Origin: Allobosea sp. WAO
GTDB taxonomy: Bacteria; Pseudomonadota; Alphaproteobacteria; Rhizobiales; Beijerinckiaceae
Length of the DNA: 64,000 bases
NCBI RefSeq assembly: GCF_001509835.1
Contig: NZ_JXTJ01000008.1
Span: 682,001-746,000 of the forward strand
Reading direction: 5' to 3'
Shown: piece after piece, positions 1 to 64,000 of the stretch
Layout: each line of letters starts with the position of its first letter
How positions within the stretch are numbered: position 1 is the first letter of the stretch
Translations under genes and position numbers: made by a program
Notes under the pieces: generated by a model
What the model saw: the letters and a program-made list of their open reading frames with translations, nothing else
What the model was told of the DNA's origin: nothing
Database searches by the model: none

Positions 1-330
1 TATGCGCCGGAGAAGGTGCCATACGCGATCGACCGCTACACCAATGAGGCGAACCGGCTCTATGGCGTGCTGAACCGGCGCCTCGAAGGTCGCGACTATA
101 TCTGCGACACCTACTCGATCGCCGACATGGCCTGCATCGGCTGGGCCCGAGGCTGGGAGCGCCAGGGCCAGGACATCAGGCAGTTCCCCAATGTCGCGCG
201 CTGGATCGAGACGATGCTGGCGCGCCCGGCTGTCCAGCGCGGGCTCAAGGTCGCCGAGGAATTGCGCAACCCGGCCGGGATCTCGACGCCGGAGGAGAAG
301 GCGATCCTCTTCGGCCAGAAGGCGCGCTGA
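1..330 (+). CDS. Glutathione S-transferase family protein, C-terminal part (partial)
   Basis: The reading frame is open from the first base of the window, so the N-terminal thioredoxin-like half is missing. The 109 visible residues are the all-helical GST C-terminal domain: an N-terminal helix with YTNEANRLYGVLNRRLEG, then DYICDTYSIADMACIGWA. The last is the conserved S/T-x-x-D N-capping box that follows the loop of GST helices. The protein then ends with a fold typical of the YfcG/YghU-like disulfide reductase group. The stop is at 328-330. Which GST subclass it belongs to is inferred, because the active-site half is outside the window. Confidence 0.85.
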   Translation, partial: YAPEKVPYAIDRYTNEANRLYGVLNRRLEGRDYICDTYSIADMACIGWARGWERQGQDIRQFPNVARWIETMLARPAVQRGLKVAEELRNPAGISTPEEKAILFGQKAR

Positions 331-350
331 GGCACCGATCGGGCACCGCC

Positions 351-447
351 GTCATGCTCGCCCTTGTGGCGAGCATCCACGCCTTGAACCCTGTGCTCGA
401 TCAGCCAAGCGAAGACCTGGATGGTCGGGACAAGCCCGACCATGACG
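351..447. repeat. REPIN-like inverted pair of palindromic repeats, copy 1
   Basis: Two short palindromes face each other in inverted orientation. The left unit is ATGCTCGCC / GGCGAGCAT around CTTGT (354-376). The right unit is ATGGTCGGG / CCCGACCAT around ACAAG (421-443). Read on the minus strand, the right unit starts GTCATGGTCGGG like the left unit, so the whole stretch is a long imperfect palindrome. It lies 20 bases after the stop of the upstream GST gene. Related pairs are at 8612-8715 and 38278-38383. No REP-associated transposase gene is in the window. Confidence 0.75.
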
Positions 448-472
448 GCTGGCCGGGCCAAGCGGGTTCAAG

Positions 473-844
473 TCAGTTGCTCCGCGACCACTTCACCGAG
501 CGGCAGATCAGCCCGCCCATGACGCAGCCGGCTGTGGTCAGCGTGTCGCCGGAAAGGCTCATCGTTCCCGAATAGGTCTTGCCGTCCTCGGGATTGAAGG
601 CGCTGCCCGTCCATTTGCCGGCACCGGACGGCTTCATGTCGTAGAAGATGCGCTGGCCCAGCTTGGCCGGCCCACTGCTGTCCTTGAGCCAGGAGAGCGT
701 GCCGCAGACGGCGTCGCCGCATTTGGCGAGGCGGACCTTGGAAGCGCCGCTGTCGCGCAGCCAGGTGCCGGTGACCTCTTGGGCGAGGCTCGGTGTTGCG
801 AGCATGGCGAGCGTGGCGGCGATCGCGTACGGGCGAAGCCTCAT
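473..844 (-). CDS. DUF2147 domain secreted protein
   Basis: The protein has 123 residues. It starts with a Sec signal peptide (MRLRP, a hydrophobic stretch, then a cleavage site after SLAQ near residue 22). The mature part begins VTGTWLRDSGASKVRLAKCGDAVCGTL, the hallmark of the DUF2147 family of small periplasmic proteins: a G-x-W opening followed by a conserved Cys pair. A second Cys pair, GCVMGGLICR, lies near the C-terminus. The function of the family is not established. A strong ribosome binding site (GAGGAGG) precedes the ATG. The promoter overlaps a perfect palindrome, so it is probably repressor-controlled. Confidence 0.88.
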   Translation of the reverse strand: MRLRPYAIAATLAMLATPSLAQEVTGTWLRDSGASKVRLAKCGDAVCGTLSWLKDSSGPAKLGQRIFYDMKPSGAGKWTGSAFNPEDGKTYSGTMSLSGDTLTTAGCVMGGLICRSVKWSRSN

Positions 845-885
845 GACGTTCCTCCTCAGGCGATGACCAGCGTTGGTCGCATGGT

Positions 886-906
886 TCAGATATAAACTAT
901 ATCTGA
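886..906. promoter_or_regulatory. Operator-like perfect palindrome
   Basis: A 21-base perfect inverted repeat with 9-base arms (TCAGATATA / TATATCTGA) sits around a 3-base centre, AAC. It lies 42-62 bases upstream of the DUF2147 start and covers the -10 element of its predicted promoter. Size and symmetry fit a dimeric repressor site of the TetR or MarR kind; the regulator is not identified. Confidence 0.6.
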
Positions 907-923
907 GCCCGGACTGGCTTCAA
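896..923 (-). promoter_or_regulatory. Predicted promoter of the DUF2147 gene
   Basis: On the minus strand a -35 box TTGAAG (918-923) is followed after 16 bases by a -10 box TATAGT (896-901). Transcription would start about 40 bases before the ATG at 844. The palindrome at 886-906 overlaps the -10 box. Confidence 0.5.
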
Positions 924-1202
924 GAGGGCCGGCTGGCGGGCGCCAGGTCTCTGCCGAATGCTCGCGAAGGTGAATCCTCCGTCAATGCATGCCGCTGCGT
1001 AATCTTAGAAACGCTTTGAAATCATTCGTCATTTCGAGCTGGAAGGCTGAATCGAACGTTGATTTAACCCCGTGCTTACGAGTCGTTGAACTTCGATTCA
1101 TCTCGAATTTTAGCGGAGTCTTTTACCGCCGGGCTCGAACCTCCTCCTCATGAAGCGCGGCCCAGGAAGGGCCGGGCCACGATGAAAACAGGGTGGTTTG
1201 TC

Positions 1203-1472
1203 ATGGCACGCATGGAGATGAGCGCGATCCCCGCTTCGCTGGCGATCCCGATGGAAGCCTCGGCGGAGGCCTATTACGAACTCGGCCTGATGCACGCCGC
1301 CGGCCGCACTGCGCCGGTCGATCTGGTCGCCGCGCAGAAATGGTTCAACGTCGCGCTCGCTAAGGGCTGCAGCCGCGCCGCCGCCCACCGAGCCGAGCTG
1401 GCCCAGGAAATGAGCCGCGAGGAGATCGCGGAGGCGCTGCGCGAGGCGCGCCGGTTCCTGACCCGGCACTGA
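1203..1472 (+). CDS. Small Sel1-repeat (SEL1-like) protein
   Basis: The protein has 89 residues. The core [15 protein letters not shown] followed by [14 protein letters not shown] is one Sel1/TPR-like helical repeat with the usual Y-x-L-G-x-x-x-x-x-G pattern. A charged helical C-terminus follows ([16 protein letters not shown]). I chose the ATG at 1203 because AGGGTGG lies six bases upstream; an in-frame ATG at 1182 is the alternative. There is no signal peptide, so it is probably cytoplasmic. Sel1 proteins are usually protein-interaction adaptors; the partner here is unknown. It precedes ndk by 91 bases and may share its transcript. Confidence 0.8.
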
Positions 1473-1563
1473 GGATAAAGGGCAGCCGTCCAGCTTGTGG
1501 CAAGGGAAGGGCGCCGCTATAAGCGCGCCGCATTCTCCCGATTTTGCCCCAAGGATTACAACG

Positions 1564-1986
1564 ATGGCTGTCCAGCGTACCTTCTCCATTCTCAAGCCCG
1601 ACGCGACGCGCCGCAACCTCACTGGCGCGGTCAACGCGGTCATCGAGAAGGCCGGCCTGCGCATCGTCGCGCAGAAGCGCATCCAGATGACCAAGGCCCA
1701 GGCCGAGACCTTCTACGCCGTTCACAGCGCGCGTCCCTTCTTCGGCGAGCTCGTCGAGTTCATGACCTCCGGCCCCGTCGTCGTGCAGGTCCTCGAGGGC
1801 GAGAACGCCATCGCCGCCTATCGTGAGGTGATGGGCGCCACCAACCCGGCGAACGCCGCCGAGGGCACCGTGCGCAAGCTCTTCGCCGAGTCCGTCGGCG
1901 AGAACACCGTCCATGGTTCTGACGCCCCGGAGACCGCCGCGATCGAGATCGCCCAGTTCTTCGCCGGCAACGAGATCGTCGGCTGA
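1564..1986 (+). CDS. ndk: Nucleoside diphosphate kinase
   Basis: This 140-residue enzyme transfers the gamma phosphate between nucleoside triphosphates and diphosphates through a phosphohistidine. The N-terminus [18 protein letters not shown] is the typical NDK start with the K-P-D motif. The catalytic His117 is in ENTVHGSDA, followed by the conserved C-terminal [11 protein letters not shown]. Length matches the family. The frame is open further upstream to 1495, but the ATG at 1564 gives the correct N-terminus. A strong intrinsic terminator follows. Confidence 0.97.
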
Positions 1987-2020
1987 GCCGACCGCCTCTC
2001 TCAGGCATCAAGAACAAAGA

Positions 2021-2053
2021 AGGGCGGGTCCGCGAGGACCCGCCCTTTCTCTT
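2021..2053 (+). terminator. Intrinsic terminator of ndk
   Basis: A perfect 10-base stem (AGGGCGGGTC / GACCCGCCCT) with a six-base loop is followed by the T-rich tract TTCTCTTT, 35 bases after the ndk stop. Confidence 0.88.
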
Positions 2054-2098
2054 TCGGCCACCGCCCCGGGCGAGGCGGTGGAATATCTGGCGAGCCGC

Positions 2099-2923
2099 CT
2101 ATTTGAAGCCGAGATCGAAGGCGTAGGTCGCGGAGACGCCGACCGTGATCGAGTCGCGCGAGCCATAGGTCTTGACGATCGGCGCCTTGGCGGCGTCGCC
2201 CATCAGGTGCTTGTACTCGACATAGGCCGTGGTCTGGAGCTTCTCGCTCCAGGCATAGGTCGCCTGGGCGATCGCGCCGACCGAGTGGACGCCAGTGTTG
2301 AAGCGCTGCAGCAGGCCGCCATTGCCGGCCCAGGAGCCGCCGAAATAGGTGCGGACATAGTCGGCGCTCGCGACGGTCATGCGCGGGCCGACGCCGATCG
2401 ACCAGGCGCCGATGCGCTGGAAGGCCTCGACCTTGATCTCGGCGACCATCCCGTCATGCGCGACGATGCCGCGGCGCAGATCAACGCGGCCGCGCAGCCA
2501 GGATGCCGGGTAGAACTCGACGAAGGCGCCGGCCTCGCCGCCGAACTTGGTGTCCGGCACGCCGGTGATGCGCAGCGCCATGTTCGTGCTGGCCTTGCGC
2601 TCCCAGAGCAGGTTGCCGGAGAAGCCGACGCGCCAAGCCTTGCCGGAGAAGAAGCCGATGCTGATCGCGTCGTCCTCGGCCGACCACCAAGTGCTACGGG
2701 TGCCGCGTCCGAGCGAGATGATGCCACGCGGCCGGAAGATGTAGTCGTTGGAGCCGACATAATCGGGCTGGTAGCGCAGGCCGGCGCCCAGCGTCAGGTG
2801 CCAGTTCTGGACCGATTCAGGCGAGGTGTACTGGGTGTATTCCGGAGACTGTGCCTTTGCCGGAGCCGCAAGCACGGAAGCCAGGCCGACAAGGCCCGCA
2901 AGGAACGCAACGCAACGCATCAT
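2099..2923 (-). CDS. MipA/OmpV family outer membrane protein
   Basis: The protein has 274 residues. A Sec signal peptide of about 24 residues ends at APAKA-Q. The mature part has the MipA/OmpV pattern: WHLTLGAGLRYQPDYVGSNDYIF near the start, alternating beta strands with aromatic girdles, and a C-terminal strand ending in FDLGFK with a penultimate Phe, as in outer membrane barrels. MipA in E. coli binds murein enzymes; OmpV-like members act as porins, and the role here is not known. I chose the first of two adjacent ATGs at 2923, preceded by GGAG. The open frame runs far upstream antisense to the next gene, which is a high-GC artefact. Confidence 0.88.
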   Translation of the reverse strand: MMRCVAFLAGLVGLASVLAAPAKAQSPEYTQYTSPESVQNWHLTLGAGLRYQPDYVGSNDYIFRPRGIISLGRGTRSTWWSAEDDAISIGFFSGKAWRVGFSGNLLWERKASTNMALRITGVPDTKFGGEAGAFVEFYPASWLRGRVDLRRGIVAHDGMVAEIKVEAFQRIGAWSIGVGPRMTVASADYVRTYFGGSWAGNGGLLQRFNTGVHSVGAIAQATYAWSEKLQTTAYVEYKHLMGDAAKAPIVKTYGSRDSITVGVSATYAFDLGFK

Positions 2924-3139
2924 CACAACTCCGGCGCCGAGGCGCCCCAGACCAGACCAACGGCGACAATGTGATTCATTAGTCTTAACCCGAGGTTGAT
3001 GCGCCGCGCCGGGGCGGGCGGAAAGAGCCTGCCTATCAGAAAAGGTCGATTCGGCGCGAATCCGGCCGTGTGCTGACGCGCTGTCGGCATTGGTGGCAAC
3101 GACCTTCCGTAGAGCCTGGACCTGTTCTAGGAAGGAGGC

Positions 3140-5227
3140 ATGACAGCACTTCCCCGTGTCGAGCGCCTGCCTTCCGTCTGTCCGCATGATTGTCCTTCGG
3201 CCTGTTCGCTGGAGGTCGAGGTCATCGACGGCCGCAGCATTGGCAGGGTCCGGGGAAGCAAGCGCCAGACCTACACCGATGGCGTTATCTGCGCGAAGGT
3301 CGCGCGCTACGCCGAGCGCATCCACCATCCCGACCGCCTGCTGTATCCATTGCGCCGCGTCGGCCCGAAGGGCTCGGGTGCCTTCGAGCGCATCTCCTGG
3401 GACGAGGCGCTGGACGAGGTCGCCGAGCGCTTCCTTGCGCTGGAGGCGCAGTTCGGCGCCGAGACGATCTGGCCCTATTACTATGCCGGCACGATGGGGC
3501 TGGTGATGCGCGACGGCATCAACCGCCTGCGCCATGCCAAGCGCTATTCCGGCCAGTTCTCGACGATCTGCACGACTTCGGCCTGGACCGGCTATATCGC
3601 CGGCACCGGGCGGCTCGCCGGGGCCGATCCACGCGAGATGGCGAAGTCCGACTGCGTCGTGATCTGGGGCACCAATCCGGTGCACACCCAGGTCAACGTC
3701 ATGCACCACGCGGTCAAGGCGCGTAAGGAGCGCGGCGCCAAGATCGTGGCGATCGACATCTACCGCAACGCCACGATCGACCAGGCCGATCTCGGCCTCG
3801 TCCTGCGGCCCGGCACCGACGGCGCGCTCGCCTGCGCCGTCATGCATGTCCTGTTCCGTGACGGCCTCGCGGACCGCAATTACCTCGCCCGCTTCGCCGA
3901 CGGCACCGAGGAGCTGGAGGCCCATCTGGCGACGCGGACGCCCGAATGGGCCGCGGCGATCACCGGCCTTTCGGTCGAAGAGATCGAGGCCTTCGCAGAG
4001 CTCGTCGGTACCCGCAAGCGCAGCTACTTCCGGCTCGGCTACGGCTTTGCGCGCCAACGCAACGGCGCCGTCAACATGCATGCGGCCCTCTGCGTGCCGA
4101 CGGTTACCGGGGCCTGGCAGCATGAGGGTGGCGGCGCCTTCCATTCCAACAGCGGCGTCTACAAATGGCGCAAGGGCCTGATCGAGGGGCTCGACAAGGC
4201 CGATCCGAAGGTCCGTCAGCTCGACCAGTCGCAGATCGGCCGCATCCTGACCGGTGACGCCGAGGCCTTGCGGCAGGGCGGGCCGGTGAGGGCGCTGTTC
4301 ATCCAGAACACCAACCCGGTCTCGGTCGCGCCCGAGCAGGAACTGGTCAAGCGCGGCTTCGCCCGCGATGACCTCTTCACCGTCGTGCATGAGCAGTTCA
4401 TGACCGAGACCGCCGCCATGGCAGACATCGTGCTGCCGGCGACGCAGTTCATGGAACATGACGACCTCTATCAGGGCGGCGGGCACCAGCACATCATGTG
4501 GGGCGGCAAGCTGATCGATCCGCCGGGCGAGTGCCGCTCGAACCATGAGGTGATCTGTGCCCTGGCCCAGCGCCTCGGCGCCGAGCATCGCGGTTTCGGG
4601 ATGAGCCCACGCGAGCTCGTCGACTGGACCTTGCAGCAGACCGGGCGCGGCACGCTGGAGGAGCTGATCGCCAGCGAATTCCACGACATCCAGCCGGATT
4701 TTGAGACGGCGCATTATCTCAAGGGCTTCGGCTGGCCGGGTGGTCGCTTCCGCTTCAAGCCGGACTGGAGCAAGGTTCCCAACAGCAACGCTGGCCTCGC
4801 CGGCCCGCATGCCGCGATCCCGGCCATGCCCGACCACTGGAACGTGATCGAGACGGCCGATGCCGAACACCCGTTCCGGCTAGCCACCAGCCCGGCCCGC
4901 AATTTCCTGAACTCGTCCTTCACCGAGACGCCGACGGCGCGCAAGAAGGAGGGGGGGCCGACCCTGATGCTGCATCCGGACGACGCGGCGAAGCTGGGTA
5001 TCGCCCAGGGCGACGCGATCCTGGTCGGCAACCGGCGTGGCGAGGTGCATCTCGACGCTGTGCCATTTGACGGGCTGGTGCGCGGCGTCGTCATCGCCGA
5101 GTCGATCTGGCCGAACAGCGCCCATCGCGGCGGGCGCGGCATCAACACCCTGACCGGGGCGGACTCGATCGCGCCTTTCGGCGGCGCCGCCTTCCACGAC
5201 AACAGGGTCTGGATTCGCAAGGTGTGA
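3140..5227 (+). CDS. Molybdopterin-dependent oxidoreductase (formate dehydrogenase / BisC-like)
   Basis: The protein has 695 residues. Four Cys ligands for a [4Fe-4S] cluster are at residues 14, 18, 22 and 51 (CPHDCPSAC then VICAK). The molybdopterin fold follows: ISWDEALDEVAERF, VIWGTNPVHTQ, LFIQNTNPVSVAPEQE and METAAMADIVLPATQF-like segments. The last 120 residues form the molydopterin-dinucleotide binding domain (LATSPARNFLNSSF, LHPDDAAKLGIAQGDAI). No Tat signal is present, so it is cytoplasmic. A strong GGAAGGAGG site precedes the ATG. No partner subunit gene is adjacent, which suggests a single-subunit enzyme; the substrate cannot be read from the sequence. Confidence 0.9.
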   Translation: MTALPRVERLPSVCPHDCPSACSLEVEVIDGRSIGRVRGSKRQTYTDGVICAKVARYAERIHHPDRLLYPLRRVGPKGSGAFERISWDEALDEVAERFLALEAQFGAETIWPYYYAGTMGLVMRDGINRLRHAKRYSGQFSTICTTSAWTGYIAGTGRLAGADPREMAKSDCVVIWGTNPVHTQVNVMHHAVKARKERGAKIVAIDIYRNATIDQADLGLVLRPGTDGALACAVMHVLFRDGLADRNYLARFADGTEELEAHLATRTPEWAAAITGLSVEEIEAFAELVGTRKRSYFRLGYGFARQRNGAVNMHAALCVPTVTGAWQHEGGGAFHSNSGVYKWRKGLIEGLDKADPKVRQLDQSQIGRILTGDAEALRQGGPVRALFIQNTNPVSVAPEQELVKRGFARDDLFTVVHEQFMTETAAMADIVLPATQFMEHDDLYQGGGHQHIMWGGKLIDPPGECRSNHEVICALAQRLGAEHRGFGMSPRELVDWTLQQTGRGTLEELIASEFHDIQPDFETAHYLKGFGWPGGRFRFKPDWSKVPNSNAGLAGPHAAIPAMPDHWNVIETADAEHPFRLATSPARNFLNSSFTETPTARKKEGGPTLMLHPDDAAKLGIAQGDAILVGNRRGEVHLDAVPFDGLVRGVVIAESIWPNSAHRGGRGINTLTGADSIAPFGGAAFHDNRVWIRKV

Positions 5228-5348
5228 CCTTTGCGTCATTGATTTTTCGCCGACGCTGTGGACCATCCTCCGCTACGCAGGCGGGTCATTCGAGAGCGGA
5301 TTCGGGGTTTCGCTCGGGCTGCGCCGCGAAGACGGAACGGTATCGACA

Positions 5349-5708
5349 ATGATCACGCGGCGGGTTGGTGCGGCCTTCTGGGCCGTGGGTTTGTCCATGC
5401 TGGCTTCGCAGGGGGCGCTCGCCGCCGCCGGCACCAGCGCCTTGCCGCCGCCGGACCCGACCGCCAAGAATCTGACCCCCTACATGATCCAGCTGCGCGC
5501 CTTCGATGCTTGCCTGGTCACGCAGTCGCGCCTGATGAACACCACGCGCGAGGCGGTGCACTCGCCCTGCAGCTGCTACGCCAAGGGCACGGTCAACTCC
5601 ATGACCAAGGACGAGATCCAGGCCTTCCGCGAGACCGGCTACTTCAACGATTCCGCCCGCGCCAAGGGCTATGAGTTCATCGACCGCTGCAAGCTGCAGC
5701 GGCCTTGA
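5349..5708 (+). CDS. Small secreted protein of unknown function
   Basis: The protein has 119 residues. An N-terminal signal peptide (RR near the start, hydrophobic stretch, cleavage after GALA near residue 25) directs it to the periplasm. The mature part has four Cys, including a C-S-C pair in SPCSCYAKG, which could form disulfides, and a helical segment MTKDEIQAFRETGYF. I do not recognise a family. It lies between the molybdopterin oxidoreductase and the DUF2235 gene, on the same strand. Confidence 0.75.
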   Translation: MITRRVGAAFWAVGLSMLASQGALAAAGTSALPPPDPTAKNLTPYMIQLRAFDACLVTQSRLMNTTREAVHSPCSCYAKGTVNSMTKDEIQAFRETGYFNDSARAKGYEFIDRCKLQRP

Positions 5709-5730
5709 GTTTTTCTTCATTGCGATAACA

Positions 5731-5758
5731 ATAGGGGCGCCGGCTGGGGCGCCCCTAT
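5731..5758 (+). promoter_or_regulatory. Perfect hairpin covering the DUF2235 start codon
   Basis: An 11-base perfect stem (ATAGGGGCGCC / GGCGCCCCTAT) with a six-base loop GGCTGG ends on the first two bases of the ATG at 5757. It begins 22 bases after the upstream stop codon. It is not followed by a T run, so it is a poor terminator on the plus strand. It could mask the start codon and the only nearby purine-rich stretch. Confidence 0.6.
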
Positions 5759-6986
5759 GAAACATATTATTTCGATGATCGACGGAACCTCGCGCAACGC
5801 GAGAGTCGAGAAGATATATTCAAACATCTACAGGCTAAATCTTGCACTTCGCGAGCGGTGCTGGAACGATAGAACGCACCGGTTCGACGATCAGGTGGTG
5901 ATCTATTACCCCGGCGTGGGGACGTCGCTCACAAAGGATCGATTGGAGTCTCAGCTTTATGGTTATGGCATCGTCGATCTAGTCAAGGATGCCTATGTCA
6001 ATATAGCTTCGAATTATTATCGGGGCGACAAGATTTACTTGTTTGGATTTTCCAGAGGGGCGGTCGCTGCTCGGATTCTGTCAAGTTTCATTGGAGAATT
6101 TGGCCTTCTTCGCCCGGATCACATCGATCTGCTCGAGTATGCGTGGGAATATTACGAGCTGACGTCATCGACCGCAGGGCCGCCGGTTACGTTCGAGGCG
6201 TGGGCTGAAGACAAGTATCGGGGGAAGGTCAAGATTCTGCAGAATGTGCGCCTTGCGGACATCCTGCACGACAACGTTCATATCGAATTTCTTGGACTGT
6301 TCGATGCTGTTCCTGGAGGAAGTAATCCTGAAAGGTCGATGGTTAGGGATTTTAGGGTTGGGAACCTAGCACCAGCGCGCGGTGTCAAGGTGGCTGTCCA
6401 TCTCTTGTCTATAGATGAAACGCGGCCAGTGTTTCGTCCTGTCCTTTGGAACAAAAGGAGCTGGGCGCCTGGCGATTTTGAGCAGACTGTTGAGCAGATA
6501 TGGATGCCTGGCGTTCACACCGATGTTGGTGGCGGTTATCCAGATAGTTTTTTGTCAAATTTGTCGCTTTTGACTATGATTGATAAGATGATGCAGTATG
6601 GACTGAAATTACAATTCTATGATGATTACATCAAAAATATAAAAAATGAAACAATTGATAAGAATTTTTCATATGTTATCAATGATGAATCAAGTATTCC
6701 TTATTTTATTAGAGAGAAAATGGTCGGCAACATTTATAAATACAGAGAAATAGGTTTTACAAACAAAAATCTCATGAAAGATTTTGAGAATGACGTAAGC
6801 GGATTTTACAATACAGTTCATCCATTTGTGTTTAAAATATATGGAAAATCTATTATATACAAGAATAGAAAAAGGCTTTATATGCCAAAGAACATGGCGG
6901 ATATCTCTAGAAACGAGTGCTTTTTGACAACTTTTTACGATGATGACTCGATGAATAAATTTTGTGGCATCGCGGCTGCAAAGTAA
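5757..6986 (+). CDS. DUF2235 family alpha/beta hydrolase (Tle1-like phospholipase fold)
   Basis: The protein has 409 residues. It begins with the DUF2235 opening M-I-D-G-T (residues 7-11). A nucleophile elbow GFSRGA places Ser99. Asp183 in LGLFDAVPGG and His254 in PGVHTDVGGGY complete the Ser-Asp-His triad known from the Tle1 family of type VI secretion lipases. No VgrG, PAAR or immunity gene is adjacent, so an effector role is not supported here; many DUF2235 proteins are intracellular hydrolases. Base use is unlike the neighbours. The 5' part is near 58% G+C in a sampled line (5881-5940), while 6601-6660 has only 12 G/C in 60. This is strong evidence of transfer or a mosaic origin. Confidence 0.88.
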   Translation: MKHIISMIDGTSRNARVEKIYSNIYRLNLALRERCWNDRTHRFDDQVVIYYPGVGTSLTKDRLESQLYGYGIVDLVKDAYVNIASNYYRGDKIYLFGFSRGAVAARILSSFIGEFGLLRPDHIDLLEYAWEYYELTSSTAGPPVTFEAWAEDKYRGKVKILQNVRLADILHDNVHIEFLGLFDAVPGGSNPERSMVRDFRVGNLAPARGVKVAVHLLSIDETRPVFRPVLWNKRSWAPGDFEQTVEQIWMPGVHTDVGGGYPDSFLSNLSLLTMIDKMMQYGLKLQFYDDYIKNIKNETIDKNFSYVINDESSIPYFIREKMVGNIYKYREIGFTNKNLMKDFENDVSGFYNTVHPFVFKIYGKSIIYKNRKRLYMPKNMADISRNECFLTTFYDDDSMNKFCGIAAAK

Positions 6987-7010
6987 CCGGTTCTTGCTAT
7001 AGCTAGTTCC

Positions 7011-7730
7011 TCAGGCCTGCGCGCTCTCTGCGTCGGCCTTGAAGTAGCGCTCGCGTATCCGGCCGGCATAGGCGACGAGGTTGGCGTGCTCGACGAGCGC
7101 GCCGCGCAGTGGCGACTCGAAGGTCTCGCACAGGCCGCTGATCATGAAGGCGCCGAGCGTCGCGTCGCCGCCGCACGGCTCCGGGCCGGTCAGATAGCCC
7201 TTGTCGCCGAGCAGCCCGGAGAGCGAAGCGAGCGCGCGCTGTGCCAGGACCAGCCGCTCGGCGTCGCTGTGCCGGCCAAGGCCGTGACCATGAAGGTTGC
7301 GGCGGACCTCGCGTTTGACCATGGCGATGACCAACGGACGTAGCGGCGCCGGCACGGCGTTGAAGAAATGGCGCGGCCCGCGGTCGAAATTGGCGGCGTC
7401 GAGCCAGCGTTCCTGGACGATGTGCCAGTAGAGGTGGTCCTCCAGCATCTTGTCGACCGTCCAGGCGAGGCCGCGCTGCTCGGCGCTCAGTCCCTTGTCG
7501 AAGTCGACGCCATGCTTGCGTTCGAGATGCAGGCGGATGAAGGTCGTGTCCGGTACGATTTCGCCGGCGTCGACCAGAACCGGGAATTTGCCTTTCGGCG
7601 CCTTGCGCAGATTACCGCGGACCCGGCGATAGGGCAGTCCCGACATTTCCATCAGGATGATGGCCTTGGTGCAGAACGGGCTTGGATCGGGCAGGCCGAA
7701 GCCAGGGCCGAAAACATGCAGTTCCAACAT
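7011..7730 (-). CDS. Glutathione S-transferase family protein (FAXC/metaxin-like)
   Basis: The protein has 239 residues. The N-terminal thioredoxin-fold half contains PSPFCTKAIILMEMSGLPY, in which Ser/Cys near residue 17-20 occupy the GST active-site loop, and KGKFPVLVD with the cis-Pro. The C-terminal helical half includes EDHLYWHIVQERWLD and GDATLGAFMISGLCETF, as in the metaxin/FAXC branch. It has no signal peptide and is probably a cytoplasmic detoxification enzyme. It is convergent with the DUF2235 gene and divergent from the WYL regulator, 131 bases away. Confidence 0.85.
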   Translation of the reverse strand: MLELHVFGPGFGLPDPSPFCTKAIILMEMSGLPYRRVRGNLRKAPKGKFPVLVDAGEIVPDTTFIRLHLERKHGVDFDKGLSAEQRGLAWTVDKMLEDHLYWHIVQERWLDAANFDRGPRHFFNAVPAPLRPLVIAMVKREVRRNLHGHGLGRHSDAERLVLAQRALASLSGLLGDKGYLTGPEPCGGDATLGAFMISGLCETFESPLRGALVEHANLVAYAGRIRERYFKADAESAQA

Positions 7731-7861
7731 GAATCCTCCTCGAAACGGCGCATGGATCGGCTGGCCGGCTGCCTTTCTGCTGCCACGCTCCTGACAATGA
7801 TTGTCAGGGCGTCTGCGGCAGAGTGACGCTAACCCATCTTTCCCGGAGCGGAAGCCCCGTC

Positions 7862-8599
7862 ATGCAACGCGCTGAACGTTTGCTCGATCTGATCCAGGGG
7901 CTGCGCCGTCGCCGCCGCCCCGTCACCGCCGAGACGCTCGCCTCCGAGCTCGATGTCTCCGTGCGCACCGTCTATCGCGATATCGCCGCGCTGCTGCGGC
8001 AGGGCGTGCCGGTGCGCGGCGAGGCCGGCATCGGCTATGTCCTCGATGCCGGCTTCGACCTGCCGCCGCTGATGTTCTCGCCAGACGAGATCGAGGCCGT
8101 GCTGGTCGGTATGCGCTGGCTCTCCGAGCGCGCCGACCCGACGCTGGCTCGCGCCGCCGAGGATGTCGTCTCCAAGGTCGCGGCCGTTCTGCCGGCGCAT
8201 TTGCGGCCGATCCTGCTCGATGGCGCGCTGTTCGCACCGGCCTATTGCAAGGACATGGTGGTCGACCAGGTCGACGTCGCGGCGGTGCGCGCTGCGATCC
8301 GCAATGGCCGCAAGCTCGAGATCAGCTATCGCGACGAGGCCGGGAAATCCTCGAGCCGGGTGATCTGGCCGATCGGCCTGACCTTCTTCGAGCGCGTACG
8401 CATGGTCATCGCCTGGTGCGAGCTCCGGCAGGCCTTCCGCCATTTCCGCACCGACCGCATCGCCGAGCTGACGGCGCGCGAGGAACGCTATCCGGCGCGT
8501 CGTGCCGACCTCTTCCGCCGCTGGCAGAAGGAGGAGCAGGAGGTCGCGGCCCGGCGGGCGCTGGAGCAGCAGGCGGCGTTGGCGGCGAGCGTTCAGTAG
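7862..8599 (+). CDS. YafY-type transcriptional regulator (HTH_11 plus WYL domain)
   Basis: The protein has 245 residues. The N-terminal winged helix QRAERLLDLIQGLRRRRRPV continues with TLASELDVSVRTVYRDIAAL, a DeoR/YafY recognition helix. The ligand-sensing WYL domain covers about residues 125-215 (AIRNGRKLEISYRDEAG and IWPIGLTFFERVRMVIAWCELR). The ATG at 7862 gives the standard YafY start; the frame is open to an ATG at 7823 that would add 13 residues. Regulators of this type often control the divergent neighbour, here the GST gene; that link is inferred. Confidence 0.9.
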   Translation: MQRAERLLDLIQGLRRRRRPVTAETLASELDVSVRTVYRDIAALLRQGVPVRGEAGIGYVLDAGFDLPPLMFSPDEIEAVLVGMRWLSERADPTLARAAEDVVSKVAAVLPAHLRPILLDGALFAPAYCKDMVVDQVDVAAVRAAIRNGRKLEISYRDEAGKSSSRVIWPIGLTFFERVRMVIAWCELRQAFRHFRTDRIAELTAREERYPARRADLFRRWQKEEQEVAARRALEQQAALAASVQ

Positions 8600-8611
8600 C
8601 CGCGAGGAGCG

Positions 8612-8715
8612 CGTCATGCTCGGGCTCGACCCGAGCATCTCGGGCCGAAGGGGGCTCTGGCCGGTGCGATCTCGTCTTGAGATTCTCGGATCTGCGCTAC
8701 GCTTCGCCCGAGAGT
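8612..8715. repeat. REPIN-like inverted pair of palindromic repeats, copy 2
   Basis: The left unit is a perfect palindrome, ATGCTCGGG / CCCGAGCAT around CTCGA (8615-8637). The right unit on the opposite strand is degenerate: GAGATTCTCGG, an insertion of about 16 bases, then CCCGAGAGT. The pair starts 13 bases after the WYL regulator stop and fills the gap between it and the convergent purN. Confidence 0.65.
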
Positions 8716-8724
8716 AACGGCTGG

Positions 8725-9348
8725 CTAGTCCCCGAGCGCCGCTCCGTCTTCTAGCCTGGCAGCTCCCGACGCCACGAGCGCCAACGCCTGCGGGTAGAGG
8801 ATGTGCTCCTGCTCCAGCACGCGGGCCGACAGGCTCGCCTCGTCGTCGCCGGGCAGCACCGGCACCTTCGCCTGGAGGATGGTCGGGCCGGCGTCGAGCT
8901 CCGGCACGACGAAGTGGACTGTGCAGCCGTGCTCGCTGACGCCCGCTTCGAGGGCTCGGGCATGGGTGTGCGTGCCGCGGAAATCCGGCAGCAGGGAAGG
9001 GTGGATGTTGACCAGCCGGCCCTGCCAGCGTGTCACGAACCAGGGCGTCAGCACCCGCATGAAACCGGCGAGCGCGACGAGCTCGATCTGATTGACGCGC
9101 AAGACCTCGTCGAGCTTGCGTTCGAAGGCCTCGCGGTCCTTGCCGAACGGGCGGTGGTCGACGGATGCAGTGGCGATGCCCGCCTGGCTCGCCCGCTCAA
9201 GCCCGCCAGCCTCCGGCAGGTTGGCGGCGACCAGCACGATCTCGGCCGGGAAATCGGCGGCCTGCGCCGCCTCGATGAGGGCGACCATGTTCGAGCCGCG
9301 GCCCGAGATCAGGATCGCGGTGCGGACCCGCCGCGGCGTCGTGCTCAC
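8725..9348 (-). CDS. purN: Phosphoribosylglycinamide formyltransferase
   Basis: This 207-residue enzyme of purine synthesis transfers a formyl group from 10-formyl-tetrahydrofolate to GAR. It shows the N-terminal ISGRGSNM phosphate-binding loop, [13 protein letters not shown], and the catalytic region [34 protein letters not shown] with the conserved Asn-His and a later Asp (PELDAGPTI). The start is GTG, overlapping the purM stop in GTGA, so the two genes are translationally coupled. Confidence 0.96.
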
Positions 9349-10415
9349 AGGCTAAGCTTCCCGCGATAGACGACCTGGCCCTCGCTGCCGGCCGGCGTGA
9401 CCTCGCCGAGCCGGACCGGCGCTTCACCGGCCTCGCACAGCGCGGCGACGACTGCATCGACCTCGGCCGCCGAAGCGACCACGATCATGCCGATGCCGCA
9501 GTTGAAGGTGCGCAGCATCTCGCGCTCGGCGACGCCGCCGACCTTGGCGAGCCAGCCGAAGACCGGCGGCACCGGGATCGCGGAAAGATCGAGCGAGACG
9601 CCGAGATCGTCGGGCAGGACGCGCGGGATGTTGTCGGGGAAGCCGCCGCCTGTGATGTGCGCCAGCGCCTTGATGCTGGGCGCCGCCTTCAGCGCCTGCA
9701 GCAGCGGCTTCACATAGATCCGCGTCGGCGTCAGCAGCGCCTCGGCGAGGCTCTGTTCAAGGGCGAAGGGGGCGGGCGCCTCCCAGGCGAGGCCGGAGAG
9801 CGCGACGATGCGCCGGACCAGCGAATAGCCGTTGGAATGGACGCCGGAGGAGGGCAGGCCGAGCACCACGTCGCCCGCGACCAGATCGGCGCGCGGCAGC
9901 AGCGAGCCGCGCTCGGCGGCGCCGACGGCAAAGCCGGCGAGGTCGTAATCCTTGTCGGCATACATGCCCGGCATTTCGGCGGTCTCGCCGCCGATCAGGG
10001 CGCAGCCGGCCTGGCGGCAGCCTTCGGCGATTCCGCGCACGATCTCGACGCCGGCCTGCGGGTCGAGCTTGCCGGTGGCATAGTAGTCGAGGAACAGCAG
10101 CGGCTCGGCGCCCTGCACGACGAGGTCGTTGACGCACATCGCGACGAGGTCGATGCCGATGGTCGAATGCCGGCCGCTCTCGATGGCGATCTTCACCTTG
10201 GTGCCGACGCCGTCATTGGCGGCGACCAGGATCGGGTCGCTGAAGCCCGCCGCCTTCAGGTCGAACAGGCCGCCGAACCCGCCGATCTCGGCATCCGCGC
10301 CCGGTCGCCGGGTCGAACGCACCAGAGGCTTGATCGCATCGACCATGGCATTGCCGGCATCGATGTCGACGCCCGCCTGCGCATAGGTCAGCCCGTTGCC
10401 GCCTGTCTTGGTCAT
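9345..10415 (-). CDS. purM: Phosphoribosylformylglycinamidine cyclo-ligase (AIR synthase)
   Basis: This 356-residue enzyme makes aminoimidazole ribonucleotide from FGAM with ATP. Family segments are [14 protein letters not shown] at the start, [23 protein letters not shown], and [15 protein letters not shown] near the C-terminus. I chose the ATG at 10415 because AAGGAG lies upstream and the length matches the family; the frame is open 36 codons further. It overlaps purN by four bases and is divergent from the phosphatidyltransferase gene. Confidence 0.96.
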
Positions 10416-10572
10416 GAAACCGCGCTCCTTGCTGTGCGGGGAGCGATAGGCAAGGGCGGCCCCGCTGGCAAGCCGGCAACGGCCCTTCCGCGAAAGCGTT
10501 TCGCAGTTGTCCAGCACATGCATTAGCCTTCAGTCGTAGTTCTCGCGACGAATCCTGGCCACGATCCCGGCG

Positions 10573-11103
10573 ATGACGCTTCCGAACCTGATCACAATCG
10601 GCCGTCTGATCCTCGTCCCCCTGGTGATCGTGATGATCATCAACGAACGCTGGCTGGCCGCCTTCCTGCTCTTCGTCGCGGCCGGGATTTCCGACGCGAT
10701 CGACGGCTTCATCGCCAAGCGCTTCGACATGGGAAGCGAGCTCGGCGCCTATCTCGACCCGCTCGCCGACAAGGCGCTGATCGTCTCGATCTACATCACC
10801 CTGGCCATGGTCGGGGCCATCCCGGCCTGGCTCGTCATCCTGGTCGTCTCGCGCGACATCATGATCGTCACGGCAGTGATCCTGTCCTGGCTGATGGAGA
10901 AGCCGCTGGAGATCGCGCCCTTCGCCGTCAGCAAGCTCAACACGGCGGCGCAGCTCATCTTCGCCGCGCTGATGCTGGGCTCGCGCGCCTTCGGGCTCGA
11001 TCTCGGCCCGGCAATCCCGGTCGCGCAGCTCGCCGTGGCGCTCTTGACGGTCGGTTCGATGGCGGCCTACCTCGCCTTCTGGCTGCGCCATATGGCGGCC
11101 TGA
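10573..11103 (+). CDS. CDP-alcohol phosphatidyltransferase (PgsA / cardiolipin synthase-like)
   Basis: This 176-residue membrane protein has four to five helices. The catalytic CDP-alcohol motif starts at DGFIAKR and continues LGAYLDPLADKALIV, giving D-G-x2-A-K-x8-G-x3-D-x3-D. The usual Arg after Ala is Lys here, as in some cardiolipin-synthase-like members. The start MTLPNLITIGRLILVPLVI matches phosphatidylglycerophosphate synthases. It probably forms phosphatidylglycerophosphate or a related lipid at the inner membrane. It is followed after 85 bases by the PerM-type permease gene. Confidence 0.88.
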   Translation: MTLPNLITIGRLILVPLVIVMIINERWLAAFLLFVAAGISDAIDGFIAKRFDMGSELGAYLDPLADKALIVSIYITLAMVGAIPAWLVILVVSRDIMIVTAVILSWLMEKPLEIAPFAVSKLNTAAQLIFAALMLGSRAFGLDLGPAIPVAQLAVALLTVGSMAAYLAFWLRHMAA

Positions 11104-11188
11104 GCTTGGAACCCGGCCGGCACGCTCCTATTCTCTAGGGCGCCCGCCCGGCTCCGGGCCCTGCGTAACGGCGAGTTCAGGACAGCGG

Positions 11189-12298
11189 ATGAGTCTTCAG
11201 CGTCAATTCGCCTTCTGGGCCCTCACACTTGCGGTTTTCGTGTTGGCGCTATTGCTGCTGCGCGACGTGCTGCTGCCCTTCATCGCTGCGCTGGCACTGG
11301 CCTATCTGCTGGATCCGCTCGCCGACAGGCTGGAGCGGCTCGGCATGCGCCGCCTGACCGCGACCATCGTCATCCTCTGCGTTTTCTTGCTGCTCTTCGT
11401 GCTGGCGCTCGTCCTGCTGCTGCCGCTCCTGAGTCAGCAACTCGCGGGCCTCGTGGCGCGCCTGCCCGAGGTTGCCGCTAAGCTGCAGGCGCTGGTCATG
11501 GAGCGCGGCGCGCCTCTGATCGAGCGCTTCGGCGGCGCCAAGCTCGCCGAGGACGCTCAGAGCCAGCTCGGCAATTTCGTCGGCGAGGCGACGAAATGGG
11601 TCGGCGGACTCCTGCAATCGCTCTGGTCGGGCGGGACCGCGATCATAGGCGTCTTTTCGCTGCTGGTGCTGACGCCGGTCATCGCCTTCTATCTGCTGGC
11701 CGACTGGGACCGCATGGTCGAGACCGTCGATGGCTGGCTGCCGCGCGAGCATCGCGAGACCATCCGCGGCCTGCTGCACGAGATGGACACCGCGATCGCC
11801 GGCTTCCTGCGCGGGCAGGCCCTGGTCTGCCTGCTGCTCGGCCTGTTCTACGCGATCGGGCTTTCGCTGCTCGGCGTCAATTTCGGCGCGTTGATCGGCA
11901 TCATCTCCGGCTTCCTCTCCTTCATCCCCTATGTCGGCTCGCTGACCGGGCTGGTGCTTTCCGTCGGTGTCGCGACCGTGCAGTTCTGGCCGGACTGGAC
12001 GATGCCGCTGGCGACGCTCGCCGTGTTCGCGGCCGGCCAGTTCTTCGAGGGCAATATCCTGCAGCCGAAGCTCGTCGGCGACTCCATCGGCGTCCATCCG
12101 GTCTGGCTGATGTTCGCGCTGCTCGCCTTCGGCTCGCTGTTCGGCTTCGTCGGCTTGCTGCTGGCGGTGCCGCTGGCGGCCGTCATCGGCGTGCTGATGC
12201 GCTTTGCGCTGCGCCAATATCTCGCCAGCGATCTTTATCGCGGCCGCCCGGCTACGAAGGCGGTCGCCACCGGTTCGGACAATCATGCCGGGAACTGA
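11189..12298 (+). CDS. AI-2E family transporter / PerM-type permease
   Basis: This 369-residue inner membrane protein has about eight hydrophobic segments. Family features are the N-terminal VLLPFIAALALAYLLDPLADRLERLG, a soluble middle part, and the C-terminal block GLLLAVPLAAVIGVLMRFALRQY. PerM/TqsA members export small molecules; the substrate is not known here. Its 3' end overlaps the hdaA start by 14 bases. Confidence 0.93.
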   Translation: MSLQRQFAFWALTLAVFVLALLLLRDVLLPFIAALALAYLLDPLADRLERLGMRRLTATIVILCVFLLLFVLALVLLLPLLSQQLAGLVARLPEVAAKLQALVMERGAPLIERFGGAKLAEDAQSQLGNFVGEATKWVGGLLQSLWSGGTAIIGVFSLLVLTPVIAFYLLADWDRMVETVDGWLPREHRETIRGLLHEMDTAIAGFLRGQALVCLLLGLFYAIGLSLLGVNFGALIGIISGFLSFIPYVGSLTGLVLSVGVATVQFWPDWTMPLATLAVFAAGQFFEGNILQPKLVGDSIGVHPVWLMFALLAFGSLFGFVGLLLAVPLAAVIGVLMRFALRQYLASDLYRGRPATKAVATGSDNHAGN

Positions 12299-12983
12299 GC
12301 CGCCGCGCCGGCCGCGCCAGCTCGCTTTCGACCTGCCGGTCGACAGCCGCCATGGCGTCGAGGATTTTCTCGTCGGCCCCTCCAACGAGCAGGCCTATGC
12401 GCTGGTCGAGAGCTGGCCGGCCTGGCCGGATGCCTGGCTGCGCCTCGTCGGGCCCGAAGGCTCTGGCAAGACGCATCTCGCCGCGATCTGGGCGGCGCGC
12501 GCCCATGCCTGGACGCTGCAGGCCAGCGAGATCGACGAGGGCAAGGTGCCGCATCTCGCCTCCGGCGGGGCGCTGGTCATCGAGGATTGCGATGCCGGCC
12601 GGCTCGACGAGCGGGCGCTGTTCCACCTGCTCAACGCCATCAAGGCGCGCGGCGGCTTCGCCCTGCTGACGGCGCGGACGCCGCCGGATCAATGGGGGCT
12701 GAGCGTGCCGGATCTGCTCTCGCGTCTGCGGCTAGCACCCGCCGCCGAGATTGCGCCCCCAGACGATGCGCTGCTGCGGGCGCTGCTGGTCAAGCTCTTC
12801 GTCGACAGGCAGTTGATCGTCGACACCGGCACGATCGAGGCGCTGGCGTTGCGCATGGAACGCTCCTTCGCCGCGGCGCGCGTCCTCGTCGACGCGATCG
12901 ACCGGCTTTCGCTCGAGCGCGGCCGGCGCGTCACCCGCGCCATGGCGAACGAAGTCGCGGCCAGCCTGTTCGACGCCGAATAG
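12285..12983 (+). CDS. hdaA: DnaA regulatory inactivator HdaA
   Basis: The 232-residue protein has a Walker A motif GPEGSGKTHL and the N-terminal RQLAFDLPVDSRHGVEDFLVG common to Hda proteins. It lacks the DnaA C-terminal DNA-binding domain. In alphaproteobacteria HdaA acts with the beta clamp to stimulate ATP hydrolysis by DnaA after initiation. The residues RQLAFDL form a clamp-binding-type motif near the start. The ATG at 12285 overlaps the permease gene, which argues for one operon. Confidence 0.92.
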   Translation: MPGTEPPRRPRQLAFDLPVDSRHGVEDFLVGPSNEQAYALVESWPAWPDAWLRLVGPEGSGKTHLAAIWAARAHAWTLQASEIDEGKVPHLASGGALVIEDCDAGRLDERALFHLLNAIKARGGFALLTARTPPDQWGLSVPDLLSRLRLAPAAEIAPPDDALLRALLVKLFVDRQLIVDTGTIEALALRMERSFAAARVLVDAIDRLSLERGRRVTRAMANEVAASLFDAE

Positions 12984-12986
12984 ACC

Positions 12987-14225
12987 TCAGGTCTTGGCGG
13001 TTGCCGGCGCCGCCACCAGCCGGGCGTGGATGGCCTCGAGCAGCATGTCGTGCGCGCGCGCCGCGATGGCGTCGAGCGACGGTGTCTTGACGAACATCGC
13101 CGCCGCCTTTTCCGTCAGCTCCTCGCGGGTCGGTAGCGTCGGCAGGTGCCATTGCGCCAGCGCCTCATGGGCCTGGAGCTGTATGGCTTGCAGGCGCTCG
13201 CCGGCGCGGCTCTGCATCGTGGCGAGCGCTTCACGCAGCTCCGGCAAGGTCAGCGTCGGCAGGGCTGGCAGATGCATCTCGGGCAGGCCGGGCGCGTTGG
13301 CATAGGCATCGCGCAGGCTCTGGACGATCCGGTCGACCGGGACGGAGGCGGCGAGGCGCTCGGCCGAGCGTTCGATGACGCGCGGCGGCAGCGCCTGCGA
13401 GCGGTCGATCACGGCCTGCGGCGGCGCCTTCAGGTCCCAGACGAGGCGCAGCTTCGACAGACCGAGGATCAGGTAATAGGTCGGGTCCCATTGCCACCAG
13501 CGAAAGCCCTGGCGCACGCTGTACTGATAGGCGTGGTGGTTGTTGTGCCAGCCTTCGCCCATGGTGATGATCGCCAGCCACCAGTTGTTCCGGCTCTCGT
13601 CGCCGGTGACGTAGTCCTTGTCGCCGTGCACATGGGCGAGCGAGTTGATGCAGAAGGTGCCGTGATAGACCAGCACGGTCGAGATGAAGAAGCCGACGAA
13701 CAGGCCGGACCAGCCATCGATGGCGAAGCAGGCGAGGGCGAGCAGGATCGCCGGCGCGAGCTCGAAGCGATGCAGCAGCCGAAGCTCGGGAAAGCGGGTC
13801 AGGTCGGTGACCGTCGAAGCGTCGAACTCGTGATGCTGGCGGCTGAAGATCCAGCCGACATGCGAATAGAAGAACGAGCTCTGCACCGGCGAGTGCACAT
13901 CGTGCTCGGTGTCGGAGAAGCGGTGGTGGTGCCGGTGCTTCGAGGCCCACCAGATCACGCTTTTCTGCGCCGTCGACTGGGCGAGGAAGGCGAGGACGAA
14001 CTGGCCGACCCGGCTGGTCTTGTAGGTCCGATGCGAGAAATAGCGGTGATAGCCGCCGGTCACTGCGAACATGCGCAGCCAGTAGAGTCCGAAGCAGAGC
14101 CAGAGCGAGGTCGCGGTGACGCCGCTCCACAGCGCGCCGAAGCAGGCCAGATGCGCCAGGACGAACGGCACGGCCGAGGGGTAGACGATGTCGTCATGGT
14201 CGTGGGCTGAAGAGAGTTCTGACAA
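12987..14225 (-). CDS. Acyl-CoA (fatty acid) desaturase with helical C-terminal extension
   Basis: This membrane di-iron desaturase has the three His boxes HRYFSHR, HRHHHRF and HNNHHAY typical of delta-9 acyl-CoA desaturases, with hydrophobic segments between them. After the third box and the usual WDPTYYLILGLSKLRLVWDLK end, about 130 more residues form repeated amphipathic helices rich in Ala, Leu and Glu. The start is uncertain: no good ATG lies near the domain, so I propose TTG at 14225 (LSELSSAHDH). The frame is open upstream to an ATG at 14426. It is convergent with hdaA. Confidence 0.85.
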   Translation of the reverse strand: MSELSSAHDHDDIVYPSAVPFVLAHLACFGALWSGVTATSLWLCFGLYWLRMFAVTGGYHRYFSHRTYKTSRVGQFVLAFLAQSTAQKSVIWWASKHRHHHRFSDTEHDVHSPVQSSFFYSHVGWIFSRQHHEFDASTVTDLTRFPELRLLHRFELAPAILLALACFAIDGWSGLFVGFFISTVLVYHGTFCINSLAHVHGDKDYVTGDESRNNWWLAIITMGEGWHNNHHAYQYSVRQGFRWWQWDPTYYLILGLSKLRLVWDLKAPPQAVIDRSQALPPRVIERSAERLAASVPVDRIVQSLRDAYANAPGLPEMHLPALPTLTLPELREALATMQSRAGERLQAIQLQAHEALAQWHLPTLPTREELTEKAAAMFVKTPSLDAIAARAHDMLLEAIHARLVAAPATAKT

Positions 14226-14548
14226 GATCGTTCTCTGGAAATGTCTGGCGCGGCATGCGGGATTCGCATGCGACCAAACAGGAGAGCGGGTTTGAGCGCA
14301 AGGTTCCCGAGCCCTTCTGGCGACAATTGCGGCAGCGGGACGCACGGCATGCGCAGCCGTCATGGGACGAGAGGTAGAATACGCCCGCCGCGAGGATTGC
14401 TCATGGCGCTGGACCTCGAATGTCATCGAAGCGTTACGCTAGGATGCCTTGAGAGTGAGTGGGCCGATGGTCGGCCGACGGCAAACCGACACAGACGACA
14501 GCTACAGGATCGGCAGTGACACGAGCGGCAGCGGCGAAGGCGAGACGA
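14226..14548. other. Gap between the divergent desaturase and ppk genes
   Basis: If the desaturase starts at 14225 and ppk at 14549, 323 bases lie between. The stretch is GC-rich with open frames in several phases but no signal of a third gene, terminator or RNA. It must hold the promoters for both genes; I could not pick out confident boxes. Confidence 0.4.
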
Positions 14549-16765
14549 ATGAACCAGGATCTGGCTGAAGCGGCGGCTTCGAGGGCGGCGACGCCGGCAC
14601 CGGAGATCACGGTGCTCACCGTCGACCATGAGCTGCGCCAGTCGCCGCAGCGCTTCATGAATCGCGAATTGTCATGGCTGCAGTTCAACCGCCGGGTGAT
14701 GGAGGAGGCCTCCAATCGCAACCACCCGCTGCTGGAGCAGCTGCGCTTCCTCTCGATCTCGGCGAACAACCTTGACGAGTTCTTCATGGTCCGGGTCTCG
14801 GGCCTGCGCGAGCAGCTCAAGGCCGGCGTGGTGACGCCGAGCCAGGACGGCCTGAGCCCCGCCGAGCAGCTCGTCGCGTTGGGGGCGGCGGTGTCCGACC
14901 TGACCCGCGATCAGCAGACGCGCTGGGTCGAGCTCAGGCAGGACCTGCAGGACAACCGGATCATCCTGCTCAAGGCGGCAGATATCGGCCCGCAGGAGCG
15001 CGTCTGGCTTGAAGACCGCTTCCTGCACTATGTCTTCCCGGTGCTGACGCCGCTGGCGATCGATCCGGCACATCCCTTCCCGTTCATCCCCAATCTCGGC
15101 TTCAGCCTGGCGCTCGCCCTGGAGCGCATCAGCGACGGGCGCGCACTCGACGCGCTGATCCGCGTCCCCGGCAAGATCGACCGCTTCATCGAGGTGCCCG
15201 ATCTCGCCCGCGACGGCGTGCAGCGCTTCATCATGCTCGAGGACCTGGTCTCGCTGTTCATCGGCAAGCTCTTCCCCGGCTACGAGATCAAGGGCACCGG
15301 CTCCTTCCGCATCATCCGCGACTCCGATCTCGACATCGAGGAGGAGGCGGAGGATCTGGTCCGCGTCTTCGAAACCATGCTGAAGCAGCGCCGCCGCGGC
15401 GTCGTCATCCGCCTCGAGCTGCATGCTGACACGCCGGATCATCTGCGCCAGCTGATCGTGCGCGAGCTTAAGGTCGATCCTGACGAGATCGTGATCGTCG
15501 ACGGCATGATCGGGCTGAACGAGCTTTCGCAGCTCGTCGGGGTCGACCGGCCGGACCTGAAGTTCAAGCCCTACAATGCCCGCTTTCCCGAGCGGATCCG
15601 CGAGCATGGCGGCGACTGCTTCGCCGCGATCCGCCAGAAGGACCTGATCGTCCACCATCCCTATGAGAGCTTCGACGTCGTCGTGCAGTTCCTGCAGCAG
15701 GCGGCGCGCGATCCCAATGTCGTCGCGATCAAGCAGACGCTCTACCGGACATCCTCGAACTCGCCGATCGTCCAGGCGTTGGCCGAGGCTGCCGAGGCCG
15801 GCAAGTCCGTGACGGCGCTGGTCGAGCTCAAGGCCCGCTTCGACGAGGAAGCCAATATCCGCTGGGCCAAGGATCTCGAGCGCGCCGGCGTGCAGGTGGT
15901 CTACGGCTTCATCGAGCTCAAGACGCACGCCAAGCTCTCGATGGTGGTCCGCCGCGAGGCGGGCCAGCTCGTGACCTATTGCCACATCGCGACCGGCAAC
16001 TATCACCCGATCACGGCGCGCATCTACACCGACGTCTCCTTCTTCACCGCCGATCCGGTGATGGCGCAGGACGTGGCGCGGATCTTCAACTTCATCACCG
16101 GCTATGCCGAGCCGGCCGAGCTCGAGCGCATGGCGGTCTCGCCGGTCAACCTGAAGAAGCGCCTGCTCGACGACATCGCGGAGGAGATCGAGCATGTGAA
16201 GGCCGGCCGCAAGGGCGCGATCTGGGGCAAGTGCAACTCGCTGGTCGACCCCGAGATCATCGACGCGCTCTATGATGCGAGTCAGGCCGGCGTGCAGATC
16301 GATTTCGTCGTTCGCGGCATCTGCTGCCTGCGACCCGGTGTCCCAGGCCTTTCCGACAATATCCGGGTCAAGTCGATCGTCGGGCGCTTCCTCGAGCACA
16401 CCCGCGTCTATGCCTTCGGTGCCGGGCACGGCATGCCTTCGCCCAAGGCGAAGCTCTACATCTCCTCGGCCGATCTGATGCCGCGCAACCTGGACCGCCG
16501 TGTGGAGGCGCTGACGCCGATCCTCAACCCAACCGTGCACCAGCAACTGCTGGAACAGATCATGCTGGCCAATTTTCTCGACAACGAACAGAGCTGGACC
16601 ATCTTGCCCGATGGCGGCTCGCGACGCATTGTCCCGCCGTCGGCCGAAGAGTCGTTCAACGCCCATAAGTACTTCATGACGAATCCGAGCCTGTCCGGTC
16701 GTGGAAAATCACTCTCCAGTTCAAGTCCTCGCAGCCTTTCCCGCCGTTCCGGCAAGAAGGCCTGA
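14549..16765 (+). CDS. ppk: Polyphosphate kinase 1
   Basis: This 738-residue enzyme reversibly builds polyphosphate from ATP. The N-terminal block [19 protein letters not shown] is characteristic. The phospholipase-D-like core carries His460 in LKTHAKLS, corresponding to the phosphorylated His, and His617 in [11 protein letters not shown]. The segment [19 protein letters not shown] lies between them. The ATG at 14549 has AAGGCGAG upstream; the frame is open to 14459. The ppx gene follows and its GTG start would overlap the ppk 3' end, so making and breaking polyphosphate are encoded together. Confidence 0.97.
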
Positions 16766-18263
16766 GCAGGCGCAAGGGCGTTTGAGCCTGGGTGACACCG
16801 TCGCGATCATCGATATCGGTTCGAATTCGGTCCGCCTTGTCGTCTATGAGAATCTGTCCCGCGCGCCGGGGCAGGTCTTCAACGAGAAGGAGATGGCGGG
16901 CCTCGGTCGCCAGGTCGCGACGACCGGCATGCTCGCCGCCGACGCCGTCGAGAAGGCGCTGGCGGCGCTCGTTCGTTTCCGCATCCTCTGCGAGGCGATG
17001 CATGTCGCGCAATTGCGCGTCATCGCCACGGCCGCGGCGCGCTATGCCTCGAACGGCCCGGATTTCATCGCCCGCGCCGAGGCGGCGGTCGGCCAGCCGA
17101 TCGAGCTGATCTCCGGCGATCGCGAGGCCTATCTCTCGGCGCTCGGCGTCATCTCCGGCTTCGACCGGCCGAACGGCGTGGTCGGAGACCTCGGCGGCGG
17201 CTCGCTGGAGCTGGCGGCCGTCGACGGCAGCAGGGTCGGGGAGGGCGTCAGCCTGGCGCTCGGCGGCCTCGCGCTGATGGACCGCTCGAAGAACTCGATC
17301 AAGACGGCCGAGAAGATCGTTCGGGACGATCTCGACAATCACCCTCAGCTCGCCGCGATGCGTGGCCGCGACTTCTTCGCCGTCGGCGGCACTTGGCGCG
17401 CGCTGGCGACGCTGCATCAGCGCCAGTCGGGCTATCCGCTCAACGTCATGCACGGCTACACGGTGCCGGCTCGCGAGGCGAGCGAGTTCGTCCGGCTGGT
17501 CGAGCGTGCCGATGCTACGATGCTGGAATCAATCGAGGCGATCTCCTCCGCCCGCCGGCCGCTGCTCGCCTATGGCGCGCTGGTGCTCGACCAACTGATC
17601 AAACGTGGCCGCCCGCGTCAGGTCGTGATCTCGGCGCACGGTGTCCGCGAGGGGCTGATGCACGAGCAGCTCGCGCCGACGGAGCGGGATGCCGACGCGC
17701 TGCTGCGCGGTGCCCAGGACTACAACCAGCTGCGCGCCCGCGATCCGCGCCATGCCGCGGATCTGCTTCCCTGGGCCGAGCGGCTGCTCGACAGTGCCTA
17801 TCCGAACGACGATCCGGCCTTGAAGCGCCTGCAGATCGCCGCGTGCCTGCTCTCCGATATCGGCTGGCGGGCCCATCCCGACTACCGCGGCGAGCAGACT
17901 CTCAACGTCATCGCCCATGCGCCGTTCAGCGGCGTCGACCATGCCGGCCGCGCCTTCCTGTCCCTGACGGCCTTCTATCGCTATGCCGGGCTGAAAGGCG
18001 CTGCTCCGGCTGCGGAAGGCCTTCGGCGGCTGCTGACGCCGCGCGTGCTGGAACGTGCGCATGTGGTCGCGGCGATCTTCCGCGTCGCCTATCTGATGTC
18101 GGCCGGTATGCCCGGAATCCTGTCGCAGACGACGTTGGCCTGCGACGACCGTCGCCTGATCCTGACCCTGCCGCCGGAATTCCGCTCGCTGGCCAGCCAA
18201 CGCGTCACGGGGCGGCTGAAGCAGCTCGCCCGCCTGCTCGGCCGCGAGGTCGAGATTCGCTGA
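16701..18263 (+). CDS. ppx: Exopolyphosphatase (Ppx/GppA family)
   Basis: This is an ASKHA-fold phosphatase that removes terminal phosphate from polyphosphate or pppGpp. Motifs are [27 protein letters not shown] (phosphate loop 2) and [11 protein letters not shown]. About 520 residues result from the GTG at 16701, which overlaps ppk by 65 bases. A TTG at 16782, just before the domain, is an equally plausible start and would remove the overlap. The C-terminal HD-like helical region ([19 protein letters not shown]) is present. It is convergent with the multicopper-oxidase-like gene, with only 24 bases between stops. Confidence 0.93.
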
Positions 18264-18287
18264 GGCGCGAGCTCCCGGCCCACGCTC

Positions 18288-19751
18288 TCAGAGCACCTCG
18301 AACCAGGTCCAGAGACCGAGGTCGAAGCGCTCCAGCACCGTCGAGGAAATCATCCAGCGGCCGGGATTGTCGGCGATGAAGGCGATGTGCAGGCGCTTGC
18401 CTTCGGGAATCTGCACCGTGTCCAGGAAATAGGGTTCCCAGCCATCGTCGAGCGGGTGCAGCAGCCGGAAGCTGTGGCCGTGGACATGGAAGGGCTGCAG
18501 GAAATCGGTCTTGTTGGTGATGCCGATCACCACCGGCGTGCCGCGCCGGACGCTGAGCAGCGGCTTGCCCTGCGGATCGCCCGTGCCGCCGTTGAGGCGC
18601 CATGGCCGGGTCTGGTCGACACCCGAAAGGTTCAGCTTGTTGTCGGCGTCGATCTTGGCGCCGCCTTCGACGGTGATCTCCGCCCGGCTGGCGCTCTGCA
18701 GCTTGACGGCGGCCGGCAGCGTCGGATTCGGCGGCAAGGCCGCGACCGGGCCGGTGGCAACACCTTTCGTCCCGGGCTTGGCGGCCTCGCTGACGAAGCG
18801 AACCAAGGGCATGCCGGGGCCGATCAACGCTGCGACGCTTGCGCTCGCGCCGATCTCCTCCGGCATGTCGAAGATCACGTCGTAGCGTGTGCCGGGCGCG
18901 AAGGGCAGCTGCGCGCGCACCGGCTCGAAGGTCTCGGTCGGCTGACCGTCGACCGCGACGACGAAGGCTTTCAGCCCGTCGAAGCGCAGGCGCATGATTC
19001 GGGCATTGCAGGCATTGGCGAGGCGCAGGCGCACGCGTGCGCCCGGCGGCAGTCCGACCCGTTCCGGAGGGGGCTTGCCGTTGACAGTGAGCCAGCTCCC
19101 GAGCCGGCCGGCCGCGGCACCCTCCTGACCGGTCGCGGGGAAGGGCAGGAGCTTGTGGTCGTCGCCGAGCAGCCAGTCGCCGACCAGCACCGGTAGATCG
19201 AGATCGACTGCCGGCGGTTCTTTCTCCTCCACGACGAGGAGTCCACAGAGTCCGCGCCCGGCCGGCTCGGACGAGCCGCCGAGCAGGAGCGGCCGATAGA
19301 GGTAGCTGCCGGAATCACGCGGCGTCAGCCGGTACTCGAAACGGTCCCCCGGCGCGATCGCCTCCTGGCTGAAGCCACCGACGCCGTCCATCGTCTGGTC
19401 ATGCCGCAGACCGTGCCAGTGCAGCGAGAGCGGCTTTTCCGTGCGGTTGTGCAGGTTGAGCCGCAGCGTCTCGCCGAGCTTCATGCGCAAGGTCGGTCCG
19501 GGGCTGCTGCCGTCAAAGGCCCATACCTCGCTTTCCGTCGCCGGTGCCGGCCGTAGGCGCGTCTTGGCGGGTGCAGCGATCAGCTCGCGCGCTGCCGTGG
19601 CGGGCGCGGGTTCGCTAGCTTGGCCGGACGCCGGCGCCTGAGCACACAGCGGCGCTGCGGCACCCAGTGCGGCGATTCCTGCGATGCCGGCGAGCGCCTG
19701 GCGGCGATTCGGTCCGGCCTGCGGGCCGGTCGCGGGAAGATCGGTTTTCAT
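18288..19751 (-). CDS. Multicopper-oxidase-fold protein lacking copper ligands (SufI/FtsP-like)
   Basis: The protein has 487 residues with three cupredoxin domains. A Tat signal (NRRQALAGIAGIAALG, residues 15-30) sends it to the periplasm. The first His motif is intact (LHWHG, residues 110-114). The second, normally W-x-H-x-H, reads SYLYRPLL (149-156). In the third, QPFHVHGH (419-426), the type 1 His is Gln. The terminal H-C-H-x3-H motif reads MISSTVLER (467-475), with no His or Cys. A working type 1 copper site is therefore not expected. E. coli SufI/FtsP is a known copper-free member that stabilises the divisome; equivalence is inferred. The start at ATG 19751 fits the Tat signal. Confidence 0.88.
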   Translation of the reverse strand: MKTDLPATGPQAGPNRRQALAGIAGIAALGAAAPLCAQAPASGQASEPAPATAARELIAAPAKTRLRPAPATESEVWAFDGSSPGPTLRMKLGETLRLNLHNRTEKPLSLHWHGLRHDQTMDGVGGFSQEAIAPGDRFEYRLTPRDSGSYLYRPLLLGGSSEPAGRGLCGLLVVEEKEPPAVDLDLPVLVGDWLLGDDHKLLPFPATGQEGAAAGRLGSWLTVNGKPPPERVGLPPGARVRLRLANACNARIMRLRFDGLKAFVVAVDGQPTETFEPVRAQLPFAPGTRYDVIFDMPEEIGASASVAALIGPGMPLVRFVSEAAKPGTKGVATGPVAALPPNPTLPAAVKLQSASRAEITVEGGAKIDADNKLNLSGVDQTRPWRLNGGTGDPQGKPLLSVRRGTPVVIGITNKTDFLQPFHVHGHSFRLLHPLDDGWEPYFLDTVQIPEGKRLHIAFIADNPGRWMISSTVLERFDLGLWTWFEVL

Positions 19752-19919
19752 GACCAAGCGACATAGCGTGGGGCGTCGCCGCTGGCGAGAGTAGGCGCCT
19801 GACAGGCTCCTTCGCAGAAACGTCGCATTTTTTTGCTGCATCCTTTGTCGCAAATGCGTATAGCACCGGCGCCCAACGATGGCGGCGCTGCGTTTGCTCG
19901 CACGCGGCGTAATCAGTTG

Positions 19920-20004
19920 GCGGGCGTGGCGGAACTGGTAGACGCAGCGGATTTAGGTTCCGCCGACGCAAGTCGTGGGGGTTCGAGTCCCTTCGCCCGC
20001 ACCA
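19920..20004 (+). tRNA. tRNA-Leu (anticodon TAG)
   Basis: The gene has 85 bases including an encoded CCA. Acceptor arms GCGGGCG and CGCCCGC pair perfectly. The anticodon loop TTTAGGT between GCGGA and TCCGC gives TAG. A long variable arm (class II) and the T-loop GTTCGAGTCC are present, as expected for tRNA-Leu. It lies upstream of tig. Confidence 0.96.
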
Positions 20005-20089
20005 GGATGCGAATTTCGCGAGCGCGGCGGCGGTCATCCGGCGTCGCGCTTTGGACATTGAAGTAACGAGCTGTTGGCGGATCAGAACG

Positions 20090-21511
20090 ATGAACGTGAC
20101 CGAAACCCTGTCCCAGGGCCTCAAGCGCGAATTTCAGGTGGTGCTGAACGCCGCCGACCTGAAGACGAGGCTCGATGACGAACTGCAGAACCTGCAGGGC
20201 AAGGCCAAGATCAACGGCTTCCGCCCCGGCAAGGTCCCTGTCGGCCATCTGCGCCGTCTCTATGGCCGTTCGGTCATGGCCGACGTCGTCCAGAACGCCG
20301 TCAACGAGGCCAACCAGAAGATTGTCGCCGATAACGGCCTGAAGCTCGCCTTCGAGCCGCAGATCAAGTTCCCCGAGAACAAGGACGAGATCGAGGCCGC
20401 GATGGAGGCCAAGGGCGATCTCGCCTTCACGGTCGCCCTCGAGGTGCTGCCGAAGATCGAGCTCGCCGACCTGTCGGACGTCTCGCTGGTCAAGCCGGTC
20501 ACCGAGACCCCCGAGGCCGATGTCGACGCCGCTCTCGAGCGCATGGCCGGCCAGAACCGTCCCTTCGCCAGCAAGGGCGACGACGCCGTGGCGGAGAAGG
20601 GCGATCGCCTGCTGATCTCCTTCACCGGCACGCTCGAAGGCCAGCCCTTCGACGGCGGCACCGGCACCGGCATCCCGCTCGACCTCGGCTCCGGCCAGTT
20701 CATCCCGGGCTTCGAGGACCAGCTCCAGGGCGCCAAGAAGGGCGAGCAGCGCACCGTCGCGGTGACCTTCCCCGAAAACTACACCGCGACCCACCTCGCC
20801 GGTAAGCCGGCCGAGTTCGCCGTCACTGTCGACGACGTGCAGGCCCCGGGCGAACTGACGATCGACGACGAGCTCGCCAAGGGCTTCGGCATGGAGTCGC
20901 TCGATGCGCTGAAGGCCGCGATCCGCGAGCAGCTCGGCCGCGAGCTCGGCGCCCAGTCGCGCCGCAAGCTGAAGAAGAGCCTGCTCGATGCGCTCGACAC
21001 CAAGTACTCCTTCGAGCTGCCCCCGACCCTGGTCGACCAAGAGTTCGGCAGCGTCTGGAGCCAGGTCGAGGCCGACATGAAGGAGGCGAAGAAGAGCTTC
21101 GCCGACGAGAACACCACCGAGGAAGAGGCCCGCGCGGAGTACCGCAAGATCGCCGAGCGCCGCGTGCGCCTGGGTCTCGTGCTGGCCGAGATCGGCGAGC
21201 AGGCCAAGATTCAGATCGCCGACGACGAGGTGACGCAGGCCCTGATCGAGCGTGCCCGCCAGTTCCCGGGCCAGGAGAAGGAAGTCTGGGAGTTCTATCG
21301 CAAGAACCCGCAGGCGCTCGCCGAGATCCGCGCTCCGATCTTCGAGGAGAAGGTCGTCGACCACCTGCTCGGCCAGGTGAAGGTCGAGGACAAGAGCGTC
21401 TCCCGCGAGGAGCTCTATGCCGACGACGAGGCGGAAGGCGAGGCGAAGGCCAAGCCGGCCAAGGCCAAGAAGGCCAAGAAGGCTGCCGCCAGCGACGAGG
21501 CCTCGGCCTGA
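20090..21511 (+). CDS. tig: Trigger factor
   Basis: This 473-residue ribosome-associated chaperone and prolyl isomerase has the ribosome-binding signature GFRPGKVP (near residue 45). It is followed by the FKBP-like domain ([36 protein letters not shown]) and the helical C-terminal chaperone arms. The tail is rich in Lys/Ala (KAKKAKKAA). The ATG at 20090 gives the standard [15 protein letters not shown] start. It heads the protein quality-control block tig-clpP-clpX-lon. Confidence 0.97.
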
Positions 21512-21541
21512 GCCCGCTTCGGCGTCAAGGTTATTGATTTT

Positions 21542-21578
21542 GCGCCGCCCGGCTTCGGCCGGGCGGCGCTTCCCTTTT
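21542..21578 (+). terminator. Intrinsic terminator of tig
   Basis: A perfect 12-base GC-rich stem (GCGCCGCCCGGC and its complement) closed by a TTCG tetraloop is followed by TTCCCTTTT. It separates tig from clpP. Confidence 0.92.
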
Positions 21579-21659
21579 CAGGCGGGACCGGCATGCTTAT
21601 GTGGGGCCTTCGCCGATACCGGCTGATTCCCGCCCCCTGCACCTCAAGGACTGGCTGCG

Positions 21660-22280
21660 ATGCGCGATCCAATCGAGACCTACAACAATCTCGTCCCGAT
21701 GGTGGTCGAGCAGTCGAGCCGCGGTGAACGCGCCTTCGACATCTATTCGCGCCTGCTGCGCGAGCGGATCATCTTCCTGACCGGCCCGGTCGAGGACTAC
21801 TCGGCGTCACTGATCGTGGCGCAGCTGCTCTTCCTCGAGGCCGAGAACCCGAAGAAGGAAATCTCCTTCTACATCAACTCGCCCGGCGGCGTGGTGACCT
21901 CGGGCCTGTCGATCTACGATACCATGCAGTTCATCCGCTGCCCGGTGACGACACTCTGCGTCGGCCAGGCCGCCTCGATGGGCTCGCTGCTGCTCACCGC
22001 CGGCGCCAAGGACATGCGCTTTGCCCTGCCGAACGCGCGCATCATGGTTCATCAGCCTTCGGGCGGCTTCCAGGGCCAGGTCACCGACATCCTGATCCAC
22101 GCCCGCGAGGTCGAGAGTCTGAAGCGGCGCCTGAACGAGATCTACGTCAAGCACACCGGCCGTTCCTACGAGGATATCGAGGGGGCGCTGGAGCGCGACA
22201 ATTTCATGACCTCCGAGCAGGCCCGCGACTTCGGCCTGATCGATAAGGTCATCGACAAGCGGGCCGAAGAGGCCGCTTGA
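21660..22280 (+). CDS. clpP: ATP-dependent Clp protease proteolytic subunit
   Basis: This 206-residue serine protease forms the ClpP barrel. The catalytic triad is Ser106 in GQAASMGS, His131 in MVHQPSGG and Asp180 in ERDNFM. The N-terminal loop residues and the hydrophobic substrate-tunnel helices are present, and the length is usual. It works with ClpX encoded 271 bases downstream. Confidence 0.97.
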
Positions 22281-22551
22281 TCGACCTGGGATCCTCCTGC
22301 GCGGCGAAGGCTTGGCGTGCCGGGCAGGAGGGCCCATATTGCCTATCACTAGGCCTCATGTTTGCATGAGGGAATCGGAAGGGCGCGTAAGGCGCTCGAG
22401 CGGTCCGGTTTTGGGTCAGTTTCGTCGGCGTCTGCGCCACAGCGATGCGTTAACCCAATAATCGTGATCTGAGCGCCTACTATGACGGAGAGACGACATC
22501 AGCCCGCCTTTATCGGGTGGCTGGCTTCGTCTTCCGAGATGGAGATCGACA

Positions 22552-23820
<1,269 letters not shown>

Positions 23821-23840
23821 ACAAGTCCGCTTCGGCCTGA

Positions 23841-24174
23841 TCCGGCACTAAGCTGTCCCACTTTCAGACGCGCGCCTCATGGCGCGCGTTTTGCTTTGTG
23901 GAGCTTGTGGTCACGACTGCGGGAGAAGGCTTCCGCCATCTGGCGGGGTCGCGCCTTCGTGTCCAGGCATGCAGTGGAAGCTGCGGTGGACTGCGCCGGC
24001 GGATCGCTTGAAAGCTGGCCGGGAAGCATCCACTTTAACATCACCTGCGATGCAGCGTGCCTGTTGAGGGCGTGAGTCGCAGGGGCGGTTGGCGCGAATG
24101 GTCGCGCCGGCGCGGAACGTCCGGTTCGGTCGCCCAACAGGGGGTCGGTCGGGCGAAAACTTGAAGGACAAGAC
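23841..24174. other. Intergenic region between clpX and lon
   Basis: The left end carries the clpX terminator (23868-23897). The remaining 275 bases are GC-rich, with open frames in several phases but no coding signature. They should contain the lon promoter. I could not find a convincing heat-shock (RpoH-type) -35/-10 pair by eye. Confidence 0.45.
23868..23897 (+). terminator. Intrinsic terminator of clpX
   Basis: A 9-base perfect stem (ACGCGCGCC / GGCGCGCGT) with a TCAT loop is followed by TTTGCTTT. Confidence 0.85.
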
Positions 24175-26604
24175 ATGACAGGCTCGACGCCCCGCGCTCC
24201 GCTCGTCCCCGGCACCACCGGCACCTATCCGGTTCTGCCCCTGCGCGACATCGTCGTTTTCCCGCACATGATCGTGCCGCTCTTCGTCGGCCGCGAGAAG
24301 TCCATTCGCGCGCTCGAAGAGGTGGTCAAGAACGACGGACTGATCCTGCTCGCCACCCAGAAGAACGCTGGGGACGATGATCCGGAGACCAAGGATATCT
24401 ATGAGATCGGCACGCTCGCCCGCGTGCTGCAGCTGCTGAAGCTCCCCGACTCCACCGTCAAGGTGCTGGTCGAGGGCGTCGGCCGCGCCAAGGCGCTGAG
24501 CTACAGTGCCGATGACAGTTTCTACCAGGCCGAAGCGGTCGCGCTCGAAGAAGAGCCCGGCAAGAAGGTCGAGGTCGAGGCGCTTGGCCGTTCGGTCGTC
24601 AGCGAGTTCGAGAGCTATGTGAAGCTCAACAAGAAGATCTCGCCCGAGATCGTCGCCGCGGTGTCGCAGATCGACGAGCCGGCCAAGCTCGCCGACACCG
24701 TCGCTTCGCATCTGGCCGTCAAGATCGCCGACCGCCAGGCGGTGCTGGAGGTGATGAACGTCGCCCACCGGCTCGAGAAGGTGCTCTCGCTGATGGAAAG
24801 CGAGATGTCGGTTCTCCAGGTCGAGAAGCGCATCCGTTCGCGCGTCAAGCGCCAGATGGAGAAGACCCAGCGCGAGTACTATCTCAACGAGCAGATGAAA
24901 GCGATCCAGAAGGAACTCGGCGACGGCGAGGAAGGCCGCGACGAGCTCGCCGAGCTGGAAGAGCGCATCGCCAAGACCAAGCTGACCAAGGAAGCGCGCG
25001 ACAAGGCGCTGGCCGAGGTCAAGAAGCTGCGCCAGATGTCGCCGATGTCCGCCGAGGCGACGGTCGTGCGCAACTATCTCGACTGGCTGCTGGGCATCCC
25101 CTGGCAGAAGCGCTCGAAGATCAAGAAGGACCTCGCCTCCGCTCAGCAGGTTCTGGACGACGATCACTTCGGGCTCGACAAGGTCAAGGACCGGATCGTC
25201 GAGTACCTCGCCGTGCAGCAGCGCGCCAACAAGCTCGCTGGCCCGATCCTGTGCCTCGTCGGCCCTCCGGGCGTCGGCAAGACCTCGCTCGGCAAGTCGA
25301 TCGCCAAGGCGACCGGCCGCGAGTTCGTGCGCATGTCGCTCGGCGGCGTGCGTGACGAGGCCGAAATCCGCGGTCACCGCCGCACCTATATCGGCTCGAT
25401 GCCCGGCAAGATCATCCAGTCGATGAAGAAGGCCAAGACCTCGAATCCGCTCATCCTGCTCGACGAGATCGACAAGATGGGCCAGGACTTCCGCGGCGAT
25501 CCGTCGGCGGCCCTGCTCGAGGTGCTCGATCCCGAGCAGAACTCGACCTTCAACGACCATTACCTCGAGGTCGACTACGACCTGTCGAACGTGATGTTCG
25601 TGACCACGGCGAACACGCTGAACATCCCGCCGGCCCTGCTGGACCGGATGGAGGTGATCCGCATCGCCGGCTACACCGAGGACGAGAAGGCCGAGATCGC
25701 GCGTCGCCACCTGATCCCGGGTGCGATCAAGAAGCACGGCCTCGAATCCAAGGAGTGGTCGATCGACGACGAGGCCTTGACGACGCTGGTCCGCCGCTAC
25801 ACCCGCGAGGCCGGCGTGCGTAACCTCGAGCGCGAGATCGCCAACACCGTCCGCAAGGCGGTGAAGGAGATCGTGCTGTCGAAGAAGAAGAAGGTCGCGG
25901 TCACCCCTGCGGTGCTGGAGGACTATCTCGGCCCGCCGCGCTATCGCTATGGCATGGCGGAAACCGAGGATCAGGTCGGTGTCGTCACCGGTCTGGCCTG
26001 GACCGAGGTCGGCGGCGAGATGCTGACGATCGAAGGCGTGATGATGCCCGGCAAGGGCAAGATGACCGTCACCGGCAACCTGCGCGACGTGATGAAGGAA
26101 TCGATCTCGGCGGCGGCGTCTTATGTCCGCTCCCGCGCCATCGATTTCGGCATCGAGCCGCCGCTCTTCGACCGGCGCGACATCCACGTCCACCTGCCTG
26201 AGGGCGCGACCCCGAAGGACGGTCCGTCCGCTGGCATCGGCATGGCCACGGCGATCGTCTCGATCATGACCGGTATCCCGGTGCGTCGCGACGTCGCCAT
26301 GACCGGCGAGGTCACGCTGCGGGGCAGGGTGCTGCCGATCGGTGGCTTGAAGGAGAAGCTGCTCGCCGCCCTGCGCGGCGGCATCAAGAAGGTGCTGATC
26401 CCCGAGGACAATGCCAAGGATCTCGTCGATCTCCCGCAGTCGGTGAAGAGCGGGCTCGAGATCGTTCCGGTCTCGCGCATGGACCAGGTGCTCCAGCACG
26501 CGCTGGTGCGTCAGCCGGCGCCGATCGTCTGGGAAGAGGACCTGAAGGCGACGACGCCGAAGTCCTCCGAGGACGACGCCGCGGCAGGGCTGGTCGCCCA
26601 CTGA
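24175..26604 (+). CDS. lon: ATP-dependent protease La (Lon)
   Basis: This 809-residue protease has an N-terminal LON substrate domain ([20 protein letters not shown]) and a coiled-coil linker ([16 protein letters not shown]). The AAA+ module has Walker A GPPGVGKT at 363-370. The C-terminal protease domain has Ser685 in KDGPSAGI and Lys728 in [10 protein letters not shown], the catalytic dyad. Full length and all motifs are intact. The ATG at 24175 is preceded by AAGGACAAG. A terminator follows. Confidence 0.97.
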
Positions 26605-26628
26605 GGCGGGAAGCATCGCAAGCAAAGG

Positions 26629-26657
26629 AGCCGCCGGCGCGAGCCGGCGGCTTTTTC
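26629..26657 (+). terminator. Intrinsic terminator of lon
   Basis: A 10-base perfect stem (AGCCGCCGGC / GCCGGCGGCT) with a GCGA loop is followed by a T run, 24 bases after the lon stop. Confidence 0.9.
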
Positions 26658-26802
26658 GTTGCGCGGATGGGCGCTGCGTTGGCGCGCCGGCCCGAGCTTT
26701 CCGTTGGTCTCGGGGTTTACCGGGGCAAAAAAAATCAAATCGGGCTGGCCGGCGGCGCCGGGCGATGCACCTAGCTGATTGCGGAAGGCGCCCCCGCGCG
26801 CA

Positions 26803-27771
26803 TCATGTGCCGTTGCCGCTGGGACGGGCAGCGGTCATGAACTCCGTAGGGTTCATCCCGGTCGCTTGCCGGAAGGCACGGGTAAAATGAGCGGCATCGC
26901 TGAAGCCGCAAGCAAAGCCGATCGAGGCAAGCGATGCGGTTCCGTTCAGCAGCAAAAGGCTCGCATGGCGAATCTGGGAGGCGCGTCGCAGCATTTGCAG
27001 CGACAGGCCGTCATTCCCGAGACGCCGCTGCAAGGTGCGTGGCGACTGGCCGAGCCGTCTCGCGAGCAGCGGCAACGACCAGATCACGAGCAGGTCGCTC
27101 TCGATCAGCGCGATCGTGTCCCGGCTTGACCGGCCCAAGTGCTGATGCGGCTGGGAGCAGAGCGTGGGTAGCGGCAGCGGTGGCTTGGCTCCCGGTATCC
27201 AGCACAGGCGCCAGAGCCCGGTCTGTTCGGCAGGAGCAGGTGGGGTATCGATCACGTGGCCGGCCTCGATGACGACCAAGCCTCCGTCTTCCGGCCCGAT
27301 CGTGAGGCAAAGATCGACGCAGCCCGCTGCCGCGAGGAGCCCGGCGATCAGGCCCGACAGCAGGTAGTTGACCGCCGGGGGCGGATCTTCTGCGTCTCCG
27401 CGATGATCGAGCACGGCGTCGGTTTCGCTGACGCTGCACACGACGATGGGGTGCCGGGTGTGAACATAGCGCTCCAGCCGACGCCAGCGCGCGATCAGGT
27501 CCGGCCCGCCATGGGCCGCAAGCAACGCAGCCCCAAGCGGATCGAACGCCAGGCGCGAGACCGACTGGCCGACCTTCAGAAGCGCAGTCGGGCCATGGAC
27601 CGCCAGCACCGCCTCGGCCAGGGCCGCTTTCTCGGCCAGCGATGCATGGGGCCGGTTGGGCTTTAGCGTTGCGGTACTGACCGGCAGGTCGAGCCCTTGC
27701 TCGGCGAAAGACAGCTGCATCAGCCGCACCAGGGCTGCGCCTGTGAGATCGTCCTTCATCCGGCTCACCAT
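26803..27771 (-). CDS. AraC family transcriptional regulator
   Basis: The protein has 322 residues. The C-terminal 100 residues hold the double helix-turn-helix: LARRLGQSPRTLQRRLGNDG and ASLASIGFACGFSDAAHFTRAFRQATGMNPTEF. The N-terminal 200 residues resemble the Arabinose_bd-type effector domain of the OruR/ArgR-like branch. Its ATG overlaps the last codons of the patatin-like gene by seven bases, so it is the last gene of a coupled minus-strand operon. It probably regulates that operon or a related pathway; the inducer is unknown. An ATG four codons later is an alternative start. Confidence 0.9.
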   Translation of the reverse strand: MVSRMKDDLTGAALVRLMQLSFAEQGLDLPVSTATLKPNRPHASLAEKAALAEAVLAVHGPTALLKVGQSVSRLAFDPLGAALLAAHGGPDLIARWRRLERYVHTRHPIVVCSVSETDAVLDHRGDAEDPPPAVNYLLSGLIAGLLAAAGCVDLCLTIGPEDGGLVVIEAGHVIDTPPAPAEQTGLWRLCWIPGAKPPLPLPTLCSQPHQHLGRSSRDTIALIESDLLVIWSLPLLARRLGQSPRTLQRRLGNDGLSLQMLRRASQIRHASLLLLNGTASLASIGFACGFSDAAHFTRAFRQATGMNPTEFMTAARPSGNGT

Positions 27772-28844
27772 TCTTCGGTCGCGGCCGGAGCGCTCAGCCA
27801 GCTCGATGGATCTTTCCCTCTTCCTCGACCAGCCTCGAACAGGCTCCGCATCTCGTCGGGCTCGAAGACGAAAGGGTTCGCGGCCTCGGGAATTTCGCTC
27901 GGAAGCTGCTGCAGCCGGAACGCCGCGCCCGCCTCCCGCGCCAGGATTGCAGCCCGCTCGACAGCGCTGAAGCTCAGGCTCTTCAGGAGTTGCGATACGC
28001 CGCGACGGGCAAGCGCGGCCGCGCCATGCCCGGCGGCCTGTGTCGTGGCAACGGTACCGACATGCCCGTTGGCGATGATCCAGAGGCTAGGCCTGCGCTT
28101 GCCGCGCAGCATTGAGGGCTCGACCACGATCGGGCGCATCACTCCGCCATCACCGTGCAGCACCGCGACGCCGCTGGCCGGGTCTGGCAACGGGATCGGC
28201 TCGACGAAACCGGGCGGTGCGGCCGAGGCAACCAGGATTTCGATGAACGCCGAACGCGCATCGAAACGACCGGAGGCCGCAAGCCGGCCCATATCCCAGG
28301 TAACCGGCTTGCCGTTGGTCAGGTCGGTGGTAGTGACGTAGAGCCGCCGGCCCTCGCGATGGGCATCCGCGATTTCTGCCATCATGCGGTCGGTCACGAT
28401 GCGATCAAGCTTTCGGCGCAGCGGGTCGGCCTTGCTCATGCCTGCCTTGACGATAACGCCGATGCCGTTGCCCTTGAAGACGTCCTCGGTGCGGGTGGTT
28501 GTGTAGACCTGCTCGAGCAGCGGATCATATCGCGGGCCGAGGAAGGCGAACGGTGCTTGCAGGGCCCCCGTCGACACGCCGCTTACCACGGCGAAGGTGG
28601 GCCGCGAGCCGCTTTCAGTCCAGCCGACGAGGACGCCGGCGCCGAAGGCGCCATCCGCTCCGCCGCTCGACAGGGCGAGCACATGCCGGGCCTCGCCATG
28701 AGGGCGCAACGTTTCCGCTCGCGGAGTGGCCATGCGAAGGGTTTCGGGAGCGAGGGCCTTGCCCGTCGGGGCAAGGCTGCAACCGCCGAGGACCGCCACC
28801 GTGCAAAGAAGAGCGAGTCTGATGATCAGGAGCGGCGCCATCAC
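27765..28844 (-). CDS. Patatin-like phospholipase, predicted lipoprotein
   Basis: The protein has 359 residues. A lipoprotein signal ends at VLGGC with Cys22 as the lipidation site. The patatin fold has an oxyanion loop SSGGADGAFGAG (59-70), the nucleophile Ser91 in GVSTGA and Asp232 in HGDGG, forming the Ser-Asp dyad. It therefore probably acts on lipids or esters at the periplasmic face of a membrane. It overlaps the upstream molybdenum-hydroxylase gene by four bases and the downstream AraC gene by seven, an unusual partner set for a patatin. Confidence 0.88.
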   Translation of the reverse strand: MMAPLLIIRLALLCTVAVLGGCSLAPTGKALAPETLRMATPRAETLRPHGEARHVLALSSGGADGAFGAGVLVGWTESGSRPTFAVVSGVSTGALQAPFAFLGPRYDPLLEQVYTTTRTEDVFKGNGIGVIVKAGMSKADPLRRKLDRIVTDRMMAEIADAHREGRRLYVTTTDLTNGKPVTWDMGRLAASGRFDARSAFIEILVASAAPPGFVEPIPLPDPASGVAVLHGDGGVMRPIVVEPSMLRGKRRPSLWIIANGHVGTVATTQAAGHGAAALARRGVSQLLKSLSFSAVERAAILAREAGAAFRLQQLPSEIPEAANPFVFEPDEMRSLFEAGRGRGKDPSSWLSAPAATEEW

Positions 28845-30946
28845 GCCGGTTCGTCAGCGCGCCATGGCAATTGCAGCACCGGCCTGCCGGTCATGGTCGC
28901 AATGGCATTGGTGATCGCCGGTGCCGCCGCAACGATGGCAGTCTCGCCGGCCCCCGTCGGCGCGTCGCCTCCATCGATGAGCTCGATGATCATTTCGGGC
29001 ACGTCGGAGAAGCGCGGCACGGCGTAGTCGGCGAAGCTCGTCTGCGCCACGTTGCCGTTGGCGAGGGAGAGCGCTTCGGACAGCGCCATGCCGATGCCCC
29101 AGACGAGATTGCCCTCCACCTGGGCCTTCACCTGGCCTGGATTCAGCATCAGCCCGCAGTCATGCGCGCACCAGAGCTTTGTCACGCGCATCTGCCCGCG
29201 TTCGCGCGTCACCTCGGCGATAACCGCGGCATAGGACATCTCCTTGTAGACACCGCAGGCGACGCCATAGCCGCGCTCCTCTGTCGACCGCAGCCCGCGC
29301 CAATCGGCCACCGCCGCGACCCGATCGAGCGCCCGAGCCAAGCGGGGCCATCGTCCTGCAAGGATCCGCTCGCGGAAGGCGATCGGATCCTCCTTACGCA
29401 AGCGAGCAAGCTGGTCGACCGCCGTCTCAATGGCCCAGATGTTCGGCCCAGCGCCGAGGCCACGGCAGGGGCCAGTGTGAACGGGTAACCGCACATCCTC
29501 GAATTCGACGCGTAAGTGCGCTGCCGCATAGGGCGGGATCGCGCCGCGCAGCACGCCGGGATCGCCGACGAAGCTCGTTGCGAACTGCAGAGCGGGCCCC
29601 ATGGCGGCGGAGGTGAACATCACATGTCCCGAGCGGAACGCGTGATGCCAGGCCTCGAGCGTCCCGTCCGCGGCGAGACGCGCTTTGATCCGGTGCGAGG
29701 ACGGCGGCCGGTGGAAGGCCTCGCGGAACTCGTCGAGGCGCGTCCACTGTACCTTGACCGGTCGTCCGAACGCTCTCGCGAGCAGCGCGGCCTCCAATTC
29801 GGCCGTGCAGAGCGTCTTGCCGCCAAAGCCACCGCCGACGCGGCAGCCGATCACGGTGACATGGTCACGCGGCAACCCGAGCTCCTGGGCGAGTACCGCA
29901 CGAACGAAAGTGACGTCCTGGGTTCCAGTCCAGACTTCCAGCCTCCTGCCCTCGCTGAAAAGCGCCACCGCGGTGCGCGGCTCCATGCAGGCATGGGCTA
30001 CCATCGGTAGGTCTAGCCGCAGATCGAGGTCGAACGCCTCTCCCGGCGCGAAGCGCCCATTGCGCGGGACATGCTCCAGTGCCCCATTCGACAGGCCAGA
30101 GTCGACATCGACTGCTGCGAGAACATCGGCGTCGTCAGGCAGCCCGCCGGACCATCGCACGATCAGCGAAGCCAGGGCCGCCTCCAGCCCGCCGCGGCTC
30201 TCGGCGGCGATGAGGGCGCGCCCGCCGTCATGATGCAGCCCGAGATATCCGGGCAGCGTTCGGGCCTTGGTGTCGTCGACCGATGTCAGCACGGCGCCCA
30301 GGCGCGTCGGACGGAGTACGGCCCCGAAAGCCATGCCCGGCAGGCGGACATCATCCGCATAGAGCGGCGCGGTCCCGGTGACGACGGCGTGAATTCCGTC
30401 GGTCGGCGGCGACTTGCCGATGAGGCGCTGGTGGTCCCGCATGAGCCAAACGGGCTTGGCTTCCTGAAATGCCGCGGCATCGATCAGGCGTGGGTTCGTC
30501 GCCAGCGCGGCAAAACCGGCGGGCGGGGCCTTGCCGTCGACGACGCCGGCGTGCTTCAGGACGATTGCCAAAGCTGCGGCGGCAGAGGCCAGCAGGGGCG
30601 CGAAATCCTTCACCGAATCGGAGCCGACCGTCGCCCGGGCGGGCGACAGAAGATCGGTCCGCGGCTGGATCGCCTGGACCCGATCGAGCGGGAAACCGGT
30701 CTCCTCCGCCACGAGTTGGCGAAACGACACCGTGATACCTTGGCCGAGCTCCGCGCGCGGCATGACGATCTCGATCAGGCCTTCGGGCGTCAGGCGCAGC
30801 CAGGCGGATGCGTCGGCCCGCGTCGGAGCGCCGCGATAGGGGAGCGCCAGGTGCCGCGACACGCCATAGGCGCCGCCGGCCGTGACCACGATCCCCGCAC
30901 CTAACCAGCCGAGCCCCTTGACGATGGAACGTCGCGAGATCGGCAT
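28841..30946 (-). CDS. Xanthine dehydrogenase family molybdopterin-binding subunit (IorB-like)
   Basis: The protein has 701 residues. A Tat signal (ISRRSIVKGLGWLGAG, starting at residue 3) predicts export. Molybdenum cofactor segments include RVGGGFGGKT, PCRGLGAGPN and the C-terminal PTGAGETAI, which holds the catalytic Glu. The arrangement, with an N-terminal Tat signal and a repeated aldehyde-oxidase domain, fits the isoquinoline 1-oxidoreductase beta / aldehyde dehydrogenase branch. I chose the ATG at 30946 because it gives the Tat motif and overlaps the small subunit stop in TGATG. No FAD subunit is adjacent, so electrons probably leave by another carrier. The substrate is unknown. Confidence 0.9.
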   Translation of the reverse strand: MPISRRSIVKGLGWLGAGIVVTAGGAYGVSRHLALPYRGAPTRADASAWLRLTPEGLIEIVMPRAELGQGITVSFRQLVAEETGFPLDRVQAIQPRTDLLSPARATVGSDSVKDFAPLLASAAAALAIVLKHAGVVDGKAPPAGFAALATNPRLIDAAAFQEAKPVWLMRDHQRLIGKSPPTDGIHAVVTGTAPLYADDVRLPGMAFGAVLRPTRLGAVLTSVDDTKARTLPGYLGLHHDGGRALIAAESRGGLEAALASLIVRWSGGLPDDADVLAAVDVDSGLSNGALEHVPRNGRFAPGEAFDLDLRLDLPMVAHACMEPRTAVALFSEGRRLEVWTGTQDVTFVRAVLAQELGLPRDHVTVIGCRVGGGFGGKTLCTAELEAALLARAFGRPVKVQWTRLDEFREAFHRPPSSHRIKARLAADGTLEAWHHAFRSGHVMFTSAAMGPALQFATSFVGDPGVLRGAIPPYAAAHLRVEFEDVRLPVHTGPCRGLGAGPNIWAIETAVDQLARLRKEDPIAFRERILAGRWPRLARALDRVAAVADWRGLRSTEERGYGVACGVYKEMSYAAVIAEVTRERGQMRVTKLWCAHDCGLMLNPGQVKAQVEGNLVWGIGMALSEALSLANGNVAQTSFADYAVPRFSDVPEMIIELIDGGDAPTGAGETAIVAAAPAITNAIATMTGRPVLQLPWRADEPA

Positions 30947-31446
30947 CACGCGGGTTTCCGCAACATCTGCTGTGCCAGGCTGATCGCAGCGGCGATGCGC
31001 GGCTGCGTCCCACAGCGGCAGATGACACCGTCCATCGCTGCTGTGATCTCGGCAGCCGGAGCCGACGCATTCGCGTTGAGGAGCGCAGCGGCAGCCATGA
31101 TCTGACCGTTCTGGCAATAGCCGCATTGAGGAACTGCCGCTTCGATCCAGGCCTGTTGCACCGGGTGAAGCCCGCCGCCGGGCCCCGAGCCAAGTCCCTC
31201 CAGGGTCATCACGCTCCGCCCCGCGACATCGGCGGCCGTCAGGAGACAGGCTCGCTCGGCCAGGCCATCTACATGGACCGTGCAGGCGCCGCAGACCCCC
31301 ACGCCGCAGCCGTATTTGGGGCCGTTCAGCAGAAAATGATCGCGCAGAACCCAGAGCAGGCGATCCCCCGCCAAGGTTGCGGGGACCTTCGCCGCCTTGC
31401 CGTTCAACTCGAAGCGCATGGCTGGCCCGGATGACGTGTTGTTCAT
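30946..31446 (-). CDS. [2Fe-2S]-binding subunit of molybdenum hydroxylase (IorA-like)
   Basis: The protein has 166 residues. The first plant-type [2Fe-2S] cluster is bound by YGCGVGVCGACTVHVDG and a later Cys in ERACLL. The second is bound by PQCGYCQNGQ and VICRCGTQPRI. This is the standard small subunit of the xanthine oxidase family and would carry electrons from the molybdenum subunit encoded next. It lacks its own signal, so it would be exported with the Tat-bearing large subunit. The start at ATG 31446 is proposed; a Met nine codons later (MRFELNG) is an alternative. Confidence 0.92.
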   Translation of the reverse strand: MNNTSSGPAMRFELNGKAAKVPATLAGDRLLWVLRDHFLLNGPKYGCGVGVCGACTVHVDGLAERACLLTAADVAGRSVMTLEGLGSGPGGGLHPVQQAWIEAAVPQCGYCQNGQIMAAAALLNANASAPAAEITAAMDGVICRCGTQPRIAAAISLAQQMLRKPA

Positions 31447-31907
31447 TCGCAACCGGATATCATGACGCATACCCGTCGCATTGAACGATCGCGCCAGAAT
31501 TTCCGCTACCGGGCTCGGTGCGGTCCATCCGGTGCGTATCCGCCCGATTCTGCTTGGACCGCGGGAGAGAGCCTCGGGCAAGCTGTCGCGCCCAGCCGCC
31601 CGCAAGCTCGGCCTGCGCCGAAGCTCCGAAACCGAGCAGTATCTCGATAGGAGTGATGCGGATCGCTCTGCTGCGCGCCAGGACTTCCTCGCCGCGCTGG
31701 CGACGGCATTCTTTCTGGCTGCGCCCTAAGCCGAAGACGAGGACACGGCCTATCGAAAATGGCTGTTGGAGGAGATCCCGGCTGGCAGGGGCAGGCATCT
31801 CGCCGCGCACCGGCGCATAGCGGAACAAATCAAGCGGGAAGGTGCAAGCCACCCGGCCGAGCGAGTGTGACGCTGCGAGGCGATACCGATGTGCGGATCG
31901 AATTTAG
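31447..31907. other. Intergenic region with ambiguous open frames
   Basis: No recognisable gene lies here. A plus-strand frame reads through 31481-31729, stops, and continues open to 31870 with protein-like content (TAYRKWLLEEIPAGRGRHLA), suggesting a decayed gene. A minus-strand frame, 31460-31852, is open over the same stretch. Neither has a known motif or a clear ribosome binding site. The right end borders the tRNA-Asp pair. Confidence 0.35.
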
Positions 31908-31984
31908 TGGCGCGGGCGACGGGGCTCGAACCCGCGACCTCCGGCGTGACAGGCCGGCACTCTAACCAACTGAGCTACGCCCGC
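31908..31984 (-). tRNA. tRNA-Asp (anticodon GTC), copy 1
   Basis: The gene has 77 bases including CCA. On the minus strand the acceptor GCGGGCG pairs with CGCCCGC. The D-arm TAGCTCAGTTGGTTAGA, anticodon loop CTGTCAC and T-arm GGTTCGAGCCC are all present. It is identical to the copy at 32065-32141. Confidence 0.96.
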
Positions 31985-32064
31985 GCGGGCGGCCGAGGCA
32001 ACGGCCTCAGCTAAGGTAAAAACCTCAGTCCTCGCTACAAATAGCTGAAGATGGAGGGGAAATC

Positions 32065-32141
32065 TGGCGCGGGCGACGGGGCTCGAACCCGCGACCTCCG
32101 GCGTGACAGGCCGGCACTCTAACCAACTGAGCTACGCCCGC
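32065..32141 (-). tRNA. tRNA-Asp (anticodon GTC), copy 2
   Basis: This 77-base gene is identical to the copy at 31908-31984 and lies 80 bases away in the same orientation. The sequence just beyond the 5' end (GCGGGCGGC) is also shared, which points to a recent local duplication. Confidence 0.96.
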
Positions 32142-32252
32142 GCGGGCGGCTGAAGGCCTTGGCCTCAGCGAGGTTGGGATTATGGCCCCGGGCGGAAAGT
32201 GTCAAGCGGCTCGGGACATCAAATCGACACTTCCACAGCGCGCCGCGGAAAA

Positions 32253-32556
32253 TCACCCAAAATGGCCGATTCTCAGCGGGCTTCCGGCGATGCCAAGGAG
32301 CGGGAGAAGCGAGAGGAGCAGTCGCATGCGCCACGAATCTGCGCGTAGTTCGGCGATGGGCGCGATCAGGCGGCGCCAGCTGGCTGCGGGGGCGATCCGG
32401 GCTCTGGAAACGGCATCGATCGGAGTGCGGTCCGGCAGGAGGCCGGCTTCACGCAGGAGCTGTTCATCGCGAGCGCTCGGGGTGTCGCTCGCGATGAACG
32501 GCGGCGATTCTCTATTGGTGTCGACGAGAACCGCTCCGGCAGAGACGCCCGGGGAG
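32253..32556 (-). pseudogene. Coding-like open frame without a start, possible gene remnant
   Basis: A minus-strand frame is open for about 100 codons after the stop of the Gly/Tyr-rich gene. Most of its third positions are G or C, as in the real genes here. It reads protein-like (DEQLLREAGLLPDRTPIDAV, then SWRRLIAPIAELRADSWRM) and ends in a hydrophobic stretch, LLLSLLPLLGIAGS. No ATG or GTG suitable as a start lies in this non-overlapping part. It could be the remnant of a small gene or the second half of a frameshifted one. I do not recognise a family. Confidence 0.3.
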
Positions 32557-32904
32557 TCAGTATCTCCGGTAGCCGTAGTCCCGCGGCGGGCCGTAGCCGG
32601 GACGCGGCCCGTAGCCCGGGCCGTATCCATAACGCGGGCCCGGCCCGTATCCGGGCCCGTAACCATGGCGCGGACCCGGCCCGTAGCCGCGATTGTACCC
32701 ACGGCCGCCTCGTCCATACTGCTGCTGACGCGTCGCCTCCTGCATCATGTAGAGGCGCCGCTGCTTGGCTGCGGTCATGCTATATTCGAGGGCCTGCTGG
32801 TCCAGCTGCCGTGCAAGGGCCTGTGGTAGCGCCTCGGACGCAGATGCCTGAGCAGAAGCGCCGATGCCGATGGCGAAGGCCGCAAGAACAAGTAGTTTAC
32901 GCAT
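32557..32904 (-). CDS. Gly/Tyr/Arg-rich small secreted protein
   Basis: The protein has 115 residues. A signal peptide (MRKLLVLAAFAIGIGASAQA) is cleaved near residue 20-22. A helical segment of about 40 residues follows (ALARQLDQQALEYSMTAAK). The C-terminal half is low-complexity, built from units of the type GYGPGYGPRP. AAGGAG lies eight bases before the ATG at 32904. Such proteins are often cell-surface or matrix components, but no function can be assigned. Confidence 0.75.
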   Translation of the reverse strand: MRKLLVLAAFAIGIGASAQASASEALPQALARQLDQQALEYSMTAAKQRRLYMMQEATRQQQYGRGGRGYNRGYGPGPRHGYGPGYGPGPRYGYGPGYGPRPGYGPPRDYGYRRY

Positions 32905-33251
32905 TGCATCTCTCCTTACGGCGTCATTGGACGACAATAAGCCTCAACGTCAGGTGAACGGCGGCGTCGGCCGATATTCATCGGAAGATGTGAAAGCGCG
33001 GACGCGCTGGGTCAAGAAGGTCTTTAGTCACGGCGCGGGCCGCCTACCGCTGGTTCCGGCCCGCAGCAGTCCCGCCTAACCAGGCAGTAGGCTTTCGACC
33101 GATGGGATTCCGACCGAGCTCGTCGCGGAGGCCTGAATCAGGCAATTCCGGGCCGGCAATCGCGGGCATATCACGGGCGCGAGGAGAACATCCGCGCCGC
33201 ATCGCGCGTAAGGCGCTCTGAATAACGAAAGAATGTCAGAGGCTTAGGGTC
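32905..33251. other. Intergenic region between the Gly/Tyr-rich gene and tRNA-Val
   Basis: I see no gene, terminator or repeat in these 347 bases. The left end carries the ribosome binding site and presumably the promoter of the minus-strand gene at 32557-32904. Confidence 0.5.
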
Positions 33252-33327
33252 TGGTGGGCGGTGACGGGCTCGAACCGCCGACCCTCTCGGTGTAAACGAG
33301 ATGCTCTACCAACTGAGCTAACCGCCC
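33252..33327 (-). tRNA. tRNA-Val (anticodon TAC)
   Basis: The gene has 76 bases including CCA. On the minus strand GGGCGGT pairs with ACCGCCC. The D-arm TAGCTCAGTTGGTAGA, anticodon stem TCTCG/CGAGA with loop TTTACAC, and T-loop GGTTCGAGCC are present. Confidence 0.96.
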
Positions 33328-33412
33328 CGCAGCAGCCGTTTAAGGCCTCGCCACTCAGCCTTCAAGCCTTAGCCTGTGGGCAAGTGCCGCGACAAGGCCT
33401 TCGCGCAGCAGA

Positions 33413-36130
33413 TCAGCTTTCCGCAGCCTCCTTGGCCATGACCGTCTCGATCGCTCGCTCCAGCGCTTCGAACGCATAGGGCTTCTTGAGGACCACCGTG
33501 CGCGGTGCATCCTCGAAGCCCGCCACCTCGCTATGGCCGGTGACGAAAACGACCGGTTGCTCCGGGCGCATCTGTCGCGCGCGCCGCGCCAGCTCGTCGC
33601 CGCGCAGGTCGGGCAGGCCGACATCGGTCATCAGGATATCGATATTGCCGTTGGTCAGCAGTTCCAGGGCCTGCATGCCGTTCTCGGCCTCGACGGCGAT
33701 GTGGCCGAGCTCCTGCAGCAGGTCGATCGTGTCGAGTCGGATCAGCGCCTCGTCCTCGCAGACCAGCACGGTGTAGATCGTCCGCTCTGGGGCAGGGGCG
33801 GCCTGCGCCTCCGGCTGTTCCGCCGCCGGCTTCGGCATCTTTCCGTCGCGCGCCAGGACCTGCCGGATCTTCCGGGCGAGGGCATCGCGCGTATAGGGCT
33901 TCGACAGAAGGTTGACGCCGGCGTCGAGCCGGCCGCCATGCACGATCGAGTTCTCGGTGTAGCCCGATGTGAACAGCACGCTGAGCTGCGGCAGCCTTTC
34001 CTTGGCCTTGCGGGCAAGCTCTGCGCTTTTTAGCGAGCCGGGCATCACCACATCGGTGAAAAGCAAGTCGATGGCGACGCCGCTTTCAACGACGACCAGC
34101 GCGCTCTGCGCATCCGGTGCCTTCAAAACGCGGTAGCCGAGCCCGTCGAGCAGTCCGATCACGGTATCGCGCACCGCATCGTCGTCCTCGACGACGAGGA
34201 CGATCTCATTGCCCCCGACGACCGGGCCGGTGTCGACCTCGGCGGGGATGTCCTCGGCCTCGATCGAGCGTGGCAGGTAAAGCCGCATCGTCGTGCCCTG
34301 TCCGGGCTCGCTGTAGACCTTCACATGCCCGCCCGACTGCTTGACGAAGCCGTAGACCATGGAGAGCCCAAGACCGGTGCCCTTGCCCTCGGGCTTGGTC
34401 GAGAAGAACGGCTCGAACACCTGCTCGATGATCTCGCGGCTCATGCCCGAGCCGGTGTCGCTGACCGCAATCTGGACATATTGGCCGGCCGTGACGTCGG
34501 CATGTGCGGCGGCATAGGCATCGTCCAGGAAGGCATTGCCGGCCTCGACGGTCAGTCGGCCGTGCCCGCCCATGGCGTCGCGCGAGTTGATCGCGAGGTT
34601 GAGGATCGCATTCTCGAGATTGGCGGGGTCGACGAGCGTGTTCCAGAGGCCACCGGCGATCACCGTCTCGATCTCGACGGCTTCACCGAGCGTGCGCCGC
34701 AGCAGGTCGTCCATGCCGCGGATCAGGCGCCCGATGTTGACGACCTTTGGTTCCAGCGGCTGGCGGCGGCCGAAGGCGAGCAGTTGCGAGGCTAGATGCG
34801 AGCCGCGTGCGACGCCGGCCATCGCCTTCTCGATCCGGGCCTGCGCCTTGTCGTTGCCGGGAACCTCGCGCGCCAGCAGCTGGAGATTGCCGCCGACGAC
34901 CTGCAGCAGGTTGTTGAAGTCGTGCGCGACGCCGCCGGTCAGGTTGCCGATCGCCTCCATCTTCTGGGCCTGGACCAGCATGGTCTCGATCCGCGAGCGC
35001 TGCTCGATCTCGGCGGCGAGCCTCGCATTGGTCTCTTCCAGCTCGCGCGTGCGCGCAGCGACGCGCTCCTCCAGGGCGGCGCTGTCCGAACGGATCTGTT
35101 CCGAGGCGTCCGAAAGGGCATTTCGCAGCGCTGCGAATTCGCGCAGCCGCGTCGGCGCTGCGATTGGCCCCGCCAGCCGGCCGAGCTGGCCGCTGGCTTT
35201 GGTCAGGATCGCCAGCGGCCGACCGATCAGTCCCCAAAGCCAGAGTGCGATCAGGGAGGCGACGAGCAGAGCCGCGAGCCCGAAGGCGATCAGGGATTGC
35301 AGGGCGGTATTGAGCGGCTGCCTGATGATGCTCTGGTGAACGCTGGCGGCGACGAGCCAATCCGCGAGGTCGGAGCGGACGTAGCCGACCAGGACCGGCT
35401 CGCCCTTCGCGCTCTGGCCCTCGAAATTGCCGCTTGCTCCGACCGCCTTCTCCAGGAACGCCGGCACGCCGGGCTTGCCGCTGAAGGCCTCGTGATCCTC
35501 CGAGCGGGTGACGTACTGACCGCGCCGATCACCGACGGCGACGACCCAGTTCGCCGGAACCACCGGCTTCAGCACATCGTTCAACCGCTGCGTATTGGCG
35601 CTGATATGCAGCAGGAATTCCGGCCTGCCGTCGAATTCCAGCGGGATGATCATCGTGACCAGGGGCTCGCCGGTCATCGCCCCGATGAAGATGTTCGAGA
35701 CGACCGGCTTGCGCGTGGCGATCGCCTCGCTGTCGACGTCGAACTTGTAGTTCGGTAGTTGCGAGCCGTAGGGGAAGCGCGTGTTGACGATCTGCTCGCC
35801 ATCGATCCGGCGCAGGCCGATCTCCGCCCCGACGAAGTGCTTGACCAGCGTCGCCTGACGATAGAACGCCTCGAAATTGCGGCTGCGCAGGTTCTCTGAC
35901 GTCGCGAGCGTCTGCAGCGTGGTCTGCCAGCCGCCGAGATAGCGATCGAGAATCGAGGCGGCGGTGCTGGCGACCTCGCGTGCCTCCTGCCGGTAGCGTT
36001 CGTTTTCCGACTGGGCAAAGCGTTGCAGCAACAGGCCGGCGAACACCATGCCGGGCAGAACGAGCACTGCGACCAGGGACAGGATCACCAGCCGGGCCGG
36101 AACGCCGCTGGGTTTCGCCGATGACGTCAT
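33413..36130 (-). CDS. Hybrid sensor histidine kinase with two receiver domains
   Basis: The protein has 905 residues. A membrane segment near residues 12-36 is followed by a large periplasmic Cache-type sensor (to about residue 275), a second membrane segment and a coiled linker. The kinase has the H-box GGVAHDFNNLL with His403, then N-box and G-boxes (NLAINSRDAM, DTGSGM, GKGTGLGLSMV). Receiver 1 has its phospho-acceptor Asp693 (FTDVVMPG). Receiver 2 has Asp836 (MTDVGLPD). No output domain is fused, so signal passes by phosphorelay to an unlinked partner. The start at ATG 36130 gives a sensible membrane topology; the frame is open 29 codons further. Confidence 0.92.
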   Translation of the reverse strand: MTSSAKPSGVPARLVILSLVAVLVLPGMVFAGLLLQRFAQSENERYRQEAREVASTAASILDRYLGGWQTTLQTLATSENLRSRNFEAFYRQATLVKHFVGAEIGLRRIDGEQIVNTRFPYGSQLPNYKFDVDSEAIATRKPVVSNIFIGAMTGEPLVTMIIPLEFDGRPEFLLHISANTQRLNDVLKPVVPANWVVAVGDRRGQYVTRSEDHEAFSGKPGVPAFLEKAVGASGNFEGQSAKGEPVLVGYVRSDLADWLVAASVHQSIIRQPLNTALQSLIAFGLAALLVASLIALWLWGLIGRPLAILTKASGQLGRLAGPIAAPTRLREFAALRNALSDASEQIRSDSAALEERVAARTRELEETNARLAAEIEQRSRIETMLVQAQKMEAIGNLTGGVAHDFNNLLQVVGGNLQLLAREVPGNDKAQARIEKAMAGVARGSHLASQLLAFGRRQPLEPKVVNIGRLIRGMDDLLRRTLGEAVEIETVIAGGLWNTLVDPANLENAILNLAINSRDAMGGHGRLTVEAGNAFLDDAYAAAHADVTAGQYVQIAVSDTGSGMSREIIEQVFEPFFSTKPEGKGTGLGLSMVYGFVKQSGGHVKVYSEPGQGTTMRLYLPRSIEAEDIPAEVDTGPVVGGNEIVLVVEDDDAVRDTVIGLLDGLGYRVLKAPDAQSALVVVESGVAIDLLFTDVVMPGSLKSAELARKAKERLPQLSVLFTSGYTENSIVHGGRLDAGVNLLSKPYTRDALARKIRQVLARDGKMPKPAAEQPEAQAAPAPERTIYTVLVCEDEALIRLDTIDLLQELGHIAVEAENGMQALELLTNGNIDILMTDVGLPDLRGDELARRARQMRPEQPVVFVTGHSEVAGFEDAPRTVVLKKPYAFEALERAIETVMAKEAAES

Positions 36131-36217
36131 ACCTTCCAGTCCCCAATCGGCGATTCTAAAGCTGTAGCATGCCGCGCGGCGCGTGCTAGTGCGCTGCCGC
36201 CCGGATCGTGACGGCAT

Positions 36218-36835
36218 TCACCAGGGTCGCCGCGGTCCCGTGTCGATGTGGATCAACCCGTTCCAGTAGACTTTGTTGCCGCCGACTTCCGGCAGGCTCC
36301 TGGCGAATTCGAGGACGGCGCGCGGCCTGACGCCCGGCACGCGGAAATCCATCGCCTCGCAGCGCTTGTGGAAGGAGCCGCGTCGGGCGCGCCAGGGCGG
36401 CCGCCAGGTCGAGGTGACCTTCACCGCTCCATACTTGTCGGCGATTTTGCCGAGAATTTTCTTCAGCACCGGTGGCAGGCAGACGATCGAGGTTCCAGGG
36501 TCGGTCGAGATGCCTGGACGGTCCGGCTTTTCCTCGGGATCGAAAGCCGGCTCCTCCTCGGGCTGCCCCGGCGTGCGCTGCGGCCATTCTGGCCCTTCGT
36601 CATCGTCGGGCTGTGCCAGGGTAGGACCCGGCACGGCAGCGGTCGGTGTCGGTGCTTCGGCGGGCGCGGGCTGGACGGGGACCACGATCGCCGGCTCGGC
36701 CGGGCCGGGCTTCAGGTCGAGGTCGAACGGACGCTCCGGCGGCAATTGCATGCGGACGGTCTGGGCAGTCGCCGGTGACGCCGACAGGACGAGGCAGAGG
36801 GCCAACGCGCTCGCGCCGCCGCTCAGCCGCGACAT
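36218..36835 (-). CDS. Secreted M15-like (YcbK/DUF882-type) peptidase domain protein
   Basis: The protein has 205 residues. A signal peptide ends near ASPATAQ (residue 25). A Pro/Glu-rich linker of about 90 residues follows. The C-terminal domain shows the D-Ala-D-Ala peptidase zinc ligands: His and Asp in SFHKRCEAMDFR, and His in GLIHIDTGPRRPW. It would cut or bind peptidoglycan peptides in the periplasm. The linker suggests a spacer across the periplasm. It is encoded 87 bases downstream of the hybrid kinase start region and is divergent from nuoA. Confidence 0.82.
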   Translation of the reverse strand: MSRLSGGASALALCLVLSASPATAQTVRMQLPPERPFDLDLKPGPAEPAIVVPVQPAPAEAPTPTAAVPGPTLAQPDDDEGPEWPQRTPGQPEEEPAFDPEEKPDRPGISTDPGTSIVCLPPVLKKILGKIADKYGAVKVTSTWRPPWRARRGSFHKRCEAMDFRVPGVRPRAVLEFARSLPEVGGNKVYWNGLIHIDTGPRRPW

Positions 36836-37229
36836 GCCGATTCCAGTACGTCCGGAGCCGGTGTCGCCGCGGCTTCAGCCTGCGCGGATGGCGTGATCTT
36901 CGCTGACAAAACCGCCTCTTGCGTTGCCTTCGGGCTGTTCGCCGCGCGAATCGTGGAGAATCTCCTGAACGCTGACGCTAGGGCCGATCTGCCACGATCG
37001 GGCGCGCCGCGACAACCGCCTGCTTGCGTTTGCGCCAGAGGCAGCCGAGAATCCGGCCGAACCGCGCGGATTTCCCGCTCCCGCCGCCATGACGCCGGCG
37101 CATGCGGCGCGGGCATGGCGCTGCCCGCTTTGTGCGACGCGGCAAACCCTTGCGTGATTCTAAAGCAGGGGCTAATCGACTGGCGAGATTGGGGTGCGCA
37201 GCCGGCGCACCGGCTTTGCGGGGTGTCAC
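36836..37229. other. Intergenic region upstream of the nuo operon
   Basis: These 394 bases separate the minus-strand peptidase gene from nuoA and must carry the main nuo promoter. A weak match (TTGCGT, 17 bases, TAATCG) lies near 37152-37180. I see no gene, RNA or repeat. Open frames here lack coding character. Confidence 0.45.
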
Positions 37230-37610
37230 ATGCAAGCTCTTCCTGTGCAGTCCCTGCTGACCGACTACCTGCCGCTGGCCATCTTCATCGGCCTGTCGCT
37301 GGTGATCGGTCTGGCGCTGCTGATCGCGCCCTTCGCCGTCGCCTATTCCAAGCCGGATGCCGAGAAGCTCTCAGCCTATGAGTGCGGCTTCAACGCCTTC
37401 GACGACGCGCGCATGAAGTTCGACGTGCGCTTCTATCTCGTCGCGATCCTCTTCATCATCTTCGACCTCGAGGTCGCCTTCCTCTTCCCCTGGGCGGTCG
37501 CCTTCGGCGGGCTCGGCTGGTTCGGATTCTGGTCGATGATGCTCTTCCTCGGCGTGCTGACCGTCGGATTCGTCTATGAGTGGCGCAAGGGCGCCCTCGA
37601 GTGGGATTGA
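37230..37610 (+). CDS. nuoA: NADH-quinone oxidoreductase subunit A
   Basis: This 126-residue membrane subunit of complex I has three transmembrane helices. Between helices 1 and 2 lies the conserved loop [43 protein letters not shown], here seen as ECGF and [10 protein letters not shown]. The ATG at 37230 matches the family start ([11 protein letters not shown]); an upstream in-frame ATG at 37194 is less likely. It is the first gene of the nuo operon. Confidence 0.96.
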
Positions 37611-37683
37611 TCACCGTGTCGCGTAAGCCTGCCTCCGTGCCGTCGGCATTGTTGGATTCGTCGAAACCCGGAAGGTCGAACTG

Positions 37684-38268
37684 ATGGCCATGACTGCGAT
37701 CGATCGCGGCGATCCGCTCGTCGCACCCGCGCCTAAGGGTCTGCTCGGCCCTGACGGCAAGCCCGTCGGCTCGCGCGATCCCTTCTTCGTCGAGATCAAC
37801 AACGAGCTCGCCGACAAGGGCTTCCTCGTCACCGCGACCGACGACCTGATCAACTGGTCGCGCACCGGCTCGCTGATGTGGATGACCTTCGGTCTCGCCT
37901 GCTGCGCGGTCGAGATGATGCAGCTCTCCATGCCGCGCTATGACGTCGAGCGCTTCGGCTTCGCGCCGCGCGCCTCGCCGCGCCAGTCGGACGTGATGAT
38001 CGTCGCGGGCACTCTGACCAACAAGATGGCTCCGGCTTTGCGCAAGGTCTACGACCAGATGCCGGAGCCGCGCTACGTCATCTCGATGGGCTCCTGCGCC
38101 AATGGCGGCGGCTACTACCACTACAGCTATTCGGTGGTGCGCGGCTGCGACCGCATCGTGCCGATCGACATCTACGTGCCGGGCTGCCCGCCGACTGCGG
38201 AGGCTCTGCTCTACGGTGTTCTGCTGCTGCAGAAGAAGATCCGCCGCACGGGTACGATCGAGCGGTAA
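37684..38268 (+). CDS. nuoB: NADH-quinone oxidoreductase subunit B
   Basis: This 194-residue subunit binds cluster N2, the last iron-sulfur centre before quinone. Cys ligands are in [20 protein letters not shown] and [11 protein letters not shown]. The N-terminus has about 30 extra residues before the conserved domain, as is common in this order. A REPIN-like repeat follows immediately, before nuoC. Confidence 0.97.
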
Positions 38269-38277
38269 TGTATGCGC

Positions 38278-38383
38278 GTCATGGTCGGGCTTGTCCCGAC
38301 CATCTCCTGAGGGAGAGGCGCGGATTGGACAGGGCAAAGCCGAAGTCTGCATGAGATGGCCGGGCCAATCCCGGCCAGGATGC
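38278..38383. repeat. REPIN-like inverted pair of palindromic repeats, copy 3, inside the nuo operon
   Basis: The left unit is ATGGTCGGG / CCCGACCAT around CTTGT (38281-38303), preceded by GTC as in copies 1 and 2. The right unit on the opposite strand is ATGGCCGGG, five bases, CCCGGCCAGGAT (38356-38381). The pair begins nine bases after the nuoB stop and ends before the nuoC ribosome binding site. Confidence 0.75.
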
Positions 38384-38408
38384 AGGCGGGGCGACCGAAG
38401 GTGAGACG

Positions 38409-39014
38409 ATGAGCGAAGCGCTCGTGACATTGGGCGAAGAGATCAAGGCGGCGCTGCCCGGCGCGGTCACGAACGCGCTCGTCGCTTTCGACGAGCTCAC
38501 CATCGAGGCCGAGGCCAGCGCCATCGTCCAGGTGCTGCGCACGCTCTATGACGATCAGCGCTTTCGCTTCGTCAATTTCACCGACATCGCCGGCGCCGAC
38601 TATCCCGGCCGCGAGAAGCGCTTCGACGTGGTCTACCACCTGCTTTCGCCGCGTCACAACGTGCGCATCCGGGTGAAGGTCCAGACCGACGAGGCGACCC
38701 CGGTTCCCTCGGTGATCGAGGTCTTCCCGGCCGCGAACTGGTACGAGCGCGAGGCTTACGACTTCTACGGCATCCTGTTCTCGGGCCACCCGGACCTGCG
38801 CCGCATCCTCACCGATTACGGTTTCGAGGGCTATCCGCTGCGCAAGGACTTCCCGCTGACCGGCTTCGTCGAGGTCCGCTATGACGACGAGCAGAAGCGC
38901 GTCGTCTACGAGCCGGTGAAGCTCAACCAGGAGTTCCGCAACTTCGACTTCCTCTCGCCCTGGGAAGGCACGGACTACGTGCTGCCCGGCGACGAGAAGG
39001 CGAAGGGGGCCTGA
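38409..39014 (+). CDS. nuoC: NADH-quinone oxidoreductase subunit C
   Basis: This 201-residue peripheral-arm subunit (30 kDa type) has the signature [39 protein letters not shown], seen here as [10 protein letters not shown] and [10 protein letters not shown]. It is a separate gene, not fused to nuoD. Four bases separate it from the GFA-family gene. Confidence 0.96.
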
Positions 39015-39018
39015 GGCG

Positions 39019-39456
39019 ATGGCTGAAAGCGCGCCCGTATCGGGAGGCTGTCTGTGCGGTGCGGTCCGTTTCCGCGCCACGCCGGCTAAGCTTGAGATGG
39101 ATGTCTGCCATTGCAGCATGTGCCGGCGCTGGAGCGGCGGCGTGTTCATGGCAGTACCCTGCGGCGAGGTTACGATCGAGGACGAGAGCCGTCTTGGCCG
39201 CTACCCGTCCTCCGATTGGGGCGAGCGCCAGTTCTGCTCGGTCTGCGGGTCGAGCCTGTTCTGGCGGCTGCGCGAAGGCGAGGGCCATGTCGCCGTCTCG
39301 CTGCAGAGCTTCGACGATCTGACGCCTTTCAACTTCCTCGAAGAGATCTTCATCGACGAGAAGCCAGGCCTCTATGCCTTCGCCGGCGAGCGCCCCCGCC
39401 TGACGGGTGCCGAGGTGATGGCGCGGTTCCAGGCTGAGCAGGACGCCCGGACATGA
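39019..39456 (+). CDS. GFA family (glutathione-dependent formaldehyde-activating-like) zinc protein
   Basis: The protein has 145 residues. Zinc ligands of the GFA/CENP-V fold are visible: [24 protein letters not shown] and [10 protein letters not shown]. The members of this family bind glutathione or act as S-hydroxymethylglutathione-related enzymes, but most are uncharacterised. It sits inside the nuo operon between nuoC and nuoD, starting four bases after nuoC and overlapping nuoD in ATGA, so it is co-translated with complex I subunits. It is not a complex I component in known systems. Confidence 0.92.
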
Positions 39457-40643
39457 GCGAGCACAATATCCGCAACTTCTCGATCAACTTCGGCCCGCAG
39501 CATCCGGCGGCGCACGGCGTGCTGCGCCTCGTGCTGGAGCTCGACGGCGAAATCGTCGAGCGCGTCGACCCGCATATCGGCCTGCTGCATCGCGGCACCG
39601 AGAAGCTGATCGAGGCCAAGACCTATCTCCAGGCGCTGCCCTATTTCGACCGGCTCGACTATGTCGCGCCGATGAACCAGGAGCATGCCTATTCGCTCGC
39701 GGTCGAGAAGCTGATGGGCGTGACGGTGCCGCGCCGCGGCCAGCTCATCCGCGTGCTCTATTCCGAGATCGGCCGCATCCTCTCGCACATCCTCAACGTC
39801 ACCACGCAGGCCATGGACGTTGGCGCGCTCACCCCGCCGCTCTGGGGCTTCGAGGAGCGCGAGAAGCTGATGATCTTCTACGAGCGGGCCTGCGGCGCGC
39901 GCATGCACGCGGCCTATGTTCGGCCCGGCGGCGTCCACCAGGACCTGCCGCCCTCGCTGATCCACGACATTGCCGAATGGTGCGATCCGTTCCTCAAGGT
40001 CTGCGACGACCTGGAGGGCCTGCTCACCGACAACCGCATCTTCAAGCAGCGCAATGTCGACATCGGCGTCGTCGATCTCGAGACCTGCTGGAAATGGGGT
40101 TTCTCGGGCGTGATGGTGCGCGGTTCCGGCGCCGCCTGGGACCTGCGCAAGAGCCAGCCCTACGAGTGCTACGAGGAGATGGAATTCGACATCCCCGTCG
40201 GCAAGAACGGCGACTGCTACGACCGCTACTGCATCCGCATGGAAGAGATGCGCCAGTCGGTCCGCATCATGAAGCAGTGCTGCGAGAAGCTGCTCGCGGC
40301 CGATGGCGGCGGCCCGGTCTCTTCGCTCGACGGCAAGATGGTGCCGCCCAAGCGCGGCGAGATGAAGCGCTCGATGGAAGCGCTGATCCACCACTTCAAG
40401 CTCTATACCGAGGGCTACAAGGTGCCCGAGGGCGAGGTCTACGCCGCGGTCGAGGCCCCGAAGGGCGAATTCGGCGTCTATCTCGTCTCCGACGGCACCA
40501 ACAAGCCCTATCGCTGCAAGATCAAGGCCCCGGGCTTCGCCCATCTCCAGGCCATGGACTTCATGTGCCGCAAGCACATGCTGGCGGACGTCTCCGCCAT
40601 CCTCGGCTCCCTCGATATCGTCTTTGGTGAGGTGGACCGCTGA
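39453..40643 (+). CDS. nuoD: NADH-quinone oxidoreductase subunit D
   Basis: This 396-residue subunit (49 kDa type) forms the quinone site with NuoB. Signatures are [21 protein letters not shown] near the start, [14 protein letters not shown], and the C-terminal DIVFGEVDR. Its ATG overlaps the GFA gene stop and its stop overlaps the nuoE start (TGATG). Confidence 0.97.
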
Positions 40644-41887
40644 TGTCCGTCCGTCGTCTCGCGCCCGATCACGTCCAGCCCGCCTCCTTCGCCTTCACCG
40701 CGGCGAACGAGAACTGGGCCGACCAGCAGATCGCCAAATATCCAGATGGCCGCCAGGCCTCGGCCGTGATTCCGCTCCTGTGGAAGGCGCAGGAGCAGCA
40801 TGATGGCTGGGTGCCGCGCGCTGCGATCGAGGCCGTCGCGAAGAAGCTCTCCATGGCGCCGATGCGCGTGCTGGAAGTCGCGACCTTTTACACCATGTTC
40901 AACCTGCAGCCGGTCGGACAGCATTTCGTCCAGCTCTGCGGCACCACGCCCTGCGCGCTGCGCGGCGCCGAGGCGCTGAAGAAGGTCTGCGAGGACGTCA
41001 TCGGCCCGCAATCGACCGTGAGCGACGACGGCAAGCTTTCCTGGCTCGAGGTCGAGTGCCTCGGCGCCTGCTGCAACGCGCCGATGGCGCAGATCAATTT
41101 CGACTATTACGAGGATCTGACGCCGGAGAATTTCCGCAAGCTCCTCGACGATCTCCGTCATGGCCGCCCGACCAAGCCCGGCCCGCAGATCGACCGTTCC
41201 TGCTCGGAGCCGGTCGGTGGCGGCGAGACGCTGAAGGACGCCGCGCTCTATGACGGCTCGGTGATCGGCGCCGGCAACTGGCAGCAGCGCATCGCCAAGC
41301 AGCGCGAAGAGGCCGCGATCAAGATCGCCAGCGAGAAGGCCGCGGCCGAAGCCAAGGCGAAGGCGGAGGCTGAAGCCGCCGCCGCGATCGGTAAGGCCGG
41401 CCCGACCGACATCAAGACCGCGCCGGCCCCGGAAGCCGCAGCACCCGGCCGCCCGAAGCCGTCCGAGCCCGGTCAGCCGGCCAGCGCTGCGCAGGACACC
41501 CCGTCGGCGACCGGCAAGGCGATCAAGGACGATGCCAAGCCCGAAACCAAGCCGGCTGCGGCCGCGAAGGCCGCCCCGGTTGCCGAAGCTGCGCCGGCCG
41601 TAGCCGAAGCCAAGCCCGCGTTGCTCACCGCGGCGCGTGGCGGTAAGGGCGACGACCTCGAGCTGATCTGGGGCGTCGGTCCGAAGCTGGCGACGATGCT
41701 CAACGAGATGGGCATCTGGCATTACGATCAGATCGCGGCCTGGACGCCGGCCGAGCTGGCCTGGGTCGATGCGCGTGTGACTGGATTCAAGGGCAGGGCG
41801 GTCCGTGACGACTGGATCGGCCAGGCCAAGAAGCTTGCGACCGGCTGGCGGCCGGACAGCAAGCTCGGCGACAAGCCGGTGAAGTGA
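40643..41887 (+). CDS. nuoE: NADH-quinone oxidoreductase subunit E with C-terminal extension
   Basis: The first 200 residues are a normal 24-kDa subunit with [2Fe-2S] ligands Cys99, Cys104, Cys139 and Cys143 (CGTTPC and CLGAC). The protein continues to 414 residues, about 200 more than the classical subunit. The extra part is an Ala/Pro/Lys-rich linker (about 220-325) and a terminal helix-hairpin-helix-like domain ([21 protein letters not shown]). Such tails are known in related alphaproteobacteria; their role is not known. Confidence 0.95.
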
Positions 41888-41897
41888 GGCGAAAACC

Positions 41898-43202
<1,305 letters not shown>

Positions 43203-43206
43203 GACC

Positions 43207-45270
43207 ATGACCAAGCTTCTGATCGACGGCATCGAGGTCGACGTTCCCCCGGAGTACACCGTGCTCCAGGCCTGCGAGGCGGCCGGCGCCGAGGTGCCGC
43301 GCTTCTGCTTCCACGAGCGGCTCTCCATCGCCGGCAATTGCCGCATGTGCCTGGTCGAGGTGAAGGGTGGTCCGCCAAAGCCGCAGGCCTCCTGCGCTAT
43401 CGGCGTGCGCGATCTGCGCCCCGGCCCGAACGGCGAGCCGCCGGTCGTCTCGACGAAGTCGCCGATGGTCAAGAAGGCGCGCGAAGGGGTGATGGAGTTC
43501 CTGCTCATCAACCACCCGCTCGACTGCCCGATCTGCGACCAGGGCGGCGAGTGCGACCTGCAGGACCAGGCGATGGCCTATGGCGTCGACACCTCGCGCT
43601 TCGCCGAGAACAAGCGCGCCGTCGAGGACAAGTATATCGGCCCGTTGGTGAAGACCTCGATGACGCGCTGCATCCAGTGCACGCGCTGCGTCCGCTTCAC
43701 CACCGAGGTCGCCGGTGCCACGGATCTCGGCGCGATCGGTCGCGGCGAGGACATGGAGATCACCACCTATCTCGAGCAGGCGATGAGCTCCGAGCTGCAG
43801 GGCAATGTCGTCGACCTCTGCCCGGTCGGCGCGCTGACCTCGCGGCCCTACCAGAACAAAGCCCGCCCCTGGGAGCTGACCAAGACCGAATCCATCGACG
43901 TGATGGACGCGGTCGGCTCGGCGATCCGGGTCGATTCCCGCGGCCGCGAGGTGATGCGCGTCCTGCCGCGCATCAACGAGGCGGTGAACGAGGAGTGGAT
44001 CTCCGACAAGACCCGCCACATCGCCGATGGGCTGAAGACCCAGCGTCTCGACCGGCCCTATATCCGGCAGAACGGCGCACTTCGTCCGGCGAGCTGGAAC
44101 GAGGCACTGGCGCTGGTCGCGAGCAAGCTCAAGGCGGCCAAGCCGGAGCGCATCGGCGCGATCGCCGGCGACCTCGCCGCAGTCGAAGAGATGTTCGCGC
44201 TGAAAAGCCTGATCGCCGGCCTCGGCTCGAGTAATCTCGACTGCCGCCAGGACGGTGCGAAGCTCGACACGAAGTTCGGCCGCGCTGCTTACATCCTCAA
44301 CAGCGGCATTGCCGGGATCGAGGACGCGACCTCGCTGCTGATCATCGGCGCCAACCCGCGCAAGGAAGCCGCGATCATCAATGCGCGCATTCGTAAGCGC
44401 TGGCTGCGCGGCGACTTCAAGGTCACCGTCATCGGCGAGCCGGTCGACCTGACCTATGCGCATGAGCATCTCGGCGCCGGTCCCGAAACGCTTGCGGACC
44501 TCGTCAAGCGCGCCCCGGCCGCCGGCGAGCGTCCGCTGGTGCTGGTCGGGCAGGGCGCTCTCGCCCGTGCCGACGGCGCCGCCGTGCTCTCGCTCGCCGC
44601 CAAGGCGGCGCAGGTGCTCGGTGCGGTCAAGGAAGGCTGGAACGGTTTTGGCGTGCTGCACACCGCTGCTGCCCGCGTCGGTGCTCTCGACCTCGGTTTC
44701 GTGCCGGGTGAGGGCGGCCTCGACGTCGCCGGCATGACCGCGGCGGGCGCGCTCGACGTGCTCTACTTGCTCGGTGCCGACGAGATCGAGGTGCCGGCCG
44801 GCGCCTTCGTGATCTACCAGGGCAGCCATGGCGACAAGGGCGCGCATCGCGCCGACGTGATCCTGCCGGGCGCGACTTACACCGAGAAGTCCGGCACCTA
44901 CGTCAACACCGAAGGTCGGGTGCAGATGGCGGCTCGCGCCACCTTCCCGCCGGGCGACGCCAAGGAAGACTGGGCGATCCTGCGCGCGCTGTCGGCGGCG
45001 CTGGGCAAGGCCCTGCCGTTCGATTCGCTCGGTGCGCTCCGCCAGGCCCTCTATGCCGCGCACCCGCACTTTGCGGCCGTGGACGCTGTCGCGGCGGGCG
45101 ATGTCGCCGGCCTCTCGCAGCTCGCCGGTATCGGCGGGGCGACCGAGAAGGCGGGCTTCGTCTCGGCCGTGCACGATTTCTATTCGACCAACCCGATCGC
45201 GCGCGCTTCGGCCGTGATGGCGGAATGTTCGGCGCTGGCCTCCGGCCGGCTCCGGCAGGCGGCGGAGTAA
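43207..45270 (+). CDS. nuoG: NADH-quinone oxidoreductase subunit G
   Basis: This 687-residue subunit carries iron-sulfur clusters. The N-terminal [2Fe-2S] domain has [39 protein letters not shown] and [10 protein letters not shown] give the [4Fe-4S] ligands, with a His ligand in the N5-type site. A molybdopterin-oxidoreductase-like fold without cofactor completes the protein. The ATG at 43207 gives the normal MTKLLIDG start, although the frame is open into nuoF. Confidence 0.97.
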
Positions 45271-45277
45271 GCCTCAG

Positions 45278-46297
45278 ATGAACTGGGACCTCGTCCTCGA
45301 CCTCGCGATCATCGCCGGCAAGAGCCTGCTGCTGCTGGTCTGCCTGCTGGTCTTCATCGCCTATATCCTGCTCGCCGACCGCAAGATCTGGGCAGCGGTG
45401 CAGCTGCGCCGCGGCCCGAACGTGGTCGGGCCCTTCGGCCTGTTCCAGAGCTTCGCGGACCTTTTGAAGTTCGTCTTCAAGGAGCCGATCATCCCGGCCG
45501 GCGCCAATAAGGGCGTCTTCCTGCTGGCGCCGCTGGTCTCCTGCGTTCTCGCGCTGGCGGCCTGGGCCGTGATCCCGGTCGCCGAGGGCTGGGCGATCGC
45601 CGACATCAATGTCGGCGTGCTCTACATCCTGGCGATCTCGTCGCTCGGCATCTACGGCGTGATTATGGGCGGCTGGGCCTCGAACTCGAAGTACCCGTTC
45701 ATGGGCGCGCTGCGCTCGGCGGCGCAGATGGTCTCCTACGAGGTCTCGATCGGCTTCGTGATCATCACCGTGCTGCTCTGCGTCGGTTCGTTGAACCTCT
45801 CGGCGGTGGTCGAGGCGCAGAACTCCAGCGCCGGCATGTTCGGCTGGTACTGGCTGCCGCTTTTCCCGATGTTCGTGATCTTCTTCATCTCGGCGCTGGC
45901 CGAGACGAACCGCCCGCCCTTCGACCTGCCCGAGGCGGAATCGGAACTCGTCGCCGGCTTCATGGTCGAATACGCCTCGACCCCGTATCTGCTGTTCATG
46001 CTCGGCGAGTACGTAGCGATCATGACCATGTGCTCGATGACCACGATCCTGTTCCTCGGGGGCTGGCTGCCGCCGTTCCCGGTGGCGCCGTTCACCTGGC
46101 TGCCGGGCGTGTTCTGGTTCGCGCTCAAGGTCTGCCTGGTCTTCTTCATGTTCGCGATGGTGAAGGCCTTCGTGCCGCGCTACCGCTATGACCAGCTGAT
46201 GCGGCTGGGCTGGAAGGTGTTCCTGCCGCTGTCGCTCGCTTCGGTGGTCGTGGTCGCGGCGGTGCTGCAGATCACGGGCTGGGGTCCGGTGCGGTAG
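45278..46297 (+). CDS. nuoH: NADH-quinone oxidoreductase subunit H
   Basis: This 339-residue membrane subunit links the peripheral arm to the proton-pumping arm. Conserved segments are [46 protein letters not shown] and the C-terminal [20 protein letters not shown]. It has eight predicted helices. Confidence 0.97.
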
Positions 46298-46536
46298 TGG
46301 AAAGCTGGGCCGGCCCGCTCGGAGCCCTGATCGGCTTCGTCCTGGGTTGGCTCGAATACAAGCTGATCGGGGGTACCGTCACGGCGGCTTTGCGTCGGAC
46401 GAACTCGTCGAAGACGCAGGCCGAGCATGACGACTACGAGCGGCGCATCCGCCTGCTCCAGGCGATCCTGCTGGTGCTGATGGTCGGCGGCATGCCGGTT
46501 TTGGGTTACGTCATCGGCCGGACGCTGTTCGGTTGA
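46297..46536 (+). CDS. Small two-helix membrane protein inside the nuo operon
   Basis: The protein has 79 residues and starts with GTG, whose first base is the last base of the nuoH stop. Hydrophobic segments lie at about 6-24 and 55-75, separated by a charged stretch ([20 protein letters not shown]). I do not recognise a family. Position and overlap suggest translation coupled to nuoH; it ends 25 bases before nuoI. It could be an accessory or assembly factor, but nothing in the sequence proves this. Confidence 0.65.
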
Positions 46537-46561
46537 AGGGAATGAAGAGGAACGTGAGGCG

Positions 46562-47050
46562 ATGTCACTCGCGCAAGCTGCCAAGGGACTGCTCCTCAAG
46601 GAGTTCGTCGGCGCGTTCGTCCTGTCGATGCGCTATTTCTTCAAGCCCAAGGCGACGCTGAACTATCCCTTCGAGAAGGGGCAGCTCTCACCGCGCTTCC
46701 GTGGCGAGCACGCGCTGCGCCGCTATCCGAACGGCGAGGAACGCTGCATCGCCTGCAAGCTCTGCGAGGCGATCTGCCCGGCGCAGGCCATCACCATCGA
46801 GGCCGGCCCGCGGCGCAATGACGGCACGCGCCGCACGACGCGTTACGACATCGACATGACCAAGTGCATCTATTGCGGCTTCTGCCAGGAGGCTTGCCCG
46901 GTCGATGCCATCGTCGAGGGACCGAATTTCGAGTTCGCCACCGAGACGCGCGAGGAGCTGTTCTACGACAAGGACCGGCTGCTCGCGAACGGGGCGCGGT
47001 GGGAGCGCGAGATCGCGCGCAACATCGCGATGGACGCCCCTTATCGCTGA
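46562..47050 (+). CDS. nuoI: NADH-quinone oxidoreductase subunit I
   Basis: This 162-residue subunit binds two [4Fe-4S] clusters through [15 protein letters not shown] and [15 protein letters not shown], the complete 8-Cys ferredoxin pattern. Length and C-terminus are normal. Confidence 0.97.
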
Positions 47051-47071
47051 GGATGCAGACCCGCCGCGCGG

Positions 47072-47100
47072 TTGTCGCTTCGGGTAGGCCTGACTATAGA
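47072..47100 (+). promoter_or_regulatory. Predicted internal promoter before nuoJ
   Basis: A -35 box TTGTCG (47072-47077), a 17-base spacer and a -10 box TATAGA (47095-47100) lie in the 134-base gap between nuoI and nuoJ. A start near 47107 would give a leader that begins with the hairpin at 47112-47137. Confidence 0.5.
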
Positions 47101-47111
47101 CGCTCCAAACT

Positions 47112-47137
47112 GCACCGGGACTCATGAGGCCCGGTGC
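47112..47137 (+). promoter_or_regulatory. Leader hairpin before nuoJ
   Basis: An 8-base perfect stem (GCACCGGG / CCCGGTGC) encloses CTCATGAG, itself a palindrome that can extend the structure. No T run follows, so it is more likely a stabilising leader or processing hairpin than a terminator. Confidence 0.5.
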
Positions 47138-47184
47138 GCGACGAAAAACGAGGGCCGCCCGGACGGGCGGAAAGGCTGGCAAAG

Positions 47185-47808
47185 ATGAATGCCGCAGCGG
47201 CTTTCTTCTATCTGTTCTCCGGGATCACCATCGCCTCCGCGCTGATGGTGGTGGCGGCGCGCAATCCCGTGCATTCGGTGCTGTTCCTGATCCTCGCCTT
47301 CGTCAACGCGGCCGGCCTGTTCCTGCTGCTCGGGGCCGAGTTCCTGGCGATGCTGTTGATCGTCGTCTATGTCGGCGCCGTCGCCGTGCTGTTCCTCTTC
47401 GTCGTGATGATGCTCGACGTCGATTTCGCCGAGTTCCGCCAGGGCTTCCTGCAGTACCTGCCGATCGGAGGGCTGATCGGCCTGATCTTCGCGGTCGAGC
47501 TCTTGCTCGTCGTCGGCACCTGGGCCATCGACCCGCAGATCGTGCGCGCTCCGGTCGCCGCGATCCCGAGCAATATCAGCAACACCGAGGCCATCGGCCG
47601 GGTGCTCTACACACAGTACATCTACTACTTCCAGGCGGCGGGGCTCGTCCTGCTCGTCGCCATGATCGGCGCCATCGTGCTGACCCTGCGTGAGCGGCCC
47701 GGCGTCAAGCGCCAGAACATCGTCGCGCAGAACGCCCGCACCAAGGCGACCGCTATGGACGTGAAGAAGGTGCCGTCGCGCGCCGGCGTTCCCGAGGAGC
47801 TCGCGTAA
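47185..47808 (+). CDS. nuoJ: NADH-quinone oxidoreductase subunit J
   Basis: This 207-residue membrane subunit has five helices and the conserved [20 protein letters not shown] segment. The ATG at 47185 gives the usual N-terminal helix [16 protein letters not shown]. Its stop overlaps the nuoK start in TAATG. Confidence 0.96.
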
Positions 47809-48113
47809 TGATCGGTCTGGGCCACTATCTCGCGGTTGGCGCGATCCTGTTCACGCTGGGCGTGCTCGGCATATTCATCAACCGCAAGAACGTCATCGTC
47901 ATCCTGATGTCGGTCGAGCTCATCCTGCTCGCGGTGAACATCAACTTCGTCGCGTTCTCGAGCTTCCTCGGCGACATCGTCGGCCAGATCTTCGCGCTGC
48001 TGGTGTTGACCGTCGCGGCCGCTGAAGCCGCGATCGGCCTCGCCATTCTCGTCGTCTACTTCCGCAACCGCGGCACGATCGCGGTGGAAGACATCAACAT
48101 GATGAAAGGCTGA
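47808..48113 (+). CDS. nuoK: NADH-quinone oxidoreductase subunit K
   Basis: This 101-residue membrane subunit has three helices. The conserved Glu residues of the proton path lie in [15 protein letters not shown] and [13 protein letters not shown]. Length is normal. Confidence 0.97.
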
Positions 48114-48139
48114 GCGCCCACCAGCGCCCGCATCCTGCC

Positions 48140-50185
48140 ATGTATCACGCGATCGTCTTCCTCCCTCTGATCGGCTTCCTGATCGCCGGCCTCTTCGGCC
48201 GGCTGATCGGCGCGCGCGCTTCGGAGATCGTCACCACCGCCCTGTTGCTTGTCGCGGCGCTGCTCTCCTGGGTTGCTCTCTTCCAGGTCGGCTTCGGCTC
48301 CGGCACCACCCGCATCCAGGTTGCGACCTGGCTGGCTTCGGCCGACCTGCGCGTCGACTGGGCCTTCCGCATCGACACGCTGACCGTGGTGATGCTGGTC
48401 GTCGTCAACTCCGTGTCGTCGCTCGTGCACCTCTACTCGATCGGCTACATGCACGAGGATCCGCATCGGCCGCGCTTCTTCGCCTACCTCTCGCTCTTCA
48501 CCTTCGCCATGCTGATGCTGGTGACGGCCGACAACCTCGTCCAGATGTTCTTCGGCTGGGAAGGCGTCGGTCTCGCCTCCTATCTGCTGATCGGCTTCTG
48601 GTACCAGAAGCCCTCGGCCAACGCCGCGGCGATGAAGGCCTTCATCGTCAACCGCGTCGGCGATTTCGGCTTCCTGCTCGGCATCTTCCTGGTCTTCGTG
48701 CTGTTCGGCGCCGTGACCTTCGATGCGATCTTCCCGAAGGCCGGCGAGCTGACCTCGCAGACCTTCCGCTTCATTGGCTATGAGTGGAACGCCCTGACCC
48801 TGACCTGCCTGCTGCTCTTCATGGGCGCGATGGGCAAGTCGGCGCAGTTCCTGCTGCACACCTGGCTGCCGGACGCGATGGAGGGCCCGACTCCGGTCTC
48901 GGCCCTGATCCACGCGGCGACCATGGTCACCGCCGGCGTCTTCATGGTGGCGCGCCTCTCGCCGATCTTCGAATACGCCCCGGTGGCGCTGACCGTCGTG
49001 GTCGTCGTCGGTGCGACGACCGCGTTCTTCGCCGCGACCGTCGGTCTGGTGCAGAACGACATCAAGCGCGTCATCGCCTATTCGACCTGCTCGCAGCTCG
49101 GCTACATGTTCGTCGCGCTCGGCGTCGGCGCTTACTCGGCCGGCATCTTCCACCTCTTCACCCACGCCTTCTTCAAGGCGCTGCTGTTCTTGGGCGCCGG
49201 CTCGGTCATCCATGCGATGCACCATGAGCAGGACATGCGGAACATGGGCGGCCTCCGGAAGCACATCCCGCTGACCGCGGCGGCGATGACGATCGGCACC
49301 CTGGCGCTGACCGGCTTCCCGTACTTCGCCGGCTACTTCTCGAAGGACGCGATCATCGAGAGCGCCTTCGCCTCGGTCGGCCATGGCGGCTTCGCCAGCT
49401 CCTATGCCTTCGTGCTGCTCGTCGTCGCTGCCCTGATGACGTCGTTCTACTCCTGGCGGCTCTATTTCATGACCTTCGAGGGCGCCCCGCGCTGGGCCGG
49501 CCACGGTCATGACGCCCATGGTCATGACAATCACGGCCACGACGATCACGCGCATGCCGGTCACGGCAAGCATGACGACCATGCCCATGGTCACGACGAT
49601 CATGGCCACGGCCATCACGACCACACGCCGCATGAGAGCCCGCTCTCGATGCTGATCCCGCTCGCTTTGCTGTCGATCGGCGCGATCGCCGCCGGCTTCG
49701 CCTTCAAGGGCGTCTTCATCGGCGATGGCTACGACGCCTTCTGGAAGGGCGCGATCTTCACCGGCAAGGACAACCACATCCTGCACGCCATGCACGAAGT
49801 GCCGAAATGGGTGGTCTGGTCGCCGTTCTTCGCGATGCTGATCGGCTTCCTGCTGGCGCTCTACATGTACGTGCTGCGGCCGGACGTGCCGGGCAAGCTG
49901 GCGGCTGCCAACCCGGTGCTCTACCGCTTCCTGCTCAACAAGTGGTACTTCGACGAGATCTACGACTTCCTGTTCGTGAAACCCTCCATGTGGCTCGGGA
50001 AGTTCCTCTGGAAGAAGGGCGATGGCTTCGTCATCGACGGCATGGGCCCGGATGGCATCTCGGCCCGCGTGGTCGACGTCACCAATCGCGTCGTCCGGCT
50101 TCAGACCGGCTATCTCTATCACTATGCCTTCACCATGCTGATCGGCGTCGCCGGGCTGGTGACCTGGTATCTCCTGCGCGGGTGA
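48140..50185 (+). CDS. nuoL: NADH-quinone oxidoreductase subunit L with His-rich insertion
   Basis: This 681-residue antiporter-like subunit carries the lateral helix. Conserved parts include [39 protein letters not shown] and [15 protein letters not shown]. Residues 455-498 are an inserted loop with 19 His, mixed with Gly, Asp and Ala (49502-49633). The loop follows a transmembrane segment and would face one side of the membrane; it could bind metal ions. Confidence 0.96.
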
Positions 50186-50186
50186 G

Positions 50187-51701
50187 ATGATGTTCGGTTT
50201 CGGTATCCTCACCGGGCTTCTGGTCCTGCCGCTGGTCGGCGCCGCCTTCATCCTGGCGCAGCGCGGCGACGAGGCCTCGGTCAATTCGAACGCGCGCTAT
50301 GCCGCGCTGATCACCACGATCGCGACCTTCATCCTGGCGCTCGTCGCCTGGGGACGGTTCGACTCGGCCAATCCGGGCTTCCAGATGGTCGAGACCCATG
50401 GCTGGGTCTCGGAGGCGATCAAGTTCAAGCTCGGCGTCGACGGCTTCTCCTTCCCCTTCGTGGTGCTGACCGCCTTCCTGATGCCGTTCTGCATCCTGGC
50501 GTCCTGGACCTCGGTCGAGAAGCGGGTGCGCGAGTACATGGTCGCGTTCCTGATCCTCGAGACGCTGATGATCGGCGTCTTCGTCGCGCTCGACCTCGTG
50601 CTGTTCTACCTGTTCTTCGAAGCCGGCCTGATCCCGATGTTTCTGATCATCGGCATCTGGGGCGGCAAGCGCCGGGTCTACGCCTCCTACAAGTTCTTCC
50701 TCTACACGCTGCTCGGCTCGGTGCTGATGCTGCTGGCGCTGATGGCGATGTACTGGAACGCCGGCACCACCGACATTCCGACCCTGCTGAAGCACCATTT
50801 CCCGGTCTCGATGCAGCCCTGGCTCTGGCTCGCCTTCTTCGCTTCCTTCGCGGTGAAGATGCCGATGTGGCCGGTGCACACCTGGCTGCCCGACGCGCAC
50901 GTCGAGGCGCCGACGGCCGGCTCGGTCATCCTGGCGGCGATCCTGCTGAAAATGGGCGGCTACGGCTTCATCCGCTTCTCGATCCCGATGTTCCCGGATG
51001 CCTCGGCGATGTTCGCGCCGCTGGTCTTCGCCCTCTCCGTCATCGCCATCGTCTACACCTCGCTGGTGGCGCTGATGCAGGAGGACATCAAGAAGCTGAT
51101 CGCCTATTCCTCGGTCGCCCATATGGGCTTCGTGACCATGGGCCTGTTCACCCTGACGCCGCAGGGCATCCAGGGCGCGATGTTCCAGATGGTCAGCCAC
51201 GGCCTGGTCTCGGGCGCGCTCTTCCTCTGCGTCGGCGTGATCTACGACCGCATGCACACCCGCGAGATCGCCGCCTATGGCGGGCTGGTGAACCGCATGC
51301 CGCTCTATGCGGTGGTGTTCATGATCTTCACCATGGCCAATGTCGGCCTGCCCGGCACGGCCGGCTTCGTCGGCGAGTTCCTGACGCTGATGGGCGCCTT
51401 CAAGGCCAATCCCTGGGTTGCGCTGATCGCGACCTCGGGCGTGATCCTCTCGGCCGCCTATGCGCTCTGGCTCTATCGCCGGGTCGTCTTCGGTGAGCTG
51501 GTGAAGCCCGAGTTGAAGGACATCACCGACCTGAACGGGCGTGAGATCGCGATCTTCGTGCCGCTCGTCCTGCTGACGATCTGGTACGGCATCGCGCCCG
51601 GCGTGATCCTCGACGCCTTCGCTGCGCCGACCGAAGCCCTCATCAAGAACTATCAAGCCGCTATCGCCGCCGCCAAGACGGCCATGCTGGTCGTACAATA
51701 A
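50187..51701 (+). CDS. nuoM: NADH-quinone oxidoreductase subunit M
   Basis: This 504-residue antiporter-like subunit includes [47 protein letters not shown] and [15 protein letters not shown], with the Glu/Lys residues of the proton channel. It starts one base after nuoL ends. The first of two adjacent ATGs is used. Confidence 0.97.
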
Positions 51702-51712
51702 GGCTGATCGAG

Positions 51713-53140
51713 ATGACCTTGCCCGCTCTCGGCCCTGCGCTGCCGGAAATCGTCCTCGCGATCGGCGCCATCGCCATGGTGCTCTACGGCGCCATCCAGG
51801 GCGAGCGCTCGACGCGCACGCTCGAAGTCGCGACGCTCGCTCTGCTCGCCCTCGTGCTCGTGCTGGTCCTGCGCGGCGAAGGCAAGGTCGTGACCTTCAA
51901 CGGCGCCTTCATCGCCGACGGTTTCGCCCGCTTCATGAAGGTGCTGACGCTGCTCGGCGCTGGTGCGGCCGTGCTGCTCTCGGCCGATTTCCTGCGTCGC
52001 GACGGCGCGATGCGCTTCGAGTTCCCGATCCTGATCGTGCTGGCGACCATCGGCATGATGATGATGATCTCGGCCAACGACCTGATCGGCCTCTATGTCG
52101 GCCTCGAGCTGCAGTCGCTCGCGCTCTATGTCGTCGCCGCCTTCAATCGCGAGAACGAGAAGTCGACCGAGGCCGGCCTGAAGTACTTCGTGCTCGGTGC
52201 GCTCTCCTCCGGCATGCTGCTCTACGGCGCTTCGCTGGTCTACGGCTTCACCGGGACGGTGAGCTATGCCGGCATCGCCGCAGCCGTGCAGGGCGGGCAC
52301 CCCGGCCTTGGACTGATCTTCGGCCTCGTCTTCATCGCCGCCGGCGTCGCCTTCAAGATCTCGGCCGTGCCGTTCCACATGTGGACGCCCGACGTCTACG
52401 AGGGCGCGCCGACCCCGGTCGCCGCCTTCTTCGCCTCGGCGCCCAAGATCGCCGCGATGGCGATGACGATCCGCATCTTCGTCGGCGCCTTCCCGGGCGC
52501 GCTGCATGACTGGCAGCAGATCATCATCTTCATCTCGATCGCCTCGATGGCGCTCGGCGCCTTCGCCGCGATCGGCCAGCGCAACATCAAGCGCCTGATG
52601 GCCTATTCCTCGATCGCGAACATGGGCTACGCGCTGGTCGGCCTCGCTGCCGGCACGGCGGCCGGCGTCCAGGGCGTGATGACCTATATGGCGATCTACC
52701 TTGCCACCACGCTCGGCGCCTTCGCCTGCATCCTGATGATGCGCCGCGACGGCGAGCCGGTCGAGAACATCGACGAGCTCGCCGGCCTGTCGCGGACCAA
52801 TCCGTGGATGGCCTTCGCCTTCTCGATGATGATGTTCTCGCTGGCCGGCATCCCGCCGCTGGCCGGCTTCTGGGCGAAGTTCTACGTCTTCCTCGCGGCG
52901 ATCGACGCCAAGCTCTACACGCTCGCCGTGATCGGCGTCGTGACCAGCGTGGTCGGCGCCTACTACTACCTGCGCCTCGTCAAGGTCATGTATTTCGACG
53001 ATGCCAAGCCGGCCTTCGACAAGGGCGATGCGAGCGTGCGCGGCGTGTTGCTGGTCTCGGCCCTGTTCGTGCTGGCGCTCTCGCTGATGCCGGCGCCGCT
53101 GTTCAACTCGGCGGCTCTCGCGGCCAAGTCGCTGTTCTGA
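51713..53140 (+). CDS. nuoN: NADH-quinone oxidoreductase subunit N
   Basis: This 475-residue antiporter-like subunit ends the complex I set. Conserved segments are [40 protein letters not shown] and [18 protein letters not shown]. The birA gene begins three bases after its stop. Confidence 0.97.
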
Positions 53141-53142
53141 GC

Positions 53143-53931
53143 GTGCTCGGCGAGGCGGCGCGGAGCGCCGGCTATCGCCTGATCGTGCGCGACGAGGTCG
53201 CCTCCACCATGGAGGAGGCACGCGTCGCGCTCGGCCAGGGCGACCCCGGCAAGCTCTGGATCGTGGCCCGCAGCCAGAACGCCGGCCGCGGCCGGCATGG
53301 CCGGCAATGGGGCTCGCCCCCCGGCAATCTCTACGCCAGCCTGCTCCTGGTCGCGGCCTGCGAGCCCATGCTCGCGCCGCAGCTCGGCTTCGTCGCCGGG
53401 CTGGCGCTGCACGATGCCGCTTCGGCGGTGACCGGGCTTTCGGCGCCGCGTCTCGCCCTGAAATGGCCGAACGACCTGCTGATCGAACGCGCCAAATCTG
53501 CCGGTCTGCTGCTCGAGGGCGAGAGCCGGGCAGGGCAGTTCAGCGTCATCATCGGCCTCGGCGTCAACATCGCCTCTTCACCGCAGGACACGCCCTATGC
53601 GGCGACCCATCTCGCAGCACATGCGCAGGGCGCGAGCGTCGAGCGCCTGCTGACCGCGCTGGCGGAGGCGTGGCATCGCCGCTTTTCCGCCTGGTCTCTT
53701 CCCGGCGGCTTTGGCCCGACGCGTGCCGCCTGGCTGGAGCGCGCGGCATTCCTTGGCGAGACCGTCACCCTGCGCTTGCCTGAGGGGCCGGTCTCGGGGC
53801 GCTTCCGCGGTCTCGATCCGGCAGGGCGGCTCGAGCTCGAGACGACAGCCGGGTTGCGCATCATCGATGCGGGCGATCTCTATTTCGGACCCCCGACGGC
53901 GCCGGACGGTTCAGGCGTTTCATCACCCTAG
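53143..53931 (+). CDS. birA: Biotin--[acetyl-CoA-carboxylase] ligase
   Basis: This 262-residue enzyme attaches biotin to the carboxyl carrier protein. The biotinoyl-AMP site GRGRHGRQWGSPPGNLYAS and KWPNDLLI are intact, and a C-terminal SH3-like domain follows (VSGRFRGLDPAGRLEL). It has no N-terminal helix-turn-helix, so it is the monofunctional, non-repressor type. The start is GTG at 53143, two bases after nuoN, which places it in the nuo transcript. This nuoN-birA-rnj order is common in alphaproteobacteria. Confidence 0.93.
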   Translation: MLGEAARSAGYRLIVRDEVASTMEEARVALGQGDPGKLWIVARSQNAGRGRHGRQWGSPPGNLYASLLLVAACEPMLAPQLGFVAGLALHDAASAVTGLSAPRLALKWPNDLLIERAKSAGLLLEGESRAGQFSVIIGLGVNIASSPQDTPYAATHLAAHAQGASVERLLTALAEAWHRRFSAWSLPGGFGPTRAAWLERAAFLGETVTLRLPEGPVSGRFRGLDPAGRLELETTAGLRIIDAGDLYFGPPTAPDGSGVSSP

Positions 53932-54079
53932 CTGTCGCAAGTCATCATCGCTGCGGCTGACGCTTCACAGGCCGGTGTACCGCTTTTTCCTGCTATGGAG
54001 GCGGCGGCACCGGCATGCTAGGCCTGCCGCTTTCCTAAGGCGTCCCGCGCCATCATCCATATCCAAGTCAGGATTGCCC

Positions 54080-55750
54080 GTGACCCGTTCCAGTGACCAA
54101 CTCGTCTTCGTCCCGCTCGGAGGTCTCGGCGAGATCGGCATGAATGCCGCTCTCTACGGCTTCGGGCCGGAGGGCAGGCGCAAATGGATACTGGTCGATT
54201 GCGGGCTGTCCTTCGCCGGCCCCGAAGTGCCCGGCGTCGACATCGTCCTCCCCGACCTCAGCTATATCGTCGAGGACAAGGAGAACTTGCTGGGTATCGT
54301 CATCACCCATGCCCATGAGGACCATATCGGCGCGCTCGCCGCGCTCTGGCCGGCCTTGCGCGCGCCGGTCTACTGCACCCGCTTCGCTGCCGGCCTGCTG
54401 GCGACCCGCCGGCTCTCGGAGCCCGGCGCGCCCAAGGTGCCGATGCATGTCGTGGCGCAGGGCGGCCGCATCACGCTCGGCCCGTTCGACATCGAGTTCG
54501 TCCCGGTCGCGCACTCGATTCCCGAATCGAACGCGCTGGCGATCCGCACCCCGGTCGGCCTCGTCGTCCACACCGGCGACTGGAAGATCGACCCGACGCC
54601 GCAGGTCGGCCTGCCGACCGACGAGGCGCGGCTGCGCGAGCTCGGCGAGGAGGGCGTGCTGGCGCTGGTCTGCGACTCGACCAACGTCATGCGCGACGGA
54701 ATCAGCCCGAGCGAGGCAGACGTCGCCGCCAAGCTCAAGGAACTTGTGCATTCAGCGCCGGCGCGTGTCGCGGTCACGACCTTCGCCTCCAACGTGGCGC
54801 GGCTGCGCGCCGTGGCGGAGGCGGCGATGGCCGACCAGCGCGAGGTCGTCGTCGTCGGCCGCGCCATGGATCGCGTCATCGATGTCGCCCGCGAGTGCGG
54901 CTATCTCGAAGGCATCCCCGCCTTCCGCTCGGTCGACACCTATGGCTACCTGCCGCGCGACAAGGTCGTCGCCCTGCTGACCGGCAGCCAGGGCGAGCCG
55001 CGAGCCGCGCTCTCCCGCATCGCCTCCGACGATCATCCCGAGATCACGCTCGCCAAGGGCGACCGGGTAATCTTCTCCTCGCGCACCATTCCGGGCAATG
55101 AGAAGGCGGTCGGCAACATCCTGAACGCGCTCGCCCGCGACAATATCGAGATCATCACCGACCGGACCCATCTCGTCCACGTTTCCGGCCACCCGCGGCG
55201 CGAGGAGATGGCGCGGCTCTATGGCTGGCTGAAGCCGAAGATCGCGATCCCCGCCCATGGCGAGGACTTGCACCTCTCCGAGCACGCGGCCTTCGCCCGC
55301 GGCGTCGGCGTCAAGCATGTGCTGCGTGCAGCCAATGGCGACGTGGTCGGCATCTCGGCCGAGGGCGCCCGCAAGCTGACGGAAGTCCGGCATGGCCGGC
55401 TCTATCAGGACGGGATGCTCCTCGTCGCCGCGCAGGAGCGCACCGTCGCCGAGCGCCGCAAACTGTCCTTCGCCGGCATCGTCTCGGTGGCGGTGGCGAT
55501 GGACGAGAAGGGCGAGCTCGCCGGTGATCCCGAGATCGCGCTGCTCGGACTGCCGGTCCTGGCCAAGGACGGAACCTCGTTCGACGACATCGTCGCCGAC
55601 GCGGTCGAGGATCTGATCGCTGGCATGCCCAAGGCGAAGCGCCGCGACCCCGAGGCGGTGCGCAGCGCGCTCGAACGCGGCATCCGCAGCGCCGTCAACG
55701 AGGAGTGGGGCAAGAAGCCGCTGGTCAACGCCCTCGTGATCGAGGTCTGA
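54080..55750 (+). CDS. rnj: Ribonuclease J
   Basis: This 556-residue metallo-beta-lactamase/beta-CASP nuclease acts in RNA processing and decay with endo- and 5'-exonuclease activity. The zinc motif HAHEDH begins at residue 77, and other ligands lie in VAHSIPES, HTGDWKID and the beta-CASP region (SGHPRREEM, PAHGEDLHL). The start is GTG at 54080, after an AGGA site. The frame is open much further upstream into birA, but the GTG gives the usual N-terminus (DQLVFVPLGGLGEIGMN). Confidence 0.95.
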   Translation: MTRSSDQLVFVPLGGLGEIGMNAALYGFGPEGRRKWILVDCGLSFAGPEVPGVDIVLPDLSYIVEDKENLLGIVITHAHEDHIGALAALWPALRAPVYCTRFAAGLLATRRLSEPGAPKVPMHVVAQGGRITLGPFDIEFVPVAHSIPESNALAIRTPVGLVVHTGDWKIDPTPQVGLPTDEARLRELGEEGVLALVCDSTNVMRDGISPSEADVAAKLKELVHSAPARVAVTTFASNVARLRAVAEAAMADQREVVVVGRAMDRVIDVARECGYLEGIPAFRSVDTYGYLPRDKVVALLTGSQGEPRAALSRIASDDHPEITLAKGDRVIFSSRTIPGNEKAVGNILNALARDNIEIITDRTHLVHVSGHPRREEMARLYGWLKPKIAIPAHGEDLHLSEHAAFARGVGVKHVLRAANGDVVGISAEGARKLTEVRHGRLYQDGMLLVAAQERTVAERRKLSFAGIVSVAVAMDEKGELAGDPEIALLGLPVLAKDGTSFDDIVADAVEDLIAGMPKAKRRDPEAVRSALERGIRSAVNEEWGKKPLVNALVIEV

Positions 55751-55848
55751 CGAGTGGCGAGCCGCCGCTCGCCAGTGCTAGGAAGGGCGCGCCCGGCGGG
55801 CGCCAGCCCGCACCGTTTCTCGTCGATCCCCTAGCCGCGGAGCCTCGC

Positions 55849-56253
55849 ATGATCGGACGCCTCAACCACGTGGCCATCGCCGTGAAGGATCTCGCCGCTT
55901 CGACGGCGCTCTATCGTGACACGCTCGGCGCCCGGGTGTCGCAGCCGCTGCCGCAGCCGGAGCATGGCGTTACGGTCGTGTTCGTCGAATTGCCCAACAC
56001 CAAGATCGAGCTGCTCGAGCCGATGGGCGAGGATTCGCCAATCGCCAAGTTCCTCGAGCGCAATGCCGATGGCGGCATCCACCACATCTGCTACGAGGTC
56101 GACGACATCCTGGCGGCGCGCGACCGGCTGAAGGCGCAGGGCGCCCGCGTCCTCGGCTCAGGCGAGCCGCGCATCGGCGCCCATGGCAAGCCGGTGCTCT
56201 TCCTCCACCCCAAGGATTTTTGCGGCACGCTCGTCGAGCTGGAGCAGGCCTGA
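55849..56253 (+). CDS. mce: Methylmalonyl-CoA epimerase
   Basis: This 134-residue VOC-fold enzyme interconverts the (R) and (S) forms of methylmalonyl-CoA. Metal ligands are visible in LNHVAIAVKDL, GVTVVFVEL and GGIHHICYEVDD, with a final Glu in CGTLVELEQ. It lies after rnj and just before the RidA-type gene. Confidence 0.93.
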   Translation: MIGRLNHVAIAVKDLAASTALYRDTLGARVSQPLPQPEHGVTVVFVELPNTKIELLEPMGEDSPIAKFLERNADGGIHHICYEVDDILAARDRLKAQGARVLGSGEPRIGAHGKPVLFLHPKDFCGTLVELEQA

Positions 56254-56256
56254 GCC

Positions 56257-56670
56257 GTGAGCGATTCTCCGATCGAGTTCTTCGGCGAGCCGGAGGCCGG
56301 CTCCTCGCGTCCGTTCAGCCTGGCGACGCGGGCCGGCGGCCTAGTCTTCGTCTCCGGACAGTCGGCGCCGCACGATCCGGCGCGTGGCGTCATCCGTGGC
56401 GAGACGCCGGCCCAGCAGGTGCGCGAGGCGCTGGCCTACATCACCCGAATCCTGGAAGAGGCCGGCAGCGGCCTCGACCGGGTCGTCCAGGTGACCATGC
56501 TGATTACCGATCCCGCCGACTACGCCGCCTGCAACGCCGAATACGTCAAGCATTTCCCAGGCGGTCTGCCGGCCAGGCACACCGCCCGCTTCGGCGTCCC
56601 GACCGAGGCGCGCGTCGCCTTCTCCTGCATCGCGCTGGCGAGCGCAGAGGCAGAAGGGAACCGCAAATGA
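56257..56670 (+). CDS. RidA/YER057c/UK114 family protein
   Basis: The protein has 137 residues. It has the trimeric RidA fold with GLVFVSGQSA, TPAQQVREALAYITRILEEAG and ARHTARFGVP. RidA hydrolyses reactive enamine/imine intermediates such as 2-aminoacrylate; many paralogues have other activities, so the substrate is open. The start is GTG at 56257, three bases after mce, and the end overlaps the DUF1467 gene in ATGA. Confidence 0.88.
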   Translation: MSDSPIEFFGEPEAGSSRPFSLATRAGGLVFVSGQSAPHDPARGVIRGETPAQQVREALAYITRILEEAGSGLDRVVQVTMLITDPADYAACNAEYVKHFPGGLPARHTARFGVPTEARVAFSCIALASAEAEGNRK

Positions 56671-56897
56671 GCATCACCGGCGGAATTGCAGTCTATTTCG
56701 TGATCTGGTGGACGGTGCTCTTCGCCGTGCTGCCCTTCGGCGTGCACAGCCAGTCGGAGGGCGGGGCGGTCAGCGACGGCACCGACCCGGGAGCGCCGCA
56801 GGCGCCGCTGCTGCTGAAGAAGGCGCTGGCGACAACCGTGATCGCCGCGATCATCTTTGCCGGCGTCTGGTACATCTGGTCGTTCATCGACCTGTAG
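56667..56897 (+). CDS. DUF1467 family small membrane protein
   Basis: The protein has 76 residues and two hydrophobic helices (IAVYFVIWWTVLFAVLPFGV and ALATTVIAAIIFAGVWYIW), with a short Gly/Pro loop between them. The W-W-T-V-L-F-A-V-L-P motif defines DUF1467, which is almost confined to alphaproteobacteria. The function is unknown. It is co-translated with the RidA gene. Confidence 0.9.
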   Translation: MSITGGIAVYFVIWWTVLFAVLPFGVHSQSEGGAVSDGTDPGAPQAPLLLKKALATTVIAAIIFAGVWYIWSFIDL

Positions 56898-57394
56898 GAT
56901 CGGTTTTGATCGCCCGAATGACCTGGCGCGGAGCGCGCCGGGATAGGGGCGAGAAGGACGAGCGTTGTTGCCCCGGCTGGCCTGATGCCGTGCTAAGGCT
57001 GGACATTCAGCGATGGCGAACGGGAAGCCCCAAAAACAAAAGGCAAGGCCTGAGCCTTGCCTTTGAAGTTTGTTTTTTACCGCAGTATCGGCGCGCGGTT
57101 GCAGCAAGCGCGGCTCATATACTAGGCGGGCGTTTGTTCCTCCCGAGACCTGGTCCGCGGCGCCCGAAACTTGGTCAGGCGCGCCCAGCAATCGAGAGTT
57201 AGCCGATCACGATCACGCTGTCACCCGTTTAGGCAGCTTTGGCTCGAATTATTTGCATAATTATTCCAGCTTGCTCTTGTGCAGTGCAACATTCTTCTCC
57301 GCGGCCTGTTCTAGCGCCTTGTTCCGGTCAAAGGATGCCGTTACCTGCCTGTTTCGTAGAGCCGTCGGGCGTGCCGGCGGCCAGGAGACGCTCC
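56898..57394. other. Intergenic region between the DUF1467 and cyclophilin genes
   Basis: Apart from the terminator at 57039-57078, I see nothing certain in these 497 bases. An AT-rich patch near 57245-57270 (TTATTTGCATAATTATTCC) may hold the promoter of the cyclophilin operon. Confidence 0.45.
57039..57078 (+). terminator. Intrinsic terminator, probably bidirectional
   Basis: An 11-base perfect stem (AAAGGCAAGGC / GCCTTGCCTTT) with a CTGA loop is preceded by an A-rich tract and followed by GAAGTTTGTTTTTT. It closes the mce-RidA-DUF1467 unit. Confidence 0.85.
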
Positions 57395-57940
57395 ATGCTT
57401 CGCCCCATCATCGCCGCCCTGGCCTTTTCCGCCTCCATTGCGCTCGCCCAGGCGCAGGCTCCCGATCCGCAGAACACCCTCGTGCTCGAGACCAAGGACG
57501 GCAAGGTCACTATCCGCCTGCGTCCGGATCTCGCGCCCAAGCATGTCGAGCAGATCAAGACGCTGACCAAGCGCGGCTTCTATGACGGCATCGTCTTCCA
57601 CCGCGTCATCGACGGCTTCATGGCCCAGACCGGAGATCCGAAGGGCAATGGCACCGGCGGTTCCGACCTGCCGAACATTCCCGCCGAGTTCACGCCGACG
57701 CCCTACAAGGTCGGTTCGGTCGGCATGGCCCGTTCGCAGAGCCCCGACTCCGCCAATTCGCAGTTCTTCATCTGCTTCGAGGGCTGCGGCTCGCTGACCG
57801 GCCAGTACACCCTGTTCGGCGAGGTCACCTCCGGCATGGATGTCGTCCGCAAGATCAAGAAGGGCAGCTCGGCTAATAACGGCTCAGTGACCGCTCCGGA
57901 CAAGATCGTCCGCATGCGCCTGCAGTCCGACGCCAAGTAA
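57395..57940 (+). CDS. Peptidyl-prolyl cis-trans isomerase, periplasmic cyclophilin
   Basis: The protein has 181 residues. A signal peptide ends at SIALAQAQA near residue 22. The cyclophilin core shows GFYDGIVFHRVIDGFMAQTG, with the catalytic Arg, and DSANSQFFICF. AGGAG lies eight bases before the ATG at 57395. It is the first of three overlapping or adjacent genes, followed by a TonB-like protein gene and a cytoplasmic cyclophilin gene. Confidence 0.94.
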   Translation: MLRPIIAALAFSASIALAQAQAPDPQNTLVLETKDGKVTIRLRPDLAPKHVEQIKTLTKRGFYDGIVFHRVIDGFMAQTGDPKGNGTGGSDLPNIPAEFTPTPYKVGSVGMARSQSPDSANSQFFICFEGCGSLTGQYTLFGEVTSGMDVVRKIKKGSSANNGSVTAPDKIVRMRLQSDAK

Positions 57941-57947
57941 GCCGCCG

Positions 57948-58580
57948 ATGCGCGCGCGCCTGCCCGCTCTGGCGCTTCTGCTGCTGGCCTTCGCCGGCAG
58001 CGCGCCCGTTCTGGCGCAGGACACGCGCGATCTCGGCCTGCCGCCGCCCTCCGGCTTCCAGAACCCCGTGCTGCCGCCACCCTCGGGCTACCAGAACCCG
58101 GTCCTGCCGCCGCAGAGCGGCCAGCGCTATATGCCCGGCATCGGCGGCCCCTTCGGCGAGGGAGACTACCGCCGGACCGTGCCGCCGCAGCCTCCAGGCA
58201 CCGGTAGCGGCGTCATCGGCACGGTTTCGCCGGAGACGACCGCTCTGGGCGCCGAGACGCTCGACCGGCTCGACCAGATCGCCCCGGCGCTGCGACGCTG
58301 TTGGCAGCCGCCGGCGCTCGACGGGCCGACGGCTGCTGCGGCGGCCACTGTCCGCTTCAGCCTGCGCCGCGACGGGACCTTGTTCGGTCAGCCGCGCGTC
58401 ACCTGGGAGATGCGGCGGGCCTCGCCCGGCCTGCGCGAGCGCTTCAGCAACTCACTGGTCGCCGCAGTCCGCGATTGCACGCCGATGAGGTTGTCGCCCG
58501 GCCTCGGAGGGAGTATCGCAGGCCGACCCATCACCATCCGCTTCTACGGCCGCGCGCCGTCCAACCAGAGAGCAGTCTGA
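57948..58580 (+). CDS. Secreted protein with TonB-like C-terminal domain and Pro-rich repeats
   Basis: The protein has 210 residues. A signal peptide ends at APVLAQ (residue 24). The mature N-terminus has three near-copies of a PPPSGxQNPVLP unit. The C-terminal 100 residues resemble a TonB/TolA C-terminal fold (a Cys-containing LRRCWQPP helix, then ATVRFSLRRDGTLFGQP and a final AVRDCTPMRL). It has no membrane anchor after cleavage. Its ends nearly touch the two cyclophilin genes. The role is unknown. Confidence 0.72.
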   Translation: MRARLPALALLLLAFAGSAPVLAQDTRDLGLPPPSGFQNPVLPPPSGYQNPVLPPQSGQRYMPGIGGPFGEGDYRRTVPPQPPGTGSGVIGTVSPETTALGAETLDRLDQIAPALRRCWQPPALDGPTAAAAATVRFSLRRDGTLFGQPRVTWEMRRASPGLRERFSNSLVAAVRDCTPMRLSPGLGGSIAGRPITIRFYGRAPSNQRAV

Positions 58581-59047
58581 TGTCGCTCGATCCCGAGAAC
58601 ACCCTCGTCATGGAGACCACCAAGGGCCGCGTGGTCATCAAGCTGCGCCCCGATCTGGCGCCCGGCCATGTCGAGCGCCTGAAGCTGCTCGCTCGCGAGG
58701 GCTTCTATGACGGCATCGTCTTCCACCGCGTCATCGACGGCTTCATGGCGCAGGTCGGCTGCCCGCACGGCACCGGCACCGGCGGTTCGAGCTATCCAGA
58801 CCTGAAGGCCGAGTTCAATGCCGAGCCGCATGTCCGCGGCATCTGCTCGATGGCCCGCGCCCAGAACCCGAACTCGGCCAACAGCCAGTTCTTCATCGTC
58901 TTCGACGACGCCCGCTTCCTCGACAAGCAGTACACGGTCTGGGGCCAGGTCGTGGAAGGCATGGAGAACGTCGACAAGATCAAGCGCGGCGAGCCGGTGC
59001 GCGATCCCGACACCATCGTCTCGATGAAGGTGATGGCCGACGCCTGA
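58580..59047 (+). CDS. Peptidyl-prolyl cis-trans isomerase, cytoplasmic cyclophilin
   Basis: This 155-residue protein has no signal peptide. The core GFYDGIVFHRVIDGFMAQVG is shared almost word for word with the periplasmic cyclophilin at 57395-57940, showing a duplication with different targeting. NSANSQFFIVF completes the active site. Its ATG overlaps the preceding stop in TGATG. Confidence 0.94.
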   Translation: MSLDPENTLVMETTKGRVVIKLRPDLAPGHVERLKLLAREGFYDGIVFHRVIDGFMAQVGCPHGTGTGGSSYPDLKAEFNAEPHVRGICSMARAQNPNSANSQFFIVFDDARFLDKQYTVWGQVVEGMENVDKIKRGEPVRDPDTIVSMKVMADA

Positions 59048-59074
59048 GCCTGAAGGGCTAGGGCGAGCCGCATC

Positions 59075-60160
59075 GTGGACGTCGGACTTTTCGACTTCGA
59101 CCTGCCGGAGGAGCGGATCGCTCTGCGGCCCGCGAACCCGCGCGATTCGGCCCGCCTGCTCGTCGTTCGGCCGGATTCCGACCCTGTCCTCGAGGATCGC
59201 GGCGTCCGCGGCCTCGTGGATTTGTTGCGGCCGGGCGATGCGCTCGTCCTCAACGACACCCGCGTCATCCCCTCGCGCCTTTATGGCCGCCGCTATCGCG
59301 GTGATGCCTCGGCGCGAGTGGAGATCATGCTGCACAAGCGCGAGGCCGGCGACCGCTGGCTCGCCTTCGCCCGCCCGGCCAAGAAGGTCGCCATCGGCGA
59401 GACCATCCTCTTCGGCGACGACAGCGCCAGCAATATCTGCGAGCTCGGCCGGCTCCAGGCCGAGGTGGTCGGCAAGGGCGAGGGCGGCGAGGTCGAGCTG
59501 CGCTTCGCCTTTTCCGGGACGGCGCTCGACGAGGCGATCGTCAGGCTCGGTGAATTGCCGCTGCCGCCCTATATCGCCGGCAAGCGCCCGACCGATCTTG
59601 CCGATACGCGCGACTACCAGACGACCTATGCCCGGGAAGAAGGCGCCGTCGCCGCGCCCACTGCCGGGCTCCATTTCACACCTGAGCTGTTCGCGGCGCT
59701 GGAGAAGCGCGGCGTCTCACGCCATTTCGTCACGCTGCATGTTGGCGCCGGAACATTCCTTCCGGTCAAGGCCGACGACACGGACGAACACCGCATGCAC
59801 GCCGAATGGGGCACGGTTAGCGCGCAGACGGCGCAGGCGCTGAACGCCGCGCGCGCCGCGGGGGGCCGCATCGTGGCCGTCGGTACGACCTCGCTGCGTC
59901 TTCTCGAAAGCGCGACCGGGGAGGATGGCGTGATCCAGCCCTTCTCGGGCGATACGGCGATCTTCATCACGCCGGGCTATCGCTTCCGCGCGGTCGACCT
60001 CCTGCTCACCAACTTCCATCTGCCGCGCTCGACGCTGTTCATGCTCGTCTCCGCCTTCTGCGGACTCGAGGTGATGAAACGCGCCTATGCGCATGCGATC
60101 GCGGAAGAATACCGCTTCTATTCCTACGGGGATTCTTCGCTGCTGGAGCGCGCCGGCTGA
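59075..60160 (+). CDS. queA: S-adenosylmethionine:tRNA ribosyltransferase-isomerase
   Basis: This 361-residue enzyme makes epoxyqueuosine in tRNA from preQ1. Conserved parts are [53 protein letters not shown] and TTSLRLLES. The start is GTG at 59075. No tgt gene, a frequent neighbour, follows; the next gene is rnd on the other strand. Confidence 0.96.
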
Positions 60161-60196
60161 AGGCTGCGCTCCGGGAGCAGGGCAGCGCGCCGGCGA

Positions 60197-61336
60197 TCAG
60201 CCGACGGTGACGCGCCCGCGCACGACCCGCAGCGCGAGCGAGCCGTTCTTCAGCGCCAGCGCCTTCTCGCCGAAGACCTCGCGCCGCCAGCCCTGCAGGG
60301 CCGGCACGTCGGCCTCGTCGTCGAAGGCGATGGCTTCGAGATCGTCGCTGGAGGCGATGATCTTCGGGGCGACGCGCTCGGCATCGGCGGTCGCCTTGAG
60401 CAGGACCTTGAGCAGGTCGAGCACGGCGCCGTTCGCCGGCCGGCCGCGCTCGCGCTCGAGCTTCGGGAGCGTGTGCGGGTCGAGGGCCTGGGCGCGTTCG
60501 ATCGCGGCCAGGACCTCGCCGCCCGCCCGCGAGCGCTCGAAGCCGTTCGGCACCGAGCGCAATTCGCCCAGCGCCTCGGCCGAACGCGGTGCGCGCTGGA
60601 CGATGTCCATCAGCGCGTCGTCCTTCAGCACCCGCTGGCGCGGCACGTCGCGATGCTGCGCCTCGCGCTCGCGCCAGGCGGCGAGCTCGATCAGCACGGC
60701 GAGCTCCTTCGGCTTGCGGATCCGGCCCTTCAGGCGCAACCAGGCGTTCTCCGGCTTGACCTCATAGGTGCCGGGCGAATTCAGCACCGCCATCTCCTCG
60801 GCGACCCAGCTCTCGCGGCCGCTCTCGGCGAGATCGGCGGCGAGCGCGAGATAGATGTCGCGCAGATGGGTCACGTCGGATTCGGCATAGGCGAGCTGCG
60901 CATCGCTGAGCGGCCGGCGCGACCAGTCGGTGAAGCGCGAGGACTTGTCGATCCGCGCCTTGGCAAGGTCGTTGGCGAGCTGCTCGTAGCCGACGGAATC
61001 GCCATAGCCGCAGACCATCGCCGCGACCTGCGTGTCGAAGAGCGGGGCGGGGATCAGCCTGCCGATCATCCAGACGATTTCGAGGTCCTGCCGCGCGGCG
61101 TGGAAGACCTTGACCACATTCGGGTCGCTCATCAGCGCCAGGAAGGGCTCGAGGCTGAGATCGGGCGCCAGCGGGTCGACCAGCACGGCTTCGTCGGGCG
61201 AGGCGAGCTGGATCAGGCAGAGCTTCGGATAATACGTCGTCTCCCGCAGGAACTCGGTGTCGACCGTGACGAAAGGATGCCGCGCCAGGCGCGTGCACGC
61301 CTCGCTCAGTTCCGCGGTAGTGCTGATCAGGTTCAT
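60197..61336 (-). CDS. rnd: Ribonuclease D
   Basis: This 379-residue 3'-5' exonuclease trims tRNA 3' ends. The DEDD exonuclease motifs are [24 protein letters not shown] and the C-terminal [13 protein letters not shown] with the catalytic Tyr. An HRDC domain follows (about 210-290, [16 protein letters not shown]). It is convergent with queA and divergent from aspS. Confidence 0.95.
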
Positions 61337-61362
61337 GGGCGGCTCTTAAGGCATGTTCAGCC

Positions 61363-61379
61363 AAAGTGGAAACCACTTT
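61363..61379. repeat. Short palindrome in the rnd-aspS divergent gap
   Basis: A 7-base perfect inverted repeat (AAAGTGG / CCACTTT) sits around AAA, 27 bases upstream of the rnd start. It is preceded by GTTCAGCC and followed by CATGCGG. It may be a regulator site for rnd or a dispersed element. Confidence 0.5.
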
Positions 61380-61586
61380 CATGCGGAAAGCACCGGCAGA
61401 TCCTTGCTTTTCGCCGGCTCGCCGGTCTGTCGGAGCGCATCTCTGCGTGGTCTGGCCGAGCCGACCAGGACGGCTCAATCGCCTGCGCTTCTTGACAAGC
61501 CCGCCGCCTGCGTGTGCTTACGGCTCAGACCGTCGCGCGGCCCCGTCGGGCCCGCCCGAATGCCCGGAAAGCCTGATCCCGTGACC

Positions 61587-63365
61587 ATGCACCGCTATCG
61601 TTCCCATACCTGTGGCGCGCTCCGCGAGAGCGATATCGGCTCGACCGTGCGCCTCTCCGGCTGGTGCCACCGCATCCGCGACCATGGTGGCGTGCTCTTC
61701 ATCGACCTGCGTGACCACTACGGCATGACCCAGGTCGTCATCGACCCGGATTCTCCGGCCTTCCGCGACGCCGAAGAGCTGCGCTCGGAATGGGTCGTGC
61801 GCCTCGACGGCAAGGTCAAGGCACGCTTCGCCGGCACCGAGAACGCCAATCTCGCCACCGGCGCTGTCGAGGTCTTCGCGACCGCGATCGAGGTGCTCGG
61901 CCCCTCCGCTGAGCTGCCCCTGCCGGTCTTCGGCGATCTCGAATACCCCGAGGATACCAGGCTCAAGTACCGCTTCCTCGATCTGCGCCGCGAGAAGCTG
62001 CACAACAACATCATGTTGCGCGGCAAGGTCGTCGACTCGCTGCGCTCGCGTATGAAGAATGCCGGCTTCTCCGAGTTCCAGACGCCGATCCTGACGGCCT
62101 CTTCGCCCGAGGGCGCGCGCGACTTCCTGGTGCCGAGCCGGCTGCATCCCGGCCATTTCTATGCCCTGCCGCAGGCGCCGCAGCAGTACAAGCAGCTCCT
62201 GATGATGGCGGGCTTCGACCGCTACTTCCAGATCGCGCCCTGCTTCCGCGACGAGGACCCGCGCGCCGACCGGCTGCCGGGCGAGTTCTACCAGCTCGAC
62301 GTCGAGATGAGCTTCGTCGAGCAGGAGGATGTGTTCCGGACCATGGAGCCGGTCATCGCCGGCGTCTTCGAGGAGTTTGGCGGCGGCAAGTCGGTCACCA
62401 AGAACTGGCCGCGCATCCCTTATGCCGAGGCGATCGCCAAATACGGCTCCGACAAGCCGGACCTGCGCAACCCGCTGGTCATGCAGGACGTCTCCGAGCA
62501 TTTCCGCGGCTCGGGCTTCAAGGTCTTCGCCCGTATCCTCGAGGACGAGAAGAACCGAGTCTGGGCGATCCCTGGTCCCAGCGGTGGTTCGCGCGCCTTC
62601 TGCGACCGGATGAACTCCTGGGCGCAGGGCGAAGGTCAACCCGGCCTCGGCTATCTGATGGTCAAGGAGGACGGCGAAGGGCAGGGGCCGATCGCCAACA
62701 ATATCGGCCCCGAGCGCGTCGCCGCGATCATCGCCCAGATGGGGCTGAAGCCGGGCGATGCCTGCTTCTTCACCGCCGGCAACCCGGACAAGTTCTACAA
62801 GTTCGCCGGCTCGGCCCGTAACAAGGTCGGTTCGGAACTCGGCCTGATCGACGAGAATGCCTTCGCCTTCGCCTGGATCGTCGACTTTCCGATGTACGAG
62901 TACAACGAGGACGAGAAGAAGGTCGATTTCTCGCACAACCCCTTCTCGATGCCGCAGGGCGGCCTGAAGGCGTTGAAGGAAGAAGACCCGCTCAGCATCA
63001 AGGCCTTCCAGTACGACATCGCCTGCAACGGTTTCGAGCTCGCTTCCGGCGGCATCCGCAACCACAGGCCGGAAGCGATGGTGAAGGCCTTCGAGATCGC
63101 CGGATATGGCGAGGAGACGGTGGTCGAGCGCTTCGGCGGCATGTACCGCGCCTTCCAGTATGGCGCGCCTCCGCATGGCGGCATGGCGGCCGGCGTCGAC
63201 CGGATCATCATGCTGCTCGCCGGGGCGACCAATCTGCGCGAGGTCGCTCTGTTCCCGATGAACCAGCAGGCGGTCGATCTGCTGATGGGAGCGCCTTCCA
63301 ATGTGACGCCGAAGCAACTGCGCGAGTTGCATCTGCGCCTCAACCTGCCCGAGAAGAACGGCTGA
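61587..63365 (+). CDS. aspS: Aspartyl-tRNA synthetase
   Basis: This 592-residue class II synthetase has the N-terminal OB anticodon domain ([25 protein letters not shown]) and motif 2 ([19 protein letters not shown]). The bacterial GAD insertion lies near residues 300-420, and motif 3 is [14 protein letters not shown]. The ATG at 61587 gives the normal [10 protein letters not shown] start, though GTG at 61581 is possible. Two tRNA-Asp genes lie elsewhere in the window. Many relatives charge tRNA-Asn too and rely on GatCAB; the sequence alone does not settle that here. Confidence 0.96.
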
Positions 63366-63370
63366 TCTCC

Positions 63371-63742
63371 ATGCCTACTTTGCCTGCCGTGCGCCTTCTG
63401 GCGCCGGCTCTCGCGCTGCTGCCCGTTCTCTCGGCCTGCGTCTCGACGCCGTCCAATCCGAGCGCGGCGCGCGCCACGGTGCTCGCCGGCATCGTCTCGC
63501 GCGCCAGCGCCTGCAATGCCGGCTATGCGCGCCGCGACACGCTCGACCGTTTCCTCCAGTCGGAGCGAGCACGCGGCGCGACGCCGGAGCAGATCGCCGG
63601 CGCCCGCTCGACCTATGTCACCATCTCCGAGGCGCAGACGATCAACCAGGGCATCCGGCCGGAGCCCTGCACGGCCGAGGAGCGGGCGACGCTGCGGGGG
63701 CAGATGAACACCGTCCGCGCCAATCGCTTCGAGACGCTCTGA
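63371..63742 (+). CDS. Small lipoprotein of unknown function
   Basis: The protein has 123 residues. A lipoprotein signal ends at LSAC (Cys22). The mature part is helical, with a Cys in VSRASACNAGYARR and another near the end (EPCTAEE). It starts five bases after aspS. The next gene encodes a similarly arranged lipoprotein, so the two may be diverged duplicates. I do not recognise a family. Confidence 0.72.
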   Translation: MPTLPAVRLLAPALALLPVLSACVSTPSNPSAARATVLAGIVSRASACNAGYARRDTLDRFLQSERARGATPEQIAGARSTYVTISEAQTINQGIRPEPCTAEERATLRGQMNTVRANRFETL

Positions 63743-63747
63743 CGCCG

Positions 63748-64000
63748 ATGCCTGCGCTGAAGCCGAGCCTCGCGGCACTCGCCGCCTGTGGCCTCGCCGG
63801 CTGCGTCGGGGGCGGCGCCGGTCCTGTCCCCGGCACGCCGGAATTCACCGCTTCACGCGTCTCGCGCGCCTATGATTGCGGCGTCGGCGTCGACCGGGCC
63901 CGGATCATCACCGGCCTGCCGAGGGAAGACCGCGCCCGCTTCATCGCGGCCAATGCGAGCTATGCGGTGAAGTCCTACAAGGCGCCGCGTCGCTGCGAGG
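63748..64000 (+). CDS. Small lipoprotein, N-terminal part (cut by window end)
   Basis: Eighty-four residues are visible; the frame runs off the window. A lipoprotein signal ends at LAGC (Cys19), followed by a Gly-rich stretch. The segment VSRAYDCGVG resembles VSRASACNAG of the preceding protein, suggesting a tandem duplication. The ATG at 63748 lies five bases after the upstream stop. Confidence 0.7.
   Translation, partial: MPALKPSLAALAACGLAGCVGGGAGPVPGTPEFTASRVSRAYDCGVGVDRARIITGLPREDRARFIAANASYAVKSYKAPRRCE

Follow-up and report, generated by a model that had tools for sequence, protein, structure and literature searches.

We examined a gene on the minus strand of a 64,000-nucleotide stretch of the genome of Allobosea sp. 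WAO (the window, contig NZ_JXTJ01000008.1). The encoded protein, P0001, is matched by the Pfam models Cu-oxidase_3, Cu-oxidase and Cu-oxidase_2, each above its gathering cut-off, and with these three cupredoxin domains belongs by fold to the multicopper oxidase (MCO) superfamily. A twin arginine lies near the N terminus, in NRRQALAG (residues 15-22), and arginine fills the Tat-type columns in 98-99% of 154 aligned clade rows described below, in line with the Tat signal that a first-pass annotation had read from the DNA. The gene is transcribed divergently from a neighbor that we take to be tig, followed by genes we take to be clpP, clpX and lon; these names were assigned from the sequences. 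The features are collected in Table 1.

Table 1. Features at the locus, in window coordinates
Feature	Position	Strand	Basis or remark
MCO-fold protein gene (487 aa)	18288..19751	minus	ATG at 19751
Tat-type signal, NRR = residues 15-17	19701..19709	minus	translation
Motif 1 HWHG, residues 111-114; H111 and H113 retained	19410..19421	minus	alignment
Motif 2 SYLYRPLL, residues 149-156; R153 and L155 in place of both type 3 His	19284..19307	minus	
Motif 3 QPFHVHGH, residues 419-426; Gln419 for type 1 His; H422 and H424 retained	18474..18497	minus	
Clade signature loop RLLHPLDDGWEPYF, residues 429-442	18426..18467	minus	alignment
Motif 4 WMISSTVLER, residues 466-475	18327..18356	minus	S, S, T and R at the four ligand positions of His-Cys-His-x3-His
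tRNA-Leu, between gene and tig	19920..20004	plus	
tig (trigger factor), divergent neighbor	20051..21511	plus	kept across clade

When the copper ligands were counted against the standard MCO order, P0001 retained four of 11 (H111, H113, H422 and H424). It therefore lacks the ligand set of an MCO enzyme, which comprises a type 1 Cys-His-His triad and eight trinuclear-site histidines. We assigned site names to its positions from the MCO literature, taking H111 and H422 to be the type 2 ligands; the type 1 site then consists of Gln419, Ser470 and Arg475. In motif 4 (MISSTVLERF, residues 467-476), S469, S470, T471 and R475 stand for His, Cys, His and His, leaving no Cys or His there. The first-pass annotation had already read the second motif as SYLYRPLL, noted Gln at the type 1 His of QPFHVHGH and found neither Cys nor His in MISSTVLER, and all three readings agree with ours. 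Its further claim that only HWHG is intact holds for whole motifs, but motif 3 keeps two histidines, so that four remain in all. The same genome carries a second MCO (L001, G000:C41:83953-84282); it begins with a twin-arginine segment, its motif 4 is of the HCH type, and its best NCBIfam match, CopA, is under the cut-off. Copper oxidation in this organism thus need not depend on the gene studied here.

Among 149 genomes from the family of the window's genome, 128 gave a match, in some cases to a full-ligand MCO, and 21 gave none. A scan of species genomes with peptide patterns, DDGWEPYF among them, gave 57 loci, with Bosea and Microvirga foremost, and the nearest relative (L034, 87% identity) is from a Bosea MAG. 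Forty-eight of the 57 scan loci entered a first alignment, A1, which omitted L039, L041, L047, L049, L052, L057, L079, L082 and L088. A larger alignment, built from these earlier loci and further fetched regions, contains 198 rows; removal of exact duplicates had reduced 235 ORF hits to 183 rows. The loop DD[GE][WV]xP is present in 154 of these rows, a further 36 have 10 or more ligands, and eight belong to neither set. Two of the eight, L009 (DDGWEA) and L143 (DDGYDP), are clade members that the motif regex missed, and they stand outside the 154; six (L001, L171, which is CueO, L172, which is FtsP, L192b, L202b and L206b) are gapped at ligand columns. L088, a partial match, was assigned to no group.

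The full ligand set is absent from 156 of the 198 rows, and these rows share the DDGW loop (154 exactly, two as variants). The type 1 triad is complete in none of the 154: 11 rows retain Cys470, eight retain His419 and 43 retain His475, with Cys470 and His475 occurring together in six, while Gln419 is found in 120 and Ser470 in 115. Between one and eight of the 11 ligands are kept per row, a single row reaching eight and 20 keeping two or fewer. The best-kept positions are H111 (133 rows), H424 (132) and H422 (122), followed by H113 (81). The last is Gln, Arg or another residue in about half of the relatives and undergoes 30 changes on a FastTree phylogeny of 162 rows; it is Gln in the Bosea rows L008, L044, L048 and L049 and in the near relatives L009 and L047, and several Bosea rows read HWQG. 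Even HWHG, the motif called intact in the first-pass annotation, is thus unstable. Since ligand losses recur across the clade, the pattern in P0001 is not a matter of chance. The first-pass annotation had proposed aligning homologues to see if the same substitutions are fixed; the losses are clade-wide, but the ligands have eroded variably, and to an extent that differs between families. In one sub-branch (L102, L104, L108, L122 and kin), motif 4 reads HDDILEHE, with Asp-Asp at the Cys-His positions and flanking histidines, which could form another metal site or an acid site.

To place the clade, we computed a quick IQ-TREE phylogeny of 61 hand-picked rows (30 from the clade, which has 156, 29 of the 36 with full ligands, CueO and FtsP). 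The 30 clade rows group together with an SH-aLRT of 98 and adjoin MCOs of the order that have full ligand sets; none of the 29 full-ligand rows falls inside the group. Homologues with full ligand sets inside the clade would have counted against the first-pass interpretation, and neither the 154 rows nor this tree contains any, with the reservations that six rows pair Cys470 with His475, one keeps eight ligands, and a full-ligand MCO of another family (L204, below) occupies the same position beside tig. E. coli FtsP and CueO, together with L160, fall on the other side, apart from the clade, in a tree that has three long branches (L248, L250 and FtsP) and represents FtsP by a single sequence. 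NG86 comparisons of P0001 with five Bosea copies gave dN/dS ratios of 0.14, 0.22, 0.30, 0.25 and 0.30, values that show purifying selection among the Bosea copies.

The DDGW loop (residues 435-440 of P0001) lies between ligand motifs 3 and 4, within the clade consensus RLL[HD]xxDD[GE]WxPY. Because the 154 rows were selected by the loop, loop counts within them are circular, and because one scan peptide contains DDGWEPYF, that stretch is invariant in A1 partly by construction. For an unbiased recount we used 102 rows recovered by whole-protein search alone, which divide into 89 ligand-poor and 13 full-ligand rows, with no intermediates. D435, D436, G437, R429 and L431 are present in all 89 ligand-poor rows, W438 and P440 in 88 and H432 in 87. 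F275 is also present in 89 of 89, compared to six of the 36 full-ligand rows of the larger alignment. D435, D436, W438 and the loop as a whole are absent from all 36 of these rows, each of which has at least 10 ligands. As judged from these alignments, the loop is the strongest clade-specific constraint in the protein, and alignment with CueO and other MCOs would place the stretch near what was once the type 1 pocket.

When 297 genomes of the order were scanned with a degenerate 24-base DNA pattern for the loop, 31 matched, with one hit for the reversed-pattern control. The matches fell in four families (f1, 10 of 12 genomes; f20, 8 of 12; f36, 9 of 10; f50, 4 of 5), and the other families gave none in 258. 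In a class-wide draw of 385 genomes, four matched, all of them among the five genomes of the window's order, and none of the 380 from outside the order did; the control gave two hits. As the pattern requires exact codons, its absence is weaker evidence than its presence, and tig-linked members without a hit occur in f20 (G212 and G304) and f52 (G199 and G268). Divergent tig-linked members in f52 (L248 and L297) and f36 (L250 and L298-L301) carry a RPLDGLDDGVKPW or RLLDRLDDGWKP loop. Two of these, L248 and L250, were tabulated and have lost most copper ligands.

The gene also has a characteristic address. Across 96 flanked loci, 74 of the 76 that belong to the clade have tig upstream in divergent orientation, compared to one of 19 full-ligand loci, with the partial locus L088 in neither count. 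The two clade exceptions are L071 and L073, the latter with its match at a contig end. Measured between centres, the distance to tig is about 1.7 kb in most loci and 3.7-5.1 kb in L225, L226, L233 and L236. In 30 of the 31 genomes with the DNA pattern, the match is next to tig (29 within 6 kb by coordinates, G393 by reading of the locus); in G065, tig is on another contig. Since the genomes counted are related, these figures are not independent trials. A tRNA-Leu gene is present in all 74 tig-linked clade loci and was counted in 95 of 116 loci. In the stretches fetched for L247, L249, L251-L253, L256, L288-L296 and L302, tig is present and the gene gave no match, that of L296 covering 2.3 kb upstream only. 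The kept address may reflect slow rearrangement around tig rather than function.

One MCO that has its full ligand set but no DDGW loop (L204, 5195-6514 minus, contig C119 of G391, a genome from another family of the order) is likewise divergent from tig, with tRNA-Leu between. L204 first looked ancestral, but it may equally be a coincidence: in a second genome of that genus (G407), the full-ligand MCO (L287) has no tig in the 15 kb fetched, and the L204 protein (row L185), which lacks the loop, falls among full-ligand MCOs in the tree. We also set aside the neighboring genes as a clue to function, as ppx and ppk adjoin the gene in the window and, among the 96 flanked loci, elsewhere only in L034. 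In 31 loci (within L056-L090), none of them named Bosea, a cluster lies about 0.3-2.1 kb downstream on the same strand. Three of the four cluster members scanned are glutamine synthetases by Pfam, and the fourth, the L084 frame, gave a weak Peptidase_C92 match alone. A Pfam scan of nine distinct neighbor frames revealed no division or copper family.

An AlphaFold model built with 49 sequences has the MCO fold (mean pLDDT 87.2, pTM 0.85). Confidence is low over residues 1-50, and the pLDDT falls to 63 in the loop-bearing block 431-440, a drop that may reflect poor modelling rather than exposure. The top match in both Foldseek and VIA-align was 6vow, the MCO of P. thermotolerans (Z 49.3 over 404 residues, 2.4 Å); CueO entries followed at Z about 42 and SufI (2uxt) at 41.0, within a range of 38-49 among the 50 structural matches listed. 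The structure prediction proposed in the first-pass annotation thus confirms the MCO fold, but the ranking of predicted-fold matches does not separate FtsP from CueO.

In MCOs, electrons from the substrate enter at the type 1 site. With that site gone, P0001 would have no entry of this kind, and from its sequence laccase-type oxidase activity is very unlikely. Genes of the clade are probably annotated as multicopper oxidases, and the earlier warning that such a label would mislead is borne out by the missing triad in all 154 rows. The combination of constraint, a kept Tat-type signal and a clade-specific loop favors a protein that is exported in the folded state and serves in binding or as a scaffold. 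We therefore consider, with moderate confidence, that P0001 is an MCO-fold pseudoenzyme and putative periplasmic binding or scaffold protein, and that proteins of the clade probably bind a partner instead of carrying out oxidation chemistry. The course of events may have been as follows. In one lineage of the order, which is the Hyphomicrobiales to judge from the relatives that carry names, a Tat-exported, copper-dependent oxidase would have lost its type 1 site together with most of the trinuclear site, and the MCO fold would have been retained in the periplasm as a folded domain for binding or scaffolding. Export would occur in the folded state without copper, the former substrate face with the DDGW loop might serve as the interaction surface, and Arg153 could help to fill the emptied trinuclear cavity.

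A bolder version of this proposal is that the clade is a second, independently arisen copper-free MCO-fold family in part of the Hyphomicrobiales, in which a new DDGW loop on the former substrate face converted an oxidase into a factor that binds a partner in the periplasm, its gene being kept beside tig through shared regulation with protein-folding genes. We offer it tentatively, as it seems to us rather more doubtful than the binding or scaffold role itself. Among the matches listed for open-licence PMC text, none concerned a copper-free MCO that is linked to tig or comes from the Hyphomicrobiales.

Other explanations deserve weight to differing degrees. The residual histidines might hold a single copper or other metal (His111 and His422, with His113 and His424), making the protein a mononuclear metal protein for storage, sensing or one-metal chemistry. 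Both type 2 histidines are kept in 112 of the 154 rows, and H111, H422 and H424 persist far more often than the ligands of motifs 2 and 4. All four histidines remain in 74 rows, P0001 among them, so that a single metal at the former type 2 position is possible in about half of the members. However, the repeated changes at H113, with Gln in some Bosea rows, and the rows with two or fewer ligands count against it, and we regard this explanation as unlikely, if the strongest of the rivals. That the protein is still a redox enzyme, working through non-canonical ligands, would accord with the fold, the several trinuclear-site histidines and the few rows that pair Cys470 with His475; it is highly improbable given a clade devoid of Cys-His-His triads and a motif 4 in P0001 without Cys or His. 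We give even less credence to a decaying, functionless relic. The uneven erosion across families and the family genomes without a match could be read that way, but the dN/dS ratios, the open frames in several families and the almost invariant loop argue against decay.

The remaining rival is the one nearest to the first-pass annotation, which had looked to SufI/FtsP and inferred a structural or divisome-related factor. P0001 would then be an FtsP equivalent, a septal-ring scaffold for division under stress, either of independent origin or as a distant orthologue. FtsP is reported (PMC2661564) as retaining two of 12 canonical residues, with no metal in the crystals, a septal location and a proposed role as a scaffold. 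P0001 resembles it in fold, in ligand loss and in its Tat signal, characters that are shared but do not prove orthology to FtsP. Yet the two proteins are only 24% identical, below the values for CueO (26%) and two intact MCOs of the same order (L194, 38%; L183, 35%), and P0001 scores 61.7 bits with the NCBIfam FtsP model against an equivalog cut-off of 581 (L056, 50.2; L085, 29.5). P0001 does not group with FtsP in the tree, although FtsP is there a single sequence on a long branch, and the structural match to SufI falls below that to 6vow. The proposed kinship is thus not borne out, nothing in this analysis tied the gene to division, and on this analogy a division role seems to us improbable, slightly more so than a mononuclear metal site.

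We return to the favored reading of a pseudoenzyme with a putative binding or scaffold role and compare it with known systems. The copper-tolerance MCOs CueO and CopA have the same fold as P0001, which has lost the type 1 and most type 3 ligands; CopA and CueO are its best NCBIfam models, with 127.6 and 114.7 bits, far under the respective cut-offs of 478.95 and 525. The full-ligand MCOs L194 and L183 also have three cupredoxin domains but, unlike P0001, hold the ligand positions and lack the DDGW loop. In 6vow, too, the ligand positions are present by alignment, unlike in P0001, and 18 of the 19 flanked full-ligand loci, unlike those of the clade, do not adjoin tig. E. coli FtsP (SufI), a Tat substrate with an MCO fold reported to be copper-free, is a parallel to a ligand-poor protein with a Tat-type signal. 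In a five-sequence alignment, Gln and Ser take the places of its type 1 His and Cys, as they do in P0001; however, it lacks the DDGW loop, and the neighbors of ftsP in E. coli differ from tig-clp. From the sequences, the common Gln and Ser look like parallel loss. With its signature, its kept gene address and its graded ligand loss, the clade offers a natural series for the passage from metalloenzyme to binding protein and, beside FtsP, a test case for copper-free reuse of the MCO fold.
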